Positions 1 to 32,069 of a DNA stretch of 32,069 bases are shown piece by piece. This DNA comes from Paracoccaceae bacterium (GTDB lineage Bacteria > Pseudomonadota > Alphaproteobacteria > Rhodobacterales > Rhodobacteraceae), in NCBI GenBank assembly GCA_020441385.1, contig JAGRMG010000238.1:1-32069 (forward strand), written 5' to 3'. Below the pieces are notes generated by a model that was given only the letters and a program-made list of their open reading frames with translations, did not search any database and had not been told where the DNA came from. Within the stretch, counting starts at the first letter, position 1; the number at the start of each line of letters is the position of its first letter. The position numbers were made by a program, and so were the translations under genes.

Positions 1-1
1 C

Positions 2-31
2 AAGGGCGGCAACAGCCGCCGCGCGGCCTGA
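2..31 (+). CDS. C-terminal end of an upstream gene (partial, unidentified)
   Basis: An open frame from the left edge reads KGGNSRRAA and stops at TGA 29-31. The last codons contain a short GGCGGC-AACA-GCCGCC inverted repeat. Nine residues are too few to name the protein. It is called a gene end only because the frame is open, the codons are GC-rich like the rest of the window, and about 170 non-coding bases with promoter-like elements follow. Confidence 0.35.
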   Translation, partial: KGGNSRRAA

Positions 32-92
32 CCGGCGCCGCCACACAAGCCACGGCCCGGCACGGGGCGGCTTGGCTTGCCCTCGAATGTTC

Positions 93-119
93 GGGGCCGC
101 GCCGCGCGAGGCGCGCCCC
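93..119 (+). terminator. Possible terminator hairpin after the upstream gene
   Basis: GGGG-C-CGCGCC (93-103) can pair with GGCGCGCCCC (110-119), leaving one bulged C and a six-base loop. No T-run follows, so it is not a classical intrinsic terminator. Its place between a gene end and a promoter makes termination or 3'-end protection plausible. Confidence 0.3.
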
Positions 120-138
120 TCCATTCCCGGCGGAGCAC

Positions 139-166
139 TGGACAGGGCAAAGCCCGGGCGTGTAAA
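139..166 (+). promoter_or_regulatory. Putative promoter of the SDR-cupin pair
   Basis: TGGACA (139-144, 5/6 to the -35 consensus) is followed after 16 bases by TGTAAA (161-166, 4/6 to the -10 consensus). The start codon is at 200, so the leader would be short. An inverted repeat overlaps the downstream edge of the -10 box. Confidence 0.45.
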
Positions 167-181
167 TGAACGCGTGTTCAT
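166..181. promoter_or_regulatory. Palindromic operator, ATGAAC-N4-GTTCAT
   Basis: Perfect six-base arms flank GCGT. The site sits between the -10 box and the ribosome binding site of the SDR gene, where a bound protein would block transcription. TGAAC/GTTCA arms are typical of TetR-type repressors; DesT and FabR, which control fatty-acid genes, bind similar sequences. No regulator gene is visible in the window, so the cognate protein is unknown. Confidence 0.45.
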
Positions 182-199
182 ATCAGCGGGAGCGAACCG

Positions 200-955
200 A
201 TGAAACTTTCCACCACCTGCGCAATCGTTACCGGCGGCGCCTCGGGTCTGGGCGAGGCCACGGCGCGGCATTTCGCCGAAAACGGCGCCAAGGTCACGAT
301 CCTCGACCGCGACGCCGAACGCGGCGCGAAGGTGGCGGCCGAGATCGGCGGGCATTTCGCCGCGACGGACGTGACCGACGAAGCGTCGGTTCAGGCGGCC
401 ATCGACCTGGCCATGGAGAACATGGGCGCCATCACCGCTGCGGTGAACTGCGCCGGCATCGCCTATGCGATAAAGACCGTGGGCAAGGACGGCCCGCACC
501 CGCTGGATGTGTTCCGGCGCACGATCGACGTCAACCTCGTGGGGTCGTTCAACGTCGCGCGCCTTGCCGCCGTGCAGATGGCCCGGAACAGTCCCGAACC
601 CGACGGCGCGCGCGGCGTGATCGTCAACACCGCATCGGTGGCCGCCTTCGACGGCCAGAAGGGCCAGGCCGCCTATTCCGCCTCAAAGGGGGGCGTGGTC
701 GGCATGACCCTGCCGATGGCGCGCGATCTGGCCTCGAGCGGCATCCGCGTGATGACCATCGCGCCGGGCATCTTCCTGACGCCGATGCTGCAAAGCCTGT
801 CCGAGGAGGTGCAGCAGCAACTGGCCGCCGACGTGCCCAACCCGCCCCGGCTGGGCGATCCCTCGGAATACGGTCGCCTGGCCGGATTCATCGTCGAGAT
901 GGGATATCTCAACGGCGAGGTGATTCGCCTGGACGGCGCGCTGCGGATGCGCTGA
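200..955 (+). CDS. SDR-family NAD(P)-dependent oxidoreductase, probable 3-hydroxyacyl-CoA dehydrogenase type 2
   Basis: A 251-residue classical short-chain dehydrogenase. Visible motifs are the cofactor loop TGGASGLG (11-18), acidic D36 at the end of the second strand (favouring NAD over NADP), NCAG (83-86), N112, and the catalytic S146, Y159 and K163 (YSASK). The order and the C-terminal LDGALRMR ending resemble type II 3-hydroxyacyl-CoA dehydrogenases (HSD17B10-like), which oxidise the beta-hydroxy group in fatty-acid or branched amino-acid catabolism in the cytoplasm. The ATG at 200 has GGGAG at 188-192. The longer frame starting at 166 is in another phase and lacks the family motifs. The palindromic site just upstream suggests repressor control. 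SDR membership is certain; the substrate is inferred. Confidence 0.85.
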   Translation: MKLSTTCAIVTGGASGLGEATARHFAENGAKVTILDRDAERGAKVAAEIGGHFAATDVTDEASVQAAIDLAMENMGAITAAVNCAGIAYAIKTVGKDGPHPLDVFRRTIDVNLVGSFNVARLAAVQMARNSPEPDGARGVIVNTASVAAFDGQKGQAAYSASKGGVVGMTLPMARDLASSGIRVMTIAPGIFLTPMLQSLSEEVQQQLAADVPNPPRLGDPSEYGRLAGFIVEMGYLNGEVIRLDGALRMR

Positions 956-980
956 TCCGGAAAATCCCGGGGAAAACACC

Positions 981-1277
981 ATGTCAAAGGACCGCCCGCA
1001 GGCCAAGGCCACCCAGCTGATCGACGATGACAGGGTCCGCGTGAGCAGATTCGATTTCGCGCCGGGCGCGGAAACCGGCTGGCATGTTCACGGGTTCGAT
1101 TATGTGATCACCGCCATCACCGAATGCCGGATGCTGCTGGAAGACCCCGGCGGCACCTGGCGCGAGGCCCGCATCGCTCCGGGCGAGGCGTATCGGCGCG
1201 ACAAGGGTATCGAACACAACGTGATCAACGCCGGGCCGGCGCCGATGTCCTTTGTCGAAGTCGAACTGAAGTCCTGA
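981..1277 (+). CDS. Small single-domain cupin protein
   Basis: A 98-residue protein with the two cupin motifs: GWHVHGFDY, providing the HxH metal pair near 35-37, and PGEAYRRDKGIEHNVINAG, providing a later histidine and asparagine. It should fold as one beta-barrel that may bind a divalent metal. It starts 25 bases after the SDR stop on the same strand, so co-transcription is likely. Small cupins of this kind are often annotated only as cupin domain-containing proteins, and no reaction can be assigned here. The usual glutamate of motif 1 is not evident, which leaves open a sensor or isomerase role rather than a dioxygenase. Confidence 0.8.
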   Translation: MSKDRPQAKATQLIDDDRVRVSRFDFAPGAETGWHVHGFDYVITAITECRMLLEDPGGTWREARIAPGEAYRRDKGIEHNVINAGPAPMSFVEVELKS

Positions 1278-1287
1278 GCGGCAGAGG

Positions 1288-1308
1288 GGCGGCGATCACA
1301 TCGCCGCC
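1288..1308. terminator. Hairpin between convergent genes, overlapping the uup stop codon
   Basis: A perfect nine-base inverted repeat, GGCGGCGAT-CAC-ATCGCCGCC, lies 11 bases after the cupin stop and contains the TGA stop of uup. There is no T-run on either side. As the only structure between two convergent genes, it could stop or pause polymerase from both sides. Confidence 0.4.
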
Positions 1309-3107
1309 GCCTTCTCCTCCAGCATCAGCCATTCTTCCTCGGACGCTGCCAGTTTCGTCTGCCGTTCAACCAGCGCGGCGGTCGCGCGTTCGAACCGGGC
1401 CGGGTCGCGGGTGTAAAGCTGGGGATCGGCCAACAGCGTCTCAAGCTTGGCGATCTCGGCCCCAAGGCGGTCGATCTCGGCCGGCAATTGGTCGAGCCGG
1501 TGCCGTTCGGTGAAGGTCAGATCGGGCTTTCCCGACCCCGAATTGCGCTTTGACTTCGCCTTTGAAGACTTTGTTTTCTCTTTTTTTTCCGTCTCGTCCG
1601 GTGGCCGCTGCGCACGATAGTCCGACCAGCCGCCGGCAAAGACGGCGGCCCGTCCGTCGCCTTCCATCGCCACTGTGACCGTCGCCACCCGGTCAAGGAA
1701 ATCGCGGTCGTGGCTGACCAGGAGCACGGTGCCGTCATATTCATCCAGCAGTTCCTGCAACAGATCCAGCGTTTCCACGTCCAGATCGTTGGTCGGTTCG
1801 TCCAGCACCAGCAGGTTGGAGGGTTTCGCCATCAGCCGGGCGAGCAGCAACCGCGCCCTTTCCCCGCCCGAGAGCGAACGCACCGGCGCCCGTGCCTGGG
1901 CATCGTCGAACAGGAAATCCTTGAGATAGCCGACGACATGGCGCGGCGCGCCGCGCACCATGACCTGATCGGAGCGGCCCGAAACCCGCATCCCCGGATC
2001 CCCGGTCAGGCTGTCCCACAGGGTCGCGTCGGGGTCCAGCTGCGCGCGCGCCTGATCGAACACCGCCACGTCCAGGCCGGTGCCCAGCTGCACGCTGCCC
2101 CGGTCCGGCGCCACCTCGCCCAGCAGCATCTTCAAGAGCGTCGTCTTGCCGACACCGTTGGGCCCGACAAACGCCACCCGTTCGCCGCGCATCACCGTCA
2201 GGGACAGATCGCGCAGGATCACCTTGTCGCCATAAGCCTTTGATATGCCTCTCGCGTCTATCACCTTGCGGCCCGATTTGGGGCCGGAATCGAGCGCCAT
2301 GGCCGCGCTGCCCTGGCGCCGGATCTGCGCCGCCCTCTCGGCGCGCATGTCCTGCAACCGCCGCACCCGGCCCATGTTGCGCCGGCGCCGGGCGCTGATC
2401 CCCTCGACGGCCCAGCGACTTTCGGCCTTGATCCGACGGTCGAGCTTGTGCCGGGCCGCGTCCTCTTCGGCCCAGACGGCATCGCGCCAGGCTTCGAACG
2501 CGCCGAACCCCTTTTCCTGGCGCAGTATGTTTCCCCTGTCTAGCCAGAGTGTTGCGCGCGTCAGTTCACGCAGGAACGCCCGGTCGTGCGAGATCAGGAC
2601 GAACCCGGCGCGCGTGGCCTTCAACTCGCGTTCTAGCCAGCCGATCGCCGCGATATCGAGGTGGTTGGTCGGCTCGTCCAGCAGCATCAGTTCCGGCCCC
2701 TGGGCCATCAGCCGCGCCAGGGCGGCGCGCCGCCGCTCTCCGCCCGAGGCGGTCGCCACCGTCTGATCGGGGTCGAAATCCAGCCCCTCCGCCGCCCGCT
2801 CCACCCGGTACATCTCGCCCGGGGCCAGACCGTCGCCGGCAAACGCGCCCAGCGTGTCGAAACCCGCCATCTCGGGGTGCTGGTCCATGTAGCCGACCGA
2901 GCTTCCCGGCGGCACGCTCACGACACCGCCGTCGGGTTCGACCAGCCCCGCCATGACCTTCATCAGCGTCGACTTGCCCGACCCGTTGCGCCCCACCAGC
3001 GCCAGCCGGTCGCCGGGCTGCACCACCAGATCGAGCCCGCGAAACAACGGCTCGCCCCCGAAAGAGAGCGAGATGCCGGACAGTTGCAGCAAGGGAACAC
3101 GCGCCAT
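1296..3107 (-). CDS. uup: ABC-F family ATPase Uup
   Basis: A 603-residue soluble protein with two ABC ATPase domains and no membrane segments. Domain 1 has GRNGSGKST (39-47), an SGGERRRAAL signature and LLDEPTNHLD. Domain 2 has GPNGVGKTT, SGGERARLLLARL and LVLDEPTNDLD. A basic, arginine-rich linker joins them, as in ABC-F proteins that bind near the ribosomal E site. A lysine-rich stretch leads into a C-terminal helical hairpin (about 530-603), the hallmark of Uup as opposed to EttA. Uup is linked to ribosome function and to precise excision of transposons through branched-DNA binding. It is the last gene of a minus-strand group behind an OlsB-type gene, 31 bases away. Both nucleotide sites look intact. 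Confidence 0.92.
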   Translation of the reverse strand: MARVPLLQLSGISLSFGGEPLFRGLDLVVQPGDRLALVGRNGSGKSTLMKVMAGLVEPDGGVVSVPPGSSVGYMDQHPEMAGFDTLGAFAGDGLAPGEMYRVERAAEGLDFDPDQTVATASGGERRRAALARLMAQGPELMLLDEPTNHLDIAAIGWLERELKATRAGFVLISHDRAFLRELTRATLWLDRGNILRQEKGFGAFEAWRDAVWAEEDAARHKLDRRIKAESRWAVEGISARRRRNMGRVRRLQDMRAERAAQIRRQGSAAMALDSGPKSGRKVIDARGISKAYGDKVILRDLSLTVMRGERVAFVGPNGVGKTTLLKMLLGEVAPDRGSVQLGTGLDVAVFDQARAQLDPDATLWDSLTGDPGMRVSGRSDQVMVRGAPRHVVGYLKDFLFDDAQARAPVRSLSGGERARLLLARLMAKPSNLLVLDEPTNDLDVETLDLLQELLDEYDGTVLLVSHDRDFLDRVATVTVAMEGDGRAAVFAGGWSDYRAQRPPDETEKKEKTKSSKAKSKRNSGSGKPDLTFTERHRLDQLPAEIDRLGAEIAKLETLLADPQLYTRDPARFERATAALVERQTKLAASEEEWLMLEEKAAAM

Positions 3108-3138
3108 GCCGGCGGGCTACCGCGGCCCCGGCCCGGGG

Positions 3139-3954
3139 TCAACGCCCGTCTTCGCGGGGGCCGCGGATTGCGGGGCGAACCGGCCCGGCGGATGCCGCCG
3201 GGGGCGCCGCGACCGCCCCCGCCACGGCCCGCAGGCGGCGCTGGCGCAGGGCGGGGATCGCGCCGGTTTCAAGCCCGGTGAAGACATGCAGCGTGTTCAG
3301 TTGCCGGTCGATGACCGCATGGTCGCTGACCCAGCCGCCCATGGCCAGGTAGCTGCGCAACAGCGGCGGCATGCGCAGCATCGCGCGGCGCATGTCGGGG
3401 TCTCGGCGCGGCCGGGCCGCGAAGGCGAACACATCGCCCGCCCCGGCCCGCGGGCGCCAGCGGCGCGGCGCCAGATGGCGCGCGGCCAGCAGCGCGAAAC
3501 TGTCCAGATAGGGTTCGGGCGAGGTTCCGGCAAAGGACGAACAGCCAAACAGCATCGCCACGCGGTCGGCGTCGACGCAGGCGGTCATCGCGGCCCAGGC
3601 GAGGCGCAGTATGTCGGGGTCGCCGTGCCCGGGCCGGACGCAGAACCGCCCCAGTTCGGCCATGGGGCCCGAAAAGCGCCCCAGCGCCGAAAGGTCGTAG
3701 AACTGTGCCGAATAGCTGCCGCCGATCTCGCCCCCGCCCGCCAGCACCAGCAGGCGGAAACAGCAGACCAGCATGCCCCCGGCCCGTTCGCGCACCAGCA
3801 CATGCCGGCAGCGATCGTCGAACCGGTCGCGGTCGGGGCCGGGGGTGGCAAACGCCAGCGCCCGCAGCGCCTGCGCCTCGGCCAGATCCGGATCACCCGC
3901 CGCCAGCCGCGCATGATAGCGGCCCAGCGTCAGCGGGAACATGCCCTGGCGCAT
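3139..3954 (-). CDS. OlsB/GlsB-type acyl-ACP-dependent amino-acid N-acyltransferase (aminolipid synthesis)
   Basis: A 271-residue protein of the GNAT-like OlsB (formerly hemolysin-like) family. Recognisable blocks are the start LGRYHARLA, DRFDDRCRHVLVRE, SYSAQFYDLSAL, ELGRFCVRPGH and LFGCSSFAGTSP. OlsB transfers a 3-hydroxyacyl chain from ACP to the alpha-amino group of ornithine, making lyso-ornithine lipid; OlsA then adds the second chain. Roseobacters also have a paralogue, GlsB, that makes glutamine lipid. Here there is no adjacent olsA. The gene lies between bamE and uup, starting four bases beyond the bamE stop, so either enzyme is possible and GlsB is favoured by context only. A second ATG at codon 5 (3942) is an alternative start. 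The C-terminal 40 residues are Ala/Pro/Arg-rich and probably disordered. Confidence 0.8.
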   Translation of the reverse strand: MRQGMFPLTLGRYHARLAAGDPDLAEAQALRALAFATPGPDRDRFDDRCRHVLVRERAGGMLVCCFRLLVLAGGGEIGGSYSAQFYDLSALGRFSGPMAELGRFCVRPGHGDPDILRLAWAAMTACVDADRVAMLFGCSSFAGTSPEPYLDSFALLAARHLAPRRWRPRAGAGDVFAFAARPRRDPDMRRAMLRMPPLLRSYLAMGGWVSDHAVIDRQLNTLHVFTGLETGAIPALRQRRLRAVAGAVAAPPAASAGPVRPAIRGPREDGR

Positions 3955-3957
3955 CGC

Positions 3958-4425
3958 CTATTCCAGAACGGTGCCCGGGTTGAACCGGCCGAGATTGCCC
4001 AGCAGCTGGCGCAGGAAGGTCTTGTCCTCGACGCTGGAACTGGTCACGCGGCGGCTGATCGCGACCACCTGCCCGTGCTCAAGCCCGTAGCGTTCGATGT
4101 TGCGCACCACGCCGCGCTGGTCGAAGCTGATCGCCACCAGTTCGCGCGACACCACCTCCGGCTGGCGCGCCCCGTAGTGGCGGATTCGCGAGGACACATA
4201 GTAATAGCCGCTGTTGTCCAGCACCCCGCCGGCCGACGGCGGGCCGACGGCTTCGGCGACGCTGTCGCGGGTGTCGACGCCGACCTGGATTTCGGCCAGT
4301 TCGGCATCGGTAGGCACATAGCCGTGATTGCGGTAGACCGACGCGCAGGCCACCAGCGATAGCGCCGCGGCGCCGAGGATCGCGGCGCGGATCGTCCGCG
4401 TCAGCCTGGATACCGATGCCACCAT
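3958..4425 (-). CDS. bamE: BamE (SmpA/OmlA) outer-membrane assembly lipoprotein
   Basis: A 155-residue lipoprotein. The signal peptide has basic residues at 7-13, a hydrophobic core and the lipobox LVAC with C27 as the lipidated residue. The body carries the SmpA/OmlA pattern: a GV.TRDSVAEAVG helix-turn (like the G-x-T-x-x-x-V-x-x-x-x-G of BamE), a YYYVSSR strand, and VVRNIERYGLEHG. BamE is the small lipoprotein that stabilises the BamA-BamD complex inserting beta-barrels into the outer membrane. Its ATG sits in a CCATGG palindrome, with AAGGGGG upstream as ribosome binding site. The divergent DUF177 gene begins 88 bases away, an arrangement I know from other Rhodobacteraceae. Confidence 0.85.
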   Translation of the reverse strand: MVASVSRLTRTIRAAILGAAALSLVACASVYRNHGYVPTDAELAEIQVGVDTRDSVAEAVGPPSAGGVLDNSGYYYVSSRIRHYGARQPEVVSRELVAISFDQRGVVRNIERYGLEHGQVVAISRRVTSSSVEDKTFLRQLLGNLGRFNPGTVLE

Positions 4426-4513
4426 GGCGAACTGCCCCCTTGCCCCGGCATTGCTTGCCTTTTATCCCGATTACAGAAACTGCGCCGCCGGTTCAAGAAA
4501 CGAAAGCCCCGTC

Positions 4514-5044
4514 ATGACCGACCAGACCGTCCTTCGCGTTGCCGATCTGGCACAGAACGCGCCCACCGGGTTCGACCTGCAACCCGATGACGCGACCCTG
4601 AAGGCGCTGGCCGGCGCGCTCGGCCTCGCCGATCTGCGCAAGCTGCGCTTTGCCGGCCAGATCGCGGCGCACGGGCGGCACGACTGGGAATTGACGGGGC
4701 GGCTGGGCGCGACCGTGGTGCAGCCCTGCGTGGTCACGCTCGAACCCGTGACGACGCGGATCGAAACCGACGTGTCGCGCCTTTATCTCGCCGAGTTCGA
4801 GGAGCCGGCGGAGACCGAGGCCGAGATGCCCGAGGACGACCGTATCGAGGCGCTGGGCCGGGTCATCGACCTGGCCGCGGTGATGGCCGAGGCGCTGTCG
4901 CTGGCGCTGCCGCAATATCCGCGCAAGGACGGGGTCGAACTGGGCGAGGCGGTGTTCACCGAGTCCGGAAAGGCGCCGATGCGCGATGAGGATGCGCGCC
5001 CTTTCGCCGGTCTCGCCGGACTGCGCGACAAGCTGAAGGATTGA
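4514..5044 (+). CDS. DUF177/YceD family protein, probable 23S rRNA accumulation factor
   Basis: A 176-residue acidic protein of the DUF177 (YceD) family. Visible features are the central QPCVVTLEPV block with a conserved cysteine, followed by the D/E-rich RLYLAEFEE segment, DLAAVMAEALSLALPQYPRK (the conserved final helix and PxYP-like turn) and a short C-terminal tail. The family is linked to 23S rRNA accumulation in bacteria and plants and is usually encoded just before rpmF, as here. The open frame extends upstream to 4424, but the 30 extra residues overlap the bamE start and do not look like the family. MTDQTVLRV at 4514 is therefore preferred. The rpmF start is 218 bases downstream, so rpmF may also have its own promoter. 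Confidence 0.85.
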   Translation: MTDQTVLRVADLAQNAPTGFDLQPDDATLKALAGALGLADLRKLRFAGQIAAHGRHDWELTGRLGATVVQPCVVTLEPVTTRIETDVSRLYLAEFEEPAETEAEMPEDDRIEALGRVIDLAAVMAEALSLALPQYPRKDGVELGEAVFTESGKAPMRDEDARPFAGLAGLRDKLKD

Positions 5045-5091
5045 CCGGCCGCCCCCGGCCCGGGCGCCATGGGGGGCGCGGATTTTGCCCC

Positions 5092-5119
5092 TTGAACATG
5101 GCGCAATTCAAGGTATTTT
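5092..5119 (+). promoter_or_regulatory. Candidate rpmF promoter
   Basis: TTGAAC (5092-5097) and TATTTT (5114-5119) are separated by 16 bases, each 4/6 to consensus, in the 218-base gap before rpmF. A weaker pair, TTGGAC (5142-5147) with TAAACG, lies further down. The leader also holds a GC-rich stem near 5220-5245, and AAAGG at 5251-5255 is the ribosome binding site. No L32-binding structure could be identified by eye. Confidence 0.35.
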
Positions 5120-5262
5120 CGCGCGCTCATCTGAATTAAGGTTGGACATCGGGCAGGACGCGGCCTAAACGCTCGTCACGCCGCCTGAGTCGGACCCTGA
5201 GAGAGACAACGCAACACGGGCCGCCGGGATCGCCCGGCCCCCAATCGGATAAAGGTTGAGAC

Positions 5263-5469
5263 ATGGCTGTCCAACAGAACAAAGTTTCGAAATCGCGCCG
5301 CAACAACCGCCGCGCGCATGATGCGCTGGTCGCGGCAAACCCCAACGAATGCCCCGAATGCGGCGAACTCAAGCGGCCCCATCACGTCTGCCCCTCCTGC
5401 GGCCATTACGCCGAGAAGGAAATCGTCGCCATGACCGACGATATCGACCTGGACGAAGACGCGGCCTGA
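5263..5469 (+). CDS. rpmF: 50S ribosomal protein L32
   Basis: A 68-residue basic protein starting [21 protein letters not shown], the signature of bacterial L32. It keeps all four zinc cysteines, C30, C33, C43 and C46, so it is the zinc-binding (C+) form rather than the zinc-independent paralogue. L32 sits in the large subunit near the peptidyl-transferase exit region. The C-terminal tail ([11 protein letters not shown]) is acidic. plsX starts 16 bases after its stop, the widespread rpmF-plsX-fabH arrangement that ties ribosome output to membrane-lipid synthesis. AAAGG at 5251-5255 is well spaced for translation. Confidence 0.96.
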
Positions 5470-5485
5470 GCCACGCCCCAATTGC

Positions 5486-6610
5486 ATGACGGCCCGGTCC
5501 GATCATTCCCGCGCGCAATCCGGGCGCATCATCATCTCGGTTGACGCCATGGGCGGAGACGCCGGCCCCGCCGTGGTGGTGGCTGGCCTGGCCGCCTTTG
5601 CCGCCGGGAATGCGGATGTCGGACTGATCCTGCACGGCCCCGAAGCCGAGCTTGCCCGCCTGGTCGAGCGCCGCCGCGAACTGGCGGGCCGGGTCGATTT
5701 CCGCGACGCGCCCGACGTCGTGACCATGCAGGACAAGCCCAGCCATGTCGCGCGCAACGGCAAGGGCACCTCGATGTGGTCGGCACTGGAATCGGTGCGC
5801 GAGGGCGAGGCCGCCGGCGCCGTATCCTGTGGCAATACCGGCGCGCTGATGGCGCTTTCGACGCTGCGGCTGCGCCGTCTGCCCGGTGTGAACCGCCCGG
5901 CCATCGCCATCCTGTTTCCGTCGCGGGCGCCGCAGCGCTTCAACGTCATGCTGGATGTGGGCGCCGACGTGCGCGCCGACGCCCGCGACCTGCTGCAATT
6001 CGCGCTGATGGGCGCCTCGTATGCCCGCAACGGCCTGAACGTGCAGCGCCCGCGCGTCGGGCTGCTGAATGTCGGCACCGAAGAACACAAGGGCCGCGCC
6101 GAACTGAAAGAGGCGCACGGGCTGATTTCGCAGGTCGCCGAGGCCGCGAGTTTCGAATTCGTCGGCTTCGTCGAAGGCAGCGACATTCCCGGCAACCGGG
6201 CCGACGTGATCGTGACCGACGGCTTCACCGGAAACGTGGCGATCAAGACCGGCGAAGGAACCGCCGGCATGATCGCATCGCGGCTGCGCGAGTCGTTTCG
6301 CCATTCGCTGCTGTCGCGTCTGGCTTCGGTGCTGGCGGTGGGTTCGCTGAACCGGCTGCGCGAACATATCGACCCGCGCCGCGTCAATGGCGGCGTGTTC
6401 CTCGGCCTGAACGGCACGGTCGTCAAGTCGCATGGCAGCGCCGACGCCACCGGCGTGGCGGCCGCTGTCAAGCTGGCCTATAACCTCGCCGTATCGGGAT
6501 TCGCCGAACGGCTTGCGGCCCGCATCGCCACGACCGCGGATCTGGTACAACCCGGCGTCGGCGCCGAGCAGGCCGCGGCGGGCGGTGAAACGACGGAAGA
6601 ACAGGCGTAG
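5486..6610 (+). CDS. plsX: Phosphate acyltransferase PlsX
   Basis: A 374-residue peripheral membrane enzyme converting acyl-ACP and phosphate to acyl-phosphate, the donor used by PlsY in the first step of phosphatidic-acid synthesis. Diagnostic stretches are SVDAMGGDAGP (18-28), the KGTSMW segment, VSCGNTGALMA, RPAIAILFPSR, LLNVGTEEHKG, and DVIVTDGFTGNVAIKTGEG, followed by the C-terminal GLNGTVVKSHGSADATGV. Length is a little above the family norm of about 330-350 because of a 14-residue N-terminal and an Ala/Glu-rich C-terminal extension. Only 16 bases separate it from rpmF and three from fabH, so the three genes are almost certainly one operon. The ribosome binding site at 5486 is weak, suggesting coupling to rpmF translation. 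Confidence 0.95.
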   Translation: MTARSDHSRAQSGRIIISVDAMGGDAGPAVVVAGLAAFAAGNADVGLILHGPEAELARLVERRRELAGRVDFRDAPDVVTMQDKPSHVARNGKGTSMWSALESVREGEAAGAVSCGNTGALMALSTLRLRRLPGVNRPAIAILFPSRAPQRFNVMLDVGADVRADARDLLQFALMGASYARNGLNVQRPRVGLLNVGTEEHKGRAELKEAHGLISQVAEAASFEFVGFVEGSDIPGNRADVIVTDGFTGNVAIKTGEGTAGMIASRLRESFRHSLLSRLASVLAVGSLNRLREHIDPRRVNGGVFLGLNGTVVKSHGSADATGVAAAVKLAYNLAVSGFAERLAARIATTADLVQPGVGAEQAAAGGETTEEQA

Positions 6611-6613
6611 CAC

Positions 6614-7585
6614 ATGACCACACGCGCGGTAGTCAAGGGAATCGGCCACTACCTGCCCGAACGGGTGGTGGAAAACGCCTGGTTCGAAGACCGGCTGGAC
6701 ACGTCCGACGAATGGATCCGCGCGCGCTCGGGGATCGAGCGGCGGCATTTCGCCGCCGAGGGCGAAACCACGTCCGACCTGGCCACCCACGCCGCGCGCG
6801 CGGCACTGGACGATGCCGGGCTGGCCGCCGACGACATCGACGCGATCATCCTGGCCACCTCGACCCCGGACCTCACCTTCCCTTCGGCCGCGACGATGGT
6901 GCAATCGGCGCTGGGCATGACGCGCGGTTTCGCGTTCGATCTGCAGGCGGTCTGCGCGGGGTTCATCTATGCCCTCAGCACGGCCAACGCGATGATCCTG
7001 TCGGGCCAGGCCCGGCGCATCCTGGTGATCGGCGCCGAGACCTTCTCGCGCATCCTCGACTGGGAGGACCGGTCGACCTGTGTGCTGTTCGGCGATGGCG
7101 CCGGCGCGCTGGTGCTGGCGGCCGAAGACGGCGCGGGCACCCCGCAGGACCGCGGCATACTCGCGGTGGATCTGAATTCGGACGGACGCCACCGCGACCT
7201 GCTCTATGTCGATGGCGGCGTCTCGACCGGGACAACGGGCCTGGTGCGGATGCAGGGCAACCAGGTGTTCCGCCACGCCATCGAAAAGCTGGCCGCCACC
7301 GCCGAAACCGCGCTGGCGCGGGCCGGGCTGCAAGACGACGACGTGGACTGGATCGTGCCCCATCAGGCCAATATCCGCATCATTCAGGGCACCGCGAAAC
7401 GGATGAAGCACTCCATGGACAGGGTGGTTGTGACCGTGCAGGACCACGGCAACACCTCGGCCGCCTCGATTCCGCTGGCGCTGTCGGTCGGCCGCGCCCG
7501 CGGACAGATCAAGCGCGGCGACCTGCTCGTGACCGAGGCGATCGGCGGCGGGCTGGCCTGGGGCGCGGTGGTGCTCCGCTGGTAG
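6614..7585 (+). CDS. fabH: Beta-ketoacyl-ACP synthase III (FabH)
   Basis: A 323-residue thiolase-fold enzyme that starts fatty-acid synthesis by condensing acetyl-CoA with malonyl-ACP. The complete triad is visible: C114 in LQAVCAGF, H250 in VPHQANIRI and N280 in DHGNTSAASIP. TSDEWI.ARSGIERRH near the N terminus and the C-terminal GGGLAWGAVVLRW are typical FabH ends. It starts three bases after the plsX stop, consistent with translational coupling. Product and pathway fit its neighbour plsX: one enzyme starts acyl chains, the other loads them onto phosphate. Confidence 0.96.
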   Translation: MTTRAVVKGIGHYLPERVVENAWFEDRLDTSDEWIRARSGIERRHFAAEGETTSDLATHAARAALDDAGLAADDIDAIILATSTPDLTFPSAATMVQSALGMTRGFAFDLQAVCAGFIYALSTANAMILSGQARRILVIGAETFSRILDWEDRSTCVLFGDGAGALVLAAEDGAGTPQDRGILAVDLNSDGRHRDLLYVDGGVSTGTTGLVRMQGNQVFRHAIEKLAATAETALARAGLQDDDVDWIVPHQANIRIIQGTAKRMKHSMDRVVVTVQDHGNTSAASIPLALSVGRARGQIKRGDLLVTEAIGGGLAWGAVVLRW

Positions 7586-7630
7586 CGTCCGCGCCAACCC
7601 GCCCGAAGCGGCGCATGCAATTCACTGATA

Positions 7631-7660
7631 TTGACAGCTAAATTGCCCCGCGCCTATTGT
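7631..7660 (+). promoter_or_regulatory. Strong sigma-70-type promoter of ihfA
   Basis: A perfect -35 box TTGACA (7631-7636) is followed after 18 bases by TATTGT (7655-7660, 4/6). This is the best promoter match in the window. It lies between the fabH stop and the ihfA start, in a locally AT-richer stretch, and implies that ihfA can be transcribed independently of rpmF-plsX-fabH. Confidence 0.6.
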
Positions 7661-7683
7661 TCGTCAGAAACATGGGGGACAGC

Positions 7684-7986
7684 ATGGGCGACAAGACCTT
7701 GACACGGATGGATCTGAGCGAAGCCGTGTTTCGCGAAGTCGGACTGTCGCGCAACGAAAGCGCGCAGCTTGTGGAAAGCGTTCTGGAACACATGTCCGAC
7801 GCGCTGGTGCGCGGCGAACAGGTGAAGATCTCGTCGTTCGGGACGTTCAGCGTGCGCGAGAAATCGGCGCGGATCGGGCGCAACCCGAAGACCGGCGAGG
7901 AGGTGCCGATCCAGCCGCGACGCGTCCTGACCTTCCGGCCATCGCATCTCATGAAGGACCGGGTTGCCGCGGGCAACCGGAAATAG
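7684..7986 (+). CDS. ihfA: Integration host factor subunit alpha
   Basis: A 100-residue HU/IHF-fold protein that pairs with IhfB to bind and sharply bend [19 protein letters not shown] is the usual alphaproteobacterial IhfA start. [14 protein letters not shown] forms the body, [12 protein letters not shown] the arm with the DNA-intercalating proline, and [13 protein letters not shown] the C-terminal strand and helix typical of the alpha subunit. The frame also opens at 7657, but GGGGA at 7674-7678 sits correctly for 7684, and the extra nine residues lack family similarity and would overlap the -10 box. ihfB is not in the window. A merR-like gene follows 14 bases later, so the two are probably co-transcribed. 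Confidence 0.93.
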
Positions 7987-8000
7987 GCGGGACCATCTGC

Positions 8001-8807
8001 ATGGCCAAATCACCGGACGCCTTCCGCACCATCAGCGAAGTTGCGGACTGGCTGGGCATTCAGACCCATGTCCTGCGGTTCTGGGAAAGCAAGTTCAGCC
8101 AGGTCAAGCCGGTCAAGCGCGCCGGGGGGCGGCGGTATTACCGACCCGGCGACATGCTGCTGCTTGGCGGTATCCGAAAGCTGCTGCACGACGACGGCAT
8201 GACGATAAAGGGCGTGCAGAAGATGCTTAGGGAACAGGGCGTTGCACATGTTTCTTCACTTTCTCACGCGATTGACGAAATGGCCCCGGGAATGAAGACC
8301 GTCACCGAGTCCGCCAGCGATGGCGAAGTGCCCGCCGGCGATACCGTGGTCCGTTTCCAGGGCCGCCGCGAGCCTTCGGCGGAAAAGCCCGCCGATCCCC
8401 CCGCCGAACAGATCGGTTTCGACCTGGAACAGGGTGGCGGCGCGGCCTCCGATGAGGCTGCCGAGGACAAACCCGCGCCCGAGGCGCAGCCGCGCACCGG
8501 CGCGTTGCCCTCGTTCCTGCACCGGCAGCCTCCCAATCCGCCGCCCGCATCGGACAACCCGCCGCCGGCCGGCGAGACGGCGGCGCACGAGGCGCCGCCC
8601 GCCACCGAAACCACGGCACCGCCGCCGGCGCTTGACGCGGACGCGCCCGAACCGCCCGCCGAGGACAGCATCGACTGCGCCCCCGGCCCGTTGTCGCGGC
8701 TGGCGGCGCTTGAGCGGCTGACCGCCGGGCAGGCGCGCGAGATCGCGCCGCTGGCGGCACAGCTGCGCGGATGGCTGGACAGAAACCGGCACGCCGGGTC
8801 GCGCTGA
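8001..8807 (+). CDS. MerR-family transcriptional regulator with long proline-rich tail
   Basis: A 268-residue protein. Residues 9-80 form a MerR winged helix: [22 protein letters not shown], then [18 protein letters not shown] and [19 protein letters not shown]. The rest, about 185 residues, is rich in Pro, Ala and Glu and looks disordered, apart from a short C-terminal helix ([18 protein letters not shown]). No metal or ligand cysteines are visible, so it is not a classical metal sensor. A MerR-like gene directly after ihfA is common in Alphaproteobacteria, where it remains poorly characterised. The ATG at 8001 is 14 bases past the ihfA stop. Confidence 0.82.
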
Positions 8808-8828
8808 GGCCGAACCGGTGATTCCCCC

Positions 8829-8856
8829 TTGCTCCCGGTCTGAAAACCGGTATGAA
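8829..8856 (+). promoter_or_regulatory. Putative promoter of tRNA-Pro
   Basis: TTGCTC (8829-8834) and TATGAA (8851-8856) are 16 bases apart and place transcription start a few bases before the tRNA at 8868. The spacer holds a perfect CCGGT-N6-ACCGG inverted repeat (8835-8850). The -35 match is only 3/6. Confidence 0.35.
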
Positions 8857-8867
8857 CACCGCATCGT

Positions 8868-8944
8868 CGGGCTATGGCGCAGCCTGGTAGCGCGTCCGTC
8901 TGGGGGACGGAAGGTCGCAGGTTCGAGTCCTGCTAGCCCGACCA
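8868..8944 (+). tRNA. tRNA-Pro (anticodon GGG)
   Basis: A 77-base cloverleaf. Acceptor strand CGGGCTA pairs with TAGCCCG, the D loop contains AGCCTGGTAG, the anticodon arm TCCGT/ACGGA encloses CTGGGGG with anticodon GGG, and the T arm GCAGG-TTCGAGT-CCTGC is perfect. The 3' CCA is encoded. GGG reads CCC and CCU proline codons. CCC is frequent in this GC-rich genome. Confidence 0.97.
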
Positions 8945-9026
8945 ATTCACGCCGGCGATTCTCCGCCCCGCCCGGCCGCCGCGGCGCAAGTCACAGCCCT
9001 GGCGCAGCCGCGCGAAAGGATGCTGC

Positions 9027-10103
9027 ATGACCGGTGTTTGCCCCAGCCAGCAGATCGAGGCGATGATCGCCGAAGGCACCATCGCCGCCGATCCGCCGGT
9101 CCTGCCCGAACAGGTGCAGCCGGCCAGCCTGGATCTGCGCCTGGGCGCGCGCGCCTATAGGGTGCGGGCGTCGTTCCTGGCCGGTCATGGCCGCAGCGTT
9201 GCCGACCGGCTGGCCGAGTTCGAGATGCACAGGATCGACCTGACCGGCGGCGCGGTGCTGGAAAAGGGCTGTGTCTATCTGGTGCCGCTGATGGAAAGCC
9301 TGGCCCTGCCCCGCGGCATGACGGCAGTGGCCAACGCCAAGAGCTCGACCGGGCGGCTCGATCTGCTGACCCGCACCATCACCGATGGCGGCACCGAGTT
9401 CGACCGCGTGCCCGAAGCCTATCGCGGCCCGCTATACGCCGAGATCTGCCCGCGCAGCTTTTCGGTGCTGGTGCGCCCCGGCATGAGGCTCAACCAGATC
9501 CGGTTCCGCCGTGGCCAGGCGGCGCTGGAAGACGCCGACCTGAAGGCACTGCACGCACGCACGCCGCTGGTCGACGGCCCCGCGGTGATCCGCGACGGGC
9601 TGGGATTCTCGGTGGATCTGCGCCTGCCCGGCAACGATCTCGTCGGCTACCGCGCCAAGCCGCATACCGGGCTCATCGACCTTGGCCGGATCGGCCATTA
9701 CGACCCGTCAGAATACTGGGAGGAAGTGCGCACATCGCAGGGGCGCATCATTCTCGACCCCGGCGCCTTCTACATTTTGGTCAGCCGCGAGGCGGTGCAT
9801 ATTCCGCCCGAATACGCCGCCGAAATGGCCCCCTATCTGGCGATGGTGGGCGAATTCCGGGTGCATTACGCGGGCTTTTTCGACCCCGGCTTCGGCCATG
9901 CGGCGGCCGGCGGCGCGGGTTCGCGCGGGGTGCTCGAGGTGCGCTGTCACGAGGCGCCCTTCGTGCTGGAACATGGCCAGGTCGTCGGCCGGCTGGTCTA
10001 TGAACGCATGGCCGAGGTGCCGACCCAGCTTTACGGCGCCGGCATCGCATCGAACTATCAGGGCCAGGGACTGAAGCTGAGCAAGCATTTCCGCAGCGGC
10101 TGA
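9027..10103 (+). CDS. dcd: dCTP deaminase, long two-domain alphaproteobacterial form
   Basis: A 358-residue protein made of two dUTPase/Dcd-like halves, about twice the length of E. coli Dcd (193). The first half has VLPEQVQPASLDLRLG, the YLVPLMESLALP strand, and NAKSSTGRLDLLTRTITDGGTEFDRVPEAYRGPLYAEI, the Dcd core including the phosphate-binding Ser-Ser-x-Gly-Arg and the T-D-G-G-x-E-F turn. The second half repeats the fold with PGAFYILVSREAVHIPPEYAAEM, HYAGFFDPGFGHA and EVRCHEAPFVLEHGQVVGRLVYE. It deaminates dCTP to dUTP for thymidylate synthesis. AAAGGA at 9014-9019 sets the start. It converges on the FAD monooxygenase with only 11 bases between stops. Confidence 0.9.
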   Translation: MTGVCPSQQIEAMIAEGTIAADPPVLPEQVQPASLDLRLGARAYRVRASFLAGHGRSVADRLAEFEMHRIDLTGGAVLEKGCVYLVPLMESLALPRGMTAVANAKSSTGRLDLLTRTITDGGTEFDRVPEAYRGPLYAEICPRSFSVLVRPGMRLNQIRFRRGQAALEDADLKALHARTPLVDGPAVIRDGLGFSVDLRLPGNDLVGYRAKPHTGLIDLGRIGHYDPSEYWEEVRTSQGRIILDPGAFYILVSREAVHIPPEYAAEMAPYLAMVGEFRVHYAGFFDPGFGHAAAGGAGSRGVLEVRCHEAPFVLEHGQVVGRLVYERMAEVPTQLYGAGIASNYQGQGLKLSKHFRSG

Positions 10104-10114
10104 GGGATCGCGCG

Positions 10115-11284
10115 TCAGACGGTCACGTCATGGCGGTAGATCCAGTCAAAGCGGCGTACCATCCGCCCCGGCATCACCGCCCCGCCCAGCCGCAGGCCCA
10201 GATGCGCGGCGCCGCGCAGCGCCGGTGTCCGCAGGTGGTATTTCCAGGCGTTGCCGTTGGCCGCTGCGATAACGCGCGCCGAGCGGGGGCGCCGACGGGC
10301 CTGATACCGCGCCAGCCCGTCCTCGGGCGTAGCGGAACGGGCCAGGGAATCGGCCAGAACCCAGGCATCTTCCAGCGCCATGTTGGCGCCCTGCGCCATG
10401 AAGGGCAGCGTGGGATGCGCCGCATCGCCCAGCAGCGCCACGCGCCCGTCATGCCAGCGCGCCGCCACCGGGTGGCGGAACAGCCCCCAGAGGCGAACGT
10501 CCTCGACCCGCTCGAGCAGTGCCGTGGCGGTACGCTCAAAGCCGGCGAACACCGCGCGCAGGTTGTCCGGGTCGTCGCCATGGTGCCAGCCTTCGTCGGC
10601 CCAATCGGCGCGCTCCTGCACCGCCACGATATTGACCGCGCTGCCCTGGCGCAGCGGATAGCAGACCAGATGCCGCCCCGGCCCCATGAACACCTGCGCC
10701 TCGGGGCCCAGCCCGGCATCGTTGGCCACCACCGCGCGCCAGGCCACCTGGCCGGTGAAGAACGGCGCATCCGCCCCGTTCAGCGCCACCCGTGCCCGCG
10801 AATGCAGCCCGTCGGCGCCGATCGCCAGGCCGGGGCGAATCTGCGCGCCGCTGGCCAGATGCAGCACCGGCTCGGGGCCGGGATCGACCCGCTCGACCTT
10901 CTGCAACAGCCGCACCTGAACGCCCGCCGCCCGCACCGCGCCGGCCAGCAGGTCGATCAGGTCGGCGCGATGCACGAAGTAATAGGCCATGTCGGGTGCG
11001 TGGCGCGCCAGATCCAGACGCAGCAATTCGCCCGGCCGCGCGTGATCGCGCAGCACCACGGCGCGCGCCCGGACGGCACCGCGCGCCAGCTCGTCCTCAA
11101 GCCCCAGCGCGCGCAGCACGGCAACGCCGTTGGGGCTGATCTGCAAGCCGGCGCCGACCTCGGTGATTGCCTCGGCCTGTTCCAGCACCGTGACCTCGGC
11201 ACCGCGCGCCCGGAGGCAGAGCGCGGCCGCAAGCCCGCCGATGCCGGCCCCGATGATGGTGATCTTGCGCCCGTCGAGTGTCAT
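10115..11284 (-). CDS. FAD-dependent aromatic monooxygenase, salicylate/3-hydroxybenzoate hydroxylase-like
   Basis: A 389-residue group A flavoprotein monooxygenase. GAGIGG (12-17) with E35 binds the FAD ADP part, a DG motif appears in AIGADGLHSRAR, and GDAAHP around 286-290 with PFMAQGANMALEDA closes the FAD site. It resembles enzymes hydroxylating monocyclic aromatic acids with NAD(P)H and oxygen. No ring-cleavage or transport genes lie nearby, so the substrate is unknown. The open frame reaches 11377, but that extension runs through the dksA terminator, so MTLDGRKI at 11284 is taken as the start. It follows dksA on the same strand but is separated from it by that terminator. Confidence 0.83.
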   Translation of the reverse strand: MTLDGRKITIIGAGIGGLAAALCLRARGAEVTVLEQAEAITEVGAGLQISPNGVAVLRALGLEDELARGAVRARAVVLRDHARPGELLRLDLARHAPDMAYYFVHRADLIDLLAGAVRAAGVQVRLLQKVERVDPGPEPVLHLASGAQIRPGLAIGADGLHSRARVALNGADAPFFTGQVAWRAVVANDAGLGPEAQVFMGPGRHLVCYPLRQGSAVNIVAVQERADWADEGWHHGDDPDNLRAVFAGFERTATALLERVEDVRLWGLFRHPVAARWHDGRVALLGDAAHPTLPFMAQGANMALEDAWVLADSLARSATPEDGLARYQARRRPRSARVIAAANGNAWKYHLRTPALRGAAHLGLRLGGAVMPGRMVRRFDWIYRHDVTV

Positions 11285-11301
11285 GGCATCCGTTTTAACG
11301 C

Positions 11302-11329
11302 AAAAACGCCGGGGCGATAGACCCCGGCG
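11302..11329 (-). terminator. Rho-independent terminator of dksA
   Basis: On the minus strand CGCCGGGG (11329-11322) pairs perfectly with CCCCGGCG (11314-11307) around a seven-base loop and is followed by TTTTT (11306-11302). It lies about 45 bases after the dksA stop and 18 bases before the monooxygenase start. It should end dksA transcripts and insulate the next gene. Confidence 0.85.
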
Positions 11330-11373
11330 CCTTGCAATCCTGCCACGGCCCGCGGCCGGACCCGGCGCATGGT

Positions 11374-11796
11374 TCAATCGTCGCGATGCACCTTCTCGCG
11401 GCGTTCGTGGCGTTCCTGGGCCTCAAGGCTCATGGTCGCGATCGGGCGCGCGTCCAGCCGCTTGAGCGAGATCGGCTCTCCCGTCACTTCGCAATAGCCG
11501 TATTCGCCCTCCTCGATGCGCCGCAGAGCCGCGTCGATCTTGGCCACCAGCTTGCGCTGCCGGTCGCGGGTGCGCAATTCCAGCGCGCGGTCGGTCTCCT
11601 CGCTGGCGCGGTCGGCCACATCGGGAATGTTGCGGGTGCTGTCCTGCAACCCCTCGATCGTGTCGCGGCTGCCTTCCAGCAGTTCCTGCCGCCAGACATC
11701 CAGCTTGCGGCGAAAATACTCGAGCTGCCTTTCGTTCATGAAAGGTTCATCCTCGGCCGGCCGGTAGTCGTCGGGGAGAAATGCTGCCTGTTTCAT
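11374..11796 (-). CDS. dksA: RNA polymerase-binding transcription factor DksA, single-cysteine form
   Basis: A 140-residue DksA. The long coiled coil spans about 20-95 with the tip sequence DVADRAS (59-65), which carries the Asp and Ala that reach into the RNA polymerase secondary channel. The zinc-finger region GYCEVTGEPISLKRLDARPIATMSLEAQERH keeps only C102; the other three cysteine positions are T105, S123 and A126. This is the pattern of alphaproteobacterial DksA, thought to fold without normal zinc binding. With ppGpp, DksA controls rRNA and amino-acid promoters. The start at 11796 has AGAGGA about ten bases upstream; a longer frame to 11835 lacks support. Confidence 0.93.
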   Translation of the reverse strand: MKQAAFLPDDYRPAEDEPFMNERQLEYFRRKLDVWRQELLEGSRDTIEGLQDSTRNIPDVADRASEETDRALELRTRDRQRKLVAKIDAALRRIEEGEYGYCEVTGEPISLKRLDARPIATMSLEAQERHERREKVHRDD

Positions 11797-11980
11797 GTGT
11801 GTTCCTCTGGTTTTGGAACGAACGTCCGTCATCAATGCAATCCTAGACTTCTGGCGCCCCTTCTGCCGCTGCGTTTATCCGACGCCTGCCAGATTGTCAC
11901 TACACAATGCCGCCCCGGATCGGCTAAAAGCGCGACGAATGCACGCGCGCGGACACGAAACAGCAAAGGGTTGGAAAAGC

Positions 11981-12820
11981 ATGAAATTTCAAGGCACCAA
12001 GGAATATGTCGCGACGGACGACCTGACCATCGCGGTCAATGCGGCCGTCACGCTCGAGCGCCCGCTGCTGGTCAAGGGCGAACCCGGAACGGGCAAGACC
12101 GAACTGGCCCGGCAGGTGGCCGACGCGCTGGGGCTGGCGATGATCGAATGGAACGTCAAGTCGACCACCCGCGCGCAGCAGGGGCTTTACGAATACGACG
12201 CGGTCAGCCGCCTGCGCGACAGCCAGCTGGGCGAGGAAAGGGTGCATGACGTTCGCAACTACATCCGCAAGGGCAAGTTGTGGCAGGCCTTTGAATCGGA
12301 TGAAAGGGTGGTGCTTCTGATCGACGAGATCGACAAGGCCGACATCGAGTTCCCCAACGACCTGTTGCAGGAGTTGGACAAGATGGAATTCTACGTCTAC
12401 GAGACCGGGGAGACCATCGCCGCGCGCCATCGCCCGATCGTCATCATCACCTCGAACAACGAAAAGGAACTGCCCGACGCGTTCCTGCGGCGCTGTTTCT
12501 TCCACTATATCCGCTTTCCCGACGAGGCCACGATGCGCAAGATCGTGGACGTGCATCACCCCGGCATCAGGGAATCGCTTCTGAGCACCGCGCTGACCCA
12601 GTTCTACGAAGTGCGGGAGACCCCGGGGCTGAAGAAGAAGCCCTCGACCTCGGAAGTGCTGGACTGGCTGAAACTGCTGCTGGCCGAGGATCTCGATGCC
12701 GAGGATCTCAAGCGCGACGGCGCCAGCGCGCTGCCCAAGCTGCATGGCGCGCTGCTGAAGAACGAACAGGACGTGCATCTGTTCGAGCGGCTGGCCTTCA
12801 TGGCGCGCGGGCGGCGCTGA
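11981..12820 (+). CDS. MoxR-family AAA+ ATPase
   Basis: A 279-residue MoxR-type AAA+ ATPase. Walker A is GEPGTGKT (33-40). Walker B is VVLLIDEIDKAD with D115-E116. Sensor 1 is IITSNNEKELPDAFLRRC, ending in the arginine-finger region. MoxR ATPases act as chaperones that insert cofactors into, or mature, protein complexes together with VWA-domain partners. A CoxE-like VWA gene lies 2.2 kb downstream on the same strand, with three genes between. The open frame begins at 11795, but MKFQGTKEYV at 11981 is the family start. The 176-base gap before the next gene leaves operon membership open. Confidence 0.9.
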   Translation: MKFQGTKEYVATDDLTIAVNAAVTLERPLLVKGEPGTGKTELARQVADALGLAMIEWNVKSTTRAQQGLYEYDAVSRLRDSQLGEERVHDVRNYIRKGKLWQAFESDERVVLLIDEIDKADIEFPNDLLQELDKMEFYVYETGETIAARHRPIVIITSNNEKELPDAFLRRCFFHYIRFPDEATMRKIVDVHHPGIRESLLSTALTQFYEVRETPGLKKKPSTSEVLDWLKLLLAEDLDAEDLKRDGASALPKLHGALLKNEQDVHLFERLAFMARGRR

Positions 12821-12996
12821 TCGCGCCCCTGGCCGCCCGCCGGGTGGCGTCGTCGCCGGCGCGATTGTTCACCCATGGGCACGAATGAAAGGTCAATCCG
12901 GCCATTGTCGTCAGAAAGTTGCGGCAAGGGGCCGGGAAATCTGTTAACCCTGCGAAGATGTTGAGCGGTCCGCCGCCCTCTGCCAACGTGAGTGCC

Positions 12997-13452
12997 ATGC
13001 CCGTAGCCAGTTCCCTCGTCATCCGGCCCCTGCGCGCCGCCGACCGGCCGGACTGGGCAGTGCTGTGGACGGGTTATCTGGACTTTTATGAAACCACGGT
13101 GACGGAAGCCGTCTATGACAGCACCTTCGCCCGGCTGCTGGGCGACGATCCGCGCGATTTGAACTGTCTGGTGGCCCAGCGCGACGGGCGGCTCGTCGGG
13201 CTGGCGCATTACCTGTTCCACCGTCATGCCTGGAAGATCGAGGACGTCTGCTATCTGCAAGACCTCTATGCCCGCCCGGAGGCACGCAACAGCGGCATCG
13301 GCCGCGCCCTGATCGAGGCGGTCTATGCCGCCGCCGACGCCAACGGCACACCGACGGTCTACTGGCTGACCCAGGATTTCAACGAAACCGCGCGCCGCCT
13401 TTACGACCGTATCGGCAAGGTGACGCCCTTCATCCGGTATTCGCGCCCATGA
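12997..13452 (+). CDS. GNAT-family N-acetyltransferase
   Basis: About 151 residues with the GNAT fold: SLVIRPLRAADRPDWAVLWTGYLDFY at the start, the central CYLQDLYARPEARNSGIGRALIEAV with the acetyl-CoA loop (RNSGIG), and TVYWLTQDFNETARRLYDRIG at the end, a common last-helix pattern. The substrate cannot be read from sequence. In-frame starts also exist at 12919 and 12958; 12997 is preferred because the GNAT core begins right after it. Its TGA overlaps the next gene's ATG (ATGA at 13449-13452), so translation of the two is coupled. Confidence 0.78.
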   Translation: MPVASSLVIRPLRAADRPDWAVLWTGYLDFYETTVTEAVYDSTFARLLGDDPRDLNCLVAQRDGRLVGLAHYLFHRHAWKIEDVCYLQDLYARPEARNSGIGRALIEAVYAAADANGTPTVYWLTQDFNETARRLYDRIGKVTPFIRYSRP

Positions 13453-14819
13453 TCCGTTTGTGCCTTGTGACCGCTGCCCTGATTCTCGGTGCCTGCTCGG
13501 ACACCCGGATGCAGGACACGCCGACCCGGGCCGCACAGATCTCGGATAGTACGCTGCCGCCGATGAAGGTGTTCACCGCCCCGCGCCCGGACGCGCCCTT
13601 GCGGTCGAACGGCAATATCGGCGCCGACTTCCTGTCGCTGCATTTCGAACTGGAAAGCGGGCGCAAACTCCCCGTTCTGACCCGCTTCGAAGGCCCGATC
13701 ACGGTGCGCGTGACCGGCAGCCCGCCACCCAGCCTGGAACCCGACCTGCACCGCCTGATCGCGCGGCTGCGCAGCGAGGCCGGCATCGACATCAGCCGCA
13801 CTTCCGGCGGCCCGGCCAGCATCACCATCGAAGCGGTCAGCCGCGCCGACATCCGCCGCGCCCTGCCCGACGCCGCCTGTTTCGTGGTTCCCAACGTCTC
13901 GAGCCTCGCCGAATTCCGGCGCGACCGGCGCAAGCCCAAGACCAGCTGGGCCGACCTGACCACCCGCACCCGGCTGGGCGTGTTCGTGCCCTTCGATTCC
14001 AGCCCGCAGGAGGTCCGCGACTGCCTGCACGAGGAACTGGCCCAGGCGCTGGGGCCGCTGAACGATCTCTACCGGCTGCCGGATTCGGTGTTCAACGACG
14101 ACAACGTGCATACCGTGCTGACCGGGTTCGACATGCTGATTCTGCGCACCACCTATGCCCCGGAACTGCACAGCGGCATGACCGAGGCGCAGGTCTCCGC
14201 GCGCCTTCCGGCAATTCTGGCACGGCTCAATCCGCGCGGCAATCTGGTCGAACCCTATCCCGTGACCGCCACGCCCCGGGCCTGGATCGACGCGGTGCAG
14301 ACCGCGCTCGGCCCCGGCGTCAGCCCCGACGCCCGGCGCGCCGCGGCCAGCGCGGCGGCCCGTACCGCCGAACAGATGGGCTGGGACGATCAGCGCCGCG
14401 CCTTCAGCTATTACATGCTGGGCCGGATGACCCAGGTCTATGATCCCGCGGTGGCACAGCAGTATTACGGCAACGCGCTGCATTACCTGGCCCGCACACC
14501 CGGCACCGATCTGCACCGCGCCTATCTGACCACCCAGACCGCCGCCTACGCGATCTCGACCGGCGATGGCGCCACGGCGCTGCGCCAGATCGGCCCCAGC
14601 CTCGATGCGGCCGCGCGCAACGAGAACGCCGCCCTGCTGGCAACGCTGATGCTGCTTCAGGCCGAGGCGCTGGACCTGACCGGCCAGCCCGAGCGCGCAC
14701 GCGCCGTCAGGCTGGACAGCCTGGGCTGGGCGCGCTACGGCTTCGGCTCGGACTGGGCGGTCCGGGCCAAGATGCAGGAAATCGCGGCCCTCAATCCCAA
14801 GGGGCGGCTCGGCGGCTGA
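13449..14819 (+). CDS. DUF2927 family lipoprotein
   Basis: A 456-residue secreted lipoprotein. The signal peptide MIRLCLVTAALILGACSD has the lipobox LGAC with C16. The body contains the DUF2927 pattern: SLHFELESGRKLPVLTRFEGPITVRV, then CFVVPNVSSLAEF, DCLHEELAQALGPLNDLYRLPDSVFNDDNVHTVLTGFDMLILRTTY. The HEELAQALGPLND segment has the look of a metallopeptidase-like helix (H-E-x-x-Q), though activity is unproven. The C-terminal third is Ala-rich and helical, perhaps TPR-like. It is translationally coupled to the GNAT gene and precedes the small membrane protein and the VWA gene, suggesting an envelope-related role for the module. Confidence 0.83.
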   Translation: MIRLCLVTAALILGACSDTRMQDTPTRAAQISDSTLPPMKVFTAPRPDAPLRSNGNIGADFLSLHFELESGRKLPVLTRFEGPITVRVTGSPPPSLEPDLHRLIARLRSEAGIDISRTSGGPASITIEAVSRADIRRALPDAACFVVPNVSSLAEFRRDRRKPKTSWADLTTRTRLGVFVPFDSSPQEVRDCLHEELAQALGPLNDLYRLPDSVFNDDNVHTVLTGFDMLILRTTYAPELHSGMTEAQVSARLPAILARLNPRGNLVEPYPVTATPRAWIDAVQTALGPGVSPDARRAAASAAARTAEQMGWDDQRRAFSYYMLGRMTQVYDPAVAQQYYGNALHYLARTPGTDLHRAYLTTQTAAYAISTGDGATALRQIGPSLDAAARNENAALLATLMLLQAEALDLTGQPERARAVRLDSLGWARYGFGSDWAVRAKMQEIAALNPKGRLGG

Positions 14820-14868
14820 CTGACGCCGGCCGCCGCCCCGACACACGAGGCGGGCGGACGAGAGTGAC

Positions 14869-15036
14869 ATGCTGATCATCGCGGCGGCGCTGCTGGGCGC
14901 CATCCTCGGTGCGCTGAACGCGCGACGGCGCGGCGGCAAGCCCGCCGACATGGCGCAATACGCCGCCGCGACCGGTATCGTATTCGCATTGATCGGGTTC
15001 GCCGTGACGATCCTTCTGGCCCGGATGGGAGGTTAG
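14869..15036 (+). CDS. Small two-helix membrane protein (55 residues)
   Basis: The frame from ATG 14869 to TAG 15034-15036 encodes MLIIAAALLGAILGALNARR, a Gly/Lys/Asp loop, and a second hydrophobic segment TGIVFALIGFAVTILLARMGG. Two transmembrane helices with a basic loop (RRRGGK) predict both ends outside or both inside, the loop probably cytoplasmic. A GAGAG stretch lies just upstream. It ends four bases before the VWA gene and begins 49 bases after DUF2927, with no room for another gene. Codon use matches its neighbours. It is short enough to be missed by length cut-offs. Function unknown; it could anchor or cap the MoxR/VWA assembly. Confidence 0.72.
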   Translation: MLIIAAALLGAILGALNARRRGGKPADMAQYAAATGIVFALIGFAVTILLARMGG

Positions 15037-15040
15037 ACGC

Positions 15041-16225
15041 ATGTTTCTGCCGTTCTTCGAAAACCTGCGCAAAGCCGGCGTCCCGGTTTCGCTGCGCGAA
15101 TATCTCACCTTTCTGGAAGGCATGAAGGCGGGGCTGGCAACCTATGACGTGGAAGCCTTCTACTACCTCGCGCGCACGGCGATGGTGAAGGACGAACGCA
15201 ATATCGACAAGTTCGACCGCGCCTTCGCCGCCAGCTTCGAGGGGCTGGAAGCGATATCGCTGGATCAGGTGCTGGAAGCGGTCGACATCCCCGCGGACTG
15301 GCTCGCCAAAATGGCCGAAAAACACCTGAGCGAAGAAGAGAAGAAGACCATCGAGGCCCTCGGCGGGTTCGAGAAGCTCATGGAGACGCTGCGCGAACGT
15401 CTCAAGGATCAGCAAGGCCGTCACCAGGGCGGCTCCAAGTGGATCGGCACCGCCGGAACCTCGCCCTTCGGCGCCTATGGCTATAACCCCGAGGGCGTGC
15501 GCATCGGCCAGAAGGAAAGCCGCCACCGGCGCGCGGTCAAGGTCTGGGACAAGCGTGAATTCCGCAATTTCGACGACACCGTCGAACTGGGCACCCGCAA
15601 CATCAAGGTTGCGCTGAAACGGCTGCGCCGCTGGGCGCGCGAGGGTGCCGTCGAGGAACTGGACCTCGACGGAACCATCCGCGCCACCGCCGAACATGGC
15701 TATCTCGACGTCAAGACGCGACCAGAACGCCACAACGCGGTCAAGGTGCTGCTGTTTCTCGATGTCGGCGGGTCCATGGACAGCCATGTCAAGGTGGTCG
15801 AAGAACTGTTCAGCGCCGCCCGCGCCGAGTTCAAGCACCTGGAATACTACTATTTCCACAACTGTCTTTACGAAGGCGTGTGGCGCGACAACCGCCGCCG
15901 CTGGGACGCGCAGACCCCGACGCATGAGGTACTGCGTACCTACGGGACGGACTACAAGTGCATTTTTGTCGGCGATGCCAGCATGAGCCCCTACGAAATC
16001 GCCTATCCCGGCGGCGCCAACGAGCACTGGAACGCCGAAGCCGGGCAGACCTGGCTGATGCGCGCCCGCGAGCAATGGCCCGCGAGCCTGTGGGTCAACC
16101 CGGTGCCCGAAAGATACTGGGACCATACCCATTCCATCGGCATGATCCGCGAACTCTTCGATGGAGCGATGGTGCCGATGACGCTGTCGGGACTGGAACA
16201 GGGCATGCGCGCCCTGACCCGGTGA
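15041..16225 (+). CDS. CoxE-like VWA-domain protein
   Basis: A 394-residue protein of the CoxE-type VWA family. The N-terminal half is helical (MFLPFFENLRKAGVPVSLREYLTF and a DKFDRAF segment) with a Gly-rich, YGYNPEG-containing middle. The C-terminal VWA domain begins near VKVLLFLDVGGSMDS, where D241 and S245 form a MIDAS-like metal site written DxGGS rather than DxSxS. It continues through YYYFHNCLYEGVW and GTDYKCIFVGDASM. CoxE-type proteins work with MoxR ATPases, for example in maturing CO-dehydrogenase-like enzymes. No such enzyme is encoded nearby, so the client is unknown. It is the last gene of the module and follows the 55-residue membrane protein by four bases. Confidence 0.9.
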   Translation: MFLPFFENLRKAGVPVSLREYLTFLEGMKAGLATYDVEAFYYLARTAMVKDERNIDKFDRAFAASFEGLEAISLDQVLEAVDIPADWLAKMAEKHLSEEEKKTIEALGGFEKLMETLRERLKDQQGRHQGGSKWIGTAGTSPFGAYGYNPEGVRIGQKESRHRRAVKVWDKREFRNFDDTVELGTRNIKVALKRLRRWAREGAVEELDLDGTIRATAEHGYLDVKTRPERHNAVKVLLFLDVGGSMDSHVKVVEELFSAARAEFKHLEYYYFHNCLYEGVWRDNRRRWDAQTPTHEVLRTYGTDYKCIFVGDASMSPYEIAYPGGANEHWNAEAGQTWLMRAREQWPASLWVNPVPERYWDHTHSIGMIRELFDGAMVPMTLSGLEQGMRALTR

Positions 16226-16249
16226 GGGTCCCGTTGCCCAGGTCGCCTG

Positions 16250-16271
16250 CCAGACTTTCGCGAAAGTCTGG
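16250..16271. repeat. Perfect 22-base palindrome
   Basis: CCAGACTTTCG and CGAAAGTCTGG form an 11-base-pair stem with no loop, 24 bases after the VWA gene stop. No T-run follows. It is immediately followed by a second, unrelated perfect inverted repeat. Together they resemble a dispersed intergenic repeat unit rather than a terminator. Confidence 0.75.
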
Positions 16272-16272
16272 T

Positions 16273-16297
16273 AGCAAATCCTGGTTCAGGATTTGCT
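16273..16297. repeat. Second perfect inverted repeat, 11-base arms
   Basis: AGCAAATCCTG (16273-16283) and CAGGATTTGCT (16287-16297) pair perfectly around the loop GTT, one base after the preceding palindrome. Both lie between the VWA gene and the M48 peptidase gene and are AT-richer than the surroundings. No T-run follows. Confidence 0.75.
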
Positions 16298-16382
16298 GTC
16301 GCGCGCAACCGTTCAGCATCCGCCCGGCCGGCGGTCGCGCCACAGCCTTGCCGGCGCGCCCGACCGGCGCCATATAGGATTC

Positions 16383-17072
16383 ATGCTGCGCGTCGCTCCG
16401 ATCCTGCTCGCAATACTCTACGGTCTGGTCATGTACCGGTTCTCGGTCTGGCGCACCCATCGGGAACTCGACGCGAAATCGACGGAGCTGGCCGACCCGG
16501 GGTTGAAGGTGGTGACGGATCGGCTGGCGGCGGCGCTGGATCTGGCGCGTATCCCCGTCTACATCCACGAGGTCGATCCGGTGAACGGGCTGGCCGCCCC
16601 CGATGGGCGCATCTTCATCACCCGGGGCTTTTACAGGAAGTTTCAGAACGGTGAAGTGACGGGCGAGGAGATGGCGAGCGTCATCGCCCATGAACTCGGC
16701 CATGTCGCCCTGGGCCACGCCAGGCGACGGATGATCGACTTTTCCGGCCAGAACGCGCTGCGCACGGCGCTCATGATGGTGCTGGGCCGGTTCGTTCCGT
16801 TCTTCGGTGCCTGGATAGCCAATATCCTGGCCACGATGCTGGCCGCCGGCCTGTCACGCTCGGACGAATACGAGGCCGACGAATACGCGGCCGCCCTTCT
16901 GACCCGGGCGGGAATCGGCATCGGGCCGCAGAAATCCATGTTCGCCAAACTGGACGATTTGACCCGGGCACGCGCCGGTGTCGCACCGGCCTGGCTGATG
17001 AGCCATCCCGCAACGGGCGAACGGATCGCGGCGCTGGATCGGCTGGAGGCGCGCTGGGGTGCCGGCGGCTGA
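16383..17072 (+). CDS. M48-family zinc metallopeptidase
   Basis: A 229-residue membrane-anchored peptidase. An N-terminal hydrophobic helix (about 3-18) is followed by VIAHELGHVALGH, in which H103, E104 and H107 form the HExxH zinc site. The third ligand is the glutamate of DEYEADEYAA, about 55 residues later. A second hydrophobic stretch (about 125-155, GRFVPFFGAWIANILATMLAAG) may cross the membrane. It is shorter than HtpX and lacks the TPR domain of BepA. The frame opens at 16293, but those 30 residues come from the palindromic spacer, so ATG 16383 is chosen. It probably degrades or processes envelope proteins. It converges on the PIN gene. Confidence 0.85.
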   Translation: MLRVAPILLAILYGLVMYRFSVWRTHRELDAKSTELADPGLKVVTDRLAAALDLARIPVYIHEVDPVNGLAAPDGRIFITRGFYRKFQNGEVTGEEMASVIAHELGHVALGHARRRMIDFSGQNALRTALMMVLGRFVPFFGAWIANILATMLAAGLSRSDEYEADEYAAALLTRAGIGIGPQKSMFAKLDDLTRARAGVAPAWLMSHPATGERIAALDRLEARWGAGG

Positions 17073-17124
17073 GCGCGAGCGGCGCCTTGCCCCAAGTGGG
17101 CGTGGCCCGTCGGAACGTGTCGCG

Positions 17125-17667
17125 CTAGCCGGAAACGGCCTTGGCCAGGCGCGGCAATCGGGCCTTTTTCAGCAGCGGGCGCGTTTGCCACCGCGACCCC
17201 GACAGCCGGTTGGCTTGGAGCAGGACGCGCCCGGCCACCGCCGCGATGCCGGACGGGTCGTCGCGCCACAGGTCCGTCAGAAAGCCGTCAGGGTCGAGCC
17301 GCCGCAACCCCTGTTCGGCCAGTTCGCGGCGCGGGAAGTCGGAGGCGTTCAGCGTCAGGATCGCGTCGGCCGATCCGGCGACCGCCACGGCGAGAACGTG
17401 GATGTCGGCCGGATCGGGCAGCCACAACCGCGCCTCCGGACCCGGCGCCGGCGGCAGTTCGGCCCGTGGCCAGGCGGCGCGCAGGAGCGCGATCTCGGCG
17501 CGCGCCTGCGCCTCGCCCGCCGGCCCCAGCCTGACCGCGGCGCGCGCCCATTCCTCTAGGATGCGGCCCGACCAGAGCGGGGCGAAGTGGCCAAGGCCGG
17601 CGGCCCCGAGCAGCATCTCGCGCATCACCGTCGGATAAAGTACGCAGGTGTCCAGCACGATCCTCAC
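17125..17667 (-). CDS. PIN-domain protein, translationally coupled to the RlmI-like gene
   Basis: About 180 residues with a PIN-type nuclease pattern: VRIVLDTCVLYPTVMRE at the start (first acidic D6), LWSGRILEEWARAA (a conserved Glu), DPADIHVLAVAVAGSADAILTLNASDF (later aspartates), then a basic C-terminal tail. PIN domains are Mg-dependent ribonucleases. The GTG start (17667-17665) overlaps the TGA of the upstream methyltransferase gene (17666-17664), a GTGA overlap that implies reinitiation. There is no antitoxin gene beside it, so it is probably not a VapC toxin. A frame opening at 17841 exists but runs inside the methyltransferase gene. Role in RNA processing is inferred from its partner. 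Confidence 0.8.
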   Translation of the reverse strand: MRIVLDTCVLYPTVMREMLLGAAGLGHFAPLWSGRILEEWARAAVRLGPAGEAQARAEIALLRAAWPRAELPPAPGPEARLWLPDPADIHVLAVAVAGSADAILTLNASDFPRRELAEQGLRRLDPDGFLTDLWRDDPSGIAAVAGRVLLQANRLSGSRWQTRPLLKKARLPRLAKAVSG

Positions 17668-18875
17668 AGGCGGAAGAACAGCGCCTTGAGATAGCCGCTC
17701 TCGGCCAGTTGCGGCAAGATCGGATGATCCGGGCCGGCAAAACCCGTATGCAGGATCTGCGCCGACCGCCCGGCCCGGCCGATGCCGCGTGTGCAGGCGC
17801 CGCGAAACCGCGACAGATCGGCGGCGTGCGAACAGGAACACAGGGCCAGATAGCCGCCCTCGGCCACCAGCGGCGCGGCCAGGCGCGCGATCCGCTCGTA
17901 GGCGCGCAGCCCCGCGACGAGCGCCTGTTTGGAAGGCGCGAAGGCGGGCGGGTCGCAGACCACCAGGTCGAACTGCGCGCCTTCGGCGGCCAGCGCGGTC
18001 ATCACGTCGAACCCGTCGCCCTGGCGCGTGACGAACCGCTCGGCCATGCCGCCGGCGCTGGCGCCGTCGCAGGCCAGGGCGAGGGCTGCGGCCGATCCAT
18101 CCACGGCCAGCGCCTCGCCGGCGCCCGAGGACAGCGCGGCCAGCGCGAAGCCGCCGACATGGGCGAAGACATCCAGCACCCGCGCCCCCGGCCCCGCCAG
18201 CCGCGCGGCAAAGGCGTGGTTGTCACGCTGATCGAAGTAGAGCCCGGTCTTCTGGCCGCCGGTCAGGTCGGCCATGTAGATCGCGCCGTTCATCGGCACC
18301 GGCACCGGGGCTGCGGGAGCCGTCCCGTGCAGCACCCCCGATACCCCGTCGAGCCCCTCCAGCACCCGCGCCCGCCCGCCGGCGTTCTTGAGGACGTTGC
18401 GCGCGCCCGTGACCTCGAGCAGCGCCGCGACCAGCGCGTCCAGATGCAGCTCGGCCCAGGCGGCGTTGGGCTGAATCACGCAGGTGTCGCCGAACCGGTC
18501 GATCACCACGCCGGGCAATCCGTCGGCCTCGGCATGGACCAGCCTGTAGAACGGCGCATCGTAGAGACGCTGGCGCAGTGCCAGCGCGCGGCCCAGACGC
18601 GCCGCGAACCAGGCCTCGTCCGGTTGCGCCTGCGGATCCCAATCCAGCATCCGGCAGATGATCTTGCTGACGGGATTGACCGCCACCAGCCCCAGCGGCA
18701 TGCGGCCTTCATCCTCGAGCACCGCCAGCGAACCGGGCGGCAGCGCCCTGGTGCGCCGGTCCGTGACCAGCGAGCTGGCATAGACCCAGGGAAAGCCGTG
18801 CCGGATCGCGCGGGCATCGGCCTTGGGTTTCAGGCGGACCGTCGGCAGGTCCAGAAGCGAAGAGGGCGCAACCAT
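17664..18875 (-). CDS. Class I SAM-dependent rRNA methyltransferase, RlmI-like
   Basis: A 403-residue protein. The N-terminal PUA-like RNA-binding domain begins VRLKPKADARAIRHGFPWVYASSLV. The middle holds FYRLVHAEADGLPGVVIDRFGD, ALLEVTGARNVLKN and YMADLTGGQKTGLYFDQRDNH. The Rossmann domain carries VLDVFAHVGGFALAA (SAM motif I), the catalytic region VVCDPPAFAPSK, and a LCSCSH strand with its cysteines. This matches the RlmI family, which makes 5-methylcytidine in 23S rRNA. It follows a DUF6778-like lipoprotein gene by 38 bases and is overlapped by the PIN gene. Confidence 0.88.
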   Translation of the reverse strand: MVAPSSLLDLPTVRLKPKADARAIRHGFPWVYASSLVTDRRTRALPPGSLAVLEDEGRMPLGLVAVNPVSKIICRMLDWDPQAQPDEAWFAARLGRALALRQRLYDAPFYRLVHAEADGLPGVVIDRFGDTCVIQPNAAWAELHLDALVAALLEVTGARNVLKNAGGRARVLEGLDGVSGVLHGTAPAAPVPVPMNGAIYMADLTGGQKTGLYFDQRDNHAFAARLAGPGARVLDVFAHVGGFALAALSSGAGEALAVDGSAAALALACDGASAGGMAERFVTRQGDGFDVMTALAAEGAQFDLVVCDPPAFAPSKQALVAGLRAYERIARLAAPLVAEGGYLALCSCSHAADLSRFRGACTRGIGRAGRSAQILHTGFAGPDHPILPQLAESGYLKALFFRL

Positions 18876-18913
18876 GGCGCCCTCTTACTCTCAAAGTCCG
18901 GGGGAAAAAAGAC

Positions 18914-19672
18914 TCAGAGATTGTTCAGCATCTGGATGAGACCCAGCTTGGCGTTCCGGTAGCCTTCCGGGCTGCTCAGTTCCTGGCGGATCACTTCGGC
19001 GAGATGGTTGCCGATGCGCACCTTCTGGGTTTCGCCGCGGGCATCTGCCTGGATCGCCTTCTGCCCGCCGAAGCCTTCCAGATCGGCGCGGATGGTACGG
19101 ATCGGCATCAGCAATTCGCCGCTCGCGGTATCCTTGAGCGCCAGATCGAAGGTGATCGAATGCACACCGCCGGTGGTATAGCGGGCCTTTTCGGTCAGGG
19201 CGTGAAAGCGCCTGACCTGCACGTCGAGATCGACCTTGACCGGGCCATGCAGTTGGGCCACGCCCCGGCTCAGCGCATCCTCGAAGATCTTCTGAACCTG
19301 GACGTAGCGGTCGCCCATCGGGTCGCCGCGCCAGACGATGTCGCCGCGCGGCAGATAGCTGTTGCGTTCGGATACCTTGAGCGAACGCGGCACCCGGACG
19401 GTGACGGAATTCACCGAAACCGGCGCGCTGTCGGCGAGCGGCCCCGGATGAGCGATCGCCGCACCGGCGGCGGATGTGTTCCGTTGGCCCGGCGTCACCG
19501 TCCCGGCCGGGATCTCTTGCGCCGAGGCGGTCATCTGATAGCCTGCCGGAGTCGCGACGGCCGATGTCGGCAGGTGTTCGTAGGGCGCATTTCGCGTCGG
19601 GACATCGACCGCGGCACAGGCCGATACGCCCAGCCCCAGCCCAACCAGCAGAATCGTTCGTGCGATTTTCAT
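18914..19672 (-). CDS. DUF6778-like lipoprotein
   Basis: A 252-residue secreted lipoprotein. MKIARTILLVGLGLGVSACA carries a lipobox ending at C19. After a disordered Pro/Thr/Ala stretch, the body has VNSVTVRVPRSLKVSERNSYLPRGDIVWRGDP, DALSRG, and HALTEKARYTTGGVHSITFDLALKDTASGELL, a pattern I associate with Rhodobacteraceae DUF6778 proteins of unknown function. The start at 19672 has GGAGAAG upstream. The frame extends to 19744, but those residues come from an imperfect GAACGGGCC repeat and precede the signal peptide, so they are excluded. Family name is from memory; lipoprotein status is firm. Confidence 0.78.
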   Translation of the reverse strand: MKIARTILLVGLGLGVSACAAVDVPTRNAPYEHLPTSAVATPAGYQMTASAQEIPAGTVTPGQRNTSAAGAAIAHPGPLADSAPVSVNSVTVRVPRSLKVSERNSYLPRGDIVWRGDPMGDRYVQVQKIFEDALSRGVAQLHGPVKVDLDVQVRRFHALTEKARYTTGGVHSITFDLALKDTASGELLMPIRTIRADLEGFGGQKAIQADARGETQKVRIGNHLAEVIRQELSSPEGYRNAKLGLIQMLNNL

Positions 19673-19843
19673 TGTTCTTCTCCTCGGACAAGCCTCAGAA
19701 CGGGCCTCTGAACGGGCCTTCGGCTCTCTGCTCACGGCATTCATGCTCCCGAAATCGGGCAGGAATTAGACAATTTCGAATTGATTTGAGGTTTGTTTCG
19801 CGTTCCGCGGCGCCGGGGGAAGGCGGTCGGATGCGGCCGCGAC

Positions 19844-20593
19844 TCAGTAGAAATAGCCCAGTCGTGCCTCGAAGGCGTGGTCGATCTGATCGGCTATGAA
19901 GGCCATGTCGGCCGCGCCGATCCGGTCAGGCGTGGCCGGGCGCGGGCTCACCGACGGCACGAATTTCGACCCGAGCCGGCGCTTGACCGGGCGCACCGGC
20001 GCGCCGTCATCGGCCACGCCCAGCGCTGCGCGCAGCCGGCCGATCGTCTCTTCCTGTCCTGCCTGGACCGTTTCAAGCCGCAGGATGGCGACGGTGCAGC
20101 CCCGCCCCAGATAGCTCAGCAGCCCCGCCTGCTTGGCCCGGCGCAACGCGAAGATATTTTCGAACGCGCCGCCGGTGATCGGATCGCGGTCCTGTTGCAG
20201 CGGCTGGCCCCTGATGGCGCCCTCGGGTGCGGCACGGAAGTACTGCACCCGGTCGACATGGCTTTGCCATGGGGCGCGGATGAACTCGGAAAACGTCAGC
20301 GCCTGCATCGGCGCAACCGCGTGCCACGGCCGGCGATGCATCGAAAGCGCCCAGTCCGCGGCGTTGCGCATCATGCAGATCACCGCCAGGTCGGCCGGAA
20401 TCGCGACCGCCTGCGCCAGCCCGTGTTTCCAGCCCAGCGCCTCGGTCGGGTGCAGTCCGGTGTTGCGGGCCACCAGACGCTTGACGAGGTTGGTGCCGGT
20501 CGATCTCTCGCCCAGCACCTGAAACCGGGCCGGTGGCGGCCCGTTGCGGCGCGAAACATGAAGTCCGGTTCGGGAAAAATCCTCGGGCAGCAC
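19844..20593 (-). CDS. Sulfotransferase-like protein
   Basis: A 249-residue protein. FQVLGERSTGTNLVKRLV (24-41) contains the PAPS-type phosphate loop GERSTGTN (28-35). MMRNAADWALSMH supplies the paired R76 and S84 that bind the 3'-phosphate in sulfotransferases. Residues after about 150 are less conserved. No acceptor can be inferred and no sulfate-activation genes are nearby. The start is GTG at 20593; the best ribosome binding site is AGGA about nine bases upstream, and no in-frame ATG occurs before codon 74. The stop lies 172 bases before the lipoprotein start at 19672, a gap that may hold that gene's promoter. Confidence 0.65.
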   Translation of the reverse strand: MLPEDFSRTGLHVSRRNGPPPARFQVLGERSTGTNLVKRLVARNTGLHPTEALGWKHGLAQAVAIPADLAVICMMRNAADWALSMHRRPWHAVAPMQALTFSEFIRAPWQSHVDRVQYFRAAPEGAIRGQPLQQDRDPITGGAFENIFALRRAKQAGLLSYLGRGCTVAILRLETVQAGQEETIGRLRAALGVADDGAPVRPVKRRLGSKFVPSVSPRPATPDRIGAADMAFIADQIDHAFEARLGYFY

Positions 20594-20794
20594 GGGCGGC
20601 GGTCCTGTGGGTGCGGGGCGCGGGGCAGCGGATCCCAGGCGGTTCGGACCGGATCCTAGCCATGGCGTTGCGCGGCGTCATCCCGAAAACGCTGAACGCG
20701 CCTGGCGTGATTAAGGCTTTGTTAGCCTTTTGGATGGCTGATGGCAAAATGATCCCTGGCAACCGAAAGAGCGAGAAAGGAACGTCAATCGCAG

Positions 20795-21059
20795 ATGCCC
20801 CAAGCTGTTCCTGCCCATCCTGGCACTGGCGGTTTCCGCCTGCGGCATACCGGCCGATCCGATCGTGGCGAACTATAACGGGGACAGCGTGACGCTTGTC
20901 ACCTCGACCTTTGCCGACAACGAAAGCGTCAAGACCCAGACCCAGGCCGAGGCCAACAGGATTTGCGCCAAGGGCCACAAGAAGCGGGCCGAATACGCCT
21001 CGACCCGCGTCAACCAGCAAACCTATGAGGCCAGCCACCTGTTCTTGTGCCTGAACTGA
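20795..21059 (+). CDS. Small lipoprotein with an apparent frameshift after the start codon
   Basis: The frame ending at TGA 21057-21059 encodes KLFLPILALAVSACGIPADPI then a 60-residue body with two more cysteines (NRICAKGHKKRAEYASTR and LFLCLN). VSAC is a good lipobox. No usable start codon precedes the signal peptide in this frame. The ATG at 20795, 13 bases after AAAGGA, is in another frame: ATGCCCCAAG has four C where three would give M-P-K-L-F-L-P. One extra C (20798-20801) thus separates start and body. It could be a sequencing error, a real mutation, or an unusual CTG start. The GTG at 20865 would give a 64-residue protein lacking the signal peptide. Function unknown. Confidence 0.6.
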
Positions 21060-21083
21060 GCCTGCTCTGGCGGTGCTTTGCAA

Positions 21084-21099
21084 GCCGGGCCACCCCGGC
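21084..21099. terminator. Hairpin between convergent genes
   Basis: GCCGGG-CCAC-CCCGGC is a perfect six-base stem 24 bases after the lipoprotein stop and 55 bases before the glycosyltransferase stop. There is no T-run, so it is at best a weak or factor-dependent terminator. Confidence 0.3.
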
Positions 21100-21153
21100 A
21101 GGTTCGCGGCCGGCGCGCCAGCGGATAGGTGGCTGCCGGCAACTCGCCGCCGA

Positions 21154-21843
21154 TCACGGCCAGCGCTGGTACGAGCGGAACAACGTCTCGGGATCGGCAC
21201 CGGCGAAATAGCGCGCCTGCGTCCAGAGGTTGCGCGCGCCGCGCCGCAGCCAGCCGTCGCGGCTGTAGCGTTCGGCGCTCGTCGTGGCCCGCACCGGCAG
21301 CGCAAGGACGCGGCGTTCCAGCGCCCTGATCAGCGCCACGTCCTCCATCAGCGGCTGGTCGGGGTAGCCCCCGGCGCGGTCGTAGTCGTCGCGTTGCACC
21401 AACAGGCCCTGGTCGCCGAAGGGCAGACCGAACAGCAGGGCGCGCTGATTGGCCCAGCCCGCCACCAGCCACGGCCGCACCCCCGCGGCCCGAAAGACCA
21501 GCCGGAAATGCGCCGGCCCGGCCCGCGGGTCGGCAACGTGATCGGCCACCGCCCGGGCCCAGCCGGGCGACAGCACCGTATCGGCATGCAGGATCAGCAG
21601 CCAGCGGCCGCGCGCCAGCGCGCAGCCGCGGCGCAACTGGCCGCCGCGCGATGCCGCGCCGATCACCACCACCGCGCCCGCGGCCTGCGCGATGCCGGGC
21701 GTTTCGTCCTGCGATCCGCCATCGGACACGATCACTTCGCGGATCAGCCCCCCGCTCAGCCCCTCGCCCAGCGCGGCAAGACAATCGGGCAGGTCTGCGG
21801 CGGCCTGCAGGGTGGGAATCACGACACTGATTTCGGCAGGCAT
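21154..21843 (-). CDS. Family 2 glycosyltransferase, TIGR04283 type
   Basis: A 229-residue cytoplasmic GT-A-type glycosyltransferase. ISVVIPTLQAAADLPDCLAAL opens the nucleotide-binding domain, VIVSDGGSQDETPGIA follows, and RGRWLLILHADTVL holds the metal-binding acidic motif. FGLPFGDQGLLVQRDDYDRAGGYPD and PLMEDVALIRAL are the acceptor-site signature of the TIGR04283 group, which often occurs next to a TIGR04282 partner. No partner is seen here. The start is ATG 21843; an alternative GTG lies nine codons upstream at 21870. The acceptor and sugar are unknown. It is divergent from the YgfZ gene, 83 bases away. Confidence 0.83.
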   Translation of the reverse strand: MPAEISVVIPTLQAAADLPDCLAALGEGLSGGLIREVIVSDGGSQDETPGIAQAAGAVVVIGAASRGGQLRRGCALARGRWLLILHADTVLSPGWARAVADHVADPRAGPAHFRLVFRAAGVRPWLVAGWANQRALLFGLPFGDQGLLVQRDDYDRAGGYPDQPLMEDVALIRALERRVLALPVRATTSAERYSRDGWLRRGARNLWTQARYFAGADPETLFRSYQRWP

Positions 21844-21926
21844 CTGGGCGGGGTTTCCGTCGGGCTTCACTGGTCTTCGTACCGGGTTTACCTATATCAT
21901 CGGCGGGCAGACGCAAGGAGCACCCG

Positions 21927-22664
21927 ATGACCGCCACGCGCCGTATCCTCAGGCTGACCGGCCGCGACACCGACAGCTTTCTTCAGGGCCTTGTCACCAA
22001 CGACATCGCGGGGCTCAAGGACGGGCTGGTCTATGCCGCGTTGCTGACGCCGCAGGGCAAGTATATCGCCGACTTCTTCCTGCGCCGGGATGGCGACTCC
22101 GTCCTGCTGGATGTCGCCGAAGCGCTGGGCGACGATCTGGAGCGGCGGTTGGCGATGTACCGGCTGCGCGCCGATGTGCGGATCGAACCCTCGGGGGTGA
22201 ACCTGCAACGCGGCACCGGAACCGCGCCGGCCGGCGCCCTGCCCGACCCGCGCCACCCGGACATGGGCTGGCGGGCCTATACGGGCGCGCCCGAATCCGA
22301 TGACGCAAGCGACTGGGATGCGATCCGGGTCGCCCATTGCATCCCCGAGACGGGCATCGAGCTGACGTCCGACACCTTCATCCTCGAAGCCGGCTTCGAG
22401 GCGCTGAACGGGGTCGATTTCCGCAAGGGCTGCTATGTCGGGCAGGAAGTGACGGCGCGCATGAAGCACAAGACCGAACTGAAAAAGGGCCTGCGCCGGG
22501 TCGCCGTGGAGGGCAGCGCACCGGTCGGAACCGCCATCGAGGCCGATGGCAAGCCGGCCGGCACGCTTTATACCCAGTCCGGGGGCCGGGGCATCGCGCA
22601 TCTTCGGCTCGACCGGGCGCAGGGCGGCATGCGGGCCGGGGCCGCCGGGCTGGCGCTGCTCTGA
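21927..22664 (+). CDS. YgfZ/GcvT-domain folate-binding protein
   Basis: A 245-residue protein of the GcvT-like YgfZ/IBA57 family. LQGLVTNDIAGL and YAALLTPQGKYIADFFL form the folate-binding domain. K167-G-C-Y-V-G-Q-E174 is the family signature with the conserved cysteine, followed by ARMKHKTELKKGLRRV. YgfZ uses tetrahydrofolate in making and repairing iron-sulfur clusters, including those of MiaB. AAGGAG at 21914-21919 sets the ATG start. An AT-rich CTATATCAT sequence at 21891-21899 may be its -10 region. It is followed after 94 bases by the ABC membrane-domain gene. Confidence 0.88.
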   Translation: MTATRRILRLTGRDTDSFLQGLVTNDIAGLKDGLVYAALLTPQGKYIADFFLRRDGDSVLLDVAEALGDDLERRLAMYRLRADVRIEPSGVNLQRGTGTAPAGALPDPRHPDMGWRAYTGAPESDDASDWDAIRVAHCIPETGIELTSDTFILEAGFEALNGVDFRKGCYVGQEVTARMKHKTELKKGLRRVAVEGSAPVGTAIEADGKPAGTLYTQSGGRGIAHLRLDRAQGGMRAGAAGLALL

Positions 22665-22758
22665 ACGCAACGGCCGGGCGGCCACGCTTGGGGCTTGCGG
22701 CAAGGCGCTGCACGGGTCACGATCCGGCCAACCGTCACACGCCTGCCGAGGTCTGCCC

Positions 22759-23682
22759 TTGTTTCAGCTCTACGCCGTCATCTGGCAGGCCAGCGGGCGC
22801 CGACAGATCGTCCTGATCTTCCTGTCCGCCGCGATCGCCGCCCTGGCCGCCGTGCCGCTGGAATTCCAGAAGCGCATCGTCAACCTGCTGGGCGACCCGA
22901 ACGCCAGTTGGCAAAAACTGATCCTGCTGGGCACGGGCATGATGGCGGCGATCCTGCTCAGCCTGGGGCTGAAATGGCTCATGGGCTATCGTTCGGGGCT
23001 GCTGGGCGAGGATCTGATCCGCCTGATCCGCGCCCGGCTGGTCCGGGCGGCCGCACACGGCACCGGGGGCGAACGCATGCCCGCCGGCACGCTGGCCACC
23101 GCCGTCACCGCCGAGGCCGAAGAGGTGGGCAAATTCGCCGGCAGCGCCTTTTCCAACCCCGTGGTGCAGATCGGCACGCTGGTCAGCGTCGTCGGCTACA
23201 TCGCCTCGAACCAGCCGGCGCTGGGCCTCGTCGCGCTGGCGATGATCATGCCGCAGCTGGCGCTTGTCTACCTGTCGCAGCGCAAGGTCAACGCGCTGCT
23301 GGCCAGGCGGGTCCGGATCCTGCGCCGCGCCACCAACAGGATCACCGGCGACGATATGCGCAAGCTCGAAGACGAGGTGATGGCCGATTTCGACCGCATC
23401 TTCCAGGCCCGCCGGGTGATGTTCCTGTGGAAGCTGTCCACCAAGTTCCTGCTGAGCGCGATCAACGGCGCGGGAACCGTGGCGGTGCTCACACTCGGCG
23501 GCTGGATGGTGCTGAACCGGACCACCGATGTCGGCACCGTCGTCGCCGCCGTTTCGGGGCTGAGCCGGATCCAGGGGCCGAGCGCGTTTCTCATCGCCTT
23601 TTACCGGCAGGTCAGCGCCAACCGGGTCAAGTTCGAACTGCTGCGCGACCTGCTGGTCGAACCAGGCCGGGGCGCGGCCTGA
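22759..23682 (+). CDS. Exporter-type ABC transporter membrane domain without an ATPase domain
   Basis: About 307 residues, all corresponding to the transmembrane part of a type-1 ABC exporter. Hydrophobic helices include VLIFLSAAIAALAAVPLEF, ILLGTGMMAAILLSLGLKWL, LVSVVGYIASNQPALGLVAL and GAGTVAVLTLGGWMVL; RLIRARLVRAAAHG is a coupling-helix-like segment. The ATPase domain that normally follows is absent; the gene ends at PGRGAA and efp lies next on the opposite strand. The start is TTG at 22759 with GAGGT about eight bases upstream, since the open frame upstream to 22546 is the shadow of the YgfZ gene. It may work with an ATPase encoded elsewhere or have a non-transport role. Confidence 0.78.
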   Translation: MFQLYAVIWQASGRRQIVLIFLSAAIAALAAVPLEFQKRIVNLLGDPNASWQKLILLGTGMMAAILLSLGLKWLMGYRSGLLGEDLIRLIRARLVRAAAHGTGGERMPAGTLATAVTAEAEEVGKFAGSAFSNPVVQIGTLVSVVGYIASNQPALGLVALAMIMPQLALVYLSQRKVNALLARRVRILRRATNRITGDDMRKLEDEVMADFDRIFQARRVMFLWKLSTKFLLSAINGAGTVAVLTLGGWMVLNRTTDVGTVVAAVSGLSRIQGPSAFLIAFYRQVSANRVKFELLRDLLVEPGRGAA

Positions 23683-23703
23683 TTCAATCGGATGCGCCCG
23701 ATC

Positions 23704-24267
23704 TCAGGCGCGTTCGGAATATTCCATGGTCTCGGTGTTGACCACGATCAGCTCGTCGGGGCCGACAAAAGGCGGCACCATCACCTTGACGCCATTGTCC
23801 AGAACCGCGGGCTTGAACGAATTGGCTGCCGTCTGGCCCTTCACCACCGGTTCGGTCTCGACGATCCGGCAGGTGACTTTCTGCGGCAGCGTGGCGTTCA
23901 GCGCCTCGGATTCGTGGAACTCCACCTGAATGGTCATGCCGTCCTGAAGAAACGGGCGGCGGTCGCCGAGGATTTCGGCGGGCAGTTCGACCTGGTCGTA
24001 GGTTTCGGCATCCATGAACACCAGCATGCCGGAATTTTCATAGAGGAACTGCATGTCCTTCTGTTCGAGCCGCACGCGTTCGACCTTGTCGGCACTACGA
24101 AAACGTTCGTTGAGCTTGGAACCGTTGCGCAGGTTGCGCAGTTCCACCTGAGCGAAGGCGCCGCCTTTGCCGGGCTTGACGTGGTCGACCTTCACGGCCC
24201 CCCACAGCCCGCCATTGTGTTCCAGGACGTTGCCGGGACGGATTTCGTTTCCGTTGATCTTGGGCAT
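23704..24267 (-). CDS. efp: Elongation factor P
   Basis: A 187-residue three-domain [23 protein letters not shown] opens domain I. The loop [10 protein letters not shown] places K34 at the tip, the residue modified in many bacteria. The middle has [26 protein letters not shown], and the end ADNGVKV-like [33 protein letters not shown] is standard. EF-P lets ribosomes pass proline stretches, of which several proteins here have many. No EpmA or EpmB gene is in the window. The longer frame to 24453 has no family similarity. AAGGGT upstream of 24267 is the ribosome binding site. It is transcribed away from the DUF6280-like gene. Confidence 0.96.
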
Positions 24268-24309
24268 TAAGGTAAACCCTTGAAAGAGGTTGATGTGACT
24301 CTGGTTGCT

Positions 24310-24338
24310 CCTATATCTGGCGGAGGTACACCTGGCAA
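24310..24338 (-). promoter_or_regulatory. Promoter of efp
   Basis: On the minus strand TTGCCA (24338-24333, 5/6) is followed after exactly 17 bases by TATAGG (24315-24310, 4/6). Transcription would begin near 24303, giving a leader of about 36 bases. Confidence 0.55.
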
Positions 24339-24485
24339 GACAACGAAATATCGTGCTGCACTTGCAGAAAGCCATGCGCGAGATGCAATGCAGCCATGCA
24401 CAATAGGGGTATCCGAATCGCACCTGTTGGGTATAACCAACGTCACGCCGCAAAACGCAAGAGCAAGAAGACCAAGGAAAACGAG

Positions 24486-24812
24486 ATGATAGATTTCGTT
24501 GACGGCACTGCCTTTAACAACGAACAAGGCAATCGTGCACGTAAACTGTTCGCGGCCGTGGTACTGGCCGCTCTCGACGATGCCATCGCCGATGACAAGA
24601 AATATGGCAACGGCCCCGATCAGATCGCCCGCTGGGCGCGGTCGCGCGACGGGCGCGAAGTGCTGTCCTGCGCGGGCATCGACCCGAACGAACGCGTCGT
24701 GTCCGGGCTGATGGAATTCGTGGGCAAGGGCGTGCGCACCTCCGTGGCGCTGTCGCGCGAGGAAAGCGAACGGCGCAACGCCGCGGCTGCGGCCCAGGCC
24801 GAAGCCGCCTGA
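24486..24812 (+). CDS. DUF6280-like small conserved protein
   Basis: A 108-residue soluble protein: [20 protein letters not shown], a helical [19 protein letters not shown] segment, then [38 protein letters not shown] recognise it as a short conserved Rhodobacteraceae protein annotated as DUF6280; its function is not known to me. AAGGA at 24473-24477 fits ATG 24486; the frame starting at 24396 has no better site. No nucleotide-binding or membrane motif is seen. A strong terminator follows, so it is a single-gene unit. Confidence 0.75.
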
Positions 24813-24838
24813 GCGCAAGCACTCGCGAACCGGAAAAG

Positions 24839-24863
24839 AACGCGCCCTCGTGGCGCGTTTTTT
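24839..24863 (+). terminator. Rho-independent terminator of the DUF6280-like gene
   Basis: AACGCGCC (24839-24846) pairs with GGCGCGTT (24852-24859) around CTCGT, followed by a run of six T (24858-24863). It starts 27 bases after the stop. The A-rich left flank (AAAAGAA) could let it work weakly for transcripts coming from the opposite side. Confidence 0.9.
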
Positions 24864-24950
24864 CGTGGCCTGAACGAACCGGGAGCGGCCGCAGGCCAGA
24901 AGGATCGTGCATGAGGCGGGCCGCATTCGGGAAATTCAACGCGACGCGCG

Positions 24951-26147
24951 CTAGTCAAGCTCCTGCGCGGTCAGCGCCCGGTGGATCTCGCGCCGCACCA
25001 GCTTGCGCACGTTGCGGGTGATGCGTTCACCCAGCGCGCCCTGCAATTCCTCGCGCACGATATCGGCCACCAGTTCGCGCAGGCTGTCCTCGTCCAGGAA
25101 TGTCTCGTCCGAAGACAGGACATCGGCGGCGCCTGTCCCGGGTTCCGGCCGCGCCGCCCCGTCGGCTTCGTCAGCCGGCGCGTCCGGGCCCTCGTGGTCG
25201 TGGTCTTCCCACTGGATGGTCTCGACCGGGGTCCCGGCATAGTCGTCCATGCCGGTGCCATCCGGCTCCCACTGGTCGCGGGTCCGGCCTATGGCGGCCT
25301 CGAGCGCCTGTATCTTGGCGTTGAGCGTTCCGGCGCGGAACGCCCCGGACGGTTCCCCCGGAGCCTGACGCCCGTCCGGCGCATCCTCGGGAACGTCCTG
25401 GCCGATCTCCGGTTCGGCTTCGGTCTCCGGTTCGGGCTCGTCGTGGCGATCCCGCGCGGACGGCTTCCCTGCCTGGGTATCGCCATCGTCCTCGGCCGGA
25501 TCGTCGGCAATCTCCTCACGCGGGGCCGTGCCTGCGCGCTCGCCGTCTTGCGCCGCTTCAGCCTCCGGCTCCGGGTCGTCGCGCTGCGCAGCCTCGCCGA
25601 TGCCGCCCTCGGCGTCACCGGCATCCGCGGCGTCAGGGTCCGGCCCGGGGCCGGCTTGCGCGTCGTGCGGCTCCTCCCGAGGCGTGGCGACGGCCGACCG
25701 GGCCGAGGCGAAAAGCGTGGCGCTGGGATCGCTCCAGGGGGCACCCTCGCCCGTCGGGTCGGCCTCGGGCCCCGACATGTCGTCATCGCCACCCGCGCGG
25801 TCGGATGGCGGATCGGCCGCAAGATCGCCGGCCTGGGTCTCGGGCTCGAGAAGGAACGCCAGCGGCCCCGCCGGCCCGTCGGTGTTCGCGGCGGCGTCGG
25901 CCGATTCCCGCGCATCGCCGCTCTCGGCCACCCTGAGCGGTGCCTTGCCGGCAGTCGGCGATTGCGGGTCCGGTTTCGACCTGGGCGTATCGGCCACCCG
26001 GAGCGATGGCGTCAGGACCAGCCGGCCATGCTCGACCTTCTCGGGCGGCGCGGCCCGACGCGGCTCGGTCCAGCTTTCTTCGCTGACAAGACGGCGAATC
26101 GAGGACAGCACGTCCTCGATCTCGGTTTTGGAAACGGGATCAGACAT
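24951..26147 (-). CDS. PopZ-like (DUF2497-type) protein with a long acidic linker
   Basis: A 398-residue, very acidic protein. Residues 9-24 (EIEDVLSSIRRLVSEE) match the N-terminal helix of PopZ/DUF2497 proteins (E-x-I-L-x-S-I-R-R-I-I-S). The last 55 residues (FLDEDSLRELVADIVREEL, then GERITRNVRKLVRREI and HRAL) resemble the oligomerising C-terminal helices. Between them lie about 300 residues of Asp, Glu, Pro, Ala and Gly, predicted disordered, compared with a much shorter linker in Caulobacter PopZ (177 residues in total). PopZ forms polar condensates that tether the chromosome origin. The order isoaspartyl-methyltransferase-like, tolC, this gene is also what I know around popZ in other alphaproteobacteria. 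The name remains inferred. Confidence 0.65.
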   Translation of the reverse strand: MSDPVSKTEIEDVLSSIRRLVSEESWTEPRRAAPPEKVEHGRLVLTPSLRVADTPRSKPDPQSPTAGKAPLRVAESGDARESADAAANTDGPAGPLAFLLEPETQAGDLAADPPSDRAGGDDDMSGPEADPTGEGAPWSDPSATLFASARSAVATPREEPHDAQAGPGPDPDAADAGDAEGGIGEAAQRDDPEPEAEAAQDGERAGTAPREEIADDPAEDDGDTQAGKPSARDRHDEPEPETEAEPEIGQDVPEDAPDGRQAPGEPSGAFRAGTLNAKIQALEAAIGRTRDQWEPDGTGMDDYAGTPVETIQWEDHDHEGPDAPADEADGAARPEPGTGAADVLSSDETFLDEDSLRELVADIVREELQGALGERITRNVRKLVRREIHRALTAQELD

Positions 26148-26221
26148 CAGCTTGTACCACTCTCACCTCGAATACGAGTGTAGCGGCAGTCAGGGATTCA
26201 CACAACCGAAACGCAGAACGG

Positions 26222-27640
26222 TCACTTCTTGCCCAGCGCCTTCATCACGCGGTCAAGGTCGCGGCCGCGCTTGCTGACGGCGGCGGGCGCGTCCTTGACC
26301 AGGTTGTAATACAGCGTCGGGTCGTAGATCTGCACCGCCAGCCCCAGCCGTTCGGCGGTCAGCAACCCCTGGGCGACAAGCAGCTGATAGGCCGCCAGCG
26401 ACTGTTCGGCCTGGGCCGAGATGCGCGAGGTCAGCGCGTCCAGAAGTTCCTGTTCGGCCGACAGCACATCCAGCGTGGTGCGCGCGCCCAGCGTCGCCTC
26501 TTCGCGGATGCCCTCGAACGCGACGCGGGCGGCGCGTACCTGTTCCTGCGTCGCGACCAGGCTGGCCCGGGCCACCTGAAGCCGCGCATAGGCGTTGCTG
26601 GTCTCCTGGATGATCTGATCCTTGACCGTCAGAAGGTTGGCGCGCGCGGAATCCCGCGTCGCCATGCTGCGCCTGAGCGATGCCGCCAGGGCGCCGCCCT
26701 GGTAGATGTTCTGGCGCAGACCGAGGGAAACCGAGGCCGTGTGGTTGTAGTCGTCAACCTTCATGTTCTCGGTCACGCCAACCTCGGCGCGCAACGAGAC
26801 CGTGGGACCAAGCGCCTTGGACGTGCGCAGAACCACGAGTTCGGCGGCCGAGACCTGATGCTGCGCCGCCTTGATGCTGGGATGGTTACGCAGCGCGAAA
26901 TCGCGTGCCGCCTCGACCGAGGCGGGCGGCGCCGGCAGCTTCGGCTGACCGGCCAGGGTGCCCGGAGGGTTGCCCACCGCGGTCAGGTATTCCGCCTGCG
27001 CCCTGACCAGATCGCCGCGCGCCGCGGCCAGACCGGCCCGGGCATTGGCGACCCGCGATTGCGCCAGCGCGACGTCGGTGCGCGTCACTTCGCCCACGTC
27101 GAACCGGTCCTGCGCGGCGCGCTGCTCCTCGCCCAGCACGCGCAGGTTGTTTTCGCGCAGGGTGACGTTTTCCGTGGTCAGCAGCACGTTCAGATAGGCG
27201 CCCACGGCGCGGAACAGGATCTGCTGTTCGACCGCGACCAGCGATTGCCGCGTCGCCAGCACGGTTTCCTGCGCCGCCTGCTTGCCCAGCACGCTGGCAC
27301 CGCCATCGTAGATCAATTGGTCGAGGGTGATGCCGGTGAAGAAATTCGGAGTGTTGACGTGCCGGAAAATCACGCCGGTACGGCTTTCCGTCCAGGTCTT
27401 GGATGCCGACACCGTCCAGTTGATGACCGGCCGCAATGCCGCCACTGCGATCGCCACGTCCTCGTCTGCCGCCCGCAACAGCGCCCGGTTCTGTTCCAGC
27501 AACCCGCTGGTGTTGTAGGCGCCGATCAGCGCGTCGGCCAGGTTGTCGGCCTGGCCCGGTTTCGGCGCCGCCGCGGCCAGCGCCATCCCGGCGGCCATGA
27601 CCGCCGCCCTGAGATATCCCGATTTCATCGCCCTGCGCAT
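26222..27640 (-). CDS. tolC: TolC-family outer-membrane channel protein
   Basis: A 472-residue TolC-type protein. The signal peptide MRRAMKSGYLRAAVMAAGMAL ends near PGQADN. The two structural repeats are visible: ALIGAYNTSGLLEQNRALLRAADEDVAIAVAALRP and, in the second half, ALRNHPSIKAAQHQVSAAELVV, with helical VALAQSRVANARAGLAAARGDL and TLDVLSAEQELLDALTSR. TolC forms the trimeric outer-membrane duct of type I secretion and drug-efflux pumps. No inner-membrane partner is encoded here. GGAGG (27652-27648) is seven bases before ATG 27640. The open frame to 27898 overlaps the upstream methyltransferase-like gene and is rejected. Confidence 0.92.
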   Translation of the reverse strand: MRRAMKSGYLRAAVMAAGMALAAAAPKPGQADNLADALIGAYNTSGLLEQNRALLRAADEDVAIAVAALRPVINWTVSASKTWTESRTGVIFRHVNTPNFFTGITLDQLIYDGGASVLGKQAAQETVLATRQSLVAVEQQILFRAVGAYLNVLLTTENVTLRENNLRVLGEEQRAAQDRFDVGEVTRTDVALAQSRVANARAGLAAARGDLVRAQAEYLTAVGNPPGTLAGQPKLPAPPASVEAARDFALRNHPSIKAAQHQVSAAELVVLRTSKALGPTVSLRAEVGVTENMKVDDYNHTASVSLGLRQNIYQGGALAASLRRSMATRDSARANLLTVKDQIIQETSNAYARLQVARASLVATQEQVRAARVAFEGIREEATLGARTTLDVLSAEQELLDALTSRISAQAEQSLAAYQLLVAQGLLTAERLGLAVQIYDPTLYYNLVKDAPAAVSKRGRDLDRVMKALGKK

Positions 27641-27743
27641 CCCCGCCCCTCCGTTGCCCGTCGGCGTGCGCCGATCCTGCTGCCTTTCGCGGCCGGCGGC
27701 AATGCCGGGCCAGGCAGGTTTCCGCCGCGCTGCCGGTGCTTTC

Positions 27744-28397
27744 TCACAGCGCGAAGACGCGCTGGCGTTCAAAGCCCGGCAGAACCGGAGCGCCGGCGTT
27801 GAACTCGAACCGCCACGACATCGCGCCACCCGCCTTGTAGCCGATACGCACGGTTCCCAGGGCGTTGTCCATGAAGATGCAGGCAATGCGCCCGCCATCC
27901 TTGAGTTGCGCCAGCAGCGGTTCGGGCAGGTTCTCGACCCCGCCCTGAACCAGGATCACGTCATAGGGGCCGTGTTCGGCCGCGCCTTCGGCCAGCGGGC
28001 CGGTATGCATGACCGCGTTGTCCGCCCCGGCCTGCGCCAGCAGCGCCTGCGCCTCCTCGGCCATGGCCGCGTCGTCCTCGACGGCGATCACCGCCTGCGC
28101 CAGCCGGGCCACGACGGCCGTGGAATAGCCCAGCCCCGGCCCGATATCGAGCACCAGTTCGCCGCCCGAGATATCCAGCGCGTCCAGCATCTTGGCCAAG
28201 GTGCGCGGCTCCAGCAGCACGCGGCCGCCGCCGATGTCGAGATTGTTGCCGGCATAGGCGGCCTCGCGCAGCGCCTCGGGCACGAAAATCTCGCGCGGAA
28301 CGTCAAGCATGGCCTCGATGATCGGAAACTTGGTCACGTCCGACGGGCGGACCTGGGTATCGACCATGACATTGCGGCGGGCGGCGAAATCGGTCAT
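27744..28397 (-). CDS. Protein-L-isoaspartate O-methyltransferase-like protein, diverged active site
   Basis: A 217-residue Rossmann methyltransferase. MVDTQVRPSDVTKFPIIEAM and VPREIFVP open the fold, and SAM motif I is VLDIGPGLGY (82-91). The end, LPGFERQRVFAL, also fits the PCMT family. The usual active-site loop G-Q-T-I-S is replaced by GGRVLLEPRTLAKM (57-70), lacking the Ser/Thr that contacts isoaspartate. Such tolC-linked relatives are generally annotated as isoaspartyl methyltransferases, but the substrate may differ. The frame runs to 28595; ATG 28397 is the family start. It precedes tolC by 103 bases on the same strand. Confidence 0.82.
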   Translation of the reverse strand: MTDFAARRNVMVDTQVRPSDVTKFPIIEAMLDVPREIFVPEALREAAYAGNNLDIGGGRVLLEPRTLAKMLDALDISGGELVLDIGPGLGYSTAVVARLAQAVIAVEDDAAMAEEAQALLAQAGADNAVMHTGPLAEGAAEHGPYDVILVQGGVENLPEPLLAQLKDGGRIACIFMDNALGTVRIGYKAGGAMSWRFEFNAGAPVLPGFERQRVFAL

Positions 28398-28630
28398 AGC
28401 TGCATTCTTTCGGGCAATCGGTTGCGGGCGTTGCCCGGGTTTTGCCACATCCCCGACCGACCGGCAACGGGCAGAGATGCGAAATGACGCCGCGCCCTGC
28501 GCCTGCGGCGCACGGGTCACAGGCGCGGCTGGCATGGCCTGCTGCCGCGCCCACGCCTGCGCCGGTTGACACGCCGTGACAGGCCGCGGCCGCAAGCGGG
28601 CAACGGGACAGGACAGCGCCCCGGCAGGCT

Positions 28631-28666
28631 GCGCCCCCTACCCGCTCAGCGCCCCCTACCCGCTCA
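28631..28666. repeat. 18-base tandem duplication at the dctM stop
   Basis: Two perfect, adjacent copies (28631-28648 and 28649-28666) of GCGCCCCCTACCCGCTCA. Read on the minus strand, the first-read copy contains the final codons LSG and the TAG stop of dctM; the second repeats them, giving a second in-frame TAG 18 bases later. Because the unit is six codons, the reading frame is unaffected. Confidence 0.9.
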
Positions 28667-30014
28667 GCAGCGCCGGCAGCCAGAGCGTCAGCGCCGGAAA
28701 CGCCAGCAGGATCGCGACCCGCACCATTTCCGCCATGAAGAACGGCGCGACGCCGCGAAAGATCAGCCGCATCGGCACATCGCTGGCGATCGCGGAGATG
28801 ATGAACACGTTCATTCCTACCGGCGGCGTGATCAGTCCAAGTTCCACGACGATCAGGGCAAGTATCCCGAACCAGACCTTCAGATCCTCGGTGGACAGGC
28901 CAAAGCCGGCCCCCTCGGCGCTTTGGTAGAGCCCGCCGTTGATATCGACGAGCACCGGCCAGAAGAACGGGATGACCAGCAGGATCATGCTGAGGCTGTC
29001 CATCAGGCAGCCCAGGAAGATCAGCACCACCAGCAGCACCAGCATCACCGTCATCGGCGACAGCCCCGATTGCAGCACCCATTCGGCGCTGGCCTGGGGC
29101 AGGCCGATCCGCGACAGGAAGATCTTCATCAGTTCGGCACCCAGCAGGATCAGATAGATCATGCCCGAGGTGATGGCGGTGCTGCGCAGGCTGTCCAGCC
29201 CGTCCACCCAGCCGATGGTGCGCCGCGCGATACCGTAGATCAGCACCAGGAAGACCCCCACGGACGCGCCCGGCGTGGGGTTGAAGACGCCGCCGTAGAT
29301 ACCGCCCAGCACCAGCCCGAAAATGGCGAAGACCGGCAGCACCCCCAAGGTCGCGTCGATCACCTCCCTGCGCTGCGCGCCGGAATGCGCGGGGCCGGAA
29401 TCGGGCCAGATGGTGACGTAGATCGCCGTGGTGACGATGAACAGGAACACCGCCAGCAGGCCCGGGATCAGGGCGGCCGCGAACATGGTGACGATGTTGG
29501 CCTCGACGATGATCGCATAGATGATCAGCACGACCGAGGGCGGAATCAGGATGCCCAGAACCCCGCCCGCCGCCAGCACGCCGGTGGCCAGGGACGGTTC
29601 GTAATTGTAGCGCCGCAACTCGGGCAGCGCCACGCGCCCCATGGTCGAGGCCGTGGCCAGCGACGACCCGCACACCGCGCCGAACCCCGCGCAGGCGGCG
29701 ATGGCCGCCATGGCGGTGCCCCCGCGCAGATGCCCCAGCCAGGCGGCCGCGGCGCGAAACAGCGCCTGGCTCAGCCCCGCCTTTGATGCCAGCACCCCCA
29801 TCAGCACGAACATCGGCACCACCGACAGGTCGTAATTGGCGAACTGTCCCCAGGCGAGGGTCTTCATCTGCGACAGCACCAGCGCGGGGCCGTTGACGAG
29901 CATCGTGCCGATGCCGCCGACCAGGATCATGGCATAGGCGATCGGCATGCGGATGGCGATCAGCCCCACCAGCACGACCAGGCCCAGGATGCCGAGCGTT
30001 ATCGGATCGCTCAT
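28656..30014 (-). CDS. dctM: TRAP transporter large permease (DctM)
   Basis: A 452-residue polytopic membrane protein with the DctM pattern: LGILGLVVLVGLIAIRMPIAYAM, VPMFVLMGVLAS, AACAGFGAVCGSSLATASTMGRVALPEL, VLGILIPPSVVLIIYAII, then a second repeat with LLVVLIFLGCLMDSLSMILLVIPFFWPV, ILALIVVELGLITPPVGMNVFIIS. About 11-12 helices in two inverted repeats. It is the sodium-coupled transport subunit of a tripartite ATP-independent periplasmic transporter. Its ATG overlaps the dctQ stop (ATGA at 30014-30011). The gene name denotes the family; the substrate is not known. The stop lies in an 18-base tandem duplication. Confidence 0.94.
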   Translation of the reverse strand: MSDPITLGILGLVVLVGLIAIRMPIAYAMILVGGIGTMLVNGPALVLSQMKTLAWGQFANYDLSVVPMFVLMGVLASKAGLSQALFRAAAAWLGHLRGGTAMAAIAACAGFGAVCGSSLATASTMGRVALPELRRYNYEPSLATGVLAAGGVLGILIPPSVVLIIYAIIVEANIVTMFAAALIPGLLAVFLFIVTTAIYVTIWPDSGPAHSGAQRREVIDATLGVLPVFAIFGLVLGGIYGGVFNPTPGASVGVFLVLIYGIARRTIGWVDGLDSLRSTAITSGMIYLILLGAELMKIFLSRIGLPQASAEWVLQSGLSPMTVMLVLLVVLIFLGCLMDSLSMILLVIPFFWPVLVDINGGLYQSAEGAGFGLSTEDLKVWFGILALIVVELGLITPPVGMNVFIISAIASDVPMRLIFRGVAPFFMAEMVRVAILLAFPALTLWLPALLSG

Positions 30015-30526
30015 TCGTGCCCCCGGGCCAGATCGCGCAGCGCCTCGGCCAGCGTCATGCCCGCCGCCACCACCAGCAGCCCGAGCGAGACGACTGCGGG
30101 AACGAAGCCCAGCCAGATCGGAAACTGGAGGATCGCGGTTTCATAGCCGTATTCGCGCTGGCTCAGCATGCCGTCATACATCTTCCACAGCAGCAGCGCG
30201 GCGAACATCAGCGCCACGGCGCAGGCCAGGCTGCGGAACAGCGCCAGCAACCGCGGCCCGGCGGCCTGCGTGAAGATGTCGGCACTGACGTTGCCGTCCA
30301 TGAGCTGCACATAGGGCAGGAAGGCAAAGGCCGCCACGGCGACGCCGATCTCGGTCAACTCGAAATCGCCGGGAAAGGACGACCCGGCCATCGACAGGCC
30401 CACCGACACCACGTTCATCAGCATGACCAGCGCCAGAACGGCACCCCCGGCCAGCGCCCACAGTTCGATCAGGCCGGCGGCCGCACCGGCAATGCCGGAA
30501 CGGCCGCTCCTGGCGGATTGCATCAT
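30011..30526 (-). CDS. dctQ: TRAP transporter small permease (DctQ)
   Basis: A 171-residue protein with four transmembrane helices: LIELWALAGGAVLALVMLMNVVSVGLSM, a GVAVAAFAFLPYVQL helix, LFRSLACAVALMFAALLLWKMY and FPIWLGFVPAVVSLGLLVVAAGMTLAEAL. QREYGYETAILQFPIW is the conserved periplasm-side block of DctQ proteins. It pairs with DctM in the membrane. Its ATG (30526-30524) shares one base with the dctP stop, and its own stop overlaps the dctM start, so the three genes are translationally linked. ATG codons occur at both 30526 and 30523. Confidence 0.92.
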   Translation of the reverse strand: MMQSARSGRSGIAGAAAGLIELWALAGGAVLALVMLMNVVSVGLSMAGSSFPGDFELTEIGVAVAAFAFLPYVQLMDGNVSADIFTQAAGPRLLALFRSLACAVALMFAALLLWKMYDGMLSQREYGYETAILQFPIWLGFVPAVVSLGLLVVAAGMTLAEALRDLARGHE

Positions 30527-31587
30527 CAGCTCATGCCGTGCCTGGCCACCAGTTCGCGCGCGCGCCCGACCAGCCCGGCGCCGTCGATGCCGCCGCCGGT
30601 GACTTCACCGACCCAGCGGTCGACCACCGGCTCGAGGTAGGGACGATAGGCCGCCGTCTCCTCCTCGCTCAGCACGACATGTTCATTGCCGTGGTCCACG
30701 GCGAACTTGATGCCGAAATCGTCCGTGGCGCGCCAGATGCGGCCCACTTCGGCCCACCAGTCGGCCCCGGACGCATCCTTGAACGCCTTCTGGATCTCGG
30801 GCGGAAGCCCGGCCCAGCGATCGCCGTTCATGGAGACCTGGAAGCTCGTGGTGCCGAACCGGGTCTGCTCGTGACCCTCGATCTGGTATTTGGTCTGCTC
30901 CTGCATGCGCAGCGGCGGGATGGTTTCCCAGGGCAGCAGCGCGGCATCGACGACACCCTTGGCCAGGGCCTGCGGCAGTTCCGGCACCGGCATCGCCGCC
31001 GGGTTCGCCTTGAGCGCCTCGATGACCCACGCGCCGGTGCGGGTGGGGATGCGGATCTTCATGCCTTCCCAGTCCTCGGGCCGGCGCACGAGCGTGTCGC
31101 GCGTATGCAGCCCCTGACCGGCATGGACATGCAGGAACATCACCTCGACGCCCTTGTATTCCTCGCGCAGCGTGTCCTCGAACATGTCGTGCAGCGTCAG
31201 GTTGGCGGCGACCGGGTCGTTCACGAAGACCTCGGGCAGTTCGATGACCTCGGTGCGCGGAAACAGCCCCGGGGTGTAGCCGTTGACCGTCCAGATCAGA
31301 TCGACGACGCCGTCGCGCACCTGGTTGATCAGTTCCGGCGGCCGCCCGCCCAGCGACATGGCCGGAAACAGCTCGATGGCGACGGCGCCATCCGAATTCG
31401 CCTCCACCGCCCTGGCCCAGGGTTCCAGCATGGCCGTATGCGCGGGCGCCTTGGGGCCGAGAAAGTGATGCAGCTTGAAGTTCAGCGTCTGCGCCCGCAG
31501 GATCGACGGCGCCCCGATCGCCGTTGCCGCAAACGCCGCCGCGCCCGCGGTCTTCAGAACTTCCCGTCGTGTCCGTCTGGTTGTCAT
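30526..31587 (-). CDS. dctP: TRAP transporter periplasmic solute-binding protein (DctP), Tat-type signal
   Basis: A 353-residue binding protein. The N terminus MTTRRTRREVLKTAGAAAFA has the twin-arginine pattern T-R-R-E-V-L-K, with cleavage probably after A32 (LRA-Q). Export already folded by the Tat system is thus likely. The mature part shows DctP blocks: LNFKLHHFLGPKAPAHTAMLEPWARAV, ELFPAMSLGG, GMKIRIPTRTGAWVIEALKANPAAMPVPELPQAL (with the carboxylate-binding arginine), and GVVDAALLPWE. It delivers solute to DctQM. ATG 31587 has GGGAG eight bases upstream; the GTG at 31596 is too close to the same site. Likely solutes are organic acids, but none can be chosen from sequence. Confidence 0.93.
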   Translation of the reverse strand: MTTRRTRREVLKTAGAAAFAATAIGAPSILRAQTLNFKLHHFLGPKAPAHTAMLEPWARAVEANSDGAVAIELFPAMSLGGRPPELINQVRDGVVDLIWTVNGYTPGLFPRTEVIELPEVFVNDPVAANLTLHDMFEDTLREEYKGVEVMFLHVHAGQGLHTRDTLVRRPEDWEGMKIRIPTRTGAWVIEALKANPAAMPVPELPQALAKGVVDAALLPWETIPPLRMQEQTKYQIEGHEQTRFGTTSFQVSMNGDRWAGLPPEIQKAFKDASGADWWAEVGRIWRATDDFGIKFAVDHGNEHVVLSEEETAAYRPYLEPVVDRWVGEVTGGGIDGAGLVGRARELVARHGMS

Positions 31588-31596
31588 GATGCTCAC

Positions 31597-31995
31597 TCCC
31601 TGGTCTGTCTCATGCTGATCTCAAGCCGGTCCGTCCCGGAGTCGCCACGGCTCCAGCGGCCGCCGCGCATCCGAGAGGGACAAATCTCGCGGCAATGCTT
31701 GCATCGACCCTTTTGCGAGACAAGGGCGTTTATCGGTCCCGACATGCGCAGGGGCCGGTTTGCATCGCGGCATGTTGTCTCACACCGGGAAATTCCGACC
31801 GCGCCCAATAACATACCGGAAACACGCATCATTTGCCGAGGCAACCCGGCCCGAGGTGCCGGTCGGAACGAAACCGCCGCGCGGCCGGCCCGCCGCGCCA
31901 CCAGCGGGGCAGCGCGCACCGCCGGTCCCCGCCGGGGCCGCCGGCGATATCCGCTTGACGCTGATGGCGGGAAAACCTAAGCAGTGCGAACCACC
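31597..31995. promoter_or_regulatory. Intergenic region with GAGACA-type motifs, upstream of the TRAP operon
   Basis: About 400 bases without a convincing gene. TGTCTCA (31606-31612), GAGACAA (31717-31723) and TTGTCTC (31775-31781) are related motifs; the last two form an inverted pair about 51 bases apart. GCAA-TGC-TTGC also occurs near 31693-31703. They may be operator sites for the TRAP genes, possibly of a GntR-type repressor, but this is inference. A GC-rich stretch of about 150 bases lies before the tRNA. Short open frames here have no ribosome binding site or family look. Confidence 0.35.
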
Positions 31996-32069
31996 GGCGA
32001 GTTGGCGGAGTGGTGACGCAGCGGATTGCAAATCCGTGTACACCGGTTCGATTCCGGTACTCGCCTCCA
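31996..32069 (+). tRNA. tRNA-Cys (anticodon GCA)
   Basis: A 74-base cloverleaf. Acceptor GGCGAGT pairs with ACTCGCC. The anticodon arm GCGGA/TCCGT encloses TTGCAAA with GCA. The T arm ACCGG-TTCGATT-CCGGT is perfect, and CCA is encoded. The last base of the window is the A of CCA, so any terminator lies outside. Confidence 0.97.

Follow-up and report, generated by a model that had tools for sequence, protein, structure and literature searches.

The closest described system is the polar organising protein PopZ of Caulobacter. PopZ has been described with a single helix at the N-terminus and three at the C-terminus (PMC9926476), and the Caulobacter linker comprises 78 aa with a net charge per residue of -0.28 and 29% proline (PMC9512792). 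Doubling this linker to 156 aa gave condensates that were too fluid and lowered fitness, and the same source reports that length and charge compensate for each other among PopZ homologs (PMC9512792). For the Rhodobacterales, published work describes Rhodobacter sphaeroides as containing no PopZ (PMC6414705) and many members of the order as being without a conspicuous one (PMC5182065), and a polar localizing protein has been postulated for R. sphaeroides (PMC6315104). A two-hybrid assay showed no binding of R. sphaeroides ParB1 to Caulobacter PopZ (PMC9298525), and R. sphaeroides ZitP, with glutamine at residue 27, is mostly diffuse when combined with Caulobacter PopZ, its polar localisation being restored by Q27R (PMC5182065). 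A report of a Rhodobacterales PopZ was not found in the open-licence literature, and one may exist elsewhere.

The window analysed here, a stretch of 32,069 nucleotides from a Paracoccaceae bacterium, contains a 398-aa ORF (P0001, beginning MSDPVSKTEIEDVLSSIRRLVSEE) which, judged from sequence comparison, is real and orthologous to PopZ. The gene represents the Rhodobacterales popZ ortholog, too strongly altered for standard models to recognise, and its product most likely works as PopZ does. By descent it is a PopZ, and because it lies below the curated PopZ definitions it is filed as a divergent subfamily. The gene, its parts and its neighbours are listed in Table 1.

Table 1. Positions of the popZ-like gene, its predicted parts and adjacent or other genes within the window.
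Feature	Coordinates	Strand	Evidence and remarks
Divergent popZ gene P0001, 398 aa	24951..26147	-	ORF and family profile evidence
Helix H1, aa 7-25, EIEDVLSSIRRLVSEE, predicted counterpart of the PopZ client-binding helix	26073..26129	-	AlphaFold2, ortholog conservation, gap-free 6xry alignment
Acidic disordered linker, aa 26-269, including the RLVLTPSLRV motif	25341..26072	-	Low pLDDT and composition
Conserved RLVLTPSLRV motif, aa 42-51	25995..26024	-	Ortholog conservation
H2-like helix within the linker, aa 270-292, LNAKIQALEAAIGRTRDQ region	25272..25340	-	AlphaFold2, block pLDDT 71-78
Lineage-specific WEPDG...DYAGT...WEDH motif, aa 293-320	25188..25271	-	Ortholog consensus WEPDG
Helix H3 (aa 353-369), which makes up the first half of the putative DUF2497-like oligomerisation region	25041..25091	-	AlphaFold2, block pLDDT ~86; DUF2497 match at aa 349-391
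Helix H4, aa 371-397, GERITRNVRKLVRREIHRAL	24957..25037	-	AlphaFold2; many positions invariant among orthologs
tolC-type outer-membrane efflux gene	26222..27898	-	PF02321 E 3.1e-52; TIGR01844 273.7 bits; 74 bp upstream of the popZ-like gene
PIMT-like methyltransferase gene	27744..28595	-	ORF, start codon approximate; PF01135 E 1.6e-32; below the NCBIfam pimt equivalog cut-off
DUF6280 gene	24396..24812	+	PF19796 E 5.5e-45
dCTP deaminase-family gene	9027..10103	+	DCD N- and C-terminal domains, E 6.2e-79 and 2.8e-88

An initial annotation, made from the sequence alone, had proposed PopZ homology at both ends of the protein and an HMM search with those ends as its check. As a single sequence P0001 stays below threshold at both: positions 31-73 of the 75 in Pfam DUF2497 (PF10691) match the C-terminal region with E 0.013 and 16.3 bits against a cut-off of 27, and positions 4-60 of NCBIfam PopZ_fam (NF052660) match aa 10-79 with E 0.24 and 12.6 bits against a cut-off of 125, so that both curated cut-offs are missed. 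Family profiles are significant at both ends and bear the proposal out. In hhalign comparisons of the derived family with PopZ profiles the N-ends reach a probability of 96.0% (E 3.9e-9) and the C-ends 94.7% (E 5.7e-8), in each case with profiles built without two partial (L012, L055) and three divergent (L019, L023, L025) sequences; crossed comparisons of N-end with C-end give at most 0.94%, and the best of 200 column-shuffled PopZ profiles score 20.0 (N) and 19.5 (C) against real scores of 47.7 and 41.1. A profile of 26 orthologs searched against PDB sequences (E up to 10) has a sole match, at E 0.00064, to Polar organizing protein Z (6xry), with profile residues 1-34 aligned to residues 1-43 and the alignment gap-free over H1 (6xry residues 1-25). 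DUF2497 and PopZ_fam each match 25 of these 26 orthologs at sub-threshold level, and any other family matches one of them at most. P0001 alone matches no PDB sequence, and a Foldseek search of its AlphaFold2 model against the PDB returns no match either. These single-sequence searches are uninformative, an empty result being expected of a model that is largely disordered and of low confidence (mean pLDDT 55, pTM 0.21).

The gene neighbourhood agrees with these profile matches. The PIMT, TolC and popZ-like genes lie on one strand with PIMT-TolC upstream of the popZ-like gene, and the same neighbourhood surrounds canonical popZ in other families, where PIMT is found in all 20 loci, TolC in 19 and the PIMT-TolC-popZ order likewise in 19, which upholds the proposed isoaspartyl-methyltransferase-tolC-popZ arrangement. 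The order is present on one strand in 19/19 Rhodobacteraceae loci with a derived or intermediate gene (L071-L089) and recurs at 73 out of 80 loci from named Rhodobacterales, a sample out of at least 563 that includes Szabonella, Pseudorhodobacter, Roseovarius, Sulfitobacter, Loktanella, Rhodobacter sp. SW2, Paracoccus sp. IB05 and others; the R. sphaeroides ortholog is not among these 80. A contig end falls near six of the seven loci without the full order, and the seventh (L211) comprises 2.8 kb without a TolC match. A nearby valS, which the initial annotation proposed to look for in relatives, does not characterise the derived lineage. With a pattern consisting of one ValS motif, by which variants can be missed, the motif adjoins popZ in 13/20 canonical loci and lies within the flank in one further locus, adjoins one of the 19 Rhodobacteraceae genes (L087, an intermediate) and adjoins none of the popZ-like genes at the 80 named loci. 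The organism's own genome has seven ValS-model matches, none of them on the contig of the window. As some canonical loci are also without valS, adjacency to it is not a necessary feature of popZ. On the other side of the popZ-like gene, directly downstream and convergent with it, lies the DUF6280 gene, whose family is functionally uncharacterised, followed by an EF-P-like ORF read from its translation. The dCTP deaminase-family protein elsewhere in the window is ordinary.

AlphaFold2 predicts for P0001 the four helices of Table 1 and a low-confidence helix at aa 145-151, with disorder between them. In a canonical PopZ (L042) the predicted helices span residues 12-28, 152-171 and 179-218. Judged against this model and the published helix count, the layout of H1, disorder, H2-like helix, H3 and H4 is predicted to be kept relative to PopZ, although in the P0001 model 60 residues part the H2-like helix from H3. 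P0001 and Caulobacter PopZ (6xry) have in common a core of E-[ED]-[VI]-L-x-S-I-R-R in the N-terminal helix at the same residue numbers, and both have an acidic disordered linker and C-terminal helices. Residues D12, L14, S16, I17, R18 and L20 of H1 are invariant among 26 orthologs. In the same set L45 of the RLVLTPSLRV motif is invariant and R50 and V51 are each conserved in at least 90%, and a LVLTPALRV-like string is found in 87/99 orthologs. The H2-like helix has the consensus LxxxIAxLEAA (26 orthologs), and in many orthologs its IAxLEAA is followed by WEPDG, with a loose [W/F][E/D][P/S][D/E]-like pattern present in 57/99.

The derived proteins differ from Caulobacter PopZ at the C-end. Canonical loci carry a PMLKEWLDQNLP-type signature (RPMLKEWLDxNLP) in which P189, L191, W194 and D196 are invariant. 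This signature is not found in the derived sequences, which in its place have LQGxLGERITRNVRKLVRREI, and self-assembly of the derived protein may therefore differ. P0001 further departs from the Caulobacter system in its extra WEPDG motif, in having no adjoining valS and in falling below the curated cut-offs. What is new here is the combination of rewritten end helices with a conserved helix and WEPDG motif inside the linker, accompanied by a matching change in ZitP.

The initial annotation had placed its emphasis on the linker as a special natural alteration of this gene. The stretch between the end helices of P0001 spans about 327 aa, or 321 aa after trimming, some four times the 78 aa of Caulobacter, and is predicted to be disordered, with a net charge per residue of -0.159, 24% acidic residues and 12.8% proline, both charge density and proline being lower than in Caulobacter. 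Such lengths are common in the lineage, and a uniquely extended linker is rejected as the main point: 31 of 106 family frames are at least as long as that of the window (median 353 aa, window 403), the 106 being taken from matches to profile A3, built on the derived C-end, with E values up to about 2e-20 and with the weaker rows of the 132 matching genomes left out. After trimming, the window's linker measures 321 aa against a median of 255 (140-382) in 30 relatives, window included, and a median of 145 (98-196, H2 included) in 29 canonical linkers; the composition set omits the partial L012 and L055. Across 99 distinct linkers (median 234, range 94-474) that of the window is the tenth longest. 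Longer linkers are not less charged in these 99 (Spearman correlation between length and charge fraction +0.19, P 0.065, kinship ignored), so the length-charge compensation reported for PopZ homologs is not seen among them. A member of the same family, G078, has canonical PopZ ends in a 452-aa protein with a long linker (L031). Long linkers therefore also arose with canonical ends and, given that intermediate frames measure only 187-238 aa, the length of the linker and the alteration of the ends are distinct traits. L031 differs from P0001 in retaining an H1 and a C-end of canonical type (69.4 bits against DUF2497) alongside a ZitP with R27. Because a doubled linker makes Caulobacter condensates too fluid, it may be that assembly through the altered C-end is stronger or that these bacteria make use of a more fluid condensate.

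Nearly all relatives of the gene, like P0001, score below the curated cut-offs. DUF2497 scores above its cut-off in 153/192 alphaproteobacterial genomes as against 4/149 genomes of the family, and these four comprise a derived-type gene just above the line (G022), the fully canonical G078 and the canonical-like, long genes of G008 and G017. Profile A3 (E up to 0.01) matches 132 of the 149 without internal stops, the weakest matches being doubtful (G117, E 0.004), and loss of PopZ in the lineage is accordingly rejected. P0001 as a single query matches 25/61 genomes, all in its own family. A separate true popZ, which the initial annotation named as a finding against its reading, is not present: in the organism's own genome (G000, assembly 94.77% complete) P0001 is the sole DUF2497 match (E<=0.1). 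The tolC side was also inspected in the 17 genomes without an A3 match and in three with a weak C-end, tolC being matched in 17 of these 20, and it holds canonical-like genes (G078, G008, G017), eroded genes or no PopZ-like frame. Eroded genes occupy the popZ position after tolC at L276, L277, L280 and L281 (G069, G117, G001, G143). Most of the C-terminal helices are apparently lost in G117 and G069. In G030, G116 and G159 no PopZ-like frame beside tolC was caught by a filter that was loose, which makes these absences weak. Given eroded or missed genes in some family genomes, the function would be dispensable in places. Intermediate sequences exist in G004, G107 and G124, and those of G107 and G124 have a canonical-type H1.

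As in the ZitP-PopZ polarity module (PMC5182065), a ZitP gene is present in the organism's own genome (L118), and its product has Q27 like that of R. sphaeroides in place of R or K; a ParB above cut-off is also encoded. A zinc-ribbon match of ZitP type was obtained in 62 of 63 genomes searched, the one without being G162. Residue 27, in the numbering of PMC5182065, is Q in all 30 own-family genomes of a first set that have ZitP and a derived gene (further changed in G035), R in three basal members of the family (G078, G017 and G004), and R or K in 28/28 genomes outside the family; it could not be read clearly in G008. A further 30 own-family genomes, selected because their PopZ was odd, weak or missing, yielded 26 ZitP matches, with 18 Q, 4 E (G023, G014, G030, G033), 3 R (G102 and the basal G107 and G124) and 1 K. 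One R27 (G102; L325, L304; a MAG, 83% complete) falls inside the derived clade together with a derived PopZ C-end, and may be either reversion or contamination. Two ZitP-like zinc-ribbon proteins per genome occur in G017 and G078 (L168, L169, L176, L177), where a canonical-like PopZ is kept.

On a PIMT+TolC tree of 61 rows, built by a quick method without bootstrap, a 35-row clade (SH-aLRT 100) holds all derived genes, and G078, G017/G008 and G004/G107/G124 fall outside it. Parsimony on this tree, with labels (derived, eroded, intermediate, canonical) assigned by reading sequences, G116 labelled eroded though without a PopZ frame, and R and K merged at residue 27, gives one change of PopZ type and four changes at ZitP 27; the PopZ change and ZitP R27Q share one branch. 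The main changes in PopZ and ZitP co-occur. With a single shared branch this is neither statistically independent nor proof of interaction, and it gains weight from the reported role of residue 27 in deciding the localisation of R. sphaeroides ZitP with Caulobacter PopZ. That both changed on the same branch suggests that PopZ and ZitP were retained as a re-tuned pair, not lost.

The homology, synteny, domain layout, presence throughout the lineage and co-occurring ZitP change shown here provide a model for a divergent PopZ, for which we infer oligomerisation, polar localisation, client binding and pairing with ZitP, and a role as a polar condensate scaffold is likely. H1 would capture client proteins, the acidic disordered linker would hold chains apart, and H3 and H4, perhaps with the H2-like linker helix, would self-assemble. 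The assembled protein could then form a polar condensate holding the ParB-bound origin and other partners. H1 and the C-terminal surfaces would have changed in the ancestor of most Rhodobacterales, with R27 of the zinc-ribbon partner ZitP becoming Q on the same branch. A more far-reaching reading, about as likely as not, is that Rhodobacterales never lost PopZ but carry a re-tuned PopZ-ZitP module in which client helix, oligomerisation helices and ZitP zinc ribbon changed together, that an H2-like helix and WEPDG were gained in a linker several times the length tolerated in Caulobacter, and that this scaffold is the postulated Rhodobacter OriC1/MipZ polar factor.

It is unlikely, if conceivable, that the gene is a popZ ortholog by descent whose product has lost polar organising and serves another scaffold role, for instance with ZitP or envelope proteins, the poles being organised by another protein. 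The rewriting of both end helices, the rise of a new linker motif and the erosion or loss of the gene in some relatives would fit such a change, as would the suggestion in PMC5182065 that this lineage has put ZitP to other functions or paired it with other partners. However, H1 retains the core residues of PopZ in a spacing free of gaps, the predicted helix layout is retained, both ends show strong conservation throughout the main clade and ZitP co-occurs. It is much less probable that P0001 is a decaying remnant under relaxed constraint and heading to loss: the graded series from canonical through intermediate and derived to truncated and apparently absent genes could be read in this way, but the C-end has a mean column identity of 67% with 14 invariant columns among 25 orthologs, and its match is free of stops in 132/149 genomes. 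The reading of P0001 as a protein without relation to PopZ, acidic and disordered with short helices and placed after tolC by chance, would account for single-sequence scores under the cut-offs and the empty Foldseek search but is already disfavoured to the point of being negligible, given the significance of both ends against PopZ profiles, with far lower scores in the shuffled controls, a unique PDB match to PopZ, synteny in common with canonical popZ and intermediate sequences such as those of G004, G107 and G124.

If the identification of P0001 as a working Rhodobacterales PopZ is true, a large and intensively studied group of bacteria would have a polar anchor that can be tested directly, at a locus already known to follow PIMT and tolC, and the unusual Rhodobacter ZitP would be explained. 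The family would also offer a natural series of scaffolds, with linkers of 94-474 aa in 99 sequences, in which the effect of linker length and charge on condensate fluidity could be tested.
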